64,000 bases of DNA from Nitrospirota bacterium (lineage in GTDB: Bacteria > Nitrospirota > Nitrospiria > Nitrospirales > Nitrospiraceae): positions 1 to 64,000 of the forward strand of contig JACRLR010000061.1 of the NCBI GenBank assembly GCA_016219645.1, read 5' to 3'. A program made the translations under genes and the position numbers. Every line of letters begins with the position of its first letter. Within the stretch, counting starts at the first letter, position 1. Below are positions 1 to 64,000 of the stretch, in pieces. Under the pieces are notes generated by a model. It saw nothing but the letters and a program-made list of their open reading frames with translations, was not told the DNA's origin and ran no database searches.

Positions 1-503
1 CCGAGGTTCCGGGCGGCCCGACAGCGGGCTAACCCCGAGAAAGACGCGCTCGGACCAGCGGATTCCCACCTGTTTGCCCCCGTTGATCCACCCAGGAACA
101 GAGTTCTTCGTGCAAACATGAATTAATCAGACCTTCCCTAGTGTATGGCAGCATACAGCGCAGATCCTTTTAGGTGAGCCATAGCTGGTTCACCGGATGT
201 ATTACGTCATTCGTATTTCTCTGCAATTTGAGATCTTCATCGCAAAGTGTGAGGGTATTGGCTAATGCCTGCTCAATGCTTATGTGGTTGGTCCGATCGA
301 TGTCTCGGAGTCAAAGCAAATTATGAGCCGGGCTCAACGGTGTTTATTTTGGCTCTAAATATGGAATTTCTGATATTTCCATCACGAGATTCAGCTCATG
401 GGTGAATCATTTATTGTTAGAGTTGAATTCGAACCGATTCATTGCGGTTGAATTATTGGGGTTGTCTAGGCTCTGATTTTCGGGGAGCATTAGTGCCTGC
501 TCT
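1..503. other. Window edge and AT-richer intergenic stretch, unassigned
   Basis: No gene can be assigned here. Bases 1-126 are GC-rich and open to the left edge in more than one frame: a + frame ends with TAA at 124-126, another + frame ends with TGA at 118-120, and minus-strand frames are also open. Any of these could be the truncated end of a gene outside the window, and the sequence alone does not choose between them. Bases 127-503 are visibly richer in A and T, contain no ORF of note and no clear RNA gene, and probably hold the promoter region of the glycosylase gene that follows. Confidence 0.4.
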
Positions 504-1202
504 GTGGTATCAGTTTCTCCTATGCTTCCTTCCATTCCTCTCGGCTGGCGTTCTTTGTTCAAAGATGAAACGCGCCAGCCCTATTATCGAGAGCTCGATG
601 CGTTTCTACAAAAGGAATTAGCTGATGGGCAGACGATTCTGCCCGCTCGTAAGGACATCTTCAACGCATTAACTGCCACACCGTATGACCAGGTCCGAGT
701 GTTGCTCGTCGGCCAGGACCCTTATCCAACCCCTGGTCATGCCCATGGCCTCTGTTTCTCTGTGCAGCCGACCGTTCGACCGTTACCCCGTTCGGTACAG
801 AATGTTTTTCGTGAGCTGCGCGAAGATGTCGGATGCCGGATCCCCAATAATGGGTATCTGGAACCCTGGGCCAGGCAGGGCGTCCTCATGCTCAATGCGG
901 TTCTCACGGTCCGCACTGGCCAGGCCAATTCGCACCAGGGACGAGGCTGGGAGCGATTCACCGATCGCATTATCGAATTGGTTGCAGCGAAGCAAACCCG
1001 GGTGATTTTCATCCTGTGGGGACGCGCAGCTCAGAAGAAGCGGGCACTGATTACACAAGCACACCATACCGTGATTGCAACGGCACATCCCTCTCCTTTC
1101 TCGGTTAGAAAGTTTTACGGAAGTCGCTGCTTCTCGCAGATCAATCGACGTCTTGTCGATGCAGGATCGGCTCCGATTGACTGGCAGATCCCAGACAATT
1201 GA
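504..1202 (+). CDS. ung: Uracil-DNA glycosylase
   Basis: Family 1 uracil-DNA glycosylase, 232 residues, the usual length for the family. It removes uracil from DNA, arising by cytosine deamination or dUTP incorporation, as the first step of base excision repair in the cytoplasm. The water-activating motif GQDPYP lies at residues 70-75 and is followed by HAHGLCFSV, the uracil-binding segment. The C-terminal DNA-intercalation loop reads HPSPFS near residue 195, where HPSPLS is commonest. The start taken is GTG at 504; an in-frame ATG at 522 is an equally good alternative because neither has a strong ribosome binding site. The gene stands alone, with a 267-bp gap before the next gene. Family assignment is secure; only the exact start is uncertain. 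Confidence 0.95.
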   Translation: MVSVSPMLPSIPLGWRSLFKDETRQPYYRELDAFLQKELADGQTILPARKDIFNALTATPYDQVRVLLVGQDPYPTPGHAHGLCFSVQPTVRPLPRSVQNVFRELREDVGCRIPNNGYLEPWARQGVLMLNAVLTVRTGQANSHQGRGWERFTDRIIELVAAKQTRVIFILWGRAAQKKRALITQAHHTVIATAHPSPFSVRKFYGSRCFSQINRRLVDAGSAPIDWQIPDN

Positions 1203-1469
1203 CTCTTCGCCCCATGGGCCTGTAGGGTAGCTTATGACGTACTGAGCCACGTCGACTGTCCCATCTCTCGCACAGCACTCCCTCCCACGTTCCCGTGCGT
1301 CTGATTCTCCAGTCTCCGCCGCTTCTACGCCAGAGGTTCTGTTGATTGCCACACGTGCGTGGCCCACTACCACTGTGTCCAACGAGGGAAGTGGTTGTGT
1401 CAAACCGATGGGACGCAGCAGTCGTGTTCTGTCTACGCTGTAATTATTCACGCGAGAAAGGAGTGCCAT

Positions 1470-1715
1470 ATGAACCAAGAACAATTCAAAGCCTTTTGGG
1501 TACAGCTCAAGGCGCCACTCAAAGCGAAATGGGGAAAGATCACGGATGCGGATCTTCAGGAGATCGAGGGGAACCTGAATACGTTTACCGCTGTGCTGGG
1601 GAAGCGATATGGGACGACTGAGAGTGCCGAAGTCAATACCTGGGCCAACCGGCGCTATTGCCATTGGTCTGGGATCTATACAAGTAAGTACGCAGATCCG
1701 GTAAAGGCAGGCTGA
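1470..1715 (+). CDS. CsbD-like stress-response protein
   Basis: An 81-residue acidic-basic protein of the CsbD type. It begins MNQEQFKAFWVQLKAPLKAKW and continues WGKITDADLQEIEGNLN, matching the family pattern of a KxKWGKLTDDDLxxIEG core. CsbD proteins are small, abundant, general-stress proteins of unknown biochemical role. The ATG at 1470 is preferred over upstream in-frame codons because a GAAAGGAG ribosome binding site lies at 1455-1462 and the family motif begins right after it. The C-terminal part (WANRRYCHWSGIYTSKY) is less typical than the first half. It is separated by 104 bp from another small conserved gene on the same strand. The family call is good; the function is unknown. Confidence 0.8.
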   Translation: MNQEQFKAFWVQLKAPLKAKWGKITDADLQEIEGNLNTFTAVLGKRYGTTESAEVNTWANRRYCHWSGIYTSKYADPVKAG

Positions 1716-1819
1716 CGAACAGCGCAGCCTGATCGTATAGGAAATGTGGCCGATGCACGGCATGATCAAGAAGGGCGCGACGTCGAGAACCACGACAAGG
1801 AAGAGGAAAGGATCAATCC

Positions 1820-2164
1820 ATGAAAAAGATTGTGATCAATAAAAGCTACGGTAATTTTTGCGTGAGTCATCAGGCGTTTCTTCGATTGCGTGAGCTGGGC
1901 CAGCAGGATGCGCTTACGGAGGTGGATCTCGGCGCCTATTGGCCCGAGGCGGCGGCGCCGAACGAGCCGAGACTCAATCAATGCGGAAAGATGATCCCGC
2001 GCGATGACCTGAAGCTGGCCCAAGTCGTGGAGGAACTCGGTGGGGCTGCCAATGGCCATGGGGCCGAGCTACGGGTAGTCACGATCCCGGACGATGTCCG
2101 ATGGATCATTGGTGGTGTGGGTGGGGTGGAGCACGTCAGCGAAGTTCACCGGACCTGGGCGTAA
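1820..2164 (+). CDS. Small conserved protein of unknown function
   Basis: A 114-residue protein starting MKKIVINKSYGNFCVSHQAF. It resembles widespread small uncharacterised proteins that open with a KIVINxxYGGF motif and end with a pattern like IPDDVxWxIxxxxGxEHVxExHRTW; here the end reads VSEVHRTWA. No catalytic motif, signal peptide or membrane segment can be seen. A GGAAGAGGAAAGG purine stretch just before the ATG gives a good ribosome binding site. It is probably cytoplasmic. The similarity is recalled from the general look of the family and could not be checked, so no function is proposed. Its neighbour CsbD is a stress protein, but the genes are 104 bp apart and co-transcription is only possible. 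Confidence 0.7.
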   Translation: MKKIVINKSYGNFCVSHQAFLRLRELGQQDALTEVDLGAYWPEAAAPNEPRLNQCGKMIPRDDLKLAQVVEELGGAANGHGAELRVVTIPDDVRWIIGGVGGVEHVSEVHRTWA

Positions 2165-2186
2165 CTCATATCATTCAGGAAGGCTT

Positions 2187-2475
2187 CTACTGCAACTGTT
2201 GATGCTGTGGGGAGAGGGACGTGGTCAGATCCTGTGGTTCGCCTAGCAGCAACTTAGCGCGCTGAAACGCGTTGGTTCTTGCTTCCCATTCCGTCTTGTA
2301 GCCTTTCGACGAATCCTGGCCATGCAGTCCGTTGTCGAGATGGCTGAACCCCGGATCGAAAACTTGCACAGCCATTTGCCATTCTTAATCTGGCTGGTAA
2401 CCAGGATCACTTTCTGGCCTTTGGCGTAGCAGGTTTCCGTTATGATTGGCAGGCAAGAACCGTTGTCCAGATCAA
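2187..2475 (-). pseudogene. Decayed small gene, frameshifted
   Basis: Two overlapping minus-strand frames each carry half of what looks like one small protein. The upstream frame reads TCYAKGQKVILVTSQIKNGKW and then LCKFSIRG; the downstream frame supplies GYKTEWEARTNAFQRAKLLL and runs to the stop at 2187. Together they resemble small proteins of about 90 residues with a G-x-(K)W strand followed by an F/Y-xTxxEAxxxAFxxAK helix. The upstream frame is closed by a stop that overlaps the end of the previous gene, and no ATG, GTG or TTG start lies between. So both a start codon and a continuous frame are missing. An alternative is that only the downstream 62-codon ORF is real. Function unknown. Confidence 0.45.
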
Positions 2476-2498
2476 TCCTTCTGGCTTGTCTTGTAAAG

Positions 2499-2840
2499 CT
2501 AAGCCGGTTTCATGAAGCGATCAGGCGTCAGCACGCTGTGCAGCGATTGTGTGACAGCGCGGCGGTAGGGCGCCTTCTGACGCAGCATGATCACGAGGTC
2601 TTCGTCGTCGATCAAAATCGATAGATCGTTCTCGGTGACGAGCTGCCGATCCGGCGCCCCGATATTCATGCGATACTGCGTCTTCCCGTCAGGATTCCGG
2701 TTGGGTCCGCTGACGATCTCGGTGAGCCCATCGATAAATCCAACATGTCCTTCATGCCGGTGCTTGACCTTCGTGCCGTCGGGAATACGGACCCAGGCTT
2801 TGGCTGTTCCAGACTGCACAGGGCGGAAAAACAGGGACAT
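2499..2840 (-). CDS. Conserved protein, paralogue of the one at 45.1 kb
   Basis: A 113-residue protein of unknown function. Residues 15-113 are almost identical to the protein encoded at 45078-45416: both carry the KVKHRHEGHVGFIDGLTEIV segment, an NRNPDGKTQYRMNIG strand pair, and the end SLHSVLTPDRF. The pattern of short strands around GxVGxIDG and GAPDRxLVxExDL suggests a small beta-barrel of SH3 or KOW type, but this is a reading by eye. Only the first 14 residues differ between the two copies. It is transcribed divergently from the receiver-GGDEF-EAL gene, with 227 bp between the two starts. No clear ribosome binding site was found before the ATG used. Confidence 0.75.
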   Translation of the reverse strand: MSLFFRPVQSGTAKAWVRIPDGTKVKHRHEGHVGFIDGLTEIVSGPNRNPDGKTQYRMNIGAPDRQLVTENDLSILIDDEDLVIMLRQKAPYRRAVTQSLHSVLTPDRFMKPA

Positions 2841-3067
2841 TCTACTTTTCTGAACGTGAGATGACCCCAGGGCTTTCTTCTGAGATGAACCTGCTGGGGC
2901 GAACCAGTCAGCCCCTCTGCTTCCACATGTCTCGATGCGCGGTTCTCAATATTTCGTTGGCCGGTGGTGGGTCTCATTCTATACTCAGCCATGGTCGTGA
3001 GCGAGGCCGGCGCTTGCACACTCCTTTTGGAGGGAAAGGTACGGCCCCGTACCAGACGTGGACGGCA

Positions 3068-4783
3068 ATGGCAACGAACCTCAACCTGCTGCTGCTCGAA
3101 GACTCTCCGAATGATGCGGAGCTGATTCTCGATGTACTTGAGGAGGCTGGGTTCTCTGTGGCCTCCCGCCGCGTCGATTCGCAAGATGAGTACATCCGCG
3201 CACTCGACCAGCCTGTCGATTTCATTCTTTCTGATTTCTCCATGCCGCAGTTTACAGCGCATGATGCGCTGCGACTCATGAAAGAGCGAGGGCTCGATAT
3301 TCCGTTTATTGTCGTGTCGGGCTGTATCGGTGAGGATATGGCGGTCGAATGCATGAAGGCAGGGGCAAGCGATTATCTGCTGAAAGACCGCCTCGCCCGC
3401 CTGGGTCACTCGGTGTCACAGGCGCTCGAACGGAAACGGTTGATCGAAGAAAAGCACCAGGCTGAGCAACGGCTGTTTCTGGAGACGTTTCACGACTCGC
3501 TCACGGGCCTCCCCAACCGTGCGCTTTTTTTAGACCGATTGGATCGGGTCTACCAACAGAGCAGGCGTCAACCTAGCCATCTGTTTGCGTTGCTGTATCT
3601 CAATCTCGACGGTTTTCGTGTGGTACGCGACAGTCTGGGGCCTGCGGCAGCGGATCGCCTGCTGATGGAGGTAAGCCAACGGATTCTGCGTCGTGTGCGC
3701 TCGGCTGATACGGTGGCGCGGATGGAAGGGGATGAATTCGCGTTTCTGCTGGATAACCTGAAAGCGGTTGGCAATGCGACGCGCGTGGCCGATCGTCTCC
3801 GGCAGGAATTTTCTACGCCATTTACGGTTGAGGGCCGACAAGTGTGCCTCACGGCCAGCATGGGCCTCACGTGCAGCAACCAGGAGTACGAATGTGGCGA
3901 ACAGCTCTTGCGTGATGCGACGACCGCGATGCATCAGGCGAAAGTCTCCGGTCGGACGAGGTTCGTGATTTTCGACACAGCCATGCATGAGCAGGCGATG
4001 GTCCGATTGAAGCTGGAGGCCGAGCTTCGGCAGGCGCTGGACCGGCGGGAGTTCCGGTTGGAGTACCAGCCAATCGTGGCATTGAAGTCCGGGCTTGTCA
4101 CCGGGTTCGAAGCATTGCTCCGCTGGGAGCATCCTGAGTATGGGCTCGCCAGGCCGGAAGTGTTCCTGGAAGTTGCCACGGAGTTGGGTTTGATGACCAG
4201 GATCGGTGAGTGGAGTCTTCAGGAGGCCGCAAAGCAACTGAAGCTCTGGCAGGCTGAGTTTCCCAGGATTCGCCCGTTGACTGTGAGTGTAAACTTCTCG
4301 CTCAGCCACTTGGCGAATGCCGATCTGGCAGCGCTGGTCAAGGAGGTTCTGCTGGCAACCGGCTTAGATCCGCCGAGCCTCAAGATCGAAATCACGGAAT
4401 CGGACGTGATGCAGAACCCTGAAGCGGTTACCTCTGTGTTGAAACAGATCGAATCGCAGAAAGTTCAAACCTGTCTGGACGATTTTGGCACTGGTTATTC
4501 GTCTTTGAGTTATCTTCAGCAGCTGCCGATCACGTTTCTAAAGATCGATCAGTCGTTCATCCGGCGGCTGGGAGCTGACGACGACGCCCTTGCGATTGTG
4601 AAAACCATCATCGTTCTCGCGCATCAACTGGGGCGCCAGGTGATTGCCGAGGGAGTGGAAACCACCGAACATCTGACGACGCTCCGCCTGCTCGGATGCG
4701 AATACGGTCAAGGTTACTTGTTCGCCAAGCCGCTGCCCGATGCGGAAGTGTCTGCTTTCCTCGCCTCAGGCCGCCACTGGTAG
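3068..4783 (+). CDS. Receiver-GGDEF-EAL protein, probable c-di-GMP phosphodiesterase
   Basis: A 571-residue response regulator of cyclic-di-GMP turnover. An N-terminal receiver domain (residues about 5-120) has the acidic pair ED at 11-12, the phosphorylatable Asp56 in FILSDFSMP and the conserved Lys in LLKDR. A GGDEF domain follows, with its signature altered to EGDEF at 220-224, so diguanylate cyclase activity is doubtful. The EAL domain begins near residue 340 with FEALLRW at about 347 and keeps the later KIEITESD and DDFGTGYSS motifs, so phosphodiesterase activity is likely. The start at 3068 is chosen because the receiver fold begins there; the frame is open further upstream but the extra residues look non-coding. 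No partner kinase is adjacent; hybrid kinases lie elsewhere in the window. Confidence 0.9.
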   Translation: MATNLNLLLLEDSPNDAELILDVLEEAGFSVASRRVDSQDEYIRALDQPVDFILSDFSMPQFTAHDALRLMKERGLDIPFIVVSGCIGEDMAVECMKAGASDYLLKDRLARLGHSVSQALERKRLIEEKHQAEQRLFLETFHDSLTGLPNRALFLDRLDRVYQQSRRQPSHLFALLYLNLDGFRVVRDSLGPAAADRLLMEVSQRILRRVRSADTVARMEGDEFAFLLDNLKAVGNATRVADRLRQEFSTPFTVEGRQVCLTASMGLTCSNQEYECGEQLLRDATTAMHQAKVSGRTRFVIFDTAMHEQAMVRLKLEAELRQALDRREFRLEYQPIVALKSGLVTGFEALLRWEHPEYGLARPEVFLEVATELGLMTRIGEWSLQEAAKQLKLWQAEFPRIRPLTVSVNFSLSHLANADLAALVKEVLLATGLDPPSLKIEITESDVMQNPEAVTSVLKQIESQKVQTCLDDFGTGYSSLSYLQQLPITFLKIDQSFIRRLGADDDALAIVKTIIVLAHQLGRQVIAEGVETTEHLTTLRLLGCEYGQGYLFAKPLPDAEVSAFLASGRHW

Positions 4784-5026
4784 CATGCTCGCTTCGCGCC
4801 CTTCGTGAATTGTGGGCGAGACAAGCTAGACATGCGCAACAGGCGCGACTCACGAAGATAAAACGTCCGATCAGTTCCACTTTTCGCGCGTGTCTCGAGA
4901 GTCTTGCGCGAATATTGAGATACGCTTCACGATTCACGCTTCAAGGGTTGAGGAAACGTCGTCGCAGAGGGCTTCAGCATCCTGGCAGGGGCGATGATCT
5001 GGATAAGACACGGACAGTTATGAGGA

Positions 5027-5458
5027 TTACGCGGCGATTTTAGTGAGAAGTTTCTTGAGTTCGACGTGGGCAAAGATGACGTCGGGTTCCCGCTGGAGGG
5101 CTTCGTAGTAACTGCGCTCGAACCCATCTCCTTCCTCTGAAGGGCGGATCAGGGCGCGGGCCTCTATCAGAAAGTGCTCCATCTCGACGTGCAAGAGTTC
5201 GGACTTGTCATCCAAGAGTTCATCGATGCGAATAACCAGCTGAGACAGGGGATGAAGCCAGGTAAACCAGGGATCATTCAGCACCAATTGCAGCAGTTGG
5301 CTGGTTGATGCGACTCTGCCATTGATGCGTTCATAGGTCACTTGTTCCGCCAGAATCAGGGCCTTGTGAAGACTCAAGAGGCTGCCTCGCATATCGAGGA
5401 GTTGCTTGCGGAGAGGGCAGGATCCTCTCGATGAGGTCTTATGCGAGACAGGTAGCAT
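5027..5458 (-). CDS. Unknown protein, tandem paralogue A
   Basis: A 143-residue, mainly helical protein of unknown function. It is clearly related to the next gene upstream (5678-6112): both share LILAEQ/LIVAEQ-(VT)YERI-GRV, then a DPWFTWL motif, an aliphatic-rich stretch with RIDELL/RIDQLL, and EGDGFERxYYEALxRxPDV near the end. No signal peptide, membrane span or catalytic motif is evident. The two genes face the same way and are 219 bp apart, with a hairpin in the gap. The pattern suggests a tandem duplication followed by divergence to roughly half identity. I do not recognise the family from motifs and offer no function. Confidence 0.75.
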   Translation of the reverse strand: MLPVSHKTSSRGSCPLRKQLLDMRGSLLSLHKALILAEQVTYERINGRVASTSQLLQLVLNDPWFTWLHPLSQLVIRIDELLDDKSELLHVEMEHFLIEARALIRPSEEGDGFERSYYEALQREPDVIFAHVELKKLLTKIAA

Positions 5459-5588
5459 GAAATAATTCTAGCAGGTTATTGGAAAAATGGTGTCCCTGGA
5501 ATTCGACTGAGAAAATGACACCAGTGGTTGTTTGAATATCGGCATATTCTGTCGCCTACTGTAGCAGGCTGTGGACCCTGGTGGGTTT

Positions 5589-5642
5589 GGTCTATCTGGT
5601 CTATTTCGTTTATTTGGTTGAACTGGATAGACAAGATAGACC
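5589..5642. repeat. 16-bp inverted repeat between tandem paralogues
   Basis: The left arm GGTCTATCTGGTCTAT (5589-5604) and right arm ATAGACAAGATAGACC (5627-5642) are complementary at 15 of 16 positions around a 22-nt loop. The surrounding sequence is TCTAT/TTTAT-rich. It lies in the gap between the two paralogues and could act as a terminator or processing site; there is no T run directly after either arm. A shorter related string, TGTCTATCTGG, recurs near 6137. Confidence 0.6.
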
Positions 5643-5677
5643 CTACAACCGTCTTCCGATGCCGGCGCCGGATTGAT

Positions 5678-6112
5678 TTACGCGGCTTCTGCTTGCAGGG
5701 CGCGCGTGACGTGAAAGTGGGCGAGCAGCACATCAGGAGCGCGCCTGAGGGCCTCGTAATACGCACGCTCGAATCCATCTCCTTCATTCGACGGGTGGGT
5801 CAAGTTGCGCACCTCGGCGACAAGGTGCACAACGTTTTCATGGGTGATGTCAAACGCGTCATCAGCGAGGAGTTGATCGATTCTGAGCAGCAGATCCAAG
5901 AGCGGGGAGAGCCATGTAAACCAGGGATCTCTGAGCAGCAACTGGATGAGCTCGTCTGTTGAGCCGACGCGGCCGTGGATGCGTTCGTAGGTGAGTTGCT
6001 CCGCTACAATCAACGCGCAATAGAGAGACAAGAGTCTCTGCTGGACTTCCAGCATTGTATGGCGTAAAGGGGCATCGTAGGTGGTTGGACTATACGGTGT
6101 CAGTGAATCCAT
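5678..6112 (-). CDS. Unknown protein, tandem paralogue B
   Basis: A 144-residue protein related along most of its length to the gene at 5027-5458. Shared landmarks are ALIVAEQLTYERIHGRVGST, the DPWFTWLSPL motif, a leucine-rich segment with RIDQLL, and NEGDGFERAYYEALRRAPDV near the end, followed by an Ala-rich tail. The N-terminal 20 residues are not conserved between the pair. It looks cytoplasmic, helical and without an enzyme signature. It is the upstream member of the tandem pair on the minus strand. Conservation of the DPWFTW and EGDGFER motifs in both copies suggests that both are under selection. Function unknown. Confidence 0.75.
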   Translation of the reverse strand: MDSLTPYSPTTYDAPLRHTMLEVQQRLLSLYCALIVAEQLTYERIHGRVGSTDELIQLLLRDPWFTWLSPLLDLLLRIDQLLADDAFDITHENVVHLVAEVRNLTHPSNEGDGFERAYYEALRRAPDVLLAHFHVTRALQAEAA

Positions 6113-6164
6113 TCGCTAAGTGTAGCAGGACGATAGGTTCTGTCTATCTGGTACCGGTCTTCTG

Positions 6165-6842
6165 TTAGTTCCTCACCCGAGTGGCAAACTGAGCGAATAG
6201 TTCCCCTGCGAGGTAGCCGGTATCGGATGGATCGGCGGCATCTTTTCGGCGAAGATAGTCGTTGAGGATTCTGCCGTCTGAGGTCTTGTGGACGTGGGGC
6301 AGGCTGAGATTCATGTGGTAGCGTTCGATAGCGTCTGCCACACGACTGATGAAGATGATCGTGCCATTCGGCTCCCGCCGCTCGACGATCCCGACGTGGG
6401 TCAGAGGGTCGTTCACCTTACCGTCCCGATTGAAGTCCCATGTGTTGTTGAAGAAGACGAGATCGCCCGGGTGGGCGACCGGCCCTGGGTGGAACGTGCC
6501 CTGTTGCTGGATATGGGCATGGATAATTCGGACGCCGTTGGCGTCTGGCTCGCCAGGTTCACCGGCATAGAGATCGATCCCGTGCGCGAGAAACACGGCG
6601 CGAGTCACCCCGGCACAGTCATAGGCGATGCGTCGCCCGTTGCTCGTAATCGTTTTCGCGCCCACGAGCTTGGCCGCTGTCTGCACTATGCCGTTCCGGC
6701 TCGGCCCGCGCTCACCGGCTTGACAGCAGCGGCGCGCGTCCGATGTCGTTGTGCGAGGGTGCTCGACCTGTGGTGTGGCGCAGCCTACGAGCGTGACCAT
6801 TGCGATCGCGGATGTGATGAAGAGCAATCGCATCGGGTTCAC
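6165..6842 (-). CDS. NlpC/P60-type cell-wall hydrolase lipoprotein
   Basis: A 225-residue predicted lipoprotein: the N-terminus [21 protein letters not shown] is a signal peptide ending in the lipobox LVGC. The mature part has an NlpC/P60-like fold: the likely nucleophile Cys in AYDCAGVTRAVF (the family usually has DCSG), PGDLVFF in the middle, and the catalytic His in LTHVGIV. Such enzymes cleave peptide stems of peptidoglycan. A DFNRDGKVND segment between them could bind calcium. Its start overlaps the stop of the AAA+ ATPase gene by 4 bp (ATGA), so translation of the two is probably coupled. The assignment is by motif; some relatives act on substrates other than peptidoglycan. Confidence 0.8.
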   Translation of the reverse strand: MNPMRLLFITSAIAMVTLVGCATPQVEHPRTTTSDARRCCQAGERGPSRNGIVQTAAKLVGAKTITSNGRRIAYDCAGVTRAVFLAHGIDLYAGEPGEPDANGVRIIHAHIQQQGTFHPGPVAHPGDLVFFNNTWDFNRDGKVNDPLTHVGIVERREPNGTIIFISRVADAIERYHMNLSLPHVHKTSDGRILNDYLRRKDAADPSDTGYLAGELFAQFATRVRN

Positions 6843-8401
6843 CGTACGTTGACAAACCGGCCTTGGGCCGTCTCCCGGAGCTGATCGATGTCTTCACTCC
6901 GGGTAACGGAGAGAGGTACAGTGTTGGTCAATTCTTCAATCAATAGGTCAGTTGTGAGCGGTGTTTTTTGATGGAGCGCGCGATAGAGGCCTGCGACCAC
7001 AGCCTGTTCGATTTCTGATCCGCTGAACCCGTCGCTCGCACTGACGATTTTGAGTAGATCGAACTGTTTCACGTCCTGCTTCCGAAGACTCAGGTGAATG
7101 GTCCAGATGGATTCCCGTTCCCTGTCGTCCGGCAGATCTACAAAGAATATTTCATCGAATCGCCCTTTGCGAAGGAGTTCGGGAGGGAGCAAGGAAAGAT
7201 TATTGGCGGTCGCCACGACGAAGACTTCTTGTTTCTTCTCCTGAAGCCACGTGAGAAATGCGCCGAACAGCCGGCGGCTCAACCCTGCATCTGCCTCGCC
7301 GTTCCCGCCCCCTGCGGCCATCGCTTTTTCGATCTCATCGATCCAGAGAACAATTGGAGACAACGACTCAGCCGTCTCGATCGCCTTGCGGAAATTCTTT
7401 TCCGTCTCCCCGACATACTTATCGAATAATCTGCCTGCATCAAGTTTGAGGAGCGGAACCTGCCATTCCCGCGCAATGGCCTTCGCTGCCAGCGATTTCC
7501 CGCAGCCCGGCACGCCCACGAGCATGATGCCTCTGGGAGGCGTGAGATTGAGCGCCTTGGCCTCTGCGGTAAACCCGACTTTCGCCCGTGCCAACCAGGA
7601 CTTCAGATTGACGAATCCGCCCAGCTCGAACCGGTTGTCCTCAAGTGGATAGTATTCGAGCAGACCGCCGTCTTTAATGGCCTGCACCTTGCGCGTCAGA
7701 ATCTTTTGCACATCATCGGCGGAGAGTGTGCCGTCCTCGACGAGACATTGCGTAATAACCTGCCGGCCCTGATGGAGGGTCATCCCCTGCAAGGCGCGGA
7801 GGATGGCGTCACGCTCGTTGGCCGAAGGGTACGGGTCCGCCGCTTTGGACTCGTTGATGGAACTGAGGAGGCTTTGCACGACGGTGGTCGAGCGTGGACG
7901 ACGGGGCGAGGTTCTGGGAGCGAGCGATTGCAGGACGTTCTGGAGCATGGATTGGAGTTCATCACGATCCGGCAGTCGCAGGTCGAAACGGACAGCCATC
8001 TGTTCGATATCGAGCGGCAGGGCAATGGGATGGCCGGTCAGCACGCAGGTGGCACGCGAGTGCCCGTGGACTGTCGCGACTTCTCGAAGCTGACGGGCGA
8101 CGGCTGGATCTTGTAGGTGTGGCGCGAGATCTTTGAGCCAGAAGACCGCTTCGACGGTCAGACCCTGCAGATGTTGGAGGACAGCCAGAGGAGAGGCCGT
8201 GATTTTGCTCAACGTCGGTGTGTCATCGCTTCGGGTCAGCCCCCTGGTGACGGACCATTCGAATAACGGCATGCGCTCCTGTGCGACCACCGATTGCAGC
8301 AACGCCAGGACTCGGTCCTCTTCCACCGTCTCGATGATGATGAGCGGGTGGTAAGAGCGAATGAGGGTGCGGAGGTCATGTACGCTGGTTGACAGGGCCA
8401 T
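6839..8401 (-). CDS. Ycf46-like AAA+ ATPase
   Basis: A 520-residue AAA+ ATPase. The N-terminal half (1-250) begins with [13 protein letters not shown], the style of the Ycf46 group, and has an RLPDRDEL segment typical of its degenerate first ATPase-like domain. The C-terminal AAA module has Walker A GVPGCGKS near residue 297, Walker [11 protein letters not shown] near 350, a sensor ATAN, and the arginine-bearing [13 protein letters not shown]. Ycf46 proteins are widespread in cyanobacteria, plastids and some other bacteria; links to photosynthesis or CO2 use have been suggested, but the substrate is not settled. Here the gene overlaps that of an NlpC/P60 lipoprotein by 4 bp. The start is the ATG at 8401 with a TAGGAGGAAAA-like stretch nearby on the opposite strand only, so the ribosome site is unclear. 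Confidence 0.88.
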
Positions 8402-8869
8402 AGGAGGAAAATGGTAGCACGAGGCTTGTCCCCTACCAAGGAAAGGGAGCTTTGGTGCGACCTGATTGCAGGATGCTGAAAAATGGGTGGGGGTGGCCTG
8501 GCCGTCCTCCTGCTTGCGGAACGCGCACGATCAGAATGTGCTCGTTCGACGCGCGCACTCGAGGAGCGACCAGGCTACCCTTGAAAGTGAAATAGGGGAT
8601 TGGAAAGCCGTGTGCAATTGGGATCATCCCAGCCATCCCTTGGTGAGTGATAGTTCGCTGAGGCCTTGCCTGAGGAACGGCGCGCCAAGATGCGCCTGGT
8701 CCCGAGCAAGGCCGCAGACGATTCGAAACCGGAGGCGTACCCTCTGGGGCGTACGGTGCGACGAATAAGGAGCACCACGTCTGTGCGCGCCGCCGAGTGG
8801 TGAGGCGGTCGTCTCCCCGTTGAGGATTTCAATGAGCCAAGAACGAAGCTGGTGGACGTGTTCATACTG
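8402..8869. other. Intergenic mosaic of repeat fragments
   Basis: No gene is seen in these 468 bp. It starts with a fragment of the MITE-like family (GCAGGATGCTGAAAAA at 8468-8483), runs into a full copy of the covarying hairpin family (8491-8580), then contains the short palindrome TGGGATCATCCCA near 8622, and near 8680-8766 a second fragment with GGCGCGCC, GCAAGGCCGCAG and GGAGGCGTACCCT that matches parts of the copies at 12.1 and 46.8 kb. It looks like a site where repeats have landed on one another. Confidence 0.6.
8491..8580. repeat. Covarying hairpin family, copy 1
   Basis: The outer arms GGGTGGCCTGGCCG (from 8491) and CGACCAGGCTACCC (to 8580) pair with one G-T wobble and one mismatch. 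The 51-nt core (8509-8559) matches the copy at 57704-57754 almost perfectly and those at 41532-41582 and 48635-48685 clearly. Inner pairing is GAAC with GTTC and GCAC with GTGC around the loop GATCAGAAT. Confidence 0.8.
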
Positions 8870-9586
8870 CTAGGTTTTGCTGGGAGAGGCCAAGGCCTTG
8901 TTAATCTCGCGGATGAGGCTCCGTTCAATTTCCGCGACTTCTTCCGAGCTCACGCTGAGGACCCGTCCTCCCTGAGCCAGTTTTTCGAAGTCGGCTTTGA
9001 CGCTGAGCCTGGTGACGTTCGAGGGAAGCGCGTGAAGCGACAGCACGTACTGATTCCGTGAGCCGGCGACTTCAAGCGAGGCAGGGGGTGAGACTTTGCG
9101 CTCAGTCACGTAGACCGCTTTCTGATCGGTCTTGATACTCACTTTGATGTGGTATCCATTGCGGCTGAGCGCATCCTCTGCAATCTTGGCGACGCTGCTC
9201 AAGGGGCGGGGAAGGTCTTCAGTCTGTGTCCCTTTCTCCTCAACGTGGATATGCTGTGCTGCCTGAGCTGCTACAGTTCTCTCAAAGTCTGCGCTCAACT
9301 TCTTCGCCTGGGCTGTTTGTATGGCCAAATTCTCGGCGGCAGATTTTGCGTCGGCCTTGGCAGTCTCGGCAGATTTCTTCGCATCGCGCAGCTCTTGGTT
9401 CAGCAGATCGATCTGTTGCTGCATGACCTTGTTCCCGTCCTGCAGAGAGGTCACGACCGACTCTTCCTTGGCCAATTGCTTGCGAAGCGACTCATTCTCT
9501 GCTTTGAACGGAGAGTCGTCAGGTTTGCAGCCGGTTGCCATCAGGCAGAGCGTGAGGGCTCCGATCCACGAGCCCGCATTACTCAT
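8870..9586 (-). CDS. Coiled-coil lipoprotein of unknown function
   Basis: A 238-residue predicted lipoprotein. The start at 9586 gives a signal peptide MSNAGSWIGALTLCLMATGC with lipobox MATGC; upstream in-frame codons would only add an unlikely Arg-rich leader. Residues about 30-130 are a long charged coiled coil (ENESLRKQLAKEESVV, then LNQELRDAKKSAETAKADA). The C-terminal 100 residues form a separate folded part with alternating strands (YHIKVSIKTDQKAVYVTERK, YVLSLHALPSNVTRLSVKAD) and may be a binding domain in the periplasm. No enzyme motif is visible. The coiled coil would hold the C-terminal domain away from the membrane anchor. Downstream lies the repeat-filled gap. Confidence 0.75.
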   Translation of the reverse strand: MSNAGSWIGALTLCLMATGCKPDDSPFKAENESLRKQLAKEESVVTSLQDGNKVMQQQIDLLNQELRDAKKSAETAKADAKSAAENLAIQTAQAKKLSADFERTVAAQAAQHIHVEEKGTQTEDLPRPLSSVAKIAEDALSRNGYHIKVSIKTDQKAVYVTERKVSPPASLEVAGSRNQYVLSLHALPSNVTRLSVKADFEKLAQGGRVLSVSSEEVAEIERSLIREINKALASPSKT

Positions 9587-9921
9587 GACGGTTCGTCGCG
9601 AAATCGTGCAGTCGCGTTGCGAGATGGGCATGCGGAGCCGCGAGATTCCGAGGCGTACTTGAACAGTATGTCGAGGAAGCGAGCGGCGAGCCTGCCAGCC
9701 GAAGGCGCGTCGCAGCAGCGAATCCACGATTGCAGCAGAAGCGCTCATGAATAATGCGGGCAAGCGCCATTGGTTCGATGGTGTGTTGTCCTGCACGTCA
9801 GGTCCCTCCCGCTTATCTGATTTCCAGGATTATCTACGGTTCGCGCCAGCTTGTCCATGTCGGATTCTATGAAGAAGGGCCGCTGCTTGCGCTCTGAGGA
9901 GCATGGGGGTAGCATGCATCC

Positions 9922-10563
9922 ATGACGCCGGCTGTGATCCGAAAAACTTTTTCCGTCCCGCCCCTTGGTTGCAATTGCTCGATCATCGGAGATCCGGTGA
10001 CAAAACAGGCGATCGTGGTCGATCCGGGTGGCGCCCATGAACAGATTGTGCGCGAGGTCCAGAAACTCGGATTGACGGTCACACATATCCTCCATACCCA
10101 TGCCCACTTCGACCATTTCCTTGCTTCCGGAGAGATGAAGAAGTCGACAGGGGCAACGATCTGTCTGCATCAGGATGATCTTGGCCTGTGGAACAATCTT
10201 GAATTGCAATGCCGGAAGTTCGGCGTCACCTACAGTCCTGTTCCTTTGCCGGACTACTGGCTCAAGGATGAGGAGAAACTGTCGGTCGGTCAGGTTTCCG
10301 TCACCGCTCTCCATACGCCTGGCCACACCCCCGGGTCCATGAGTTTTCATGTCCCCGGCGATAATTTGGTCTTGGCCGGTGACACACTCTTTCGTGGCAG
10401 CATCGGACGTACCGATCTCTGGGGCGGCGATTTTGATGCTATTGAGCGATCCATCCGGGAACGGCTCTATACCTTGGAGGATGCCACGATCGTCGTGACA
10501 GGGCATGGCCCAGAGACCGAAATCGGACAGGAAAAGGAGACGAATCAGTTCTTCCGTGCCTGA
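9922..10563 (+). CDS. MBL-fold hydrolase, glyoxalase II-like
   Basis: A 213-residue metallo-beta-lactamase-fold enzyme resembling the YcbL / type II glyoxalase II group. Metal ligands are visible: HTHAHFDH (HxHxDH) at about 59-66, a later His in TPGHTPGS at about 134, Asp in LVLAGDTLF at about 155, and the last His in VVTGHGPET near 194. The short length and lack of the long C-terminal substrate domain argue for a YcbL-like enzyme, which hydrolyses thioesters such as S-lactoylglutathione or related conjugates in the cytoplasm. Substrate is inferred only from the family. It is followed 15 bp later by a gene for an exported BFN-domain protein and may be co-transcribed with it. Confidence 0.88.
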   Translation: MTPAVIRKTFSVPPLGCNCSIIGDPVTKQAIVVDPGGAHEQIVREVQKLGLTVTHILHTHAHFDHFLASGEMKKSTGATICLHQDDLGLWNNLELQCRKFGVTYSPVPLPDYWLKDEEKLSVGQVSVTALHTPGHTPGSMSFHVPGDNLVLAGDTLFRGSIGRTDLWGGDFDAIERSIRERLYTLEDATIVVTGHGPETEIGQEKETNQFFRA

Positions 10564-10578
10564 CCGCCGGAGGTGACC

Positions 10579-11085
10579 ATGATGGCATGCATGCGGTCCG
10601 TCCTCTCTCTCTGTGTTCTCGGCTGGCTTGCGCTACCAGTCGCACAAGCCAGCGAATCCTCACCGCCAATCTCGGAGCAGGTCACGATCACCGATGTCCA
10701 GGTTCGCATGTCCGACCACGGTCCTGTGGTGCTCTTGTGGGCCGAAGGTAAGGCTATTCCCATTTTCGTCGACGTTACAGTCGCGAGGTCGATCCAAAGT
10801 GCGTTGAATGGCGAGAAGCTCTCCCGCCCCCTCTCCCACGATTTGATGCATACAATTTTGGAAGCATACGGCGGGAAAGTATTAAAGACCGTCATCACGC
10901 TCAGGGGAAGTACCTTTTACGGTGCCTTGACCGTTGCGGTGCAGGATCAAGTGAAGACGTTCGATAGCCGGTCGTCTGACTCCATCGCGCTGGCGGTTCA
11001 TTTCAAGGCGCCGATCATTGTGGGACGGGATTTGCTGAACTCGGCTGGACCTCTATCGGGGGAATCGAAAGCAGAACCACTGTGA
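10579..11085 (+). CDS. Exported bifunctional-nuclease (BFN, DUF151) domain protein
   Basis: A 168-residue protein with an N-terminal signal peptide (MACMRSVLSLCVLGWLALP then VAQASES) followed by a BFN/DUF151 domain. Domain landmarks are GPVVLLWAEGKAIPIFVD, the RPLSHDLMHTILEAYGGKV helix with its His-Asp pair, FYGALTV, and SRSSDSIALAVHFKAPIIV, which matches the family's DARPSDAIALALRxxxPI motif. BFN proteins are best known as cytoplasmic or plastid nucleases of uncertain role, so the signal peptide is noteworthy. A GTG at 10573 is also possible; ATG at 10579 follows the AGGTG site more naturally. The gene lies 15 bp after the MBL-fold hydrolase gene. Confidence 0.82.
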   Translation: MMACMRSVLSLCVLGWLALPVAQASESSPPISEQVTITDVQVRMSDHGPVVLLWAEGKAIPIFVDVTVARSIQSALNGEKLSRPLSHDLMHTILEAYGGKVLKTVITLRGSTFYGALTVAVQDQVKTFDSRSSDSIALAVHFKAPIIVGRDLLNSAGPLSGESKAEPL

Positions 11086-11089
11086 GGGG

Positions 11090-11386
11090 CTATTCCTTGT
11101 CCATCCTGGCGCGAAGCCGTTCAAGGCGCTTTTCTGTGGACTGTTTGATGAACGCCATGTTTTCACCCAGGTGCTGCTCGGCGTTGATTTTACCTTCCTC
11201 GCGCCGCTTCAGCTGATCGAGCCCGAACTGAGCGATGAGAGGCCCATCTTCTTTGTTGAGTTCTTTCCAAATCTCAGCGCAACGTACCTGCTTCCCCGAC
11301 GGGTATTTGTCGCAAGGCGGATCGGCGCCCCATGAGCTGCTCCAGTTCGCTCCCAGTAGAATGAATGCCAATACCAGTGCGGTCAT
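11090..11386 (-). CDS. Small secreted protein of unknown function
   Basis: A 98-residue protein with a signal peptide (MTALVLAFILLGANWSSSWG, cleavage probably after WGA). The mature part has two Cys residues (PPCDKYPSGKQVRC) that could form a disulfide, then a charged helical tail rich in Lys, Arg and Glu. The ATG at 11386 is chosen because GAGGAGAGGGAGC directly precedes it, a strong ribosome binding site, and because the hydrophobic segment then begins at the N-terminus. It converges with the BFN gene, with only 4 bp between the stops. No family is recognised. Confidence 0.65.
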   Translation of the reverse strand: MTALVLAFILLGANWSSSWGADPPCDKYPSGKQVRCAEIWKELNKEDGPLIAQFGLDQLKRREEGKINAEQHLGENMAFIKQSTEKRLERLRARMDKE

Positions 11387-11576
11387 GCTCCCTCTCCTCG
11401 CGGCATGAATCGCCTTTCTCGCCTGGCTCACCATAACACAACTCAAGTTGTCCTGCAGACAATCCACGTGTATGAACGGTTGGCCATGGAATGCCTCGCC
11501 TGTTGGAATAAGCGGCGCTATCGACGCCCGCCGTATCCTGACGGGCCTATGCCAGTCTGTCCGGTCGGCCTGTAAG

Positions 11577-11996
11577 CTATTTGGATGGCGCTGGTTCTGA
11601 TCCGGTGAGGCGATCGAGCGTGAGATAGATCTTGTCGTCGAAGGTGTAGTAGCCGCCCTGGTCCATGTCATTCATGATGCAGATTGGTGAAAAGATCACA
11701 AGGCAGCCGAAAATATCTCCGAGGACCCACCAGGACCAGGTGCGATCGATCTTGAAAAAAGTAGGCTGAAAGCCCTCCTTCTTCACTTGCGCGAGGTGGT
11801 TCCCTTTCCGACTGAGCGTGACTGTGCCAGGCGCTGTGAGGTGCAGGTAGTCGTCGATAACGACCGATGCCTCAGGCGGGTTGGTAAAAATAGTGACAGA
11901 CTGCTTGTCGGAATGCATCCAGCTTCCGCAGCCAGAAAGCCCTCCGACCAGGGCACATAACACGAGGCCGCCTTGCCATATCCTGCAATTTTTCAT
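11577..11996 (-). CDS. PEGA-like lipoprotein
   Basis: A 139-residue predicted lipoprotein. The signal peptide MKNCRIWQGGLVLCALVGGL ends at lipobox LSGC. The mature part begins with a PEGA-like beta domain: VTIFTNPPEASVVIDDYLHL, TAPGTVTLSRKGNHLAQVKKEGFQP, matching the usual pattern of PpGAxVxxdGxxxGxTP followed by V-x-xxGY. A hydrophobic stretch around WWVLGDIFGCLVIFSPICIM could be a second membrane contact, after which comes YYTFDDKIYLTL. Such proteins are common surface or periplasmic lipoproteins of unknown role. ATG at 11996 is preferred to ATG 12008 because GGAG lies 6 nt before it. Confidence 0.75.
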   Translation of the reverse strand: MKNCRIWQGGLVLCALVGGLSGCGSWMHSDKQSVTIFTNPPEASVVIDDYLHLTAPGTVTLSRKGNHLAQVKKEGFQPTFFKIDRTWSWWVLGDIFGCLVIFSPICIMNDMDQGGYYTFDDKIYLTLDRLTGSEPAPSK

Positions 11997-12087
11997 TTTC
12001 CACTCCATCTAGGAGGCTACGGGAAAACTCTGTTATATATAAAACATCGATTGAATCGTACCGAACGATACCGGCTTCATAATGGTC

Positions 12088-12212
12088 GCAGGATGCTCAA
12101 AAAGGCTGTCCAGCAAGGCCGCAGCGAGTGAAGGCCCGAGGCGTACCCTTGCGGTACGTTGAGGGTCTGAACGATGCGAGAACGATGCTGGCGGACTTTT
12201 TCAGCATCCTGC
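12088..12212 (-). repeat. MITE-like palindromic repeat, copy 1
   Basis: A 125-bp element bounded by GCAGGATGC and GCATCCTGC, with imperfect terminal inverted repeats of about 27 bp (GCAGGATGCTGAAAAAGTCC against GCAGGATGCTCAAAAAGGC). The interior has a smaller dyad around a GGTACGTTGAGGG/GTACC segment. It is closely similar, in inverted orientation, to 62951-63074. Its edge overlaps the stop codon of trpS. It carries no ORF and no transposase. Confidence 0.85.
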
Positions 12213-13201
12213 TAGATATTCATTGCCTCATTTACATCGTGCAGCGTCGCTTTGGCGACCTCGCCTGCCCGGCGGCTGCCTTCTGCCACGATGTCGTTCA
12301 GATGGGCTGGGTCTTTGCTCAGGCGCGCGCGCGCATCCCACATTGGCGTCATTCGTTCCACAACTCGATCCGCGACGAGTTTCTTACAATCGATACAGCC
12401 GATGGCAGCTGTCCGGCATTCGGTATTAATCTGCTCCTGAATCATCGGCAATGAAAAGATTTTGTGAAAATCGTACACGGGGCAGAGGTCCGGGTTTCCA
12501 GGGTCGTGACGTCGGACGCGGGCTGGATCTGTGACCATCGTCTTGAGTTTTTGGCGTACGATCGGTTCGAGGTCTGACAGGTTGATCGTGTTGCTGTAAC
12601 TCTTGCTCATCTTCCTGCCATCCGTGCCGAGCACTTTCGGGAACTTGGTGAGCTGCTCCATCGGCTCCGGGAAGACCGGTTTGTACAGGCTGTTAAATCG
12701 GCGGGCCAGCTCCCTGGTGAGCTCCAGGTGCGGCAGCTGATCCTTTCCTACTGGCACGAAATCAGGTTTGTAGATAAGAATATCTGCGGCTTGCAAGACC
12801 GGATAGCCGAGAAATCCGTACGTACCCAGATCGCGTTCCTTCAGCTGTTCCTGTTTTTCCTTATAGGTCGGATTCCGCTCCAGCCAGGCGACAGGAATTA
12901 TCATGGAGAGCAGAAGATGCAGGATGGCATGCTCCGGGACACGCGACTGTACGAACACCGTGGCTTTCGCAGGATCGATGCCTGCGGCCAGCCAGTCGAT
13001 CAATAACTCGCGGGCGAACTCCCGGATGCGGCTGGTATCGGCGTAGTTTGTCGAGAGCGCATGCCAGTCTGCGACAAAGAAGAAGCACTCGAACTCATTC
13101 TGAAGCCCTTTCCAATTCTCCAAGGCGCCAAGATAATTGCCGAGATGCAGCAGCCCACTCGGCTGCATGCCGCTGAGGACTCGTTTCCTGGGTGTGGTCA
13201 T
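12212..13201 (-). CDS. trpS: Tryptophanyl-tRNA synthetase
   Basis: Class I aminoacyl-tRNA synthetase that charges tRNA-Trp, 329 residues, the normal bacterial length. The HIGH-type motif reads GLLHLGNYLG near residues 16-25 and the KMSKS loop is GRKMSKSYSN near 197-206. GMQPSG, the AMP-binding opening, lies at 11-16, and QAADIL at about 146 is typical. The gene starts 4 bp inside the preceding site-2 protease gene, so the two are probably translated together. Its TAG stop lies at the boundary of a dispersed palindromic repeat (TAG followed by CAGGATGC), suggesting that the repeat insertion created the present C-terminus NEAMNI. The enzyme is otherwise intact. Confidence 0.97.
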   Translation of the reverse strand: MTTPRKRVLSGMQPSGLLHLGNYLGALENWKGLQNEFECFFFVADWHALSTNYADTSRIREFARELLIDWLAAGIDPAKATVFVQSRVPEHAILHLLLSMIIPVAWLERNPTYKEKQEQLKERDLGTYGFLGYPVLQAADILIYKPDFVPVGKDQLPHLELTRELARRFNSLYKPVFPEPMEQLTKFPKVLGTDGRKMSKSYSNTINLSDLEPIVRQKLKTMVTDPARVRRHDPGNPDLCPVYDFHKIFSLPMIQEQINTECRTAAIGCIDCKKLVADRVVERMTPMWDARARLSKDPAHLNDIVAEGSRRAGEVAKATLHDVNEAMNI

Positions 13202-13941
13202 GGTGGGTTTCCTGCTCCGAGACCGACTGCGGTGGAGAGAATCGAATTGGAGAGGCTGTGGGTCAAGGTGCTTGTAATGGTATGGATCAGATGAATCTGT
13301 GGGTCGAGTATGATGAGTCCCATCAGGATGAACATGCCATAGGGTTCCACGCGCATGAGTGCCATTGCCGCGTTCCTTGGAAGAAGGCTTGTCAGAATTC
13401 TCCCGCCGTCCAATGGAGGAAGCGGCAGCAGATTGAACAGCATCAAGAGCACGTTAATCAAGACGGAGTAGACTGACATCACCGCAATCGGCAAGAGGAA
13501 CATCTGGTGCCAGGTGTCCTGTGGGTCGGTATTTTCCGACTTGGACCAGTAGTTGCCGACTGCTGGGTCAATCGACAGCAGGAGCGCGAAGAGGAGGGCG
13601 CTGCCGATGGCCAGTGCGAGATTCATGGCCGGCCCTGCCGCTGCAACGAGCGCCATGTCTCGACGTGGTTGGCGCATGGCGCGTGGGTCGATCGGGACCG
13701 GCTTCGCCCAGCCCAAGAAGAATCCCCCCGGTATCAACAGGCAAATCAGCGGCAAGATGACGGTTCCGAATGGATCGATGTGCGCCAGCGGGTTCATGGT
13801 GAGCCGACCTTGGAGCTTGGCCGTCGAATCGCCGCACCGATAGGCAACCCAACCATGGGCATATTCGTGCAAGACCATTGCGAAGAGAAGTGGCAGGCCC
13901 ATGTAGGAAATCGTGTGGAGGATTTGGGGTAAGGAATTCAT
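13198..13941 (-). CDS. Site-2 protease family membrane metalloprotease (M50)
   Basis: A 247-residue integral membrane zinc protease of the M50 family. The zinc-binding motif HEYAH lies at residues about 25-29 in a membrane helix, the NPLAHIDPFGT segment at about 50-60 is typical of the non-sporulation group, and the third ligand Asp is in PLPPLDGGRI near 173-182. Five or six hydrophobic helices can be seen. These enzymes cut substrates within the membrane; this short form, without a PDZ domain, is common in bacteria but usually uncharacterised. It overlaps trpS by 4 bp and lies 13 bp downstream of the LpoA-like gene, so the three probably form an operon. Substrate unknown. Confidence 0.9.
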   Translation of the reverse strand: MNSLPQILHTISYMGLPLLFAMVLHEYAHGWVAYRCGDSTAKLQGRLTMNPLAHIDPFGTVILPLICLLIPGGFFLGWAKPVPIDPRAMRQPRRDMALVAAAGPAMNLALAIGSALLFALLLSIDPAVGNYWSKSENTDPQDTWHQMFLLPIAVMSVYSVLINVLLMLFNLLPLPPLDGGRILTSLLPRNAAMALMRVEPYGMFILMGLIILDPQIHLIHTITSTLTHSLSNSILSTAVGLGAGNPP

Positions 13942-13954
13942 CCGGTTGTCTTTG

Positions 13955-15964
13955 TTAATTCACCTGAACGAATCGACCGCGTTTGATTTGAATCAGGAAG
14001 AGCGGCCGATTCAATGTCCCGTCCTGTCCAAATGCAGCCGGCCCGGTGAGGGAGGAGAGATCCGGCTGGTTCAAAAGCTGTTCTTGGACCGCTTCGCCAG
14101 AGGAAGCGCCTGAGTGAGCTGCATCAATCACCAACTTCGCGGCATCATAGCCCTGCACCGCAAAGAGTGTCGGGCTGACCTGGAACCGTTTCTTGTACCG
14201 CTCGACAAAATCATGTACGACAGGGGTGGGGCTTTCCGAAAAAAATCCATCGACGAATACGGCGCCGTCGACCGACGAATCGGCCGTGCGGGCAAAGTCG
14301 GGCGAGTTCCATCCGTTCGCGCCTAGGAATGGAACCTTCATGTCGTGGAAATTGAGCTGAGCTGTGATGATGCCGGCGTCGGCTGCGCGGCCTGGAATAA
14401 AGATCGCGTCGAAGCCCGGCGTATAGAGAACCTTCTTGTCCAGCTTTGTCAGCTTCCCGGTCAATTTGGTCTGATCGATCGGCATAGACAAACCATATCG
14501 CTTGATATCCTCTTCCTTCATGCGTTTGAGCTGTGCGCTCATGTCGGTTTCGCCTTCTTTGTACGATTCGATCGCGATCACTTCTCCCTCGTGTTGCCGT
14601 ACTTCCAGGGCAAAGAGACGGGCCAATTCACGGCCGTAGGCCGTGTCGGGATGCAGAATGCAGAATCGGCGGAATCCTTGTTCCTTGATGGCATAGGCTG
14701 CAATGCGTTTGGCTTGTAGTTGAAAGGTGAGGGCCGTACTGAATACGTAGTTGCCGAGCCGCCTCACGTTGGGTAGCGTCGCTGTCGGTGTGATCAGGGG
14801 AATGTGGGCTCGCTCGGCGAGTTCAGCCATGGCTGGAAGATTCTTCGAAAGAAGCGGGCCGATGACAGCGAGGGGGCGATCGGTGTTCAGCAGTTCGGAG
14901 AAGTCGTCCAAAAACGAGCCGAGATCGGATTCGAAATCTTTGACGATGAGGCCGACCGACGCGCTCCCCGCCTTGTCTCTGTTCGCTTCGACCGCAAGTT
15001 GGATGCCGCTCAGAACCTCGTTGGCAAAGGAGGCGAGTTTCCCTGAAAGCGGCAGGACCGCCGCAATGAAAAACTGATTGGATTTGAGTTTGGCTTGGAG
15101 TGTTGTAAGGAGGTCCGAGGTTTTGTCTGCCTGCGGGTGTGTCGGGAAGTTCACGAGAAATTGCTGGATTTGCCGGATGGCCTGGTGTTCTTCCCCACGG
15201 TTGATGTAGAGATCGATCAGCCGGAGGGATGCGACATCGCCGGGAAAGCTGCGTGGAAAGGTATCTTTGATTTGCTCAAGAGCCTTCTTGTCAGACGTCT
15301 CGTTGGCCAGCTCTCGAATGCGGGCACGCACGTCTTCAGCCTGGTCATCGGTTCCTAATGCGACTTCATCGAGCCATGCCTGAATGGCACGGGCCGCGTC
15401 TTTTTTTTGAGCATAGAAGCTGCCGCTCAGCTGAAGAGCTTCGCGTTTTGTGCGATCATCTTTTGACAGGTTGCGCAGGCCCGTTAAGATCGGCATGGCC
15501 AGGTCGAGATTGCCCATTGCTGCGTGAACCCTGGCTTGCATCAATTTGCCCCGGTCCGCCACCTCTGAGTTGGGAAACTCGGTTTCCAACTGCCGTAAGA
15601 ACTTCAAGGCCTCCCCATCTTGCTTCGCACGGTGCAGCGCTGCGCCGAGCAGGAGATAGGTGTCGTCGAGCAGGTCGGGTTTCGGGGATGTTGCTAGAAA
15701 ACGACGGAGTATGGTGAGGGCTTCCTCAGCCTGATCTGCATCGATGAGGCGCTTTGCCTGGTTCAGTGTGGGGTTGTTTGCCGGGCTTGCCGGGGCTGTG
15801 TCTGCAAGGGCATGGTCATAGAATTCGAGCCCAGTGAAGAGGGAGGACATGTTCCAGACAAGCACGAGCAACAGACAGCAGCATGCCGAACGTACGTACG
15901 AGCGATGTGAAAAAACGGACAGCAACGGGCGGGCCATGAGCTCCTGGGCAATGTGATGGATCAT
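13955..15964 (-). CDS. TPR plus periplasmic-binding-fold protein, LpoA-like
   Basis: A 669-residue exported protein. A hydrophobic N-terminal segment (SACCCLLLVLVWNMSSLFTG) acts as signal or anchor. Residues about 65-290 are helical repeats of TPR type (AEEALTILRRFLATSP, DGEALKFLRQLETEFPNSEVA). Residues about 300-669 form a type 1 periplasmic-binding fold like branched-chain amino acid receptors (FIAAVLPLSGKLASFANEVL, LAVIGPLLSKN, IPLITPTATLP, VQGYDAAKLVIDAA). This order is the same as in LpoA, the outer-membrane activator of PBP1A, so a role in controlling peptidoglycan synthesis is plausible; a ligand-sensing role is the alternative. No lipobox is evident. It heads the minus-strand group with the M50 protease and trpS. 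Confidence 0.8.
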   Translation of the reverse strand: MIHHIAQELMARPLLSVFSHRSYVRSACCCLLLVLVWNMSSLFTGLEFYDHALADTAPASPANNPTLNQAKRLIDADQAEEALTILRRFLATSPKPDLLDDTYLLLGAALHRAKQDGEALKFLRQLETEFPNSEVADRGKLMQARVHAAMGNLDLAMPILTGLRNLSKDDRTKREALQLSGSFYAQKKDAARAIQAWLDEVALGTDDQAEDVRARIRELANETSDKKALEQIKDTFPRSFPGDVASLRLIDLYINRGEEHQAIRQIQQFLVNFPTHPQADKTSDLLTTLQAKLKSNQFFIAAVLPLSGKLASFANEVLSGIQLAVEANRDKAGSASVGLIVKDFESDLGSFLDDFSELLNTDRPLAVIGPLLSKNLPAMAELAERAHIPLITPTATLPNVRRLGNYVFSTALTFQLQAKRIAAYAIKEQGFRRFCILHPDTAYGRELARLFALEVRQHEGEVIAIESYKEGETDMSAQLKRMKEEDIKRYGLSMPIDQTKLTGKLTKLDKKVLYTPGFDAIFIPGRAADAGIITAQLNFHDMKVPFLGANGWNSPDFARTADSSVDGAVFVDGFFSESPTPVVHDFVERYKKRFQVSPTLFAVQGYDAAKLVIDAAHSGASSGEAVQEQLLNQPDLSSLTGPAAFGQDGTLNRPLFLIQIKRGRFVQVN

Positions 15965-15990
15965 GTTATGCGCAGGTGACTACTATCGGA

Positions 15991-16027
15991 AACCCTGTGG
16001 GGTGTCAAGGTAAACTCCCACAGGGTT
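15991..16027. promoter_or_regulatory. 11-bp perfect inverted repeat between divergent genes
   Basis: AACCCTGTGGG (15991-16001) and CCCACAGGGTT (16017-16027) are exact inverse complements with a 15-bp spacer. The site sits 27 bp from the start of the LpoA-like gene on one side and 39 bp from the xerD start on the other, a position suited to an operator for both genes. A hairpin in the leader of either message is the alternative. Confidence 0.5.
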
Positions 16028-16065
16028 CATTGTGTTCATCTGAGCGATTGGCTATCATCGCGTCG

Positions 16066-16974
16066 ATGATACTGGACCCGCTGGCCGAGCGATATCTCAG
16101 CTATCTCCGTGTCGAGGGAGGGCTCTCCGTCAACACGGTCGAAGCCTACCGCCGTGACCTGAGTAAATTCCACTCGTACTTGCAGCGAAAAGGCATTGTG
16201 CCGCTCGAGCCTCTCCTGCCAGAGACATTCACGGGATTTCTTCGTTCCTTGCAAGAGGCGCGGTTATCGCGCGCGTCCTCTGTGCGCTGTCTCTCCGCTA
16301 TTCGCGGTTGGCTCAGGTTTCTGATTCGGGAACGGATGATTCGGGAGAGTCCTGTCATCGGTCTGGCTCCAGTGTCGCGGGGTGTTCGGTTGCCCAAAAC
16401 GCTGTCGCAACAAGACATCATCGCATTGTTAGACCTGGGGGCGCTTCCAACCCCGGAAGACTTGCGCGACCGTGCGATGGTGGAGGTACTCTATGCGACG
16501 GGGCTTCGCGTATCAGAATTGATCATGGCCGAAGTCGCGCAGGTGAATCTTGATGTCGGATATCTTCGGGTCACAGGCAAGGGCGCAAAACAGCGTCTCG
16601 TGCCAATTGGCGAGGCGGCTCGACAGCTCCTGCAGCAGTATGCGGACGAGGCGCGGCCGCAGCTTCTCAAGAAGCGGGCATCGCGATATGTGTTTGTGTC
16701 GAGACGGGGCAGGCCCTTGACGCGGCAAGCTTTTTGGAAGTTGCTGCGGTCTCGCGCACGGCGAGCGGGGATCACACAGGTCATTTCGCCTCACATGATT
16801 CGGCATTCATTTGCGACGCATCTGCTCGAAGGTGGCGCCGATCTTCGATCAGTACAGGCTATGCTGGGCCACGCCAATATCGCCACGACGCAAATCTATA
16901 CGCACATTGAACGGGGACGTCTGAAGGGGGTGCATGACAGGTATTTCCCTCGTACAAACCGGCGTCGCGAGTAA
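16066..16974 (+). CDS. xerD: Tyrosine recombinase XerD-like
   Basis: A 302-residue tyrosine site-specific recombinase. The N-terminal SAM-like domain (LAERYLSYLRVEGGLSVNTV, YRRDLSKF) is followed by the catalytic domain with Arg in ATGLRVSELI (about 146), a Lys in the beta-hairpin TGKGAKQR, HMIRHSFATHLL (His-x-x-Arg), LGHANIATTQIYTHI (His and the nucleophile Tyr near 277). Length and motifs fit the Xer recombinases that resolve chromosome dimers at dif during cell division. The ATG at 16066 fits the family N-terminus; the frame is open 90 bp further upstream, without family similarity. XerC and XerD are hard to separate by eye, so the symbol is tentative. It is not linked to the toxin-antitoxin island at 60 kb. 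Confidence 0.92.
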   Translation: MILDPLAERYLSYLRVEGGLSVNTVEAYRRDLSKFHSYLQRKGIVPLEPLLPETFTGFLRSLQEARLSRASSVRCLSAIRGWLRFLIRERMIRESPVIGLAPVSRGVRLPKTLSQQDIIALLDLGALPTPEDLRDRAMVEVLYATGLRVSELIMAEVAQVNLDVGYLRVTGKGAKQRLVPIGEAARQLLQQYADEARPQLLKKRASRYVFVSRRGRPLTRQAFWKLLRSRARRAGITQVISPHMIRHSFATHLLEGGADLRSVQAMLGHANIATTQIYTHIERGRLKGVHDRYFPRTNRRRE

Positions 16975-17052
16975 AAATGTGCCTGGCGAGATCTGAGTCA
17001 TTGCGGCGGAGTATACAGCAACTGAAAAATGCAAGAAGGGTGCGAGATTCGA

Positions 17053-17081
17053 TTGACAAGGCCAAGTGGAGTTGGTAGCAT
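17053..17081 (+). promoter_or_regulatory. Sigma-70-type promoter for tRNA-Val
   Basis: A perfect -35 box TTGACA (17053-17058), a 17-bp spacer and a -10 box TAGCAT (17076-17081, four of six consensus bases) lie 22 bp before the mature tRNA-Val end. This is the expected distance for a short tRNA leader. Confidence 0.6.
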
Positions 17082-17103
17082 CCCCAAGGTTGCTAAGAAA
17101 ATC

Positions 17104-17179
17104 AGGCGGATAGCTCAGTTGGGAGAGCGCTGCCCTTACAAGGCAGGGGTCACAGGTTCGATCCCTGTTCCGCCTACCA
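17104..17179 (+). tRNA. tRNA-Val (anticodon UAC)
   Basis: A 76-nt cloverleaf with encoded CCA. The acceptor arm AGGCGGA pairs with TCCGCCT, followed by discriminator A and CCA. The D arm has AGCTCAGTTGGGAGAGC, the anticodon stem CTGCC/GGCAG encloses CTTACAA with anticodon TAC at 17137-17139, and the T arm is ACAGG-TTCGATC-CCTGT. It reads GUA codons for valine. Confidence 0.97.
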
Positions 17180-17234
17180 TCACGAGATCTGGCTTAGGGG
17201 GTGGGGCAGATAGTTGAATCGCATAATGATTATG

Positions 17235-17262
17235 TTAGACAGGACCGACCGCTAGATATAGT
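17235..17262 (+). promoter_or_regulatory. Possible promoter for tRNA-Asp
   Basis: A good -10 box TATAGT (17257-17262) lies 16 bp after a weak -35-like TTAGAC (17235-17240) and 38 bp before tRNA-Asp. It could give tRNA-Asp its own transcript in addition to read-through from tRNA-Val. Confidence 0.35.
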
Positions 17263-17300
17263 CGTGTCACCCACATCTCCCGCTATACGTAGAGCTTCGA

Positions 17301-17377
17301 GGGGCCGTCGTTCAGCTGGTTAGGACGCCAGATTGTCAATCTGGAGGTCGCGGGTTCAAATCCCGTCGGCCCCGCCA
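17301..17377 (+). tRNA. tRNA-Asp (anticodon GUC)
   Basis: A 77-nt cloverleaf with encoded CCA. Acceptor arm GGGGCCG pairs with CGGCCCC, discriminator G then CCA. The anticodon stem CCAGA/TCTGG encloses TTGTCAA with anticodon GTC at 17335-17337. The T arm is GCGGG-TTCAAAT-CCCGT. It reads GAC and GAU codons for aspartate. It lies 121 bp after tRNA-Val. Confidence 0.97.
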
Positions 17378-17429
17378 TTTTCTCCTGGGTTTGCTAGACT
17401 CGGTAGGCAGGACTGTGGGTACTTCCTAA

Positions 17430-17463
17430 GCAGGATACAAAAAAGTCCGCCAGCTTCCTTCTC
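17430..17463 (+). repeat. Fragment of MITE-like repeat
   Basis: GCAGGATACAAAAAAGTCC and the following GCCAGCTTCCTTCTC match the left end of the MITE-like family (copies at 12.1 and 63.0 kb) with few changes. The right half of the element is absent, so this is a relic left between tRNA-Asp and tolQ. Confidence 0.6.
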
Positions 17464-17583
17464 CCGTCCCCCCTAAGACGGGGAGCGGCACGTCTCTCGG
17501 CGTAGAGGCGATCTCGACAGATTCAGGGTGGGCGCGGAGACGGTTGCTCTACAACTTGTTAAGGCTGAGAAAGGTCATTCCGC

Positions 17584-18288
17584 ATGTTTCAAACTGGTCT
17601 CATCGGGCTGGTAGGTTCGCTGGGCGCCGTGTCAAAAATCGTGCTCCTGGTCCTGCTCGGCTTTTCAGTCATCTCATGGGCCATAATTTTTTTCAAATGG
17701 CGGGCCTTTCGAGTGGCTGACCGCGAAGACAAGCGGTTTTTGGCGCTTCTCGTGAAAACACGAGATCTCGATGATCTCTATCGACAAGTTGGCCGAATCG
17801 AAGGAAGTCCCGCCGCAATTGTATTCGAAGGCCTTATGGAACGTGTGGGGCCTGGGCGAGTCGAGGAGGGAAATGGTATCGGTTCAGGACCAATTGATCG
17901 ACAGGTCATAGAGCGGACCGCGTCCCATCTCGGCCAGCATCAGATCTCGCAGCTCGAGGCCTATCTTCCATTCCTTGCCACGACGGGGAACATTACGCCG
18001 TTTGTCGGATTGCTCGGGACTGTGATGGGGATTATCGATGCGTTTCGTGAAATCGGAACCCAAGGGACCGCGAGCATTTCTGCCGTCGCTCCCGGAGTTG
18101 CAGAGGCCTTGGTTGCGACGGCGGCCGGACTCTTCACGGCTATCCCGGCTGTGATTGCCTATAACTACTTCCTCACTCGGATTCGCAATACTGCATTCCG
18201 ATTGGACTCGGTCTCCATCGAGATGATGTCATCCTTCTCGACCAGTGCATCGAAGACGAAACCAGTTCCAGTCGGAGTTCGAGGATGA
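17584..18288 (+). CDS. tolQ: TolQ/ExbB-type proton channel protein
   Basis: A 234-residue inner-membrane protein of the TolQ/ExbB/MotA family. An N-terminal membrane helix ([21 protein letters not shown]) is followed by a cytoplasmic part and two further helices; the signature region reads [20 protein letters not shown] then [11 protein letters not shown], and the last helix has [20 protein letters not shown]. With TolR it forms the proton-driven motor that energises TolA and keeps the outer membrane tethered during cell constriction. Its stop overlaps the tolR start by 4 bp. Gene order tolQ-tolR-tolA-tolB-pal supports the Tol rather than the ExbB assignment. Start at ATG 17584. Confidence 0.93.
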
Positions 18289-18737
18289 CCTTAGAGTCTC
18301 GTCACCGCCGATTTCTGGCAGAGATCAACGTCATTCCCCTCGTCGATGTCGTCCTTGTCCTCCTGGTGATTTTTATGGTCACTGCGCCGCTGCTCTATCG
18401 AGGGATGGATATCAAGTTACCGGTTTCTGCCACGAATACGATCAAACAGGAAATGCGTTCGGTGCTCACGATCGAACAGGATCAACGGTTGTATCTCGAT
18501 AAAGATCCGGTGGGAGTGGCTCAGTTGGAACAGAAATTGAAGCTCCTGAAACGGGACCACCCAGATGTATCCCTCTATCTCAGGGCAGATCGCGATGTGC
18601 CGTACGGCGTCGTGGTGCAAGTCATGGATGGTGTGAAAAAAGCCGGGATCGAGAAAATCGGGATGGTGACCGAGCCGGTTGGACCGGAGCGTGTGGGGAC
18701 GCCACACATTCCGCCTCTCCCGGGGCCAAAAAATTGA
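18285..18737 (+). CDS. tolR: TolR/ExbD-type protein
   Basis: A 150-residue protein with one N-terminal membrane helix. The segment [20 protein letters not shown] carries the conserved Asp that takes part in proton transfer. The periplasmic part has the typical [16 protein letters not shown] and the end-domain pattern [21 protein letters not shown]. It pairs with TolQ in the Tol motor. Translation is probably coupled to tolQ (4-bp overlap), and tolA follows after 30 bp. The short Pro-rich tail ([10 protein letters not shown]) is unremarkable. Confidence 0.93.
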
Positions 18738-18767
18738 TGCAACGTTTGTGCGAGGGGGCTGCTTGTT

Positions 18768-19706
18768 ATGGCGTTCCAGGCGTCGGTCCAGTCAGGTCTC
18801 TGGTTTGATCAGGATGCTCATTCCAGGCTGGCTGCTCGGCTCAAGCGAATGCTGGTGCTTTCCCTTGTTATTCATGTGGTGATCTTGCTCGTGGCAGTGG
18901 GGCTCCGGTTTCCGCGACAGAGTGAACGGCCTTTGACGTCTGTGGAAGTGTCGTTGGTCAGTTTGCCAACGCCGCCAAAGCCGGTTGAGTCGGTGAAGCC
19001 GGTCGAATCAGCAAAGGTTTCGGATCCGAAGCCGGCACCTACAGTCAAGGCGCTGCCCCCAAGCGTGACGCCTTCTCCCACGCCTCCGATAGGCGAAAAA
19101 AGAAGGGATATACTGCAGGATCTTCAGCTTCCGCCAGATGCGCCGAAGTTTGGAGATTTGACCCCTGCAACAAAATCGGCGGCTCAACCCCAACAGGTGG
19201 CGAAACTTCCCCAGCAGTCCACAGTCAGCGACGAGCTGAATCGTGAATTGGAAGAGGAGCTGAAAAAGGTCAAACAGTTTCAGCCTGCAGCCAAGCTGGA
19301 CATCCCAAAAGAGGTGAAACCGAGCGAGGCACCGGTCAAGCCGATGGCGCAGCAAGACGTAAAGATTCCAGCGGTCAAGGCTCCCGAGACGGTCCTGAAG
19401 ATTTCCGGTACGGCAGGGTCGAATCCGTACTGGGCTCGTGTCCAGTCCATTATTAGTAGCCACTGGGAGCCTCCCCCGGTAGATATGACAGGCCAAACCT
19501 ATACGATGGTTGTCAAGTTTCGGCTTCAACGGGATGGGGTGATCAAAGATGTGGTTGTTCAGCAGTCTTCCGGGAACACCTATTTTGATCTGGCGGGCCA
19601 GCGTGCTGTACTGCGACCGCGAATTCTGCCTGCATTTCCTGCTGAAATGGCAGACAGCTATAAAGATGTAGAGATGGTATTTCGAGTCGGAGAATCAGTC
19701 GGATGA
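18768..19706 (+). CDS. tolA: TolA-like energy transducer with TonB C-terminal domain
   Basis: A 312-residue protein spanning the periplasm. A cytoplasmic start is followed by one membrane helix (MLVLSLVIHVVILLVAVGL, with the SxxxH pattern of TolA/TonB in SLVIHV), then a long Pro/Lys/Val-rich stretch (PKPVESVKPVESAKV), and a C-terminal TonB-type domain with YWARVQSIISSHWEPP, VVKFRLQRDGVI and SSGNTYFDLAGQRAVLRP. It would carry energy from TolQR to Pal and TolB at the outer membrane. Classical TolA has a long Ala-rich helical domain II; here the linker is Pro-rich as in TonB, so the name rests on the gene context. It overlaps tolB by 4 bp. Confidence 0.85.
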   Translation: MAFQASVQSGLWFDQDAHSRLAARLKRMLVLSLVIHVVILLVAVGLRFPRQSERPLTSVEVSLVSLPTPPKPVESVKPVESAKVSDPKPAPTVKALPPSVTPSPTPPIGEKRRDILQDLQLPPDAPKFGDLTPATKSAAQPQQVAKLPQQSTVSDELNRELEEELKKVKQFQPAAKLDIPKEVKPSEAPVKPMAQQDVKIPAVKAPETVLKISGTAGSNPYWARVQSIISSHWEPPPVDMTGQTYTMVVKFRLQRDGVIKDVVVQQSSGNTYFDLAGQRAVLRPRILPAFPAEMADSYKDVEMVFRVGESVG

Positions 19707-21043
19707 CCAAGGTGAAAATGATCAGCGCCTGGTTCGGAGGGGTACTGTTCCTGGCAGGAGCTGTCGGTATTCTTGAATCTGGAGCAGCGGATGTGTTCCT
19801 TGAGGTCACCCGCCCCGACTTCCAAAAGATTTCTCTGGGTATTGCGGGGATACAAAACGGGGGAGGTCCCGAGTGGTTAGGGGGGCGAATCGAAGAAGTC
19901 CTTAAGAAGGATGTAAAACGCTCCTTGGTCTTCGATCTGGTGGATTTGCCCAGTCTTGGAATTACACCATCCAATATCGGCAATGGGACAGGGACCGGTT
20001 CCAAGGCTGTATTCAAACAAGTAGCTGAAAAGGGTGTCTCGGTCTTGGTCTGGGGAAAAGCAGTCATGAAAGAGGCGCAGAAGGATGCCGACGTGAATAT
20101 GGAGGGCTTTGTCTACGACAGCGGGAGCGACGAAGTTGTGGGGGGGAAACGCTATGCGGGGTCTCCATCAGTTGTGCGGCTGATGGCGCACCGCTTTGTT
20201 GATGAACTGGTATTTCGGTACACGGGTGAGCCGGGCATCGCACGGACCAAGATCGCGTATGTGGCTCAGCAGGGAACTGCTCGCGAGTTGTTTGTGATGG
20301 ATTATGATGGGTACGATGCGCGTCAGCTCACGGCTGATGGATTTCTGAACCTCATGCCGCAATGGTCTCCAGATCGCCGGTTCCTTGTCTTCACTGCCTA
20401 TCGTGATCGTAATACTCAGACCATCGATATGATCGAGTTGGCGACGGGTAAACGATGGACTCTTATTTCTCTGGGGGGATTGAATATCACTCCGGCGCTG
20501 TCCCCTGACGGAAACTTCCTGGCATTCGCCTCCAGTCATGAAGGTAATTCCGAACTCTATCGGTTGGATACCAGGACAAAAACCATCCAACGATTGACTG
20601 TAAACCCGTCCGGTGACTTGTCGCCTTCCTGGTCTCCGAACGGACGAGAGCTGGTATTTGTGTCGGATCGGGGCGGCGGGCCGCAGTTATTCCTCATGGG
20701 TTCAGATGGGACGAATGTGCGCCGCCTGACGTTTGACGGTGATTACAATGCCGCGCCGACGTGGTCGCCCCGCGGGAACTGGATTGCCTATGTGTGCCGG
20801 ACGCAACGAGAGTACAAGCTCTGTGTCATCACGCCGGATGGACAGAAACGAATGCAATTGACAACGGGGCCTGGTGTCGATGATTCACCATCCTGGTCGC
20901 CGGATGGTCGGCATCTCGTCTTCAGTTCGACGGTCGAGGGAAAGAGTCACATCTACATGATTGATGCCGATGGTAAGGATCTAGAGCGGCTCACCTTCCA
21001 GGGCACGCACAATAGCGCACCTTCCTGGTCACCGGCATCCTGA
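19703..21043 (+). CDS. tolB: TolB beta-propeller protein
   Basis: A 446-residue periplasmic protein, the family's usual length. After a signal sequence (ISAWFGGVLFLAGAVGILES) comes the N-terminal alpha/beta domain (FLEVTRPDFQKISLGIAGI, VSVLVWGKAVM), then a six-bladed propeller made of WD40-like PD40 repeats with the recurring pattern WSPDRRFLVF, LSPDGNFLAFAS, WSPNGRELVFVSD, WSPRGNWIAYV and WSPDGRHLVFSS. TolB binds Pal and, in many species, passes signals between TolA and Pal. It starts within tolA by a 4-bp overlap; pal follows after 79 bp with its own ribosome binding site. Confidence 0.95.
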   Translation: MTKVKMISAWFGGVLFLAGAVGILESGAADVFLEVTRPDFQKISLGIAGIQNGGGPEWLGGRIEEVLKKDVKRSLVFDLVDLPSLGITPSNIGNGTGTGSKAVFKQVAEKGVSVLVWGKAVMKEAQKDADVNMEGFVYDSGSDEVVGGKRYAGSPSVVRLMAHRFVDELVFRYTGEPGIARTKIAYVAQQGTARELFVMDYDGYDARQLTADGFLNLMPQWSPDRRFLVFTAYRDRNTQTIDMIELATGKRWTLISLGGLNITPALSPDGNFLAFASSHEGNSELYRLDTRTKTIQRLTVNPSGDLSPSWSPNGRELVFVSDRGGGPQLFLMGSDGTNVRRLTFDGDYNAAPTWSPRGNWIAYVCRTQREYKLCVITPDGQKRMQLTTGPGVDDSPSWSPDGRHLVFSSTVEGKSHIYMIDADGKDLERLTFQGTHNSAPSWSPAS

Positions 21044-21122
21044 GGATGGAATAGTGACTCTAGCGGATAAATGAAGGTAAAAGGCAGAGCTTATTAACGT
21101 CGGAAATAAGGAGAAGGAAGAT

Positions 21123-21782
21123 ATGCGCAAAACACTCTGTACGTTTGGTGTGGCGCTCGTAGCGAGTGCGGCATTGATTGGTATGCCTGGCTGCAGCAAA
21201 AAATCTGTGCAATCCGGCGGCGATGCCCAGTCTACTCAGGGAAAGGCGGATAGTTCCAAGCCCGGTGTCGGTAGCTACCCGGACACCAGCGTACAGCCCG
21301 GCGGCGGCGGGCTTCGGGGCCTGGACAAGAATCCTTCAGAAGAGCGTGTGGGCAGCGGCACGATGCTGGCCAAGGTGGATCCTTCGAGCAATGCCGGACG
21401 ACAAATCGATGAGATTCGTGCCGAGCAGGCTGCGTCGGCTGCAGCGGGCTTACGGGATGTATTTTTCGCCTACGATAGCTGGGTGATCACTGAAGAGGGG
21501 CGTCAGGCATTGAGTCGCAATGCTGAGTGGATCAAGTCCAATTCGAATGCCCTGCTCAAGGTTGAAGGACACTGTGACGAGCGTGGGACGTCTGCCTACA
21601 ACCTGGTACTCGGTGAAAAAAGGGCGAAAGCCGTACGGAACTACCTGGTCGAACTGGGTGTCGGCGCCAATCGTCTGTCCGTTGTCTCGTATGGGAAAGA
21701 GCGGCCGTCCTGCACCGAACATGCGGAATCCTGTTACCAACAGAATCGGCGTGGACATCTTGCGGTGAAGGTCGGGAAGTAA
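21123..21782 (+). CDS. pal: Peptidoglycan-associated lipoprotein Pal
   Basis: A 219-residue outer-membrane lipoprotein. The signal peptide MRKTLCTFGVALVASAALIG ends in lipobox MPGC. A low-complexity linker of about 80 residues precedes an OmpA-type peptidoglycan-binding domain: VFFAYDSWVITEEGRQAL, VEGHCDERGTSAYNLVLGEKRA with the Asp and Arg that hold diaminopimelate, and LSVVSYGKERP. The end NRRGHLAVKV is typical. Pal links the outer membrane to the wall and is the far end of the Tol system. The linker is longer than in enteric Pal. A clear AAGGAGAAGGAAG site lies before the ATG. Confidence 0.95.
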   Translation: MRKTLCTFGVALVASAALIGMPGCSKKSVQSGGDAQSTQGKADSSKPGVGSYPDTSVQPGGGGLRGLDKNPSEERVGSGTMLAKVDPSSNAGRQIDEIRAEQAASAAAGLRDVFFAYDSWVITEEGRQALSRNAEWIKSNSNALLKVEGHCDERGTSAYNLVLGEKRAKAVRNYLVELGVGANRLSVVSYGKERPSCTEHAESCYQQNRRGHLAVKVGK

Positions 21783-21869
21783 GCGATATGTTGTTTGTCG
21801 CCTGGCTGTGACTCCGTTGTCCTTGAACAAAGAGTCGTGGATTCCTTTATCATAAGTATGGGTGGAACA

Positions 21870-23258
21870 ATGTGGAACCATTCGAATGCAAAGGGAACCT
21901 GGACAGCGGTCTGTGCGATCTCTGCCTTATTGTCGGCCGGCTGCCTCGCCCAACAGGCTGAGCTTAAGCAGACAGAGCGAAATCTCCAGCAACGTATCAA
22001 GCAGACGAGCGATGAGTCGGCCCAGACCCGTGCGCGGCAGAGTCAGGAGATTTCGGTGCTTCGGGAGCAGGAGTTGCCGCAGTTGCGTGGCGAACTGGAG
22101 CGGGCATTGCACCAGGCTCATGAACTCCAGGGTAAGCAGGAAGATCTCAAGCAGCGCTCGGTACAACTTGAGCTGCAAACCAAGCGCCTCGAACAGTTGG
22201 CCGCGAAGCTGGATGCGGATAATACCACCCGCTACAACCAGGTGCGTGAGAGCCTCAATGCTCAGGATGTCAAGAATAAGCAGGAGCGTGACCAACTCCG
22301 CATGGATGTGAACGCTCGCCTTGACGATGTGAGCAGACAAATGGAGGTGGTGCGGAAAGAGATCATCGAGGCCGTGCAGAAGACGAACGGCGGGCTTGCC
22401 AGGAATCTCGACGCGCGTTTAGAAGAGCAGCAGAAGATACTGGCGGGATTGAGCGAGCGGTTGAGCCAAGAAGAGCAGGCGGGCAGACTGTCGACAACCC
22501 ATATCAATGAGACGAACAAAGCGGTGACCGGTCATTTGAGCGAGGTGAATAAGAGTGTCGCCTCTGTCGCGCAGAAATTTGCTGCTCGTTTCGAAGAGCA
22601 GGAGCGTCGTCTGGATAGCCTTTCCAAGGCACTCGATCAGATCGCGCAGGATGTGCGCGCACGAGGGGGAAACAAGGGAGGAGCGCGTCCGTCGACCACG
22701 AAGCCGGCTCATCGATCAGCGTTGGAGCCTTCATCCGAGCTCCGAAAAGCTGAACAGGAGACCTCTTCGACAGCGCTCCATGCGCAAGTGGAAACAGGGC
22801 AACCGGCTGAAGCGATCTCGCCGGCTGTCGTGGCCGAAGAACTGCCCACCCAGCAAGTCAGTCCTGGTGGCCAGCGCTCCGATAGAATCGAGTACGAACG
22901 TCTACTGGCTCTGTTCCGTGAGGGAGATTTGGATGGAGCCAGGCAGGGCTTCGCCGCATTTTTACGGGACTATGAGAACTCGGATCTGTCTCCAAACGCT
23001 CGATATTGGCTCGGTGAAGCGTACTACGGCAAGAAGGATTATCAACAGGCGATCGATTCGTATGACCGCGTCGAGCTGGATTTCCCCCGGAGTGAAAAGG
23101 TGCCGGCTGCGATCTTGAAGAAAGGGTACGCGTACCTGGCCATGAAAGATAAGAAGCGCGCTTCTTCAGCCTTCACACAGGTGGTGACGTTGTATCCACG
23201 GAGTCCGGAGGCAGGAAAAGCGTCCGATAAATTATCCCAGTTGAAGGAGTTGCAATAA
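21870..23258 (+). CDS. Coiled-coil/TPR lipoprotein, first CpoB-like protein
   Basis: A 462-residue predicted lipoprotein with signal peptide and lipobox LLSAGC at about residue 23-28. Residues about 30-290 are one very long coiled coil (LKQTERNLQQRIKQTSDES, DELRGELERALHQ-like heptads). The C-terminal 120 residues are TPR repeats of the YbgF/CpoB type: YERLLALFREGDLDGARQGF, YWLGEAYYGKKDYQQAIDSY, KKGYAYLAMKDKKRASSAF. This makes it an enlarged relative of CpoB, which coordinates outer-membrane constriction with septal wall synthesis. ATG 21870 is preferred over ATG 21858 and over the more distant upstream start because of the GGGTGGAACA sequence before it and the signal peptide. A second, normal-sized CpoB follows 5 bp later. 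Confidence 0.85.
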   Translation: MWNHSNAKGTWTAVCAISALLSAGCLAQQAELKQTERNLQQRIKQTSDESAQTRARQSQEISVLREQELPQLRGELERALHQAHELQGKQEDLKQRSVQLELQTKRLEQLAAKLDADNTTRYNQVRESLNAQDVKNKQERDQLRMDVNARLDDVSRQMEVVRKEIIEAVQKTNGGLARNLDARLEEQQKILAGLSERLSQEEQAGRLSTTHINETNKAVTGHLSEVNKSVASVAQKFAARFEEQERRLDSLSKALDQIAQDVRARGGNKGGARPSTTKPAHRSALEPSSELRKAEQETSSTALHAQVETGQPAEAISPAVVAEELPTQQVSPGGQRSDRIEYERLLALFREGDLDGARQGFAAFLRDYENSDLSPNARYWLGEAYYGKKDYQQAIDSYDRVELDFPRSEKVPAAILKKGYAYLAMKDKKRASSAFTQVVTLYPRSPEAGKASDKLSQLKELQ

Positions 23259-23263
23259 CCGTG

Positions 23264-24052
23264 ATGCGCAAAAAAATAGATTCGTGGGAGGGTGTGGCTC
23301 TTACGGCCGGAGCAATGCTGTGGCTCGCTGGATGTGCCAACCACGCCGATTTTGTGGAGGTGCGTGACCACTTGTCGACTGTGTCGAAATCTCAAGATCA
23401 AGATCAAAAGCGATTGGATGCGTTGCAACGGCGTCTGGAGTCTCTGGAGCGGGTGAAGGATACTGAGTCCGCCAGGCAGAAGTTTGATCCGAGGTTCGAC
23501 GACCTGTCTGTACGGATCCAAAAGTTAGAAAGCCGATTGGCCAAGTCCGATGAGGGAGCAGGTATCCCGGTTGCGCCCAGGCCAGAGCCAACCTCTGGAG
23601 AACAGACTCGTCCCCCAAGACCACAGAAGGGGGGCTCCCCTGGCGATGTATCGACCATGGTGCCAGGCGTTCCCACGATTACTCCGACATCGGCATTCAA
23701 TCTCGCGTACAACGACTATCTCAATGGGAAATATGATCTTGCCGTGGCCGGCTTTCAGCGATTTGTGAAGGACTTTCCTGGCACGTCGCTGACGCCGAAT
23801 GCCTACTACTGGTTGGGCGAGTCTGCCTATCAGCAGAAAGATTACGTCCGCGCGATGCAATCGTTCGAGTATCTCACGGCAGAGTATCCGGGAAACGAAA
23901 AGGTGCCGGCGGCACTTTTCAAATCGGGGCTTGCAGCGGGAGAAACCGGAGATCTTGCCAAATCGAAAAAGAATCTCAAGCGGGTTATCGAAGAGTTCCC
24001 CACGTCGGATGAGGCCAAGCTGGCCAAGAACAAGCTGGCCGACATTCGATGA
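23264..24052 (+). CDS. cpoB: CpoB (YbgF) family Tol-Pal accessory lipoprotein
   Basis: A 262-residue protein with the standard CpoB layout: signal peptide with lipobox LAGC, a trimerising coiled coil (residues about 30-95, KRLDALQRRLESLERV), a Pro/Gly linker, and three TPR units with the family pattern FNLAYNDYLNGKYDLAVAGFQ, YYWLGESAYQQKDYVRAMQSF and KSGLAAGETGDLAKSKKNL. CpoB works with the Tol system and PBP1B during constriction. A GTG lies 3 bp before the ATG used. It is co-directional with and 5 bp from the larger paralogue, and the C-terminal TPR parts of the two proteins align well, as expected for a duplication. Confidence 0.92.
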   Translation: MRKKIDSWEGVALTAGAMLWLAGCANHADFVEVRDHLSTVSKSQDQDQKRLDALQRRLESLERVKDTESARQKFDPRFDDLSVRIQKLESRLAKSDEGAGIPVAPRPEPTSGEQTRPPRPQKGGSPGDVSTMVPGVPTITPTSAFNLAYNDYLNGKYDLAVAGFQRFVKDFPGTSLTPNAYYWLGESAYQQKDYVRAMQSFEYLTAEYPGNEKVPAALFKSGLAAGETGDLAKSKKNLKRVIEEFPTSDEAKLAKNKLADIR

Positions 24053-24118
24053 TCGGACGTCCATTGAGATGGCACATGATGGCTTCCTTGTTTCTGGCAT
24101 CCCCCGGGGTCTAATTTT

Positions 24119-25954
24119 ATGCCTGCCGCCAGCTGTTCGACGAAGATCCATGTCCTCCCAGGCGATGTAGTCAGCCGCATCGCGGCTGGCGAGGTCGTCG
24201 AGCGCCCTGCTGCGGTCGTAAAAGAGTTATTGGAAAACAGTCTCGATGCAGGGGGCCTGCATATCACGGTCGATGTAAAAGACGGCGGCCTGACCCTCAT
24301 TCGAGTGACAGATGATGGGGAAGGGATCAGCCGTGCCGATCTTCCCCTGGCGTTCGAGCGGCATGCGACAAGCAAGCTCCGGTCCGATCGGGATCTCGCC
24401 TCGGTGACCACGATGGGTTTTCGAGGTGAGGCGCTACCCAGCATCGCGTCCGTCTCGCATGTCCTGGTGACGACTGCAACAAGGCAAGACACCACTGTGG
24501 GATCGCAGTTCACCCTGGTCGCAGGCGGCAGCGGTTCCGTCGTGGACGCCCCCGCCGTGCCGGGCACCAGGATCGAAGTGTCCAATTTGTTTTTCAATCA
24601 GCCAGCCAGAAGGAAGTTTCTGAAATCAGCCACGACGGAGTTCTCTCATATCAGCCGTGTCGTTCAACTCGCCGGCCTTGCCTGGCCATCGGTTCATTTC
24701 CGTCTGACCCATAACGGCCAGGAGATTCTCAACTATCCTGCCGTCACCACGGATCGTGATCGGATCCTTCAAGTCTATCGCCCAGCCTTTCTCGATCGAA
24801 CTATTGAGGCGCGGGGTCGGATAGCAGGAATGTCGATCCGTGGCGTGATGGTCGATCCGCTTCATGCGAGATCCTCGAGAACGCCACAGGAATTGTTTGT
24901 GAATCGGCGGCCTATCCGCAATGCGACTGTGTTTCATGCGATCGTGGATGGGTATGGGTCGTTCCTGCCCAAGGGGCATCACCCAACGTTCGTGCTCTTC
25001 CTGGATATCGAACCCGACCGACTCGATGTCAACGTACACCCTACGAAGAAAGAGGTCCGTTTTGCAGACACGGAAGCTCTTCATCAGTTGGTGCGTCAGA
25101 CCGTCCGTCATGCACTCGATGGATCTGGGCGGAAGGTTGTGCTGGGTCTGACGCAGGGAGGGGCATCGCAGACGATGCCGGAGTCGCTTCCTACTGCCGT
25201 GCGGCAGGTCGATCTACTCAGTGGCTCTCGCCAGGCTGGCTTGATCCCAGCCACTGGCCGGGATTCCCGAATCATGATGAACGATACGGAGACCCTATCC
25301 GGCATCGTCGAAGGAAGTCAGGTTGCCTTCGCTCACGAGCCAGTTGCGATGTATCAGCGGGCGGAGAAACCTGACATCGTGCCACTCGGGCAAATCCTCC
25401 GGACCTATCTCGTGGCTCAGGTGGGTGATGAACTGCAAGTGATCGATCAACATACGGCGCATGAGCGTGTTCTTTTCCAACGGCTTTGGAGAGGCTGGCA
25501 GAGCCGGGAAATCCCGTCGCAGCCGCTCCTGATTCCGGAACCGGTCGAACTGCCGGCAGCGCAGAGTCTACTGCTGCTCAAGCGCAGCGACGATCTGGAA
25601 AAACTCGGTCTGCTGGTTGAACCTTTTGGCGCAACAGGCGTGGCGATTCGGGGAGTGCCGGTCGGGTTGGGCAAGGTGGATGCGGCGGTGTTGGTACAGG
25701 ACCTGCTCGAGGACTTGACCGAGTGGGATCGAGCCTCGTCCTTGGAATTACGCGTTCAACCGGTCTTGGCGTCTATGGCCTGTCATGGGGCCGTACGCGC
25801 TGGGCGTACCTTGGCGCTTCCTGAGATTCAGCAGTTGATCCACGATTGGGTACAGGAAGGGTTGATCATGACCTGCCCGCATGGGCGTCGCACGGCCTTT
25901 CGTCTTTCCACAGATGAACTCGCCCAGCTGTTCGGCAGGGTTGGATGGTCATGA
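24119..25954 (+). CDS. mutL: DNA mismatch repair protein MutL
   Basis: A 611-residue GHKL ATPase of mismatch repair. N-terminal ATP-binding motifs are complete: ELLENSLDAG (Glu and Asn), DDGEGI, RHATSKL and GFRGEAL; LFFNQPARRKFLKS and the HPTKKEVRF segment follow. The C-terminal dimerisation domain begins near residue 430. The region equivalent to the endonuclease motif DQHAxxExxxxE reads DQHTAHERVLFQ, with Ala changed to Thr and the last Glu to Gln, while ACHGAVRAG and CPHGRRTAF are present. Whether it cuts DNA is therefore uncertain. It overlaps miaA by 10 bp. MutL acts between MutS and downstream nicking or helicase steps. Confidence 0.96.
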   Translation: MPAASCSTKIHVLPGDVVSRIAAGEVVERPAAVVKELLENSLDAGGLHITVDVKDGGLTLIRVTDDGEGISRADLPLAFERHATSKLRSDRDLASVTTMGFRGEALPSIASVSHVLVTTATRQDTTVGSQFTLVAGGSGSVVDAPAVPGTRIEVSNLFFNQPARRKFLKSATTEFSHISRVVQLAGLAWPSVHFRLTHNGQEILNYPAVTTDRDRILQVYRPAFLDRTIEARGRIAGMSIRGVMVDPLHARSSRTPQELFVNRRPIRNATVFHAIVDGYGSFLPKGHHPTFVLFLDIEPDRLDVNVHPTKKEVRFADTEALHQLVRQTVRHALDGSGRKVVLGLTQGGASQTMPESLPTAVRQVDLLSGSRQAGLIPATGRDSRIMMNDTETLSGIVEGSQVAFAHEPVAMYQRAEKPDIVPLGQILRTYLVAQVGDELQVIDQHTAHERVLFQRLWRGWQSREIPSQPLLIPEPVELPAAQSLLLLKRSDDLEKLGLLVEPFGATGVAIRGVPVGLGKVDAAVLVQDLLEDLTEWDRASSLELRVQPVLASMACHGAVRAGRTLALPEIQQLIHDWVQEGLIMTCPHGRRTAFRLSTDELAQLFGRVGWS

Positions 25955-26955
25955 TGACCATTCCAGCGAAAGCAACCTGCCGTCTCTCAGGGAAGCAAGT
26001 CTGTTGCAAGCCTGTGGTTGTGATCGTGGGTCCGACTGCTGTGGGGAAGAGCCGCATTGCGGTCGAGGTAGCCAAGACTTTCGAGACCGAGGTGCTCACG
26101 GCAGATTCCCGTCAAGTCTATCGTGGGATGGACATTGGGACGGATAAGCCATTTCCGGAGGAACGCCAGGGGGTTCCCCACCGACTAATCGACCTCGTCG
26201 GTCCTGGTGAGCTATTTAATGCCGGTGCATATCGACGTCATGCAGTGGATGAGATCGAACGCCTGTACAAAGACCGCCGTCTTCCTCTCGTTGTAGGCGG
26301 CACAGGGCTCTATGTAAGGACCCTCCTGAAGGGCTTGTGTGGCGCGCCACCGTCCGATCCAATTCTGAGGAAGGTTCTGCAGCAGGAGGCGATTGACCAA
26401 GGACACGATCGCCTCTATGCTCGACTTGCAGCGATCGACCCAATGGTCGCGGCGCAATTGCATCCCCGCGACGAATCGAAAGTAATCCGTGCGCTGGAAG
26501 TGTACCAGTTATCCGGTCGCCGGATGTCGGAGTTTCAGCAGGAACATGGATTTACTGAAAGGCCATTTTCAGCCTTGATCATCGGCTTGAACCGGGACCG
26601 CGGTGCGCTGTATCGGCGTATCGAGAGCCGGATTGACTGGCAACTGGCTCATGGTTTGATAGAAGAAACCAGACAGCTCCTGGCCCAGGGGTATCGGCGT
26701 GAGAGTGGGGCCATGAAGGGTTTGGGGTATCGCCAGGTGGCAGAGCACTTGGCCGGTGAGTATGACGCAGCTGAAATGATTCGTCGGTTCAAAAGGGACA
26801 CGAGACAATATGCCAAACGACAACTGACGTGGTTTCGAAAGGAACCGGGAATTCAATGGTTGACGATTGAGGAGTCGGAATCAGTCCGGCACACGGCGTC
26901 GCTGGTGATCGGATCGGTGGGTCGGTTTCTGAGCACACTTGAGGAGCAGGAATGA
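25945..26955 (+). CDS. miaA: tRNA dimethylallyltransferase
   Basis: A 336-residue enzyme that transfers an isopentenyl group to N6 of A37 in tRNAs reading codons that begin with U. The P-loop is GPTAVGKS (about 30-37), followed by TADSRQVYRGMDIGT, the base-recognition segment VPHRLIDLV, and GGTGLYVRTLLKGL. The C-terminal GLGYRQVAEHL and YAKRQLTWFRKE are family signatures. An N-terminal extension of about 25 residues precedes the usual start, so a later start is possible, though no other good ATG is close. It lies between mutL (10-bp overlap) and mtnP (4-bp overlap). The mutL-miaA order is widely conserved. Confidence 0.96.
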   Translation: MVMMTIPAKATCRLSGKQVCCKPVVVIVGPTAVGKSRIAVEVAKTFETEVLTADSRQVYRGMDIGTDKPFPEERQGVPHRLIDLVGPGELFNAGAYRRHAVDEIERLYKDRRLPLVVGGTGLYVRTLLKGLCGAPPSDPILRKVLQQEAIDQGHDRLYARLAAIDPMVAAQLHPRDESKVIRALEVYQLSGRRMSEFQQEHGFTERPFSALIIGLNRDRGALYRRIESRIDWQLAHGLIEETRQLLAQGYRRESGAMKGLGYRQVAEHLAGEYDAAEMIRRFKRDTRQYAKRQLTWFRKEPGIQWLTIEESESVRHTASLVIGSVGRFLSTLEEQE

Positions 26956-27851
26956 CACGGCAGAAAACCGGAGGACATGCCGACATCGGCATCATCGGCG
27001 GCAGTGGGCTGTACGACATCGAAGGGCTTCGCAAGGTCATGGAACGCCCGGTCAAGACTCCCTTTGGGGCCCCCTCCGATAAGGTTTTGCTCGGCGAGTT
27101 AGAAGGGGTTCGTATCGCATTTCTTTCGCGGCATGGGCGCGGCCATCGGATGAATCCCTCTGAAATCAATTATCGCGCGAATATTTATGCGCTCAAGTCT
27201 CTTGGGGTTCGACGGGTGATTTCTGTGAGCGCGGTTGGGAGTATGAAGGAGTCGATCAAGCCAGGGGATGTGGTGTTGCCGGATCAATTTATCGACCTCA
27301 CCAAGCGGCGGGTATCGACCTTCTTCGAAGGAGGGATCGTGGCGCATGTGGCGTTTGGCGATCCGGTCTGCGCCTCGCTTGGTTCCTCATTGTTGGAAGC
27401 AGGCCGCATGGTCGGCGCTACGGTACATCAGGGCGGTGTCTACCTCTGCATCGAAGGGCCGCAGTTTTCAACCAAAGGGGAGTCCCGCCTCTATCGGCAG
27501 TGGGGTGCTAGCGTGATCGGGATGACCAATCTTCCCGAGGCGAAGCTTGCGCGAGAGGCGGAGCTCTGTTACTCCACGGTGGCCCTGGCGACCGATTACG
27601 ATTGTTGGCATGAGACGGAAGAGGCCGTCACCGTCGAGGCGATTTTGACCACGCTCCGCCAGAATGTCACGCTGGCCAAGCGACTGTTGCGGTCGGTGCT
27701 GCCTGCAGTGGCAGCAGTCAAGGCCTGCAGCTGCCAGCGCGCGTTGCAGGATGCCATCATCACAGCGCCCGATCAGATGCCGGCCGCTCTCAGACGAAAG
27801 CTGGCTCTGTTGATGGAACGGGTTGTTCCAGTGAGGAAAGGGGTTCGTTAA
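26952..27851 (+). CDS. mtnP: 5'-methylthioadenosine phosphorylase
   Basis: A 299-residue purine nucleoside phosphorylase-family enzyme that splits 5'-methylthioadenosine into adenine and methylthioribose-1-phosphate, clearing the by-product of polyamine synthesis. Motifs: IGIIGGSGLYDIEGL at the start, FLSRHGRGHRMNPSEINYRA (phosphate and substrate loop), ISVSAVGSMKESIKPGD, YLCIEGPQFSTKGESRLYRQW and VIGMTNLPEAKLAREAELCY. Length is usual. It overlaps miaA by 4 bp and is followed after 3 bp by a PfkB-family kinase gene. The PfkB kinase next door might act on a nucleoside or sugar from the same salvage route, but that is inference. Confidence 0.95.
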   Translation: MTRQKTGGHADIGIIGGSGLYDIEGLRKVMERPVKTPFGAPSDKVLLGELEGVRIAFLSRHGRGHRMNPSEINYRANIYALKSLGVRRVISVSAVGSMKESIKPGDVVLPDQFIDLTKRRVSTFFEGGIVAHVAFGDPVCASLGSSLLEAGRMVGATVHQGGVYLCIEGPQFSTKGESRLYRQWGASVIGMTNLPEAKLAREAELCYSTVALATDYDCWHETEEAVTVEAILTTLRQNVTLAKRLLRSVLPAVAAVKACSCQRALQDAIITAPDQMPAALRRKLALLMERVVPVRKGVR

Positions 27852-27854
27852 GTC

Positions 27855-28769
27855 ATGGGAAAGTTGCTCGTCGTCGGGTCAGTCGCATTAGATACGGTGA
27901 AGACACCTTTCGGGGAGGTCAGCGAGGTCCTTGGAGGTTCGGCCACCTATTTTTCAACCGCCGCCAGTTATTTTGCCAGCGTCGATCTTATCGCAGTCGT
28001 GGGGGAAGATTTCCCCCCGCAACACCTGGCCTTCCTCAAGAGCCGTGGCATCGATGTGACTGGATTGGAACGGAGATCCGGCTCGACCTTTCGATGGAAA
28101 GGAGAGTACACGCATCAGTTGAACGAAGCGCACACGCTCGATACGAAACTCAACGTGTTTGAAACCTTTCGGCCGAAAATCCCCGAGGCCTATCGATCAC
28201 CGGACGTATTGTTTCTCGGAAATATCGACCCGGAGCTGCAATTGGATGTGTTGCAGAAACTTTCACGTCCGCCATTGGTCGCGTGCGATACGATGAACTT
28301 TTGGATCAATGGCAAGCGAGACGCGTTGTGGCGGGTGTTGGAGCAGGTCGATATTCTGATCATTAATGACGGTGAGGCTCGGGCGCTCGGCGAAGACTCG
28401 AATCTGGTGAAAGTGGCGCAAAAAGTCCTTGCGCGTGGGCCCAAGCACCTCATTATCAAGCGTGGGGAGTATGGGGTATTGATGTTCAATGAGAAGCAGG
28501 TATTCGGAGCTCCGGCCTTTCCGCTGGAAGACGTACGAGATCCGACCGGTGCAGGTGATACCTTCGCCGGAGGCTTTCTGGGCTATTTGACGGCTACAGG
28601 CAACCGTTCGGCCGAAGCCTTCAAACAAGCAATTATCTTCGGGAGCGTCATGGCCTCATTTACTGTAGAAGCCTTTAGTCTTGACCGTTTGAGAATCCTA
28701 GATTACAAAGAGATTCAGGAGCGGTTTCGAGCCTTTAAGCAATTGACCCATTTCGAGGATCTTTCGTGA
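27855..28769 (+). CDS. PfkB-family sugar or nucleoside kinase
   Basis: A 304-residue ribokinase-like kinase. It begins LLVVGSVALDTVKTPFGEV followed by LGGSATYFSTAASYF (substrate-binding GG motif) and ends with the catalytic signature DPTGAGDTFAGGFLGYL near residue 228, with Asp as general base. VACDTMNFWI and IINDGEARALGE are typical of a subgroup near adenosine/inosine-guanosine kinases. The exact substrate cannot be read. Its position immediately after mtnP suggests a nucleoside or methylthioribose-type substrate. It overlaps the following TPR lipoprotein gene by 4 bp. Confidence 0.9.
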   Translation: MGKLLVVGSVALDTVKTPFGEVSEVLGGSATYFSTAASYFASVDLIAVVGEDFPPQHLAFLKSRGIDVTGLERRSGSTFRWKGEYTHQLNEAHTLDTKLNVFETFRPKIPEAYRSPDVLFLGNIDPELQLDVLQKLSRPPLVACDTMNFWINGKRDALWRVLEQVDILIINDGEARALGEDSNLVKVAQKVLARGPKHLIIKRGEYGVLMFNEKQVFGAPAFPLEDVRDPTGAGDTFAGGFLGYLTATGNRSAEAFKQAIIFGSVMASFTVEAFSLDRLRILDYKEIQERFRAFKQLTHFEDLS

Positions 28770-29452
28770 CCCAGATTCGCCTTGCCTGTTTGATTGTTCG
28801 ACTATTTGCTCGTCCATTGCTTGCGATGGCTCTGCTGATCAGCTGGTTACCCGGCTGTGCGACCTCGGAAGGTTCGGTACAGAAGTCAAAAGGCTATTAC
28901 CACGAAGGCCTCGCGAGTCTGGATAAGGATCAGCAGAAGGCCTTTGTATCGTTCCAGAAGGCTGTGAATCTCGATCCGAACAACAAGGAGGCGCGATACG
29001 GGCTCGGTCATATTCTGGCGATGCAGGGTAAATTGCCCCAAGCCGAAGAAGAATTTAGGGCGGCGACAAAGCTTGATGAAAGCTACTCGGAAGCCCACAC
29101 ATATCTGGGCCAGATATTGGAAAAGCAGGGGCGATGGACGGAAGCGATCGCCTCATTCCGTCAAGCACTGACCAATCCCTTGTATGGAACCCCGGACCTG
29201 GCCCGGTTCCATCTCGGCCAGGCGCTGGCCCACGAAGGTGATTACCAGGGGGCGATGGAATCGTTTGAGGATGCCCTAGTGGTCAATCCACCAAACGTTC
29301 CACCGGCGTTGTTACAGTTGGAGCTGGGGCGTGCCTACTACAAGCTGGGATTCGAACGACGCTCACGGGAGGCGCTGACCAAGGTGACGACGCTCGATAA
29401 GGGCGGCGAGTATGCCGCAGCTGCGAAGGAACTGCTGACAAGGATCAAGTAA
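28766..29452 (+). CDS. TPR lipoprotein, PilF/PilW-like
   Basis: A 228-residue predicted lipoprotein: signal peptide RPLLAMALLISWLPGC with lipobox LPGC, then five or so TPR units (AFVSFQKAVNLDPNNKEARY, AEEEFRAATKLDESYSEAHT, AIASFRQALTNPLYGTPDLA, AMESFEDALVVNPPNVPPAL). The arrangement resembles PilF/PilW, the lipoprotein that helps assemble the type IV pilus secretin, and in many genomes such a gene sits before a RodZ-type gene, as here. No pilus genes occur in the window, so the pilus role is only a possibility. It overlaps the pfkB-like gene by 4 bp and is 13 bp from the rodZ-like gene. Confidence 0.85.
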   Translation: MTQIRLACLIVRLFARPLLAMALLISWLPGCATSEGSVQKSKGYYHEGLASLDKDQQKAFVSFQKAVNLDPNNKEARYGLGHILAMQGKLPQAEEEFRAATKLDESYSEAHTYLGQILEKQGRWTEAIASFRQALTNPLYGTPDLARFHLGQALAHEGDYQGAMESFEDALVVNPPNVPPALLQLELGRAYYKLGFERRSREALTKVTTLDKGGEYAAAAKELLTRIK

Positions 29453-29465
29453 TAGAGAGACACCC

Positions 29466-30395
29466 ATGGAATCGATCGGTGAATTTTTCAGACAGGTGCG
29501 GGAGACGAAGGGGCTCACCATCGACGAAGTCGCATCCAAGACGCGAATTCGAACTGATTTCGTGAAGGCGTTAGAAGAGGGGAACTTCGCCAAGTTGCCC
29601 GACCAAGTGTTTGCGCGAGGCTTTGTCCGGTCCTATGCCAGGTCCCTTGGGCTTGATGAAGAGGATGCGATCCACCGATTCGCTCAATCGGCAGGCACGT
29701 ACTACGACAAGCAGGCAGAACGAGAACGGTTGAGAGTGCGGCAGGCCGAAGAAGAGCGGAAACGTCAAGTCAATCGGAAGGCCGTTGCGATTGCGATCGG
29801 TATCGCGATCCTCACGCTCATCTTTCTCTTAAGCCGTGAACAGTCGTCGCTCCTCGTCCGGCGTTCGAGCACAGACTCCGTTCCTTCCGCATCCAAGCGA
29901 ACCACTCAACCGGCTCCAGAATCTCAGGAATCTCCGCCAAGCCAGCTGGCTGAGGAGATCCTCCCGTCCCTCAAGACGAAACCGAACGATCCCCCCGTCT
30001 CGTCAGCTGAGGTGAGCGCAGGAAACCATGTTGAGCCAGCGACCAAGCCCGCAACGGCTTCGGCTGCTCCGGTACTAGCAGCTCCGAGTCCTTCGTCGCC
30101 TGGTAGCGACGGACCACTGGGCGGGATTTCACTCGAGGGGTCGGAAGCAACAGAGGGGCAGTTGGCGCTTGAGCTTGAAGCGACAGAGCTGAGTTGGGTC
30201 GTCGTTCAAATCGATGGCGGTAGCCCTCAAGAGGTCCTGCTCAGACCTGGAGAAAAGGCCACATGGAAAGGCCAGGACCAGTTTACCTTGACGCTTGGTA
30301 ACGCAGGGGGAGTCAAGGCCGAGCTCAATGGCGTACCTCAAAAGCCCTTCGGCCCGAGTGGCAAAGTCGCACGCGATATTATTGTCAAGCGCTAA
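29466..30395 (+). CDS. RodZ-like helix-turn-helix membrane protein
   Basis: A 309-residue protein with the RodZ layout. Residues 1-75 are a Cro/CI-type helix-turn-helix domain (GEFFRQVRETKGLTIDEVAS, RTDFVKALEEGNFAKLP, VFARGFVRSYARSLGLDE), which in RodZ binds MreB rather than DNA. A charged linker precedes one membrane helix at about 103-123 (AVAIAIGIAILTLIFLL). The periplasmic part has a Pro/Ser-rich spacer and a C-terminal DUF4115 beta domain (LALELEATELSWVVVQIDGG, RPGEKATWKGQDQFTLTLGN, LNGVPQKPFGPSGKV). It likely guides rod-shaped growth. It is the last gene of the block that begins at mutL. Confidence 0.88.
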   Translation: MESIGEFFRQVRETKGLTIDEVASKTRIRTDFVKALEEGNFAKLPDQVFARGFVRSYARSLGLDEEDAIHRFAQSAGTYYDKQAERERLRVRQAEEERKRQVNRKAVAIAIGIAILTLIFLLSREQSSLLVRRSSTDSVPSASKRTTQPAPESQESPPSQLAEEILPSLKTKPNDPPVSSAEVSAGNHVEPATKPATASAAPVLAAPSPSSPGSDGPLGGISLEGSEATEGQLALELEATELSWVVVQIDGGSPQEVLLRPGEKATWKGQDQFTLTLGNAGGVKAELNGVPQKPFGPSGKVARDIIVKR

Positions 30396-30441
30396 TCTTT
30401 CGCCAGCACTGTCTCTCCGGTTGCACCGCGTGAGTTTCCCC

Positions 30442-30461
30442 GGCCCTCATCTGATGGGGCC
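30442..30461 (+). terminator. Weak hairpin after the rodZ-like gene
   Basis: GGCCCTCATCTGATGGGGCC folds into a 7-bp stem with one bulged T, about 45 bp after the rodZ-like stop. It is followed by TTCCATTCT, only a modest T content, so it may be a weak terminator for the long block upstream. Confidence 0.4.
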
Positions 30462-30804
30462 TTCCATTCTAACCACACTCACGCATGCCCGAGTTTTGTG
30501 GTAGATTGTCGTGATCTTATCTTCCGCAAGAGTTGCACTGGGAGACGAATGTGAGAGATGGGGCGTAGGAGTAGGGACTGAGGCGCAATGGTGCCACCAT
30601 TTTTAAGCTGTTCTATATTTTTGGTGATGGGACGTTCCTAACTAGCCGGAATATTGTATCTCACCCCTTGCGGGTTCTGGCATGAGCTTTGATTGTCATA
30701 TCTCATCAGGAATGAAAGCCGTTATGAGAGGAGGGGGATGAGGCCGGGAACGATCGTGGGCCAGTCACGGATGTGTGGGGACATATCGCAACGCGATGGA
30801 TTGC
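30462..30804. other. Intergenic region before the cytochrome gene
   Basis: No gene is supported in this stretch. It contains a 13-bp dyad ATGGTGCCACCAT followed by TTTTT near 30590-30607, which could be an operator or a short terminator, and AT-richer sequence near 30610-30660. A 77-codon ORF starting at 30693 has no family look and overlaps the cytochrome promoter, so it is not called. Confidence 0.45.
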
Positions 30805-30834
30805 TTGACAGGAGTGGAAGGCCGTTGTTATATT
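30805..30834 (+). promoter_or_regulatory. Strong sigma-70-type promoter for the cytochrome gene
   Basis: A perfect -35 box TTGACA (30805-30810), an 18-bp spacer and a -10 box TATATT (30829-30834, five of six). It gives a leader of about 85 nt before the ATG at 30926, which has a strong AAAGGAGG ribosome binding site. Together these suggest high expression. Confidence 0.7.
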
Positions 30835-30925
30835 CGCCCGCGTTTTGTGACTTTACTATGGATCTCAGAGCCGTTGCTGAGAGGCTGAGTCATCTGCGGT
30901 GGTTAAACACAAAGGAGGAAGTCTG

Positions 30926-31375
30926 ATGGGGTATTTTTCTAAGTTTTTGGGAATCAGCGCAGTGCTAATGCTGCTATCGGTCTCGGCATACGCAGGCGAA
31001 GAGAGGGACCCGCTGAAGGCCCGCGTTCCAGCGGATCAGATGGCCGATGCGAGGGCCGCCAAGAATCCAGTCGCCTCAAGTCCGGAGACCCTTGCCAAGG
31101 GAAAGGCTCTGTACGAGGGCAAGGGAACCTGTTTCAATTGCCATGGTAAGGAAGGAGATGGCATGGGCGAGGCTGGTAAAATTCTGAATCCGGCCCCACG
31201 TAATTTCACGAACTGTAAGTTCCATAAGAAGCGGAAAGATGGCGAACTCTTCTGGGTGATCAAGAATGGCAGCGCAGGCACAGGCATGGTGCCGTTAATC
31301 CCGGCCGCGATCACGGAGGAAGAGGCCTGGACGATCATCAACTACGAGCGAGCCTTCTGCAAAGATAAAGAGTAG
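30926..31375 (+). CDS. Periplasmic class I c-type cytochrome
   Basis: A 149-residue exported cytochrome c. A signal peptide (FLGISAVLMLLSVSAYAGE) is followed by one haem-binding CXXCH motif, GTCFNCHGKEGDG, at about residue 73-77, and a likely axial Met in GSAGTGMVPL near 123. NPAPRNFTNCKFHKKRKDGEL between them and EEEAWTIINYERAF at the end are like the small monohaem cytochromes found near respiratory oxidoreductases. A second Cys pair (NC and FC) is not a haem site. The ATG at 30926 is set by AAAGGAGG at 30911-30918. The gene is a single transcription unit with clear promoter and terminator, suggesting an abundant electron carrier. Its redox partner is not in the window. Confidence 0.92.
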   Translation: MGYFSKFLGISAVLMLLSVSAYAGEERDPLKARVPADQMADARAAKNPVASSPETLAKGKALYEGKGTCFNCHGKEGDGMGEAGKILNPAPRNFTNCKFHKKRKDGELFWVIKNGSAGTGMVPLIPAAITEEEAWTIINYERAFCKDKE

Positions 31376-31398
31376 CTTCGCCGTAGCCGTGAGTTTGA

Positions 31399-31433
31399 GA
31401 GGGTGGGGGTCGAATCCTCCACCCTCTTTTTTT
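31399..31433 (+). terminator. Rho-independent terminator after the cytochrome gene
   Basis: An 8-bp perfect stem GAGGGTGG (31399-31406) with CCACCCTC (31419-31426) is followed directly by seven T residues (31427-31433). This is a textbook intrinsic terminator 24 bp after the stop codon. Confidence 0.9.
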
Positions 31434-31479
31434 GTTTTCTGGCCTTGAATTGGGGTGTTGTAGTCAGCGGCAGTAGCGC

Positions 31480-33372
31480 CTAGCGGCCTTCAGCTCCCTG
31501 AATCACAGCAGGCTTGGCCAGTATCAAGGTAGCAGAAGGATCGGTTGAGCGGAGCGCCGGAATAGTGAATGGACGTTGCTCCTGGTCCAGGTGGGTTTTG
31601 GAGGCCCAACGCACTTTCTGGCTGAGATAGGTCACGGTTTCGCCGAGTGTCACATCACCATCCCGGTTGGTATCGGCTTCGCCGCGCAGCGCCCGCAGCA
31701 GATAGTAGGTGAACAGGCCATGCCGATGCTGGTTGTCCTCCAACCTCTGTCCGATGTCGCTGGTTCCAATGACATGGATAGTCGAACTCCCTGTAGGGTT
31801 CCATTGGGGGAGGGAGGTCTTGGTCCGGTGATTCGGCTCCACTGGCAACACAAGACCATCGAACAAAAACAGGGTGTGTTTAGCTTGTAAGCGGGACAGC
31901 GCTGCTTCCAAGCGTTTGAGCGGGTACGATCGTGATGTCGTCACAGCGGTTCCATCGTAGGGGATCAGAAACACTTCTCCCGTCGATGAGACCGAAGCCA
32001 GGCCGGCAAAATAGACGATCACGACCGCGTCCCTGTTCATGTGAGGTGGGAGCCAATCCAACAGGGCTTCGTCAATATCCGAGCGTATGGCTGTCCGGTC
32101 CTGCAGCAAACGGACGTTGGACAGAGGCAACCCGCCGAGGGACCGAAAATAGTTCGAGACCATCTCGGCGTCCAAGGAAGCGGACTTTCGGGCTTCGGTT
32201 TGTTGGTCTCGATACGACCCGATTCCAATTGAGAGCAAGTAGGTGTGTGGCTGCCGACCCCCCCCGGTTACAGCAGGGATGGTATCCACGTCCTCGGCTT
32301 TGAGACCAGACGGTTGGATCGACAGGGGTAGGACTTGACTCGGAGGCTGACCATGGGTTCCTGAATCAGACACTACCACATGAATCTCTGCTTTCTGTTG
32401 CAGGACAGACTGCGGCAATGTCGCCGCAAATTCAACTGAGCGGGATTGACCTGGTTGTAGCCGCCCGACCACGACAGTGGTGGTCGGAAACTGTTCGAGC
32501 ACCGAGGCGGTACCTTTCAAGGTCGCAGTGACCCCCTGAAGTTCCTGTTCTCCTCCGTTCATGAGGCCGATGCGCACGAGAAGGCGCTCGCCTCCCTCAA
32601 AGACCAAATCGCCGTTCTCGTCCAACACAACGGCTTTGAACGAGAGTGCCGATCGAGGGCCATCGGCTGGAAAGGTCGTGGTTGTTGAACCTGCCTTCGA
32701 TGGTGATGCCGCCATTGTGACAGGGGCGGTTCCGCCAGTGGCTGCTAACTGGATCCTGGCGGCGCGGATGAATTGCGTTGAGAGAGCGACCCCAGCATCA
32801 TGCACAAACTCCCCGATATTGCCGTAATCGCATCGGCGGAGGCTCGGCTCTAGAATCAGTCGTTGCTGGTGTGTGATCGACGCAGTCTGCTGGCCAAGCT
32901 CCTTCCCCGCAGCGTCCTTAAAAGTGAGAAGTATTTCGATGGCGATGTCCGCAGGCACCCGGTCGTAGACAGTATCGGTCCAGAGCTTGAAGTTCGAGCG
33001 TTGGAGTGTGAGCACAATTTCCGTGTCCGGCCGGACCGGCGCGGCAATTCCACCGGCGACGGTCACGGCCGAAAAGTTTTGGGAAGCCGCGTCAATCATG
33101 ACCGATTCGAGCTCTTCCCCCACATGAAGTTCGCGCGGGCTATTGCACCCATTGATGTACTGCATCGTGAGATTCGTGAAGGAGGGATCGAATGTCAGCT
33201 TGACGGAGTTGCTCAGGCGAGGGCCCATGTCAGGCAAGGGGGTTCGCTGAAATATCGAAGTCAGCTTCTCGCACCCCCACAGACCACTCACGGTGATGAT
33301 GACACACAGGAGGAAGGCACCATGCGCCGTGAATCGTTGGGATGAGGCTCTTGTGTGTCGTTCGATGAGCAC
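31480..33372 (-). CDS. Lipoprotein with inactive caspase-like domain
   Basis: A 630-residue predicted lipoprotein (signal peptide FLLCVIITVSGLWGC, lipobox LWGC). The first half includes an all-beta part with a segment resembling CARDB/BsuPI-type domains (LVFEGGERLLVRIGLMNGGE, VGRLQPGQSRSVEF). The second half, from about residue 380, has a peptidase C14 (caspase/metacaspase) fold: HTYLLSIGIGSYRD, LLQDRTAIRSDIDEAL and VIVYFAGLASVSSTGEVFLI then PYDG. The catalytic His expected in YFSGHG is Leu458 (AGLA), and the catalytic Cys expected in DAC is Leu507 (DGL), so protease activity is almost certainly lost. An EF-hand-like DTNRDGDVTLGE lies near 570. The only start is GTG 33372. It is transcribed convergently with the cytochrome gene. 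Confidence 0.82.
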   Translation of the reverse strand: MLIERHTRASSQRFTAHGAFLLCVIITVSGLWGCEKLTSIFQRTPLPDMGPRLSNSVKLTFDPSFTNLTMQYINGCNSPRELHVGEELESVMIDAASQNFSAVTVAGGIAAPVRPDTEIVLTLQRSNFKLWTDTVYDRVPADIAIEILLTFKDAAGKELGQQTASITHQQRLILEPSLRRCDYGNIGEFVHDAGVALSTQFIRAARIQLAATGGTAPVTMAASPSKAGSTTTTFPADGPRSALSFKAVVLDENGDLVFEGGERLLVRIGLMNGGEQELQGVTATLKGTASVLEQFPTTTVVVGRLQPGQSRSVEFAATLPQSVLQQKAEIHVVVSDSGTHGQPPSQVLPLSIQPSGLKAEDVDTIPAVTGGGRQPHTYLLSIGIGSYRDQQTEARKSASLDAEMVSNYFRSLGGLPLSNVRLLQDRTAIRSDIDEALLDWLPPHMNRDAVVIVYFAGLASVSSTGEVFLIPYDGTAVTTSRSYPLKRLEAALSRLQAKHTLFLFDGLVLPVEPNHRTKTSLPQWNPTGSSTIHVIGTSDIGQRLEDNQHRHGLFTYYLLRALRGEADTNRDGDVTLGETVTYLSQKVRWASKTHLDQEQRPFTIPALRSTDPSATLILAKPAVIQGAEGR

Positions 33373-33412
33373 GGCCTATAGTGGATTGGCGATGGTAGTC
33401 GAAGTCTTCATG

Positions 33413-33590
33413 AACAGGCTGTTGAGAAAGTCCGCCAGCGGCGTTCCCTGCCTCCGCCGAAGCGCTTCGCGCAGGCAGGTCGCCGCGCTCAGAGGCTCAA
33501 CGTACTACAGAGAGTACGCGTCGCCTCGTCGCTTGCTGCGGCCTTGCTGGACGGCCTTTCTGAACGGCCTGCGATGGCTTCTCAACAGGT
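33413..33590 (+). repeat. MITE-like palindromic repeat, long variant
   Basis: Outer ends CTGTTGAGAA (33419-33428) and TTCTCAACAG (33579-33588) are exact inverse complements. Interior blocks match the MITE-like family: AAAGTCCGCCAGC at the left, GCTCAGAGGCTCAACGTAC in the middle and TGCGGCCTTGCTGGACGGCC at the right. An extra hairpin of about 45 bp, CCTGCCT...AGGCAGG with the palindrome GAAGCGCTTC, is inserted in the left half. The same variant is seen, inverted, at 46818-47106. Confidence 0.8.
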
Positions 33591-33923
33591 CTTCGAGTAT
33601 CCAGACCTTGCGTGCCTGTTCTGGTCAAGTAGTTTGTCAGTACCCCGTAAATCACGCAGGCTTGGGAAGGCGCCCGCCGTGAATGGTTTGGCCTCTGAAC
33701 TGCGATCTGGGACCGTACCGAAATGTGTGACCGAATGCAACTTGTCGCTGAGTAATTCGAGCATGAGAGAGTCTTCAGATTTGAGCATTTCTGAATAGAT
33801 AGAGGGGTGGGTTAAGCCGAGGGTCTCGGGCATGGGCAGAAACGAAACGGGAACATGATCAGACGGTGAAGTGACGATGCACAGGCGATCATCTAGGAGA
33901 GGGGGCCTGACAGCCTCGTTTTC
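33591..33923. other. Intergenic stretch without a supported gene
   Basis: A minus-strand ORF of 83 codons (33582-33833) spans much of this stretch but runs into the repeat, has no recognisable motif and no clear ribosome binding site. It could be a relic or chance. No RNA gene, promoter or terminator of note was found. Confidence 0.4.
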
Positions 33924-34739
33924 TTATCGGGGAGGAAACTCGAGTTGGCCGGCCGCGGAAGGATGAAAGTCCCGCGACTGTGAGGGAACAGCGTAGTAGC
34001 CCTTGGTTTTATTCCGTCGAATGAGAGCCATTTCGCGTAACATGGCGAGCACATCTCTGGAGACCCGAAATTTCGAGTCAGGCTGGTGGGACCAATTCAC
34101 AGGAATCTCTGTGATGCGGTATCCACGTTGTTGCGCGATACAGAGCAGTTCGAGGTCGAAGCCGTAGCCGTCGATTGAGGATACTTGAAAAAGGTCTGCT
34201 GCCACACGTTGACGGAAAAGCTTGAATCCGCATTGCGTGTCGGTGATTCCCCTGAGGCTGCTCTGCCTCACAACGGAGTTAAATAGGGTGGTCAAAATGG
34301 TTCGATACCAGCGGGTGTGGACTGTATAACCCGGCAATTGGGAGGCGAGTGCGCGTGATCCGATAGCCACGTCGGCTCCACTCGCTACGGCCTGTTCAAG
34401 GTGGGCGAGTTCCTGAATCGGGGTGGCGCCGTCCGCGTCGGCAAATAGTTGGATCCGTCCAACAGCGGCTTGCATCCCTCGTCGGACAGCCGCGCCTTTA
34501 CCTCGACGCCTCGGCGCCCTGAGCAGCTGAATCTCGGGGACTGATGAACCCAGCGTCTCAACAACGGAGGCGGTGGCATCGATACTACCGTCGTCAACCA
34601 CGAGAACCTCATAGGGCTGTCCTCGGTCTCGCATGTAAGAGGTGATGCTTCGAAGGTAGGGAAGAATGCGGGCAGCCTCGTTGTAGGCTGGAAGGATGAT
34701 TGAACAGTCGATGGAGCTTGAAACCTTCTGGTAGGGCAT
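33924..34739 (-). CDS. Family 2 glycosyltransferase, dolichyl-phosphate glucosyltransferase-like
   Basis: A 271-residue GT-A fold glycosyltransferase. It opens with CSIILPAYNEAARILPYL, has the nucleotide-sugar loop VLVVDDGSIDATASVVE, RGKGAAVRRGM, and the DxD-type metal site FADADGATPI near residue 100. GITDTQCGFKLFR and GYGFDLELLCIAQQRGYRI are typical of the Alg5/DPM1-like group that makes polyprenyl-phosphate sugars. No C-terminal membrane helices are present, as in Alg5-like soluble forms. It probably loads a sugar on undecaprenyl phosphate for envelope glycans. It stands alone with repeat-rich DNA downstream. The sugar donor cannot be told. Confidence 0.9.
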   Translation of the reverse strand: MPYQKVSSSIDCSIILPAYNEAARILPYLRSITSYMRDRGQPYEVLVVDDGSIDATASVVETLGSSVPEIQLLRAPRRRGKGAAVRRGMQAAVGRIQLFADADGATPIQELAHLEQAVASGADVAIGSRALASQLPGYTVHTRWYRTILTTLFNSVVRQSSLRGITDTQCGFKLFRQRVAADLFQVSSIDGYGFDLELLCIAQQRGYRITEIPVNWSHQPDSKFRVSRDVLAMLREMALIRRNKTKGYYAVPSQSRDFHPSAAGQLEFPPR

Positions 34740-35084
34740 AGGAAACCAGTCCTGTTGTGTTGAACCACGAGGCAGTACCAGACCAGACCCTAAGAGAAAT
34801 AGAGTAGCGAGTCACAGGCAGGATTGCAAGGGGAACATCTCTGCTGGACTTGACAGATCTGTCGAGGGAGAGCGATCGTAGAAACCAACATCGGAAAACA
34901 ACGCATGAGCCTGCGTGGCCGGAGGTGGAAGATGCGCCATCTGCACCGTTCCGACACCCGGGAGGATATGGAGTTGTCCCTGACGCACGCCCGATCAGCG
35001 CGAGGCGAGGTGCTGGCGCTTCGTGACGGGCGAAAGATCCCCTTGGGCGCTGTTTGGCAGGGTCAGACAGGGAGTAGTTAGTCT
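34740..35084. other. Intergenic stretch between divergent genes
   Basis: About 345 bp between the glycosyltransferase gene (minus) and the htrA promoter (plus). No gene, RNA or repeat copy was recognised. TTGACAGATCTGTCGAG near 34851 contains the short palindrome GACAGATCTGTC, a possible operator for the glycosyltransferase promoter. Confidence 0.4.
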
Positions 35085-35113
35085 TTGAAGCCCTCATAAC
35101 TGTGGTGTACAAT
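35085..35113 (+). promoter_or_regulatory. Likely promoter for htrA
   Basis: TTGAAG (35085-35090), a 17-bp spacer and TACAAT (35108-35113, five of six) lie about 53 bp before the htrA ATG. No sigma-E-type GAACTT/TCTGA pair was seen. Confidence 0.5.
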
Positions 35114-35166
35114 ATACCGTTCAGCTCATGATGTTACGTCAGTTAACCCTGTGGAGGAACGCTGTT

Positions 35167-36684
35167 ATGGTCACTCGGAGTAAGGGAGGGGATGTCCAAG
35201 GTTTTTTCACAAGTATCGGTCTGGTCATGAGTGTCTTGGCATGTACTGTCCTGTTGAGTGAACCCACTGCCTTAGCCGCCGGGGTTCCAGCCGGGCTGGC
35301 ACAAGGATTCTCAGAGATTGTCAAACAGGTCACCCCAGCCGTGGTAAATATTGCGGTGACCGGAGGTGAAAAAAGTGGAGGCCGAGGCCGGAGATCGCCG
35401 TTACCCCCGGGCCCTTTTGAAGGACCTCCGGGTGAAGAAGCACCAGGAGGGGAACTTCCGACGCCTCCACCAATGCCTCCAGGCGGAGGGCATGGGCGCC
35501 CTGATCAGAGCGCCGGATCCGGTGTCATCGTTGATCCAAACGGCTTTATCGTGACCAACAACCATGTGGTTGAAGGCGCCACGCAGATCACTGTCACGCT
35601 CAGCGATCGACGTGAATTCAGCGCAAAAGTGGTGGGAACCGATCCGAAGACGGACTTGGCTGTCGTGAAGATCGACGCGAAGAACCTTCCCTCCTTAAAA
35701 TGGGCAGAATATGAGAAGTTACAGGTCGGCGATCTTGTGTTGGCAGTCGGCAGTCCGTTCGGGCTGAGTTCGACCGTCACCCTGGGCATCATCAGCGCGT
35801 TGGGGCGAGGCAATGTCGGGATTGCCGACTATGAAGATTTCATCCAGACCGATGCGGCCATCAATCCGGGCAATTCCGGCGGGGCCTTGGTTAATTTGAG
35901 CGGCGAACTCATCGGGATCAATACGGCAATTTTCTCAAGGACTGGAGGATCCGAGGGGATCGGCTTCGCTATTCCGAGCAGTATCGCACTGGACATCGTT
36001 GAGAGTCTGCAGAAAACCGGTAAGGTCGTGCGCGGCTGGATGGGTGTCGCGATTCAAGAGATTACGCCGGCCTTGGCAAAATCCTTCAAGCTTCCGGAGC
36101 ATCGCAAAGGTGTCCTCATTAGCGACGTGAATGAAAACGGCCCTTCCCACGCAGCGGGCATCAAGCGCGGGGATGTCGTGGTTGCATTCAACGGGAAAGA
36201 AGTTCTCAACGTGAGTCAGTTGCGGAACCTCGTCGCACGCACGATGGTCGGCAAGGATGCACAGGTGAAGGTGTTGCGAGACGGCAAGGAACAGACTATC
36301 GCCGTGAAGGTGGCGGAGCGGCCGACGGATGAAATGTTGGCGAAGAGGGAGCCATCGCCTCCGAAGGAACAGGTCGAACCGGTGAAGCTGCCGGATAATG
36401 TCCTCGCATCCCTTCGTGTGCAAGCGTTGGACGCAGCCACGATGAGCCAATTGAACATCCCGGCGAAGATGACGGGTGTGGTCGTGACGTCTGTCGAGGG
36501 CGGCGGTCCTGCGGAATCGGCCGGCGTGCAGCGCGGTGATGTCATTCAGGAAGTGAACCACCAAGTTGTGACCAAGCTCGAAGACTACCAGAAAGCTTCG
36601 AGTGCGCTGAAAAAAGACGAGATGGCCGTCCTGCTTCTGAGCCGGCAGGGGAATAATCTGTTTGTGGCGGTCAATCCCCAGTAA
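35167..36684 (+). CDS. htrA: HtrA/DegP family periplasmic serine protease
   Basis: A 505-residue exported protease with two PDZ domains. After the signal sequence ([23 protein letters not shown]) comes a Gly/Pro-rich insertion of about 50 residues, then the trypsin-like domain with the catalytic triad: His in [10 protein letters not shown], Asp in [11 protein letters not shown] and Ser in [16 protein letters not shown]1 starts near [15 protein letters not shown] and PDZ2 near [19 protein letters not shown]. It degrades or refolds misfolded envelope proteins. ATG 35167 is chosen because of the GGAGG site at 35153-35157 and the signal peptide; an earlier ATG (35128) lacks one. tatC begins just downstream, so misfolded Tat or Sec cargo may be among its substrates. 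Confidence 0.93.
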
Positions 36685-36752
36685 TACATATGACGCTGGC
36701 CACAATCGCCCGGTCCCCGGGCGGTCGTGGCCAACCATGGGATAACGCTCGC

Positions 36753-37706
36753 ATGGCCTTCGGTTTGAATTCAATCAACCAGTGGCTGCAAGACACGATC
36801 TTTAAGCCGCTGGAAGATAAGAAGATGCCGGTCATGGAGCACCTCGTGGAGCTCCAGGTTCGGCTGACACGTGTAGCGATCATCACTGGCGTGGTATTTG
36901 TCGGCACGTTTTTCTACGCCGATCTGTTGGTCAAGTGGCTTCGCATTCCCCTCCAGAACATGTTCATGCCGGGCTCTTTGTCCTGGGTGCCGACTGATTT
37001 GCCGACCGTTCCGTTTGTTTTTCTCGCGCCGGCTGAAGCGTTATGGCAAAACGTCAAGGTGGCCGGGCTTTTTGCTGTTGCCGCTGCTACCCCATACATT
37101 CTCTGGGAAGTCTGGCATTTCGTGGTGCCTGGGCTCCATGCCCAGGAACGACGTTTTGTGGCGCCGTTTGTGTTGTTGACCGCACTGGCTTTTTACGCAG
37201 GGGTGGGCTTTTCTTTTTTCTTTGTGCTTCCATTCGCGCTGAACTTTTTGATTTCCTACGGTGTGACCGCCGGCTTCATTCCCCAGATCTCCATTGCACA
37301 GTATGTCGGATTTGCCCTGTGGTTCTTGCTGATATTCGGGTTGATTTTCGAAGTTCCACTCGCGATTACTCTCATGGCAAAGCTTGGGTGGGTCGATGCG
37401 CCTTTTCTCAAGCGGTATCGTAAGTGGGCGCTGCTGGGGTCGTTCATCTTTGCCGCAATTCTCACGCCGACGCCCGACCCCTTCAACCAATGTCTCATGG
37501 CCTTGCCGATGTACATATTCTACGAGATTGGGATTTTTAGCGCGGGGTTTTTCAACAAGAAGAAGCCGGTATCGGAAGGGTCGGCCGTGCCGGCCGTTGC
37601 CACTGCGGCGGCGGGAAACGGCAGCGCGCCATCGATGGGACTCCCTAACGTGGGAGGAGGCGACTATGTCGGCGTGCCGACAGATAGACGAAAAGAACGA
37701 AAGTAG
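36753..37706 (+). CDS. tatC: Twin-arginine translocase subunit TatC
   Basis: A 317-residue membrane protein with six predicted helices. The conserved N-terminal element reads MEHLVELQVRL, containing the Glu that helps bind the twin-arginine signal; FVFLAPAEALWQNVKVAGLF, YILWEVWHFVVPGLHAQERR and the loop before ILTPTPDPFNQCLMALPM are family signatures. The C-terminal tail of about 60 residues is Ala/Gly-rich and longer than usual. TatC is the receptor of the pathway that exports folded, cofactor-bearing enzymes. ATG 36753 keeps the family N-terminus; ATG 36690 would add 21 residues and lies 6 bp after htrA. tatA/tatB are not in the window. The Fe-S and molybdenum cofactor genes that follow fit with Tat substrates. 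Confidence 0.94.
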   Translation: MAFGLNSINQWLQDTIFKPLEDKKMPVMEHLVELQVRLTRVAIITGVVFVGTFFYADLLVKWLRIPLQNMFMPGSLSWVPTDLPTVPFVFLAPAEALWQNVKVAGLFAVAAATPYILWEVWHFVVPGLHAQERRFVAPFVLLTALAFYAGVGFSFFFVLPFALNFLISYGVTAGFIPQISIAQYVGFALWFLLIFGLIFEVPLAITLMAKLGWVDAPFLKRYRKWALLGSFIFAAILTPTPDPFNQCLMALPMYIFYEIGIFSAGFFNKKKPVSEGSAVPAVATAAAGNGSAPSMGLPNVGGGDYVGVPTDRRKERK

Positions 37707-37742
37707 GCAGATCCGACGTAACGTCTTAGAGAGGGAAGATAC

Positions 37743-38696
37743 ATGGCTCGTGAATTGAACGTCATTCAACCCCCCGGCTCCGGTGGCAGTGATGCATGCG
37801 TCTACATGTGGGCTTGCGCGATCTGTGATGAGAACGAAACCTGTCAGAAGGACAAAGAGGGGCACAGCCGCTGGTTGGTGGCTAAACGGATGGAACGGAT
37901 CGAATACAAGGTGCTCATCATGAGTAACAAAGGTGGCGTCGGAAAGAGCACCTGTACGACGAACCTTGCCGTGAGTCTCGCGCTCAAAGGGTGGCATGTC
38001 GGGATTTGCGATATGGATATCCATGGCCCGAATATTCCTAAAATGGTGGGGGCCGAAGGTCAGAAGCTGAAGATCAGCAGTTCAGGCGGGATTATTCCAT
38101 TTCAGGCATATAATCTGAAAATTGCCTCGATGTCCTTCTTATTGCAGAATTCCGACGATCCGATCATCTGGCGCGATGCGTACAAGTACGAATTCATCAA
38201 TCAACTCCTGGGCGGTGTCGAGTGGCAGGATCTCAATTTCTTGTTTATCGACCTGCCTCCAGGTACCGGCAACGAATCGGTTACGACCATCGACCTGCTC
38301 GGGAATGTCAGCGGTGCGGTGATCATCACAACGCCCCAGGAAGTGGCGTTGCTGGATTCCCGCAAGTCGGTGACATTCTGCAAAGATAGCGAAGTCCCGA
38401 TCATCGGGATTGTCGAAAACATGAGCGGGCTGGAGTGTCCCCATTGCCACAACCACATCGAAGTATTCCGCAAGGGCGGGGGGGAAGCCTCCGCGATCGG
38501 TATGGGTGTGCCATTTCTTGGCCGTATTCCCCTCGATCCCGATGTCGTCATTCAGTCCGACGCCGGCGAGCCATTTGCCATGTTTAATTCCGACACGCCG
38601 ACGGCGGAGTGTTATCACGACATCGCCAACAAGGTCGAAGTGTTCTGTAAAAAGCGCGGGTCGCTCGTAAAAATTGCTTCTTCGCAGGCGCATTGA
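37743..38696 (+). CDS. mrp: Nbp35/Mrp-type iron-sulfur cluster carrier ATPase
   Basis: A 317-residue P-loop ATPase. The Walker A of the deviant MinD/Mrp type is SNKGGVGKSTCTTNLAVSLA (about 61-80), followed by CDMDIHGPNIPKMVG and FLFIDLPPGTGNESVTTID. The bridging CxxC is in GLECPHCHNH near residue 240. An N-terminal extension carries four Cys in the spacing C-x5-C-x2-C-x5-C (DACVYMWACAICDENETC), whose last three match the Nbp35 pattern Cx2Cx5C and could hold a stable 4Fe-4S cluster. It would assemble or hand over Fe-S clusters in the cytoplasm. It lies between tatC and moeA. Assignment is firm; the precise client proteins are unknown. Confidence 0.92.
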   Translation: MARELNVIQPPGSGGSDACVYMWACAICDENETCQKDKEGHSRWLVAKRMERIEYKVLIMSNKGGVGKSTCTTNLAVSLALKGWHVGICDMDIHGPNIPKMVGAEGQKLKISSSGGIIPFQAYNLKIASMSFLLQNSDDPIIWRDAYKYEFINQLLGGVEWQDLNFLFIDLPPGTGNESVTTIDLLGNVSGAVIITTPQEVALLDSRKSVTFCKDSEVPIIGIVENMSGLECPHCHNHIEVFRKGGGEASAIGMGVPFLGRIPLDPDVVIQSDAGEPFAMFNSDTPTAECYHDIANKVEVFCKKRGSLVKIASSQAH

Positions 38697-38709
38697 TGAA
38701 GGAGAGACT

Positions 38710-40008
38710 GTGAAGGCGACAGATGTGACGGAGGGGCTCACACAGCTCCACGAGGCGCAGCGGATCGTGTTGGGGGCAACGCCGATCCTGGGCCTGGAAA
38801 AGATCTCCCTCCTCGATGCTCTTGGCCGTGTCCTTGGTGAAGATATCGTAGCGGAACGGGATAATCCACCCTGGGATAACAGTGCGATGGATGGGTTTGC
38901 GGTGCGTTGGAACGACATCAAACAGGAGCATGCGATTCAGAAACCGGTGACGCTCGAAGTGATCGAAGATGTTCCTGCAGGTAAGATGGCATCAAAATCT
39001 GTCGGCGCGGGGCAGGCGATCCGCATCATGACCGGAGCCCCCCTGCCGAAGGGGGCCGATACGGTTTTGAAGGTCGAGGATACGGAGTTTACAGCTGAAT
39101 CTGTTCGTGTCTTCAAGCCGGAGCAGCAAGGCGCCAATATTCGACCCCAAGGGGAAGATGCCAAGAAGGGCGAATGTATCATTGGAAAAGGGACGCAAAT
39201 TCGCTCGGGTGAAGCGGGGATGTTGGCGATTCTCGCCAAATCGTTCATCTTTGCCTATCAGCAGCCTCGGGTCGCGATTCTTTCGACCGGTGATGAACTG
39301 GCGGATTTGGACGAGCGGTTTAGCGAGGAAAAAATCATCAACTCCAATAGCTACGGGATTGCCGCAGCCGTCAAAGAGGCAGGTGGTATTCCCCTGCTGC
39401 TGGGGATTGCGAGAGACACACCCGCGGCACTGAAGGAAAAGATTTCACAAGGCCTGACGGCAGACATTCTTGTGCTGTCGGGTGGCGTATCGATGGGTGA
39501 TTATGATTTCACGAAAGCGGTCTTTCATGAACTGGGCGCAGACATGAACTTCTGGAAGTTGGCAATCAGGCCTGGGCAGCCGCTGGCCTTCGGGAAGATT
39601 CAGGGTAAGCTGGCTTTTGGGTTGCCGGGAAATCCCGTGTCCTCCATGGTGACGTTCGAGCAGCTTGTGCGGCCGGCACTGCTCAAAATGAGTGGACACC
39701 GGAGTTATGGTCGGCCGGTTGTCCAGGCGCTTTTCCAGGAGAGCTTCTCAAAACGGCCGGACCGACGCCATTTCCTCCGCGGCGTGCTGACTCGGGAAGA
39801 TGGTGTGTTCATGGTTCGAACGACTGGTGCGCAAGGTTCTGGAATCTTGACGTCCATGGTGAAGGCCAATTGCTTGATCGATATTCCCGTCGAAGTGGAG
39901 CGAGTGAGCCTGGGTGATCTCGTATCGGTTCAACTGCTGAGCGGCGTAGCCTGGGCCAGCCCGACAGACTCAAGTCACACAAGTGGACATCACCAGTCCT
40001 GTTGCTGA
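38710..40008 (+). CDS. moeA: Molybdopterin molybdotransferase MoeA
   Basis: A 432-residue enzyme that inserts molybdate into adenylated molybdopterin to give Moco. Landmarks: LLDALGRVLGEDIVAERDNP then PWDNSAMDGFAVR, IRIMTGAPLPKGADTVLKVED, the GANIRPQGEDAKKGE segment, VAILSTGDELAD, VLSGGVSMGDYDF and FGLPGNPVSSMVTFEQLV. The GTG at 38710 is chosen because GGAGAG precedes it and the family N-terminus (TEGLTQLHEAQRIVLG) then starts soon after; an ATG at 38674 lies within the preceding gene. The C-terminal tail has His and two terminal Cys (GHHQSCC), unusual and possibly metal-binding. mobB follows 90 bp later. Confidence 0.95.
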   Translation: MKATDVTEGLTQLHEAQRIVLGATPILGLEKISLLDALGRVLGEDIVAERDNPPWDNSAMDGFAVRWNDIKQEHAIQKPVTLEVIEDVPAGKMASKSVGAGQAIRIMTGAPLPKGADTVLKVEDTEFTAESVRVFKPEQQGANIRPQGEDAKKGECIIGKGTQIRSGEAGMLAILAKSFIFAYQQPRVAILSTGDELADLDERFSEEKIINSNSYGIAAAVKEAGGIPLLLGIARDTPAALKEKISQGLTADILVLSGGVSMGDYDFTKAVFHELGADMNFWKLAIRPGQPLAFGKIQGKLAFGLPGNPVSSMVTFEQLVRPALLKMSGHRSYGRPVVQALFQESFSKRPDRRHFLRGVLTREDGVFMVRTTGAQGSGILTSMVKANCLIDIPVEVERVSLGDLVSVQLLSGVAWASPTDSSHTSGHHQSCC

Positions 40009-40098
40009 CAAAAAGGAGGTCACTGGTCGTCAGTCATTAGCCAAGCGGGAGGAGCATTGGCGATCTCTCCTGGCCAATGACGATTGACCGGTTTTATC

Positions 40099-40623
40099 AT
40101 GGGCATACCTATCGTCGCGTTTGTCGGTCGGTCGAACAGCGGGAAAACCACGCTGATCGAGCGTGTGATTCCAGAGTTGGTCAGAGCCGGCTACAAGGTG
40201 GCAACTGTAAAGCATACGGGACACGGGTTTGATCTCGATACGGAAGGGAAAGACAGCTGGCGTCACAAGCGAGCCGGAGCGAGCAGCGTCGTGGTTCTCT
40301 CCAAGGGGAGCATGGCAATGTTTGCCGATGTGTCCGATCAGATGCGTGTCGAAGACGTCCGGGATCGGTTTCTCGATCACACCTACGACCTGATCATCGC
40401 AGAAGGATGGAAGCACGAACGGTATCCCAAGATCATTGTCGTCCGTGAGCAGGTCGGGGAAATCCCCGTTTCTACGGAAGGGCTACTCGCGGTGGTATCG
40501 GATAAGCCTGTAGATCTGCACGTTCCACTCTTTGGGCTGGATGACGTCGTCGGCGTTGCCGCGTTAATCATGAAGCAGTTTCCAAGATCGCAGGCTCGCT
40601 CGGAACAGGGACTAGAAGCTTAA
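40099..40623 (+). CDS. mobB: Molybdopterin-guanine dinucleotide biosynthesis protein MobB
   Basis: A 174-residue P-loop GTPase. It begins IPIVAFVGRSNSGKTTLIER (Walker A GRSNSGKT), then VATVKHTGHGFDLDTEGKDS then WRHKRAGASSVVVL, the family hallmark, and DLIIAEGWKHERYPKI. MobB assists MobA in making the guanine dinucleotide form of Moco used by DMSO-reductase-family enzymes. The ATG at 40099 is used; a TTG 15 bp earlier is possible. No mobA is in the window. The gene follows moeA, and the pair suggests the cell uses a bis-MGD enzyme. Confidence 0.94.
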   Translation: MGIPIVAFVGRSNSGKTTLIERVIPELVRAGYKVATVKHTGHGFDLDTEGKDSWRHKRAGASSVVVLSKGSMAMFADVSDQMRVEDVRDRFLDHTYDLIIAEGWKHERYPKIIVVREQVGEIPVSTEGLLAVVSDKPVDLHVPLFGLDDVVGVAALIMKQFPRSQARSEQGLEA

Positions 40624-40690
40624 ACCGGCCCTCGCTCAGCCTTTGTCGCTGATGCTGGCGCTCTTGGCGTTGTGAGCATCCCTCACACAA

Positions 40691-40717
40691 GGTAACCGAC
40701 ATTCGGTGTCGGTTGCC
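40691..40717. promoter_or_regulatory. 11-bp hairpin between mobB and the ABC transporter genes
   Basis: GGTAACCGACA (40691-40701), loop TTCGG, and TGTCGGTTGCC (40707-40717) pair at all 11 positions, one as a T-G wobble. No T run follows, so it is not a typical terminator; it lies 61 bp before the ABC ATPase start and may be a leader structure or protein-binding site. Confidence 0.5.
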
Positions 40718-40778
40718 ATGCCATCGCGCGGCTCTTCAACTCACAGGTCGCGGTTACACGAGTGACAGACTGACATTC

Positions 40779-41507
40779 ATGCCCACGCCCATTCTGCATG
40801 TGCAACGTCTGGTCAAACAATTTGGCGAATTCTTCGCCGTCAACGATATTTCGTTCGACATCAGACCGGGAGAAATTCTTGGATTGCTGGGTCCAAATGG
40901 AGCGGGGAAGACCACCACGATTCAGATGCTGCTCGGGGTCGTCACACCGACTGCCGGATCCATTCAGATGTTCGGGCTCGATCTGGCGACTGATCGAGAG
41001 AGCATTCTGCAGCAAGTGAATTTTTCCTCGACCTATGTCTCATTGCCGCAGGCGCTCACGGTAGAAGAGAACCTCTGGGTGATTGGGCGGTTGTATGGTC
41101 TGTCTCAGATTCGAGAACGAATCAATGACATCGTGAAGCGGCTCGAGATGGAGGAGTTTCGTCATAAAGTGACGCGCAAGCTTTCTTCCGGGCAAAGCAC
41201 TCGACTTGGGTTGGCCAAAGCGTTTTTGACCGATCCGAAGATCCTTTTTCTCGATGAGCCGACGGCGAGCCTGGATCCTGATATCGCACAAAAGATTCGG
41301 AGCTTTCTCAAGGAAGAGAGACAGTCGTCCGGGCTGAGCGTCCTCTATAGCTCACATAATATGCACGAGATGGAAGAGATGTCGGATCGAATCATCTTCC
41401 TTCAGCGGGGAAAGATTGTGGCAGAGGGGACGGCGCAGGAGATCGTGGCGCGGTTTGGGCAGGCAGATTTAGAGGAAGTGTTTGTGAAGTTGGCGCGGGA
41501 GAAATAA
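40779..41507 (+). CDS. ABC transporter ATP-binding protein
   Basis: A 242-residue ABC ATPase of the ABC-2 exporter class. Walker A is GPNGAGKTT, the Q-loop falls near FSSTYVSLPQ, the signature is LSSGQSTRLGLAKAFL (LSSGQ, a normal variant), Walker B is KILFLDEPTASLDPDI, and the switch His is in YSSHNMHEME. The start at 40779 matches the usual N-terminus (ILHVQRLVKQFGEFFAVNDI); 22 codons upstream are open without similarity. It pairs with the permease gene 146 bp downstream, with a large hairpin between the two. NodI and drug or polysaccharide exporters have this form; the substrate is unknown. Confidence 0.92.
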   Translation: MPTPILHVQRLVKQFGEFFAVNDISFDIRPGEILGLLGPNGAGKTTTIQMLLGVVTPTAGSIQMFGLDLATDRESILQQVNFSSTYVSLPQALTVEENLWVIGRLYGLSQIRERINDIVKRLEMEEFRHKVTRKLSSGQSTRLGLAKAFLTDPKILFLDEPTASLDPDIAQKIRSFLKEERQSSGLSVLYSSHNMHEMEEMSDRIIFLQRGKIVAEGTAQEIVARFGQADLEEVFVKLAREK

Positions 41508-41509
41508 GA

Positions 41510-41606
41510 GGGGGGCGATGGGTACGGTTCCCTTGCTCCCGGAGCGCGCACGATCGGAATGTGCTCGCTCGACGGCCGCAGGGGGAACCATACCCATCGC
41601 CCCCCC
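41510..41606. repeat. Covarying hairpin family, copy 2
   Basis: The outer arms GGGGGGCGATGGGTACGGTT (from 41510) and AACCATACCCATCGCCCCCC (to 41606) pair almost perfectly, a stem of over 20 bp that starts 3 bp after the ABC ATPase stop codon. The arms share nothing with those of copies 1, 3 and 4. The core (41532-41582) aligns with theirs without gaps; here the inner pair is GAGC with GCTC instead of GAAC with GTTC. Confidence 0.85.
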
Positions 41607-41653
41607 CTGAATGGTCGACAGCCCAACCGAAGAGAGTGAAGAGAGAGGGAACG

Positions 41654-42445
41654 ATGAAGGTGCATCGGATTTACGCGCTGGTGGTGAGGCATATGTATCT
41701 GTACCGCCGCAGCTTGCCGCGCGTGATGGAAATTTTCTATTGGCCGTTTCTGGATCTCGTGATTTGGGGGTTCATCACGGTCTACCTCATGAAATTCCAG
41801 GGGCAGATCCCGGGCGCCGTGACGTTTTTTTTGGGAGCGTTGATCCTGTGGGATGTGCTGTTTCGATCTCAACAGGGAGTCACGATTTCGTTTCTGGAGG
41901 AGATTTGGGCAAGAAATCTCATGAACCTGTTCGCCAGTCCACTCAAGCCGAACGAATTTCTCGCTGCGACGATGGTCATGAGCATTTTCAAAGTGTTGGC
42001 GGTCTCTGTGGTCATGGTCGTCTGCGCAGGGCTGTTTTATTCCTACAACATTTTTGTGATCGGGTTGTGGCTGGTCCCATTCGTCTTAAATCTGGTGCTG
42101 ACGGGCTGGATTATCGGGGTCGTGACCACGGCCCTCATCATGCGATTCGGCCAGCAAGCGGAGGTCCTGGCCTGGAGCATGGTATTCCTGTTCCAGCCCA
42201 TCTCCTGTGTGTTTTATCCGATGGAGGTGCTCCCTGGATGGCTGCAGGCCATAGCCTGGGCGAACCCGGCTGCCCATGTGTTTGAAGGGATGCGTGCCGT
42301 ACTCAACGCGTCTCCCGAGCCGAGCGCCCATCTCGGCTGGGCGACCGGTCTCAATCTGTTGTTTCTCGGTATGGTCATTGCCGTCTTCCATTGGATGTTC
42401 GAGCTGTGCAGAGAAAGGGGACTGCTGGTGCGCATTGGGGAATAA
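41654..42445 (+). CDS. ABC-2 type transporter permease
   Basis: A 263-residue membrane protein with six hydrophobic segments, of the ABC-2 permease family. It starts VHRIYALVVRHMYLYRRSLP then RVMEIFYWPFLDLVIWGFIT, and has the conserved C-terminal region FQPISCVFYPMEVLPGWLQA then IAWANPAAHVFEGMR. ATG 41654 follows a GAGAGAGGGA purine site; an upstream in-frame extension would run through the hairpin repeat and is rejected. It forms an exporter with the ATPase encoded just before. Substrate unknown; relatives export drugs, lipids or glycans. Confidence 0.92.
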   Translation: MKVHRIYALVVRHMYLYRRSLPRVMEIFYWPFLDLVIWGFITVYLMKFQGQIPGAVTFFLGALILWDVLFRSQQGVTISFLEEIWARNLMNLFASPLKPNEFLAATMVMSIFKVLAVSVVMVVCAGLFYSYNIFVIGLWLVPFVLNLVLTGWIIGVVTTALIMRFGQQAEVLAWSMVFLFQPISCVFYPMEVLPGWLQAIAWANPAAHVFEGMRAVLNASPEPSAHLGWATGLNLLFLGMVIAVFHWMFELCRERGLLVRIGE

Positions 42446-42695
42446 CCGGCAAGGAAAAAGAGAGAGATCGGATTGCCATTTTGAAGAGGGCTGTGATAGC
42501 CTCCTCTTGTCTTACCGCAGGGCCTGGCGGTGAGGTGGAATGAAACATTCAGGCCTGTCCGGTCGATGTTGCCTTGCCCGAGAATCTCGTCGGAAGTCAG
42601 ACCCAAGTCGCCGCGTCCTTCGCGTCTTCGGCCAGTTCCTTCCCCCGTTCCTCGAGAACAAGACAATGTCATTACATTCAAAGGAGGAGCCCCAG

Positions 42696-43025
42696 ATGGG
42701 TGCGAAGATCTATGTCGGTGGGTTGCCCTACTCGGCGACTGAGCAGGAGTTAAGCGATCTGTTCGGGCGGCATGGCGCCGTTGCTAGCGCACGGATCATT
42801 ACGGATAAGTTTACGGGACAGTCGCGCGGCTTCGGCTTCGTTGAAATGTCTTCGGATGCGGAAGCGCAGGCGGCCATTACTGCCCTAAACGGTGCGGAAA
42901 TGGGTGGGCGAACATTAACCGTCAATGAAGCGCGTCCCCAGGAGCCACGCACAGGTGGTGGAGGTGGATTCGGTGGGGGTGGTCGTAGCGGGGGTGGCGG
43001 AGGCGGTAAGCGAGACCGCTGGTAA
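42696..43025 (+). CDS. Glycine-rich RRM RNA-binding protein
   Basis: A 109-residue RNA-binding protein with a single RRM domain (RNP2 IYVGGLPY at the start, RNP1 RGFGFVEM near residue 45) and a Gly-rich tail (GGGGGFGGGGRSGGGGGGKR) as in cyanobacterial Rbp and plant GRP proteins. These are often cold- or stress-induced and act as RNA chaperones. The ATG at 42696 is set by the AAAGGAGGAG site ending 6 bp before it; an ATG 30 bp upstream is possible. Two hairpins downstream may end the message. It is not evidently linked to its neighbours. Confidence 0.92.
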   Translation: MGAKIYVGGLPYSATEQELSDLFGRHGAVASARIITDKFTGQSRGFGFVEMSSDAEAQAAITALNGAEMGGRTLTVNEARPQEPRTGGGGGFGGGGRSGGGGGGKRDRW

Positions 43026-43046
43026 TCCTCATACGCACATGTAAAA

Positions 43047-43077
43047 GGGGGTTGTTGTCGTTAAGATGGCAGCCCCC
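43047..43077 (+). terminator. Hairpin after the RRM gene
   Basis: GGGGGTTG (43047-43054) pairs with CAGCCCCC (43070-43077) with one wobble, 22 bp after the stop codon, followed by GTCTTCTTCC. The T content after it is moderate. A second hairpin, ACAGGGGG (43132-43139) with CCCCCTGT (43164-43171), lies further on and may back it up. Confidence 0.5.
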
Positions 43078-43280
43078 GTCTTCTTCCAGCTGCACTATGC
43101 CTTTCACCAGACCCTTCCTCGTCCTCATTCGACAGGGGGCCCTACGTGGGGGCTCCAGATTTCCCCCCTGTTCAGTGTGCGTTTTTCCTTTCGTCAAACG
43201 CTGTTCCAACGGTATATCTAATGACGAACCTTGATTAATGAGCCTATGATCTGACTCACGACCGTTCGAGGAAGGACGCA

Positions 43281-44990
43281 ATGCCGTCGACGCTGGAAAC
43301 AATCCGCCGTCTCAGCGAAAGCCTCCTCCAACATACGAATATCGACGACATCGTGCGCCAGGTGTTGCATACGGCCCTGGAAGTCATCGGGGAGGATGCC
43401 GGGTCCGTTCTACTCGCCGAAGAGAAAACCAAAAGGCTGATCTTCCACTATGTGGTCGGCGAGAGCGCCGACCAGCTGCGCGGGACCTCTATTCCCTGGG
43501 ACAAGGGGATTGCCGGGGCTGTGTTTTTCAGCGGCCGAGCAGAGATTATTCCGGCTGTTCGCGAAGATCCCAGGCACCATTCGGCTACCGACCATCTCAC
43601 TGGTTACGAGTCTCGGGATATGATCGTCGTGCCTCTCAAGCGTCATGGAGGAACACCGATCGGCGTCATCGAGGTGTTGAACAAGGCCACCGGCCAGGTC
43701 AGCCGTGACGATCTGGACGTTCTGGTCGTTATCGCTTCCATCGCTGCCGCCGCTATCGAACGGACAAACAATGCCGAAGTCCTTCGTCAGAAGGATGTTC
43801 AGCTTCAACAGTCGCAGAAGATGGAGGCCATGGGTCGGTTGGCGGGAGGCGTCGCGCATGATTTCAACAATCTCCTGACCGTTATGCGGGGCTTCAGCGA
43901 GATGATTGTCGGCTCGCTGGACCCCTCGGCTGCTGGAAGAAAGTATGCCGAAGAAGTTTTGAAAGCTGCAGAGCGGGCATCAGGTCTGACCAGACAATTG
44001 CTCGCTTTTAGCCGCAAACAGGTCCTGGAGCCACGAGTCATCGACTTGAATGGGATCGTTTCAAATATCGAGAAGATACTACGACAGCTCATTGGGAAAG
44101 ATATCAATCTGTCCACGAAGCTCGATCCCAATCTCGGGTGGGTCAAGGCCGACCCCTCTCAGATCGAGCAAGTAATTTTGAACCTCTCGGTGAATGCGCA
44201 TGATGCTATGTCGGAGGGCGGCTCGCTGATCATCGAGACGGCCAATGCTGAGCTGGACGAACGATTCGCCCGTCAATCCACCGACCTTCGCCCCGGCCCC
44301 TACGTCCTGCTCTCGGTCAGCGATACGGGGACCGGCATGAATCAGGCGACGTTGGCCAAGCTGTTCGAGCCGTTCTTTACCACGAAGGCTCCGGGCAAAG
44401 GAACAGGCTTGGGGCTGTCCATCATTTATGGAATCGTGAAGCAGAGCCACGGCCACGTGGCTGTCACTACCGAAATGGGATGCGGGACCACGTTTAAGAT
44501 CTACTTGCCGCAGGTCGAGGCGCCTGATTCCGATGTGGACGTTGCGGGTTTGGCGCCAACCGCTGCGACCGGGTCGGAAACCATCCTGGTCGTAGACGAC
44601 GAGGAGCAGGTACGCAGTCTCGAAAGCGGTGTCTTACAGTCCAACGGTTACAAGGTCCTGTCGGTGGGAAACGGACAAGAGGCGCTACGGATCCTGCGCG
44701 AATCCCCCGAAGCGATCCACCTGCTCGTCACCGATATTAACATGCCCATGATGAACGGCCGAGAGCTGGCGCGCCTTGCGGCTTCTCTGCACCCATCGAT
44801 GAGGGTGCTCTTTACATCGGGCCATCCGGACGAAGACCAAATTTCTTCAGCGGGAATGGCCGGCAAGACGAACTTCCTCCAAAAACCCTTTACCACGGAC
44901 AGCCTGCTTCGCCGTATTCGCCAGAGCCTCGACGAGATCGAGGAATCCTCCACAACCAAGGGCACTTCCTCGCGCTCCCCCCAAAGATAG
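43281..44990 (+). CDS. Hybrid histidine kinase with GAF and receiver domains
   Basis: A 569-residue cytoplasmic hybrid sensor. Residues 1-165 form a GAF domain (LEVIGEDAGSVLLAEE, GIAGAVFFSGRAEII, MIVVPLKRHGGTPIGVIEVL). The HisKA box is AGGVAHDFNNLLTVMRGF with the phospho-acceptor His193. The ATPase domain has N box NLSVNAHDAM, G1 DTGTGM, F box LFEPFFTT and G2 KGTGLGLS. The C-terminal receiver domain has DDEEQVR, the acceptor Asp in LLVTDINMP and Lys in LQKPFTTD. No membrane segment, so it senses an internal signal or a partner. There is no adjacent response regulator; the sigma-54 regulator at 47-48.6 kb is a possible but unproven partner. Confidence 0.93.
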   Translation: MPSTLETIRRLSESLLQHTNIDDIVRQVLHTALEVIGEDAGSVLLAEEKTKRLIFHYVVGESADQLRGTSIPWDKGIAGAVFFSGRAEIIPAVREDPRHHSATDHLTGYESRDMIVVPLKRHGGTPIGVIEVLNKATGQVSRDDLDVLVVIASIAAAAIERTNNAEVLRQKDVQLQQSQKMEAMGRLAGGVAHDFNNLLTVMRGFSEMIVGSLDPSAAGRKYAEEVLKAAERASGLTRQLLAFSRKQVLEPRVIDLNGIVSNIEKILRQLIGKDINLSTKLDPNLGWVKADPSQIEQVILNLSVNAHDAMSEGGSLIIETANAELDERFARQSTDLRPGPYVLLSVSDTGTGMNQATLAKLFEPFFTTKAPGKGTGLGLSIIYGIVKQSHGHVAVTTEMGCGTTFKIYLPQVEAPDSDVDVAGLAPTAATGSETILVVDDEEQVRSLESGVLQSNGYKVLSVGNGQEALRILRESPEAIHLLVTDINMPMMNGRELARLAASLHPSMRVLFTSGHPDEDQISSAGMAGKTNFLQKPFTTDSLLRRIRQSLDEIEESSTTKGTSSRSPQR

Positions 44991-45077
44991 CTTCATGCCT
45001 CAGACTCCGGTTGGAATGTGATCATTGCGAAGGTTTGATCTTCCTCTTTCAATGGGGAGGGCAGCTTGCCGCGCACC

Positions 45078-45416
45078 TCAGGTTGTCTTGACGAAGCGAT
45101 CCGGCGTCAGCACGCTGTGGAGTGATTGCGTGACTGCGCGTCGATAGGGTGCTTTCTGACGCAGCATGATGACGAGCTCTTCGTCATCGATAAGAATCGA
45201 CAAGTCGCTCTCCGTCACGAGTTGTCGATCCGGCGCCCCGATATTCATGCGATATTGAGTCTTCCCGTCAGGATTCCGGTTGGGCCCGCTGACAATCTCG
45301 GTGAGCCCATCGATGAATCCAACGTGCCCCTCATGCCGGTGCTTCACTTTTGTGCCGTCAGGGATGCGGACCCAAGCCGAAGGTGTTCCCGGCTTTGCGG
45401 GCTTCATGGTACTCAT
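45078..45416 (-). CDS. Conserved protein, paralogue of the one at 2.5 kb
   Basis: A 112-residue protein nearly identical, apart from its first 14 or so residues, to that encoded at 2499-2840 (shared KVKHRHEGHVGFIDGLTEIV, DGKTQYRMNIGAPDRQLV, RQKAPYRRAVTQSLHSVL). The ATG at 45416 is preferred because AAGGAGAG lies 9 nt before it; the ORF is open for 27 more codons without similarity to the other copy. The two genes are 42 kb apart and also alike at the DNA level, so this is a fairly recent duplication or a product of gene conversion. Probably a small beta-rich protein. Function unknown. Confidence 0.78.
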   Translation of the reverse strand: MSTMKPAKPGTPSAWVRIPDGTKVKHRHEGHVGFIDGLTEIVSGPNRNPDGKTQYRMNIGAPDRQLVTESDLSILIDDEELVIMLRQKAPYRRAVTQSLHSVLTPDRFVKTT

Positions 45417-45906
45417 AGTTATGGTCTCTCCTTGTGATCCGATATGGAGTGAAGAATCGCTGCAAACATCCCAACGCATCTTGTCATGGGTCGGCATGGC
45501 CGTGCCGGAGCCACATCGCGGGCCGCAGGAACCATTCCTGCCGGGCTGTCGTCAGCAGGAAGCGGCACGACAGAGAGGACCTTCGAGAGCCCAGCGGATT
45601 TTCTACACTCTACCACACTCGGGTCTGCCATAGCGACTACCGCCAGGACTGCCTAGTCAATCGGATCTTCACCTGCGACGCAGTGAGCGCTCTTCCCACC
45701 TATCCGTATCGTTCATTCTTGATCACATAATATGTCCGGTTACAATGATTGTGCTGGTTCGATGAATGAAATTGCCGCGATAGATCGAAAAACCAAGGTG
45801 ATTTCCTAGCATAAAAAGCGTATCCTCTGCAGCAACGAGACGTCTGAGCCATGGGGGATGTGGCCCGTCTGAGCAGTCGTGTGAAGAACCCACAACGAGG
45901 CGAGGA
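45417..45906. other. Intergenic region between divergent genes
   Basis: No gene is supported in this 490-bp stretch. The first 250 bp are GC-rich; from about 45710 the sequence turns AT-rich, as in promoter regions. TTGATC (45719-45724), a 16-bp spacer and TACAAT (45741-45746) make a possible promoter for the coiled-coil lipoprotein gene at 45907. A GAGGCGAGGA ribosome site precedes that gene. Confidence 0.4.
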
Positions 45907-46587
45907 ATGAAGATCCATACCGCCGCAGCCGGGATGCTGTGTCTCACTGCTTTGGCGACAAGCGCATGTGTTATGCCGAGTACCTACGACAAGGCCGTCG
46001 CTGATCTCACAGCGACAAGAGCGGAAGTCGCCAGTACGAGGACAGAAATGCAGGTGCTCACCGAACAGATCAGTGAACTCGAACAACTCAAGGCCGATCT
46101 TTCAGGGCGTGTAGAGGCTGCCTCGTCGGCCCTCGAGCTTGCCAAGCAGAAGATGAAGGCCGAGCGCACCCTTTCACAGGAACGTTTCAGCAAACTCGCT
46201 TGGGCAATCGGTCAGCTGACTGCCCAACAGAATAGGTTGCGGTATGCCCTTCAACGTGCGAACGAAGAACGGCCCGCGCTGCAATCGGTCGTTGAAAGGT
46301 ACAAATCACAATTAGGTGAGGCAGATGGGCTCAGGGCTTCAGTTTCACCGATCGTACCAAGCAGCCAACAGCCCGGGGTGGGCGTTGCCCCGCCGGCACA
46401 GGTTCCAGCCCAAACAGATCCCGCACCCAAGGCGACGGTGACGGCACCACCAGCATCCGTAAACCCCGCCCCAGCCAGCCAAAATCCGCAGCCGCCGAAC
46501 AAACAACTACCCGAACCGATCGACAGTGATTGGTTGTCTCTGTTCAAGGGATGGATCATGTCCCTCTGGCAATCCATCTTTTCCTGA
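45907..46587 (+). CDS. Coiled-coil lipoprotein of unknown function
   Basis: A 226-residue predicted lipoprotein with signal peptide MKIHTAAAGMLCLTALATSAC (lipobox TSAC). Residues about 28-140 form a long coiled coil (ADLTATRAEVASTRTEMQVL, EQISELEQLKADLSGRVEAA). A Pro/Ala/Gln-rich stretch of 60 residues follows, ending in an amphipathic segment WLSLFKGWIMSLWQSIFS that may touch a membrane. It has the same general design as the lipoprotein at 8870-9586, though the sequences are not clearly related. A small membrane protein gene follows 7 bp later and may be in the same message. Function unknown. Confidence 0.75.
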   Translation: MKIHTAAAGMLCLTALATSACVMPSTYDKAVADLTATRAEVASTRTEMQVLTEQISELEQLKADLSGRVEAASSALELAKQKMKAERTLSQERFSKLAWAIGQLTAQQNRLRYALQRANEERPALQSVVERYKSQLGEADGLRASVSPIVPSSQQPGVGVAPPAQVPAQTDPAPKATVTAPPASVNPAPASQNPQPPNKQLPEPIDSDWLSLFKGWIMSLWQSIFS

Positions 46588-46594
46588 CAGGGTG

Positions 46595-46741
46595 ATGGAA
46601 AATTCAGCTAACTCAGACCATCTGATGGATCTGGCGTTTTTGATCGCTCTGCTCTGTCTCGTCGCGTTTGCTTCCGTGGTGGGTGTCCTCGTATGGCGTG
46701 CCTGGTTCACGGATCGAACTAAACCGGATAAACCGGACTAG
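46595..46741 (+). CDS. Small single-span membrane protein
   Basis: A 48-residue ORF starting ATG 46595: MENSANSDHLMDLAFLIALL followed by a hydrophobic run to about residue 34 (VAFASVVGVLVWRAWF), then a basic tail TDRTKPDKPD. It would be a bitopic inner-membrane protein with its C-terminus charged. It begins 7 bp after the coiled-coil lipoprotein gene and has an ACAGGGTG site before the start. Its short length means chance cannot be excluded, but the hydrophobic pattern and spacing favour a real gene. Confidence 0.5.
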   Translation: MENSANSDHLMDLAFLIALLCLVAFASVVGVLVWRAWFTDRTKPDKPD

Positions 46742-47216
46742 CAGTGCGTTGACAAACTATTTCCGCATGACAGAAACGTGAGGCCAGGACACTCACAAAC
46801 CCTATCAAAATCGGTCGCGGGCTGTTCAGAAAGGCCGCTTTCTCACCCGCCCAACCCCGGCGCGCCAAGACGCGCCGTTGCCGCGGGCAAGGCCGCAGCA
46901 AGCGAAGAGGCGACGAGGTACAAACCGCACTTCGTGTGGGCCGTTCGCCCCTAGAATGGATCCTGGCGAACGGAAAAGCCCCTACAGTGCTCCGACCTCC
47001 GAAAATTTATCTTCCGCGTTGAGCCTCTGAGCGCCGCGACCTGCCTGCGCGAAGCGCTTCGGCGGAGGCAGGGAACGCCGCTGGCGGACTTTATCAACAG
47101 CCTGCTAGCCAGCGATGGGCGAGAAGCTGATCCAACGGATACACAGAATGCCGGGTTTTTCGAATGGCGGGAGGCCCGGAAAGCGATGGAGTTTCAGATC
47201 GTCGTCCTACGAATAG
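46742..47216. other. Repeat-filled intergenic region
   Basis: No gene is supported between the small membrane protein gene and the stop of the sigma-54 regulator gene. Most of it is the long variant of the MITE-like repeat (46818-47106), described separately. The remaining 110 bp before the regulator stop show nothing of note. Confidence 0.5.
46818..47106 (-). repeat. MITE-like repeat, long variant with inserted sequence
   Basis: The right part, about 47024-47106, is the inverse complement of 33413-33500 with only a few changes over about 85 bp, including the hairpin CCTGCCT...AGGCAGG with GAAGCGCTTC. The left part (46818-46930) corresponds to the other end (GGCTGTTCAGAAAGGCCG, GCAAGGCCGCAGCAAGCGAA) but is interrupted by GGCGCGCCAAGACGCGCC. 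About 90 bp of unrelated sequence lies between the halves. Confidence 0.7.
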
Positions 47217-48596
47217 TCAGGACGCCATAGTCTGATCTGGGTCAATGCCATACTGCTTGATGAGGCGGGCAAGGTAAGTCCGTTGCAATCCGAGCCGGGC
47301 TGCGGCTTTTGTTTGGTTGCCACATTCCTCGCGAAGCGCGAGGAGTATGAGGGTGCGTGTGTGTTCTTTCATCGATTCATGGTATGGGAGCGAGAAATAG
47401 GATAGGCGTTCGCCCGTCGAGCTATGGCCGATGGCATCCAACGACAGCATGTCCGGTTCGATGGTATCCGACTGGTTCAAGACAACGGACCGCGCGACGA
47501 CGTTCTCCAACTCACGGATGTTCCCTGGCCAACGATATCGACCCATGGCCTCCATGGCAGCGGGGCTGAACATCATACCTGGACGCTTCGCATCCCTGGC
47601 ATGCCGGTTCAAAAAAAACTTGGCCAGGGCAGGGAGATCATCGGGCCGCTCGCGAAGCGGGGGAAGAGTGAGGCCGATGACGTTCAACCGGAAAAAGAGA
47701 TCCTCGCGAAACTCACCGTTCTTCACGGCCTGCCGGAGATCCTTGTTCGTGGCTGCGATGACCCGTATATTGATCGACACGAGTCTTGTGCCCCCGACTC
47801 GATGAAATTCCCTGTCCTGGAGCACGCGCAACAGTTTGGCCTGCAGTGGGAGCGACATGTCTCCGATCTCGTCCAGGAAGATCGTCCCCCCATCGGCCAT
47901 TTCCAGTTTGCCCTTTTGCAGGCGATCTGCACCGGTGAAGGCGCCGCGTTCATGTCCGAAGAGTTCGTTTTCGAGCAGCGTTTCCGTGAGGGCGACACAG
48001 TTAATGACCACCAGCGGCATGGCTTGACGAGGGCTCCACTGGTGGATAGAACGGGCGAAGAGTTCCTTCCCGGTGCCGCTTTCGCCGAGCAGCAACACAC
48101 TGGCATCGGATCTGGCGGCGCGTTGGGCGGATTCCAGCACTGTGCGGATCTTCGCGCTGATACCCACGATCGAAGCATAGCGGCTGTCGACCTCGGATTT
48201 GAGACAGGCCACCTGCCGTTTGAGAGAATCTCGTTCCAAGGCTTTGCTGATCACGAGGAGGAGGTGGTCGTTGTCCAGCGGCTTGGTCAGAAAATCATAG
48301 GCGCCGGTTTTCATGGCCTCGACGGCAGCATCGATCGAGGCATGGGCTGTCATGACGATGACCGGGAGATCCTCAGTCGGTCTGACTTTAGGGAGCCGCT
48401 TGAGGACTTCGATGCCGGTTAAACGCGGCATGTCCAGATCGAGCAACATGAGGCCCGGAGCCTCCTGCTCGACCAGTTCGAGCGCCTGCACCCCGTCCTG
48501 TGCAATCACGGTTCGGTAGTCGGAGGCCTGCAGACGATCCTCCAGCATGGTGACAATATCAGGATCGTCGTCGACGATAAGGATTTTCGCTTTCAT
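47217..48596 (-). CDS. Sigma-54-dependent response regulator (NtrC family)
   Basis: A 459-residue transcription activator. The receiver domain begins KILIVDDDPDIVTML, with the acceptor Asp in LMLLDLDMPRL and Lys in FLTKPLDNDH. The AAA+ domain has Walker A LGESGTGKELFARSIH, the sigma-54 contact loop GAFTGAD, Walker B GGTIFLDEIGDMSL and the R-finger region. The C-terminal Fis-type helix-turn-helix reads NQTKAAARLGLQRTYLARLI. It activates RNA polymerase with sigma-54 when phosphorylated. The start is ATG 48596 after GGAAGGGCAAC. A large hairpin repeat lies just 15 bp upstream of the start, so it would be in the leader of any message read through from the DUF1015 gene. No cognate kinase is adjacent. 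Confidence 0.93.
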   Translation of the reverse strand: MKAKILIVDDDPDIVTMLEDRLQASDYRTVIAQDGVQALELVEQEAPGLMLLDLDMPRLTGIEVLKRLPKVRPTEDLPVIVMTAHASIDAAVEAMKTGAYDFLTKPLDNDHLLLVISKALERDSLKRQVACLKSEVDSRYASIVGISAKIRTVLESAQRAARSDASVLLLGESGTGKELFARSIHQWSPRQAMPLVVINCVALTETLLENELFGHERGAFTGADRLQKGKLEMADGGTIFLDEIGDMSLPLQAKLLRVLQDREFHRVGGTRLVSINIRVIAATNKDLRQAVKNGEFREDLFFRLNVIGLTLPPLRERPDDLPALAKFFLNRHARDAKRPGMMFSPAAMEAMGRYRWPGNIRELENVVARSVVLNQSDTIEPDMLSLDAIGHSSTGERLSYFSLPYHESMKEHTRTLILLALREECGNQTKAAARLGLQRTYLARLIKQYGIDPDQTMAS

Positions 48597-48610
48597 GTTG
48601 CCCTTCCATC

Positions 48611-48708
48611 CGTGGGAGGGTGAGGATGATTCCAACTGCGCGCGTCGAGCGACCACCGTTTTATCGTGGGGGCTCCGCGAGCAAGGGAATCGTCCTCACT
48701 CTCCCACG
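48611..48708 (-). repeat. Covarying hairpin family, copy 3
   Basis: The arms CGTGGGAGGGTGAGGATGAT (from 48611) and ATCGTCCTCACTCTCCCACG (to 48708) pair over 23 bp with two positions that pair only as wobbles on the + strand. The element is inverted relative to the others: its core is the inverse complement of 48635-48685. Inner pairs are GAGC-GCTC and CCAC-GTGG. It begins 2 bp after the DUF1015 stop codon and ends 15 bp before the regulator start. Confidence 0.85.
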
Positions 48709-48709
48709 T

Positions 48710-50029
48710 CTACTCCATCACGTTCATCACCAGTCCGGTCAGCGGCTTCGGGAAAAAATACGTCGACTTGTGCGGCATCCGTTCTCCCGCTGTCGCCACA
48801 GCTTGCACTTCGCTGACCTTGGTGGGATTGAGGAGCAAGGCTGCCGTTCCGGTTCCGTCTGCCACCCAATCCAGTGCCTCATGATCGTCTTTGGTGTAGA
48901 GGATCGCCTCTTGTTCCTGTTGCGTCGGGCAGATTGTCGTGACGACCAGTTGCTGGAGGAGAGAGACATCGAGCTTCGCGCGAGGCGACGCGCTCGATTG
49001 CGGGCGGTGGGTCGGTTTGAGGGCCAACGTGAGGTATGAATCTGTTCCCTTCACGGCTAGGCCGAACATCGGAACCGTGCGGCCGTTGGTTCGCAAGGCC
49101 TCAATGAATTGCGCGCGGACCGCCGCTCTGGTTCCAGAGATATAGGCGAATTCATGCAGGTCAAACTGTTCGGCGAAGAGGGCTCGCAGCTTGTCATAGG
49201 GAGGGAGTGGCGTGGTCGTGACTCGATGGGTCGGCAAGACGGTGAGTCCCGGGTCTTCGAGGGCGGCCAGCAACATCAGTACGCCGTCGTAGGGCTGGTA
49301 TCCCGCTGGTGATCCGCCCTGTTGCCGGCGCAGCCGTTGATAGTTCAGCGCTGTTTCGTAGCGATGGTGGCCGTCCGCGATGAAGAGTGGCTTGGGGCCC
49401 ATCGCGTCGACGGTCTGGGCGAGAACCGTTGGGTCGGTGACGGCCCATAGTTGTTGCCGGAATCCCACGTCATCGGCAAAATCGAAACGAGCCGGCTTTC
49501 CCTTGACGGCTGCTTCGAGGAGCCCGATCACGACGTTCTGGGGATCTGAATAGAGAGACCAGATCGGGCTGAAATTCGTGTGGCAGGCTTCGAGCAGATT
49601 CAGGCGATCCGTTTTTGCCGCAGCCCGCGTATTTTCATGCGGATACACATGACCGGAGTCAAGGGCTTCCAGTTTCACTGTGGCAAGAAAACCTTTCAGT
49701 GTCTTCATCGGGGTCTGAGAGTCTGCTCCGGGCGGGCGATAGTCGATGGTGTGGTAATACAGGGTGGGTTGCGCATCGCGTTTCAGAGCTCCGCTTCGGA
49801 GCCATTCATGGAGAGTCGCCCCGGCCCGCGTGTAGCGATTGTTCGCAGGGTTATCGCCGGGCTGGTCGAGACCGAGCTCCAGGCGGATGATATTCTGTGG
49901 ATGGCGGTTGTAGAGGGCCTGTTGCCCTGCGGCATCGATGATATCGTAGGGAGGGGCAACGACCCGGTCGACGTCTCCGATCACCGACGTGTCGTAGGCG
50001 GTTCCGTGAAACGGAATGATTTTGGCCAT
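48710..50029 (-). CDS. DUF1015 family protein
   Basis: A 439-residue protein of the DUF1015 family, common in bacteria and of unknown biochemical function. The start AKIIPFHGTAYDTSVIGDVD and VVAPPYDIIDAAGQQALY are typical (P-F-x-A-x-R-Y then VxxPPYDVI), as are NIIRLELG, DRLNLLEACHTNFSPIWSLY and the conserved FIADGHHRYETALNY near residue 215, whose DGHHRYET could be a metal or nucleotide site. The family is soluble and cytoplasmic. The gene lies between a polyprenyl synthase gene (125 bp upstream) and the sigma-54 regulator gene, all on the minus strand. Confidence 0.9.
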   Translation of the reverse strand: MAKIIPFHGTAYDTSVIGDVDRVVAPPYDIIDAAGQQALYNRHPQNIIRLELGLDQPGDNPANNRYTRAGATLHEWLRSGALKRDAQPTLYYHTIDYRPPGADSQTPMKTLKGFLATVKLEALDSGHVYPHENTRAAAKTDRLNLLEACHTNFSPIWSLYSDPQNVVIGLLEAAVKGKPARFDFADDVGFRQQLWAVTDPTVLAQTVDAMGPKPLFIADGHHRYETALNYQRLRRQQGGSPAGYQPYDGVLMLLAALEDPGLTVLPTHRVTTTPLPPYDKLRALFAEQFDLHEFAYISGTRAAVRAQFIEALRTNGRTVPMFGLAVKGTDSYLTLALKPTHRPQSSASPRAKLDVSLLQQLVVTTICPTQQEQEAILYTKDDHEALDWVADGTGTAALLLNPTKVSEVQAVATAGERMPHKSTYFFPKPLTGLVMNVME

Positions 50030-50153
50030 GTTGAATCCTTTGCTCCGTGAGATGGTTCAGGGCGTTGAGCGACCATTATATGAAAGGTGAGTCCTTGTCC
50101 CTACGCGGTGCCATTTCCAAGGGCTGCTCCCTGGAAACACGCAGGAAGAAAGG

Positions 50154-51158
50154 CTATCGGTCGCGGGTAACCATGTAGTCGGCGGTCACCGAGAGGGCTC
50201 GTTTGGCCGTACTGTCTTCGAACTGGTCGAGATCTCGCTGGGCCTCGTCGATATAGGATCGTGCCCGATCCATGGCATAGGTAATGGAGCCCAATTCTTC
50301 CATCATGCGGATGAATCGGCCCAGGTCTTCTTCTGTCAGAGCCCTGGTTTCCATGCGATTGATGATCATCTGCCGGTCCCGTTCTGAACAATGATGTAAC
50401 AGATGTAACAGCGGCAGCGTGGCCTTGCCTTCGCGGAGGTCCTGCCCCAGCGATTTGCCTAGGTGTTCGCCATTGGCTGTGTAGTCGAGCGTGTCATCGG
50501 CTACCTGGAAGGCAATTCCGAGATGGAGACCAAACCGGAACAGCGCCTCCTGCTGAGGCTCCGAGGCATCCGCGAGAATGGCGCCCATCCGACAGGAGGC
50601 GGCCATCAAGCCGGCCGTCTTGTGTTCGACAATCTTCAGATACTCCGTCTCCGGCATGGAGGGGTTGCCGTTGTAATAGAGCTGAAGCACTTCGCCTTCC
50701 GCCATCTTTTTGCACGCTTCACCGAGCACTTCGTTGATCGCATGATTCCGGAAGTCGACGACCTGACAGAAGGCTTTGGAGTAGAGATAGTCGCCGACGA
50801 GGATGCTGATTTGATTGCCCCAAACTTTCCTGGCGGTCCGCCGGCCCCGGCGGATATCGGCGTCGTCAACCACATCGTCGTGGAGCAGAGAAGCGGTATG
50901 AATGAACTCCACCAGACTGGCGAGTTGGTAATGATCGCGACCGGTGTAACCGCAGAGACGGGCGGAGAGCAGGAGCAAAAAGGGTCTGATGCGTTTTCCG
51001 CCGCTGTTCAGAATGTGGGCGGCGACGGTGTTGACAAGCGCCACGCTGGAATCAAGGTTCGTACGAGCCTGGCGTTCCATCCCCTCCAGCTCATCACGGT
51101 AGGCCTCCCAGACGTCTGCCATGCTGTTGATCGCGGGAGTGATTGGGCTTGGGGGCAT
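50154..51158 (-). CDS. Trans-polyprenyl diphosphate synthase
   Basis: A 334-residue long-chain prenyl transferase that makes the side chain of a respiratory quinone or a similar polyprenyl chain. Signature motifs: GGKRIRPFLLLL, the first Asp-rich motif LLHDDVVDDADIRRG, a GNQISILVGDYLYSKAF segment, KTAGLMAASCRMGA and the second Asp-rich motif FQVADDTLDYTA. KATLPLLHLL near the end is typical. The ATG at 51158 gives the usual N-terminus; the ORF is open for 58 more codons and ATG 51122 is also possible. None has a clear ribosome binding site. Chain length cannot be read by eye. It is divergent from gltB. Confidence 0.92.
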   Translation of the reverse strand: MPPSPITPAINSMADVWEAYRDELEGMERQARTNLDSSVALVNTVAAHILNSGGKRIRPFLLLLSARLCGYTGRDHYQLASLVEFIHTASLLHDDVVDDADIRRGRRTARKVWGNQISILVGDYLYSKAFCQVVDFRNHAINEVLGEACKKMAEGEVLQLYYNGNPSMPETEYLKIVEHKTAGLMAASCRMGAILADASEPQQEALFRFGLHLGIAFQVADDTLDYTANGEHLGKSLGQDLREGKATLPLLHLLHHCSERDRQMIINRMETRALTEEDLGRFIRMMEELGSITYAMDRARSYIDEAQRDLDQFEDSTAKRALSVTADYMVTRDR

Positions 51159-51402
51159 GCGCGGATGGTAGGGCAGAAAAGGAAACAAAGTCAAGCCAGT
51201 CACCCCTTTGAGAGGATGGCCGGCATAGGCCATCTCTCCGGGAGACAATCTTGACAGAAGAATCATGCTTCCATTAAGGTGATCCGAGTGGACAGGAACG
51301 GAATTCGCCTTGTGAGTGAGGGGGTTATCCATCCCAACTGCCTCTCTGGTGTAGTCTCCGTCAGGTAACAGCTACGTCTTCACTTGTAACGAGAAACGAG
51401 CC

Positions 51403-55926
<4,524 letters not shown>

Positions 55927-56012
55927 GGCGTGAAGGGTAAAGCCGGAAATATCACCTATCGCTACGGTCTCATAACTTAGAACTCAGAACTCAGAATTTT
56001 GGACTCGAAGAG

Positions 56013-57449
56013 ATGGGTGATCCAAAAGGTTTCATGAAATATGCCCGCGAGGGGCCCAAGCGGAAGCCGGTCGAGCTTCGTGTGCTCGATTGGAAGGAGA
56101 TGTATGAGCCGATCTCCGAAGAGAAGCTCAAGACCCAGGGGGCTCGTTGCATGGACTGTGGTGTGCCATTTTGCCAGGGTAATACCGGCTGTCCGGTCGT
56201 GAACTTGATTCCAGACTGGAACGATCTAGCCTCTCGTGGCCGTTGGAAAGATGCGCTCAAAGCCCTGCATACGACAAACAATTTCCCTGAGTTTACAGGG
56301 CGGCTCTGCCCAGCGCCCTGTGAAGGGGCTTGCGTGCTTGGCATCAACGAAGATCCTGTCTCCATTCGCATCATCGAGTGGAACATTATCGATCGTGGGT
56401 TCAATGAGGGTTATGTTGAACCGGCCCTGCCCGTTATCAATACGGGGAAGACGGTCGCCATTGTCGGGTCTGGGCCGGCTGGTTTGGCTGCAGCGCAACA
56501 ATTGGCGCGTGCCGGCCACACGGTCACCCTCTTTGAGAAGTCCGATCGCATCGGCGGCTTACTGCGGTATGGCATTCCCGACTTCAAGATGGAGAAATGG
56601 GTCATCGATCGCCGCCTGGAACAGATGAAAGCCGAGGGGGTCGAGTTCAAGACCGGCGTGACGATTGGAAAAGACATCTCAGGCGAACAGTTGCGGAAGC
56701 AGTTCGATGCCGTCGGGCTCTCCATGGGTGCGGAGCAGGCCCGTGAACTTCCGATTCCCGGACGTGAACTCAAGGGCGTGCATCTCGCAATGGACTATCT
56801 GACACAACAGAATAAGCGCATTGCGGGGATTCCGGTCACGGACGAGCCGATCATGGCAAAGGGCAAGCGCGTCGTCATCATCGGCGGCGGCGATACAGGG
56901 TCGGACTGTCTCGGCACCGCCCATCGCCAGGGCTGCATCGAAGCGCATCAGTTCGAGTTATTACCAGAACCACCACCGCAACGGGCCGACTCGACACCTT
57001 GGCCTCTCTGGCCCATGCAACTCCGCACGTCGCACGCGCATGAAGAAGGCTGCGACCGTCAGTGGAGTGTGTCGACCACGAAGTTCACCGGCCACAACGG
57101 CCAGGTGACAAAACTTCACGCCAATCGAGTGAAGTTTGAGAAGGGGAAGTTCACACCGATTCCCAACAGTGACTTCGACATGGATACGGATCTGGTGCTG
57201 CTGGCGATGGGGTTTACGGGGCCGGTGAAGAACGGTTTGCTCGACAGCCTCGGCGTGAAGTACGACCAGCGCGGGGCAGTGGCTACAGACGACAATTTCA
57301 TGACCAACCTCGACGGCGTCTTTGCCGGCGGCGACACCAAGCGCGGCGCCTCCCTCATCGTCTGGGCCATCGCCGAAGGAAGAAAGATGGCGGCGGGGAT
57401 CGACAAGTATCTGCAAGCCGGTAAATCAGCGAAGAAATCCGCCCCGTAA
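56013..57449 (+). CDS. gltD: Glutamate synthase small subunit
   Basis: A 478-residue beta subunit of GOGAT that passes electrons from NAD(P)H to GltB. N-terminal Fe-S cysteines: RCMDCGVPFCQGNTGCPVVN and CPAPCEGACVLG. The FAD Rossmann motif is VAIVGSGPAGLAAAQQLARA, with EKSDRIGGLLRYGIPDFKME next, and the NAD(P) site is VVIIGGGDTGSDCLG. The C-terminal ATDDNFMTNLDGVFAGGDTK is usual. The start follows GAAGAG at 56007 and fits the family N-terminus (PKGFMKYAREGPKRKP). It forms an operon with gltB. A short direct repeat (GAACTCAGAACTCAGAA) lies in the gap between the two genes. Confidence 0.97.
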   Translation: MGDPKGFMKYAREGPKRKPVELRVLDWKEMYEPISEEKLKTQGARCMDCGVPFCQGNTGCPVVNLIPDWNDLASRGRWKDALKALHTTNNFPEFTGRLCPAPCEGACVLGINEDPVSIRIIEWNIIDRGFNEGYVEPALPVINTGKTVAIVGSGPAGLAAAQQLARAGHTVTLFEKSDRIGGLLRYGIPDFKMEKWVIDRRLEQMKAEGVEFKTGVTIGKDISGEQLRKQFDAVGLSMGAEQARELPIPGRELKGVHLAMDYLTQQNKRIAGIPVTDEPIMAKGKRVVIIGGGDTGSDCLGTAHRQGCIEAHQFELLPEPPPQRADSTPWPLWPMQLRTSHAHEEGCDRQWSVSTTKFTGHNGQVTKLHANRVKFEKGKFTPIPNSDFDMDTDLVLLAMGFTGPVKNGLLDSLGVKYDQRGAVATDDNFMTNLDGVFAGGDTKRGASLIVWAIAEGRKMAAGIDKYLQAGKSAKKSAP

Positions 57450-57525
57450 GCTTACCGGCAATTCCTCCAATGTACGCCAGGGCTCACCACTTCCTCGCCT
57501 CCCGGAGCGGCCACTCCGGACTCAT

Positions 57526-57550
57526 CCGAGCGGAAGCCTTCTGGAATTCC
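57526..57550 (-). repeat. Left arm of inverted repeat flanking the helicase gene
   Basis: The 25 bases starting CCGAGCGGAAGCC and ending TGGAATTCC are the exact inverse complement of 59730-59754. Weaker similarity extends further, from about 57491 to 57555, giving a repeat of roughly 70 bp in all. Confidence 0.85.
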
Positions 57551-57680
57551 TTCGACTGCGGCCCTATGCGGGTCCGGTCACGGCGAACAGCACCCCGCGC
57601 GCTTACCCCGCGCCCGGTGTAGGAAAGAGTCGCGGCCCGTTTGTCCCTTGTGCTCGCAGAACGCGCGGTCTCAGAAGGAC

Positions 57681-57781
57681 GGGAAGGGCAGCCTGGCCGT
57701 CCTCCTGCTCGCGGAACGCGCACGATCAGAATGTGCTCGTTCGACGCGCGCAATCGAGGATCGACCAGGCTACCCTGTTCC
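57681..57781. repeat. Covarying hairpin family, copy 4
   Basis: Outer arms GGGAAGGGCAGCCTGGCCG (from 57681) and CGACCAGGCTACCCTGTTCC (to 57781) pair with few mismatches and are related to the arms of copy 1. The core is 57704-57754: GAAC/GTTC and GCAC/GTGC around loop GATCAGAAT, as in copy 1. Confidence 0.85.
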
Positions 57782-57880
57782 TTCGGCAAAGTTCGCTTTG
57801 AGTCCTGGCACACCTACTTGAAGTCCCGGCCGGTTCCTGACACCATTCTGAATCCGAACGCTCGGAACCGGAAGGGGTCC

Positions 57881-59545
57881 ATGGCAGAGGACAAACCGCA
57901 GAGTGCGGAAGAGGCTGAACTTAGAGCCGCCATCGAGGCCGTACTGAGTTCTCCCAGTGACAAGAAACTGGTGATTGCCGGCCCGGGTACCGGCAAGACA
58001 ACTCTCTTCAAGCAGCTGCTCGAACTCGCGCCTGGAGAGCCCAATCAGCGGATCGTCCTCACGTTTATCAACAATCTCAAGGATGATCTGGAGGACGATC
58101 TGGGCGGACTGGCTCAGGTATTCACACTTCACTCGTACTGTCTGGGCCTACTACACCGAGACCCGGCACTCAGAGGTTCGCTTTCGCCAGGCTTTCGCTG
58201 TTTCCCCGGGCTTGCGAGCCTCATCGCAGAAGACTGGGAACTCATCAAGGAAAACGATGCACCGCAGTTCGTAGCTGAAATGCGCGCGCGCTCAGCGGAG
58301 AACCAGATTCCGTTCTACCTAGCTCGCGGCGAATACTACGACGCAGTTGATTTTGACGACACCGTGTACCGGGCGTACGAGGGTCTATCCTCCGGGCGTG
58401 CTACGCTCGACAGCTACGACCTTGTACTGATTGATGAGTACCAGGACTTCAACGCGCTTGAGGCGGGAGTCATCGACGCCTTGGCTAAGTGTAGCCCCAT
58501 CTTGATCGCCGGTGATGATGACCAGGCGCTATACAGTCGACTGCGTGATGCGAGTTGGGACCACATCCGACTCCTTAGCAAAGCCGGAGAGTACGAGGTC
58601 TTCAAGCTTCCGTTCTGCATGCGGTGTCCCAAGGTCGTCGTCGATGCAGTCAACGATGTTCTGACCAAGGCCGAAGAGTTAGACAGGCTTGAAGGGAGGA
58701 TCAAGAAGCCCTACAAACACTTTCCTCCCGCTAAGGGAGCCGATAGCGCGAAGTATCCCAAGATTGCGCACGTAGAGACGTCGGTCCAGAGACAGGGCGC
58801 GAACTATATGGGGCGCTACCTTGCGCAGGCGGTTGCTCAAATCCCAGCGGATGAGGTTGAAGCTGCCACTTGCGGCGGATACCCTGCGGCATTGGTCATC
58901 GTGGCACAACCCTACCGTGATCAAATCGTCAGTCATCTTGAAGGCGCGGGATACGTTGTCGACAGGAGGCGCGACTCCGATAGCAAGTTCGGTCGGGAAG
59001 CGGGCCTCTCGATTCTCAAAGTGGATCGGGTCTCCAACCTTGGATGGCGAATTGTACTCGGCGCAGACGCGCCTTCCTTTCTTAAGGATGCTGTTGTCGC
59101 AACGGCAGGTGGCTCGAGGCGTCTTGTCGACGTACTCTCAGATGAGTACCGCGAGAGCGTGCTGGCTGAGGTCGATGCGTACGAGCAACCAGAAGAGGTA
59201 GGGGCTGACGCAGAGACTCACGCTCCAGCGGATGTCCCTGCTGTCAAAGTGACTTCCTTTGAGGGAGCCAAGGGCCTCTCCGCACAACACGTGTACATCG
59301 TTGGTCTGCACAATGGCGAATTGCCATATGATCAAGCTTCAATCAAGGACATCGAGATATGCAAGTTCGTGGTAGGCCTTACCCGCACACGCAAAAAGTG
59401 CACTCTAATCCGCACCCAGAACTTCGGTGGCAACTGGAAGTTGCCTTCCACCTTTATCTCGTGGGTCGATCCTGCTCGTCTGGAGTTCATCAAGATTGAC
59501 GCACAGTATTGGAAGCAGCAGGCGAAAGAGGCATCTGAGAACTGA
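57881..59545 (+). CDS. Solitary UvrD/PcrA-like superfamily 1 helicase
   Basis: A 554-residue SF1A helicase. Motifs in order: Walker A VIAGPGTGKTTLF (about 31-43), Ia QRIVLTFINNLKDDLEDDLG, II LVLIDEYQDFNALE, III ILIAGDDDQALYSRL, IV FKLPFCMRCPKVVVDAV (RCP replaces the usual R-S), V VTSFEGAKGLSAQHVYIVGL and VI VVGLTRTRKKCTLI. No nuclease or zinc domain is present, and 2B-like insertions are short. Housekeeping UvrD/PcrA are longer (about 700 residues), so this is an accessory helicase; solitary UvrD-like proteins of this size occur in defence loci such as Gabija (GajB), but no GajA-like partner is here. ATG 57881 follows GGAAGGGG. The gene is flanked by an exact 25-bp inverted repeat, suggesting acquisition. 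Confidence 0.85.
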   Translation: MAEDKPQSAEEAELRAAIEAVLSSPSDKKLVIAGPGTGKTTLFKQLLELAPGEPNQRIVLTFINNLKDDLEDDLGGLAQVFTLHSYCLGLLHRDPALRGSLSPGFRCFPGLASLIAEDWELIKENDAPQFVAEMRARSAENQIPFYLARGEYYDAVDFDDTVYRAYEGLSSGRATLDSYDLVLIDEYQDFNALEAGVIDALAKCSPILIAGDDDQALYSRLRDASWDHIRLLSKAGEYEVFKLPFCMRCPKVVVDAVNDVLTKAEELDRLEGRIKKPYKHFPPAKGADSAKYPKIAHVETSVQRQGANYMGRYLAQAVAQIPADEVEAATCGGYPAALVIVAQPYRDQIVSHLEGAGYVVDRRRDSDSKFGREAGLSILKVDRVSNLGWRIVLGADAPSFLKDAVVATAGGSRRLVDVLSDEYRESVLAEVDAYEQPEEVGADAETHAPADVPAVKVTSFEGAKGLSAQHVYIVGLHNGELPYDQASIKDIEICKFVVGLTRTRKKCTLIRTQNFGGNWKLPSTFISWVDPARLEFIKIDAQYWKQQAKEASEN

Positions 59546-59614
59546 CAGAGAAAGAAAAGGGGTCAGGAATCTTTTCCAGCCTAATTCGCTCTCTCTACCC
59601 ATCTGCATCCACTC

Positions 59615-59727
59615 CGAGCGCTGGCATGCTGCCGCGCGACCTCACCGGAAGAACGGGGACCCACCGAGGCTTGGCGGAGAAGGAAAGCTGGAACTGACCG
59701 AAGATTGCGATCGTGTGATCGCAACTG
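59615..59727 (+). repeat. 113-bp direct repeat, copy 1
   Basis: About 89 percent identical by eye to 60753-60865. Near its end it has the hairpin GCGATC-GTGT-GATCGC (59707-59722); the other copy has GCGATC-GAAG-GATCGC, with the same stem and a different loop. The two copies bracket the first toxin-antitoxin pair. Confidence 0.8.
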
Positions 59728-59729
59728 AG

Positions 59730-59754
59730 GGAATTCCAGAAGGCTTCCGCTCGG
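59730..59754 (+). repeat. Right arm of inverted repeat flanking the helicase gene
   Basis: GGAATTCCAGAAGGC followed by TTCCGCTCGG is the exact inverse complement of 57526-57550. Related sequence continues to about 59800, including an internal pairing of CCAGAA with TTCTGG. Confidence 0.85.
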
Positions 59755-59878
59755 CCAAGCCCGGAAGGGTCGTTCTGGGAGGTGGGGAGCAGCGGCGGCA
59801 TGCCAGCGCTCGTCGTCCCTCCTAAGGGCTGAAAAAAGTTCCAGGAACCATTGATTTGCCCGAAAGAAGGGGGTGGCA

Positions 59879-59948
59879 CCGGGCGCAGCGAGGCGGCTCG
59901 CGGCCGCTCGTTGAGTCGGTGCCCGGCGGGTTAGTTCAGGCGTTAGGT
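59879..59948 (+). other. attC-like recombination site (right end preserved)
   Basis: The right end reads GGTTAGTTCAGGCGTTAGGT, matching the common integron attC end; its core GTTAGGT (59942-59948) fits GTTRRRY. Before it lies an imperfect hairpin: CAGCGAG (59886-59892), a bulged G and CGGC pair with GCCG and CTCGTTG (59903-59913), with an outer CCGGGC/GCCCGG. Bulged bases are typical of attC folding. The left core RYYYAAC is not clear. Confidence 0.5.
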
Positions 59949-59959
59949 GTGCGGGACAC

Positions 59960-59988
59960 TTGCAGACACATACGAATATTCGTATAAT
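59960..59988 (+). promoter_or_regulatory. Promoter with palindromic operator for the first toxin-antitoxin pair
   Basis: TTGCAG (59960-59965), a 17-bp spacer and a perfect -10 box TATAAT (59983-59988). A perfect 16-bp palindrome ATACGAATATTCGTAT (59970-59985) fills the spacer and overlaps the -10, as expected of an autoregulatory operator. The -10 ends 8 bp before the toxin ATG, so the message would be leaderless or nearly so. Confidence 0.75.
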
Positions 59989-59996
59989 CCATTTCG

Positions 59997-60320
59997 ATGA
60001 AACCGCTCCGCTTTCTCGGCACAGCTTGTCGTGACTTAGCGGCCTTTCCCGAGTTGGTGCGTCGACAAGCCGGATACGAGTTGTTCATGGTGCAAGTCGG
60101 GCGTGAACCATTAGACTTCAAGCCGCTTCCGACCGTTGGATCTGGCGCGTACGAGATTCGAATACGAGATGCCGCCGGTGCGTTCCGCGTCGTATACGTG
60201 GCCAAGTTCGAGAAAGCGGTTTACGTCTTGCACGCTTTTCAGAAGAAGACCCCAAAGACGTCACGGGCGAACATTGATCTGGCAGTGCAGCGTTACAAGT
60301 TAATCGGAGGGCAGTCATGA
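59997..60320 (+). CDS. RelE/HigB-superfamily toxin (phage Gp49-like)
   Basis: A 107-residue toxin candidate of the Gp49-like HigB group within the RelE/ParE superfamily. Landmarks: LRFLGTACRDLAAFPELVRR near the start, AGYELFMVQVGREPLDFKPL, then the core strands GAYEIRIRDAAGAFRVVYVA and AVYVLHAFQKKTPKTSRANI, where Arg, Tyr/His and Lys residues of the mRNA-cutting site fall. Such toxins cleave mRNA at the ribosome. The ATG at 59997 has no ribosome binding site and lies 8 bp after a -10 box, so it is probably read from a leaderless message. The antitoxin gene overlaps its end by 4 bp. Toxin first, antitoxin second is the HigBA order. Confidence 0.88.
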   Translation: MKPLRFLGTACRDLAAFPELVRRQAGYELFMVQVGREPLDFKPLPTVGSGAYEIRIRDAAGAFRVVYVAKFEKAVYVLHAFQKKTPKTSRANIDLAVQRYKLIGGQS

Positions 60321-60610
60321 AGAAAAAACAAGCACGGCAAGTGAAGGGCGCAAACAATGTGTTCCTTGATCTCGGCTTCCCACCGCATGAGGCGGCTGTG
60401 ATGCTCTTGCGTTGCGAGTTGGCCGAAGCGCTACGTCAATGGATGGACCGTGAGGCAATTACCCAGGTGGAAGCCGCCAAGCGCCTTGGCGTGGTCCAGC
60501 CCCGCATCTCCGAGATTGCGTGCAACAAGGTTGACAAGCTGTCTCTGGACTACCTCGTGGGCCTGTGCGCAAAGGCTGGTGTCTCAGTCGCCGTGAAATT
60601 GGCCGCCTGA
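60317..60610 (+). CDS. XRE-family antitoxin, HigA-like
   Basis: A 97-residue helix-turn-helix protein. The central part LRQWMDREAITQVEAAKRLG then VVQPRISEIACNKVDKLSLD is an XRE domain of the group that pairs with Gp49-like toxins; the N-terminal stretch VFLDLGFPPHEAAVMLLRCE is a family feature. It would bind and neutralise the toxin and repress the operon, probably at the palindrome ATACGAATATTCGTAT before the toxin gene. It overlaps the toxin gene by 4 bp with a GGAGGGCAGTC site inside the toxin end. Confidence 0.88.
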   Translation: MKKKQARQVKGANNVFLDLGFPPHEAAVMLLRCELAEALRQWMDREAITQVEAAKRLGVVQPRISEIACNKVDKLSLDYLVGLCAKAGVSVAVKLAA

Positions 60611-60616
60611 CTCGTC

Positions 60617-60674
60617 GCCTAACCAACAGCTTGAGACCGGCGTTGAAGACGCGGCTTAGCCTTCTCGTTAACCC
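60617..60674 (+). other. Degenerate attC-like site after the first toxin-antitoxin pair
   Basis: GCCTAAC (60617-60623) fits the left core RYYYAAC and lies 7 bp after the antitoxin stop codon. It is followed by CAACAGCTTGAGACCGGCG, a small GCGT/ACGC hairpin, GCGGCTTAG and CTCGTTAACCC, where GTTAACC is an imperfect right core. The layout is that of a worn cassette end. Confidence 0.35.
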
Positions 60675-60932
60675 TGCAAATGTGTATGTAAGATTGGCGC
60701 TCAGCAAAGAATACATTCAAGTAAAGAAGAGAACACGAACCGTTGATTGCTTCGAGCACTGGCCTGCTGCCGCGCGACCTCGCCGGAGGAACGGGGACCC
60801 ACCGAGGATTAGCTGAGAAGGAAAGCTGGAACTGACTGAAGATTGCGATCGAAGGATCGCAGCTGGGGGGGGGAGAAAGGGGTCAGACCCCTATAAATTT
60901 GCTCCGCCGCTGCTCCGCGGGGCCGGTAGACC
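60675..60932. other. Intergenic stretch between toxin-antitoxin pairs
   Basis: No gene. Holds the second copy of the 113-bp direct repeat and then GAAAGGGGTCAGACCCCTAT (60874-60893), a REP-type sequence with the dyad GGGGTCAGACCCC. Confidence 0.5.
60753..60865 (+). repeat. 113-bp direct repeat, copy 2
   Basis: Second copy of the repeat at 59615-59727, same orientation. Differences are scattered single bases and the hairpin loop (GAAG instead of GTGT at 60851-60854), while the GCGATC/GATCGC stem is unchanged. Confidence 0.8.
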
Positions 60933-60961
60933 TTGTTGCGTAATGCGCAACATGCTATATC
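60933..60961 (+). promoter_or_regulatory. Promoter with inverted-repeat operator for the second toxin-antitoxin pair
   Basis: TTGTTG (60933-60938), a 17-bp spacer and TATATC (60956-60961). The inverted repeat GTTGCG-TAATG-CGCAAC (60935-60951) lies within the spacer. The -10 ends 6 bp before the GTG start of the toxin gene, again predicting a leaderless message. Confidence 0.65.
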
Positions 60962-60967
60962 TTGCAT

Positions 60968-61246
60968 GTGATCCAGTCATTCCGACACAAGGGGCTGAGG
61001 AAGTTCTTTGAGTCGGGGAGCGCGGCGGGTATCCAGCCGCACCACTCCAAGCGCCTGCGTATGCTTTTAGCAGCCCTGGACACGGCTCTGTCTATTGAGG
61101 ACATGAGTGTTCCAGGATTCCGACTACATCCCTTGAAGGGATCGGAGCGCGGTCGATGGTCTGTGTGGGTAAATGGAAGCTGGCGCTTAACGTTTACATT
61201 CAAAGACGGACACGCCTACGTCTTGGATTATGAGGACTACCACTAA
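60968..61246 (+). CDS. higB: HigB-type mRNA interferase toxin
   Basis: A 92-residue RelE-superfamily toxin of the classic HigB group. From GTG 60968 it reads (M)IQSFRHKGLRKFFESGSAAG, then QPHHSKRLRMLLAALDTALS, the family segment VPGFRLHPLKGSERGRWSVW then VNGSWRLTFTFKDGHAYVLD and YEDYH at the end, which match typical HigB almost throughout. It cuts mRNA on the ribosome. TTG 60962 is possible but less likely, since the family begins at the Ile-x-Ser-Phe motif. No ribosome binding site is present and the -10 box is directly upstream. higA starts 2 bp after the stop codon. Confidence 0.93.
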   Translation: MIQSFRHKGLRKFFESGSAAGIQPHHSKRLRMLLAALDTALSIEDMSVPGFRLHPLKGSERGRWSVWVNGSWRLTFTFKDGHAYVLDYEDYH

Positions 61247-61247
61247 A

Positions 61248-61541
61248 ATGGCTATGCACAATCCTCCCCATCCCGGCGAGTTCATCATCCAGGCCTATCT
61301 GGAACCCAACAATCTGAGCGGCCGCGAGCTGGCCGGGAAGCTTGGTGTGGCTGCGTCGACCCTGAATCGCATTCTTACTGGTACGAGCCGTATCAGCCCT
61401 GAAATGGCGCTACGCCTTTCCAAGGCGCTTGGCCGTACTCCAGAGAGTTGGCTTGCCATGCAGTACAACCACGATCTCTGGCGAGCCAGGCAGCATGTCA
61501 AGCTCGGCAAGGTCGGAAAAGTCAGGCTAACAGCGGCCTAA
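61248..61541 (+). CDS. higA: HigA-type antitoxin
   Basis: A 97-residue XRE-family antitoxin. The start MAMHNPPHPGEFIIQAYLEP is the HigA hallmark; the DNA-binding part is LSGRELAGKLGVAASTLNRI then LTGTSRISPEMALRLSKALG and the end TPESWLAMQYNHDLWRAR is equally typical. It neutralises HigB and represses the pair, probably at the GTTGCG/CGCAAC inverted repeat. ATG 61248 follows the higB stop closely, so translation is likely coupled. Its own stop codon is part of GCCTAAC, an attC-like left core. Confidence 0.95.
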   Translation: MAMHNPPHPGEFIIQAYLEPNNLSGRELAGKLGVAASTLNRILTGTSRISPEMALRLSKALGRTPESWLAMQYNHDLWRARQHVKLGKVGKVRLTAA

Positions 61542-61560
61542 CAGGCGCTTCACGATAGAC
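61536..61560 (+). other. Truncated attC-like left end
   Basis: GCCTAAC, followed by AGGCGCTTCACG, fits the left half of an attC site and includes the higA stop codon. The next gene starts at 61561, so the rest of a site is missing. Evidence is weak by itself and counts only together with the sites at 59.9 and 60.6 kb. Confidence 0.3.
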
Positions 61561-61806
61561 ATGGTAACTATGAAAGCGAAGAGTCTCGATAAGATGTTTC
61601 AGGATGGGAAAGACATTACACCTCATCTTGCCCTCTCGAAGGCCCGTCGCCCTGGGCATGAACAGAGACGCGTGAACGTCGATTTTCCCAATTGGATCAT
61701 CGAGTCGCTGGATGCTCAGGCAAGCCGTCTTGGGGTAACGAGGCAATCGATTATCAAGATGTGGATTGCCGAGCGATTGAAGGAAGAAGTGAGGAAAGCC
61801 AGCTAA
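61561..61806 (+). CDS. Orphan CopG/BrnA-like antitoxin
   Basis: An 81-residue ribbon-helix-helix protein of the CopG/BrnA antitoxin type. It reads MKAKSLDKMFQDGKDITPHL then LSKARRPGHEQRRVNVDFPN, followed by WIIESLDAQASRLGVTRQSI and IKMWIAERL, which matches BrnA-like antitoxins closely. ATG 61561 or ATG 61570 could be the start. BrnA is normally preceded by the toxin gene brnT; here higA lies 19 bp upstream and no brnT is present on either side. It may be an anti-addiction remnant, or act on a toxin encoded elsewhere. Confidence 0.85.
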   Translation: MVTMKAKSLDKMFQDGKDITPHLALSKARRPGHEQRRVNVDFPNWIIESLDAQASRLGVTRQSIIKMWIAERLKEEVRKAS

Positions 61807-61859
61807 CTACCGGCGGGAGAATTCTGACAAGCCTCAGAGGAGAACAAGATGAAAAAGTA

Positions 61860-61923
61860 GGGGCATTCTGATTTTCTTGAGGTCTGATTCGAGCGCCAGT
61901 CAGCAACAATTCAGAATGTCCCC
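61860..61923. repeat. REP-like inverted repeat
   Basis: GGGGCATTCTGA (61860-61871) and TCAGAATGTCCC (61911-61923 region) are inverse complements at 11 of 12 positions with about 40 bp between. GGGGACATTCTG-type ends are seen around REP-associated tyrosine transposase (RAYT) sites in many genomes; none is encoded here. Confidence 0.6.
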
Positions 61924-61983
61924 GTTCCCGTACACGGGGCAAGGCCTGAAGATCAGCAAGATATTCGTCCGGAGAAAGCTGAG

Positions 61984-62415
61984 ATGATGAGGTATCCACG
62001 GAGCCCGAAAGTCCTCCTCGGTGGCATTGCCCACTTGGGGCGGTTTATCGACAAGATTCGTCTGCGGCATGAGGGTCAGATTCAGGACTACAACTACATC
62101 ACAGTTGGGTTCGACAAGTACCTGGTCGATTTTCTGCAAATCGATCCGAAGGCCTTTGAGCAGTTAGTATTGGCCGGTGGAACGGATGAAGAATTGCTGG
62201 CCTGGGTGAGGGGCAATAGTCGAAAACCGTCGGAGGAAGAAATCTCGCAATGGTCGCAGGGGCTTCTGTCCTCCGGTCCTAAAGATGACGCCGCGCGCCA
62301 GCGGTTTCAGGGTCGTCTGCAAGAAGTGGCGACAAAGCGTGGCGTGGCGGTCGGTTCCCTTCCTCCTGTCTCTACCTGGGCCGATGTGATCGAACTCGAT
62401 GAAGGGCGATTATAG
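61984..62415 (+). CDS. DUF5069 domain protein
   Basis: A 143-residue protein with a DUF5069-like N-terminal half: YPRSPKVLLGGIAHLGRFID and KIRLRHEGQIQDYNYITVGF then DKYLVDFLQIDPKAF match the pattern LRSPxxxLGGxxxLPRxIDKxR and FDxxLxxFLGxD. The second half (ELLAWVRGNSRKPSEEEISQ) is also family-like. No enzyme motif, signal peptide or membrane segment. ATG 61984 or 61987 follow a GGAGAAAGCTGAG site. The family is cytoplasmic and uncharacterised. It marks the return from the accessory island to ordinary chromosome. Confidence 0.85.
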   Translation: MMRYPRSPKVLLGGIAHLGRFIDKIRLRHEGQIQDYNYITVGFDKYLVDFLQIDPKAFEQLVLAGGTDEELLAWVRGNSRKPSEEEISQWSQGLLSSGPKDDAARQRFQGRLQEVATKRGVAVGSLPPVSTWADVIELDEGRL

Positions 62416-62497
62416 TTGGTCCTCCCTGTAGCATCGTACTTGCTTTGGTCAGGACGATGCCACGTTAACGGTCACACCTAATTCAGGGAGGATCAGT

Positions 62498-62875
62498 ATG
62501 ATCAGGACCGTAGCTTCATTGACGGCTGCCGCAGTGTTGTGCGCGTTTACGATCGCGTTGGCGCAAGAGCCTACTCCGGCTTCAGTGCCGGAGGCGACTA
62601 CCTCGGCTTCTGTTCAGACTCCGGCTGTGGAAGGGGAGAAGAAGGGCGACAAGCATGAGATGAATGGCAAGCACGACGGGAAGGGCAAGGGGAAAGGCAA
62701 AGGGAAAGGGCACGGAAAAAAGCGCGGTTTGGAGCGGGCCGACGAAGCAGCCGGCGAACATGGAAAGCATGGTCGTGAGAAGGCTCGAGGCCATGGGAGG
62801 CACAAAGATCGGGAGAAGCACGGTAAAAAGGAGAAGCACGAAGACGGTGAGCAGAACGAACACGAGAAGAACTAA
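62498..62875 (+). CDS. Secreted Lys/His/Gly-rich low-complexity protein
   Basis: A 125-residue protein with a clear signal peptide (MIRTVASLTAAAVLCAFTIA, cleavage after ALAQ). The mature part is strongly polar: a short Thr/Ser/Pro/Val stretch and then almost only Lys, His, Gly, Glu, Arg and Asp (HDGKGKGKGKGKGHGKKRGL, EKHGKKEKHEDGEQNEHEKN). It cannot form a normal globular core. Such proteins may bind metals through His, or polyanions through Lys. An AGGGAGGATC ribosome site precedes the ATG, supporting a real gene. No family is recognised. Confidence 0.7.
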   Translation: MIRTVASLTAAAVLCAFTIALAQEPTPASVPEATTSASVQTPAVEGEKKGDKHEMNGKHDGKGKGKGKGKGHGKKRGLERADEAAGEHGKHGREKARGHGRHKDREKHGKKEKHEDGEQNEHEKN

Positions 62876-62950
62876 TCGATAGCGTCATGCGGGCACATAG
62901 GCTCGTAGCAAGGCGGCCGGTCCATAGGGGCCGACCGCCTTCGTGCTTTA

Positions 62951-63074
62951 GCAGAATGCTGAAAAAGTCCGCCAGCATCGTTCTCGCATCGCTCAGAGGC
63001 TCAACGTACCGAAGCGTACGCCTCGCCTCTTCGCTCGCTGCGGCCTTGCTGGACGGCCTTTTTGAGCATCCTGC
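62951..63074 (+). repeat. MITE-like palindromic repeat, copy 4
   Basis: A 124-bp element with ends GCAGAATGCTGAAAAAGTCC and GGCCTTTTTGAGCATCCTGC, imperfect terminal inverted repeats. The middle has CTCAACGTACC and GTACGCCTCG. It matches the inverse complement of 12088-12212 closely along its whole length. Confidence 0.85.
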
Positions 63075-63166
63075 TGGCAAACAACTTTTCTGTCGTTCGC
63101 GAGTCTCGTGCAAATAGCGAGATACACCTGTATTCCGATTTTGATGGGTCTCTGTGTCAGAAAAGG

Positions 63167-63532
63167 CTATGAGCTGACCGCGCTCAGCGTCGATGCCGCG
63201 TGGTGAGGGGGCGTATGTATCGCCGGCTGTGGCAGGACTCCGACAAGCTCCGTGACTCGTTCACGGTCTCCCTGACTATACCGGAGAAACTCTACTCCGC
63301 AGTGGCCGTCTTTACACCAGCGAACCACCGATACCTCAACTGCCAGGGGGATTGGTTCGTGAGCAACGGCGATTTGCAGCGCGACATAGGCTCCTGCACT
63401 CAAGGCAATGTTGCTACGTATCTTGCAACCAGTGGGCGAGAGGTCGAGTAAGACCCCCTCTCCTGCACCGGTATCGCTCTGGATACTGGCAGGGTATCCG
63501 ACTGGCACTCGCGGGCGACATCGTGGCTGCAC
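63167..63532 (-). CDS. PilZ domain protein, c-di-GMP receptor
   Basis: A 121-residue single PilZ domain. The c-di-GMP-binding N-terminal arginine motif is present as PRCRPRVPV near residues 3-11, and the second motif DLSPTGCKIRS (D-x-S-x-x-G) near 30-40, with GVEFLRYS closing the barrel. It should bind cyclic-di-GMP and change partner activity. The start is GTG 63532, supported by GGAG 9 nt upstream; no ATG gives the full arginine motif. With the receiver-GGDEF-EAL protein at 3-4.8 kb it is the second c-di-GMP component in the window. It has no adjacent partner gene that would reveal the output. Confidence 0.85.
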   Translation of the reverse strand: MQPRCRPRVPVGYPASIQSDTGAGEGVLLDLSPTGCKIRSNIALSAGAYVALQIAVAHEPIPLAVEVSVVRWCKDGHCGVEFLRYSQGDRERVTELVGVLPQPAIHTPPHHAASTLSAVSS

Positions 63533-63634
63533 GGCTACATTCTCCGGGATGAAATGGTACCTACCGTATCGGTAGAGCCACAGAAAACTTGATGAGCGGA
63601 TGACAGACTGAGGAGCTGTGTCTGTGGCCGTAAG

Positions 63635-64000
63635 TTAATCGGCCCACCCATCACCGACTTGTGGAATTCCCGTCTGACGCACTGCCAGGCCCGCAATATT
63701 CTCGGCCGAAGGCGGAGGCGCCTGAAGAGCCTGTCGTATAAGTGCGACCAGGGCTTGCTGCTCGAACGGTTTGGGAAGAAATGGGAGGTCTCCCCGGCGT
63801 ATTCCGTACCCCGCCAAATCGTGGTCGATATTGCCGGACATGAGGATCACTCGCAGGTCTTTTCGTATGTGGAGAGCTCTGACAGCCAGCTCATGGCCAT
63901 GCACGTGGGGAAATTGATTGGAACTTGAGGCCAATTGAAAGCCCTGCGGAGGCAGAACAAGGTCTGTGAGCAGCAGATCTATAGGCCCCTCGTACTGCGT
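63635..64000 (-). CDS. C-terminal receiver domain of a response regulator or hybrid kinase (partial)
   Basis: The minus-strand frame is open from the stop at 63635 to the window edge, 121 codons. It encodes the second half of a receiver domain: IDLLLTDLVLP with the acceptor Asp, DLRVILMSGNIDHDLAGYG, and FLPKPFEQQALVALIRQAL with the conserved Lys. The insertion PQGFQLASSSNQFPHVHGHE after the acceptor loop is unusual. This form of receiver (VILMSGN, LPKPF) is commonest at the C-terminus of hybrid histidine kinases, so the missing part is probably a PAS/HisKA sensor. The start lies outside the window. Confidence 0.8.
   Translation of the reverse strand, partial: TQYEGPIDLLLTDLVLPPQGFQLASSSNQFPHVHGHELAVRALHIRKDLRVILMSGNIDHDLAGYGIRRGDLPFLPKPFEQQALVALIRQALQAPPPSAENIAGLAVRQTGIPQVGDGWAD

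Follow-up and report, generated by a model that had tools for sequence, protein, structure and literature searches.

The 64,000-nucleotide stretch analysed here (the window; positions 1 to 64,000 of contig JACRLR010000061.1 in assembly GCA_016219645.1, Nitrospirota bacterium) carries four copies of a hairpin, the focal one of which, copy 2, lies directly behind the stop codon of the gene at 40779-41507. Each unit is about 90-100 nt long and is composed of a 47-nt core, self-complementary arms of about 20-25 nt per side and a short tail. The features are as follows:

8491-8580, + strand: copy 1, subfamily A hairpin, core 8511-8557, arms common to copy 4
8608-8639, + strand: right half of an outer D-type hairpin (CCGTGTGCAATTGGGATCATCCCAGCCATCCC), split by copy 1 and with its left half lost, as read from the sequence
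41510-41606, + strand: copy 2 (focal), subfamily B hairpin, core 41534-41580
48611-48708, - strand: copy 3, C-type hairpin, core 48637-48683
57651-57678, + strand: left half of an outer core (TGCTCGCAGAACGCGCGGTCTCAGAAGG), in the loop of which copy 4 sits
57681-57781, + strand: copy 4, subfamily A hairpin, nested, core 57706-57752

A search of the window with a model of the core recovered exactly these four copies at E <1e-14, the remainder being weak reverse-strand echoes of three of them, and the coordinates given in the initial annotation were upheld. Its ungapped alignment of the four cores was likewise borne out, as were three compensatory base pairs, numbered there as 8/44, 13/37 and 17/33 and corresponding to 6/42, 11/35 and 15/31 in the 47-nt core. 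It had also been observed, correctly, that copies 1 and 4 have similar arms, that those of copies 2 and 3 resemble neither these nor each other, and that all four copies lie between co-directional genes; copy 1, however, is antisense relative to both of its neighbours, and copy 3 is positioned between the stop of the gene at 48710-50029 (-) and the start of that at 47217-48596 (-). Other nests of an A-type within a D-type hairpin are known besides that of copy 1. At gathering score, Rfam identified two tRNAs alone in the window and no family at the hairpin sites, and a relaxed scan returned microRNA models far under threshold, as any long hairpin would give.

The length of the core is practically constant across copies, and 8 of the 17 pairs assigned to its stem change on both sides. 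Its covariation score is 0.264, versus 0.096 +/- 0.012 when shuffled and 0.01-0.08 when the pairing partners are slid. Since shuffles take no account of relatedness, an unsupervised ranking by mutual information was added (138 distinct cores, effective number 15), in which the top seven corrected pairs (11/35, 8/40, 9/37, 6/42, 17/30, 15/31 and 17/29) each belong to the stem in one or the other of two registers. The covariation of the core is real and far above chance. RNAalifold gave a weak consensus for the aligned cores, a result of the shift by one in helix register at the tip, and pair counts on the assigned structure were used instead. A 2-nt bulge and two mismatches hardly change between copies, and at the unpaired positions 4, 14, 32, 38, 39 and 44 the base is shared by 103-105 of 105 distinct cores; variation is seen at positions 10-12 and 34-36, with compensation at 11-12 and 34-35. 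Such fixed irregularities within a covarying stem point to specific recognition.

With regard to the arms, complementarity to the own partner has a median score of 14.5, compared to 3.5 when arms are mixed between copies. Single-linkage clustering at 72% identity distributed 151 copies of the source genome over 47 arm clusters, 36 of them singletons, and most copies belong to arm families; the suggestion that the outer arms are unrelated thus holds for copies 2 and 3 but not in general. In some copies, such as L295:1501 and L300:2112, recombination has joined arms that do not match.

A covariance model of the 47-nt core, proposed as a check in the initial annotation, detected at least 150 copies of the superfamily in the source genome, which is Nitrospira-like (71 contigs totalling 3.65 Mb, with ratings of 100% for completeness and 4.3% for contamination); per-copy statistics refer to the 151 copies listed for this genome. 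Among 198 genomes sampled from the phylum, the hairpin was found in 43 of the 47 that belong to the same family, G174, G185, G194 and G217 lacking it, and in none of the other 151, so that in this sample the superfamily is confined to the bacterial family of Nitrospira. This is a real and unusually well-documented covarying repeat superfamily, whose copy number, family-wide distribution, nesting and folding strand had been understated initially. No hairpin match was obtained in phages or plasmids and viral contigs held no match to two exact core patterns, and the hairpin was also absent from five contigs of Nitrospirota or related bacteria retrieved through a glutamate-synthase search, which thus offered no empty site for comparison. 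A description of this superfamily was not found in the open-access literature; a 2025 survey places Nitrospira moscoviensis among the genomes with REP candidates, which may or may not belong to this superfamily (PMC12306157).

Because the gene calls come from a simple method based on codon usage, counts of genomic position are approximate. On these calls, 2 of the 151 copies were located inside predicted genes; with at least 150 copies, the hairpin is thus both high-copy and extragenic, as REP-like repeats are. Between co-directional genes 72 copies are sense and 15 antisense, while 26 copies lie between convergent and 24 between divergent genes. Cores lie a median of 48 nt past the stop codon, which places the start of the arm some 25 nt behind the stop. 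In relatives, sense and antisense copies number 33 and 16, and leading and lagging copies, as determined by third-position GC skew, 36 and 31, with no replication-strand bias; insertion on the lagging strand, tested in this manner, was rejected. The orientation of the hairpin tracks transcription, not replication.

Hairpins are also found within hairpins. A left half-core is present just upstream of 28 copies, and 18 copies are flanked by the two halves of an outer core that shares their orientation, against a single doubtful case in the opposite orientation. Three loop inserts have no counterpart in the orthologous hairpin of a second species: a B-type in a C-type hairpin at the copy-3 gap of genome G225 and a C-type in a D-type hairpin at the copy-2 gap of G017, both of which have an uninterrupted orthologue, and a C-type in a D-type hairpin of G256, the loop of which is empty in G253. 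In the last comparison TCAGAAG flanks the insert twice and occurs once in the empty loop; this 7-bp insertion-site repeat is clean only here, other C-in-D cases having diverged and B-in-C nests having none. Certain composites, among them A in D, are found repeatedly and may be mobilised as a whole, and the nests are therefore not all independent. It would appear that REP-like repeats insert into each other's loops.

Comparison of orthologous sites revealed two modes of persistence. In the gap occupied by copy 2, a hairpin lies directly behind the stop codon in five species, with a core of type B here, type C in G011 and G253 and type D in G024 and G017; in every case the arms are complementary to each other, scoring 11-21 with their own partners and mostly lower, 3.4-13.6, across species, those of G253 scoring 11.0, no better than with the arms of G011. 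The copy-3 hairpin is 97-98% identical to its counterparts in G005, G003, G010 and G253, compared to 73-88% for the aligned gene flanks (the downstream flank of G253 aligns improperly), and its identity is 89% in G257 and 79% in G023; other species carry other palindromic spacers in this gap, and G007 carries none. The conservation of copy 3 above its flanks, together with the hairpin retained in the copy-2 gap of five species, suggests host selection beyond mobility, and indicates that single copies can be retained for long, one by sequence and one by fold alone; horizontal exchange of the copy-3 hairpin between species may also have taken place. The earlier view that folding is kept rather than sequence thus finds support both within the genome, from covariation, and at orthologous sites, from own-arm pairing. 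In the gap orthologous to copy 3 between a histidine kinase and a response regulator (L209-L231), palindromic spacers such as GGTCAATGGTCAAC or CAGCTATCAGCC repeats of similar length were also noted in other species.

Isolated arm mismatches, defined as those flanked by two standard pairs on each side, are distributed asymmetrically: on the core-sense strand of the source genome there are 110 A.C and 22 G.T, or 63 and 14 when each five-pair context is counted once (p=1.4e-8), and the corresponding figures in relatives are 45 and 5, or 35 and 5 per context. The excess is equal for sense (56:11) and antisense (11:2) copies and, being unchanged by gene orientation, is explained neither by selection on mRNA nor by transcription-linked mutation, which was rejected as its source when splitting the copies by gene orientation changed nothing. 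On the complement, A.C mismatches read as G.T pairs, and G.A and A.G take the place of the fixed T.C and C.T mismatches. Of the two strands, the complement gives the better fold in 134 of 151 copies with DNA parameters and in 112 of 151 with RNA parameters. Since A.C prevails over G.T whatever the gene orientation, the strand selected to fold would be the complement of the core-sense strand, and selection is likely to act on this folded complement. The mismatch asymmetry amounts to strand-specific selection of the fold, recognition of the fold itself being predicted. As a dispersed bacterial repeat that combines covariation with a measurable strand preference, the superfamily provides a clear natural case and makes it possible to test from sequence whether REP-like repeats function as single-stranded DNA or as RNA, a question of long standing.

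The observed structure, covariation, strand asymmetry, nesting, insertion polymorphism and conservation at one locus are probably to be read as the marks of non-autonomous, REP/BIME-like mobile palindromes of the family of Nitrospira that are recognised as a folded single strand, some of them later retained by the host. What is recognised would be the complement of the core-sense strand in its folded state, single-stranded DNA being the most likely form, and binding would occur through the invariant mismatches and bulge, so that the arms would need pairing alone and could drift with compensation. New units would insert between genes, for the most part shortly past a stop codon and in the direction of transcription, and would also enter the loops of hairpins already in place, matching their orientation; certain copies would subsequently be kept by the host. 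We infer single-stranded DNA rather than RNA, and a protein that recognises it. The initial annotation had offered three options, of which the non-autonomous single-stranded element fits best in view of the dispersed copies, the orientation-locked loop insertion and the strand-specific fold; the initial interpretation as a whole was supported in part, an RNA-processing signal being disfavoured. Counting against mobility, no transposition was observed, and an orientation that follows transcription is unlike the lagging-strand signature of single-stranded transposition.

The second option, a new structured RNA, is still compatible with the data if such an RNA is made from the complement strand, whether as antisense small RNAs or as a mobile RNA copied back into DNA, although this appears rather unlikely. 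The G.T pairs of the complement would be G.U in RNA, G.A mismatches are common in RNA, and the complement is the better folder with RNA parameters too. However, the strand difference is at least as strong with DNA parameters, the hairpin sites lack an Rfam family at gathering score, and the reverse-transcriptase domain RVT_1 was not found in the 100%-complete source genome nor in most hairpin-rich relatives, being absent from G000, G001, G011, G017, G018, G225 and G253.

It is less likely still that the hairpins are host-selected intercistronic mRNA elements, which would protect or process the mRNA from a position behind the stop codon. Such a role would agree with the sense bias (72:15) and the short distance from stop to core, with a copy 3 that is conserved beside more divergent genes, and with the maintenance of a hairpin in the copy-2 gap of five species; yet the mRNA bears the A.C-mismatch strand, antisense copies are no different, copies nest in one another, and no T-tract follows copy 2. 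An RNA-processing signal is disfavoured because the strand selected for folding is usually antisense to the neighbouring genes and the asymmetry is independent of gene orientation, while a function in mRNA may still hold for single loci.

Returning to mobile palindromes recognised as folded single strands, the question arises of which enzyme would move them. REPs are extragenic, high-copy, imperfect palindromes with fixed mismatches that lie near stop codons and fold in a strand-specific manner, and some REP dimers sit within other palindromes (PMC8266576, PMC3733652). The hairpins resemble the REP, BIME and REPIN elements of E. coli, Pseudomonas and Stenotrophomonas, which are associated with TnpA-REP/RAYT, in being extragenic, abundant, close to stops and arranged in mosaics, in their conserved mismatches or bulge, and in their strand specificity, one strand being recognised in REPs and a strand-specific fold being selected in the hairpins. 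In contrast to REPs, which measure 20-40 bp, they are about 100 nt long, have a core of constant length and arms of free sequence, nest in their own loops in one orientation, lack a GTAG/CGTC tag and have no Y1 transposase nearby, several genomes being without any. Thus, the hairpins are REP-like in several respects, which falls short of REP identity.

It is very unlikely that the hairpins are genuine REPs whose movement depends on a REP-associated tyrosine transposase (RAYT/TnpA-REP, PF01797), even though they display the REP traits described above and the source genome encodes one such protein (L039 919-1860, - strand, 313 aa), its sole PF01797 gene. PF01797 matches were obtained in 41 of the 69 family genomes, and no fewer than ten genomes with hairpins lack one (G001, G017, G020, G100, G147, G150, G156, G176, G200 and G223), including the single-contig G176 and the 99% complete G001, absence in drafts being weaker evidence; conversely, G174, G185 and G217 possess PF01797 and no hairpins. 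Hairpins were absent from the surroundings (about 1.5 kb) of each of 31 PF01797 loci, and among 139 copies the core-sense foot bears GTAG in 3, GTGG in 9 and CGTC in 1 (GTAG or CGTC in just 4 of 139), the complement foot 0, 1 and 0, respectively. Across the 69 genomes neither RAYT nor reverse transcriptase tracks the hairpins, and both were rejected as mobilisers; a tyrosine-HUH transposase or a reverse transcriptase, as envisaged initially, is therefore not needed, since hairpin-rich genomes exist without both. REP-like repeats can thus be abundant across a bacterial family even in genomes that lack the transposase usually credited with their spread. The mobilising enzyme may have been lost after the spread of the hairpins. 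On a more tentative reading, an enzyme that is neither Y1-HUH nor reverse transcriptase might read the mismatches and bulge of the folded complement and insert these self-nesting hairpins into loops in fixed orientation, so that selection would act on folding and leave arm sequence free.

Least credible of all is an origin without mobility or selection, in which palindromes are made and perfected by template switching during replication, for although this could yield complementary arms of any sequence and the copy-2 site arms have changed jointly with their partners, it would erase the mismatches and bulge that are invariant in the 105 distinct cores, gives no reason for A.C over G.T and leaves the dispersed near-identical cores unexplained.

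As mobile palindromes the hairpins may also be compared with other systems. Like the CGTC-tagged REPs (Di Nocera 2013), they are palindromic repeats without a known dedicated transposase, but they are far larger and carry no CGTC foot tag; the survey of those REPs does not mention the family of Nitrospira (PMC3733652). With integron attC sites they share a folded bottom strand, unpaired bases and a structure that is kept while sequence is free; unlike attC sites, they do not hold AAC/GTT triplets in the core, where positions 10-12 and 34-36 vary, and they are dispersed between chromosomal genes and not arranged in a cassette array. They resemble MITEs in being small, dispersed and intergenic, with one clean 7-bp repeat at insertion, but differ from those with terminal inverted repeats in that their arms vary from copy to copy and no terminal repeat is conserved.

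A separate 125-bp element is located at 12088-12212 of the window and has GCAGGATGCTCAAAAAG/CTTTTTCAGCATCCTGC as its terminal inverted repeats; the same ends enclose copy 1 and a number of A/D hairpins at other sites, and its terminal-repeat motif lies near the start of the PF01797 gene on L039, the association of this element with PF01797 genes being at background level over the 31 loci. Finally, behind D2-type units on L283, L318 and L299 come the tail AACGAGCAAGCTTGGAGGG and an outer core's right half, giving the impression that unit, tail and half core had moved as one composite.
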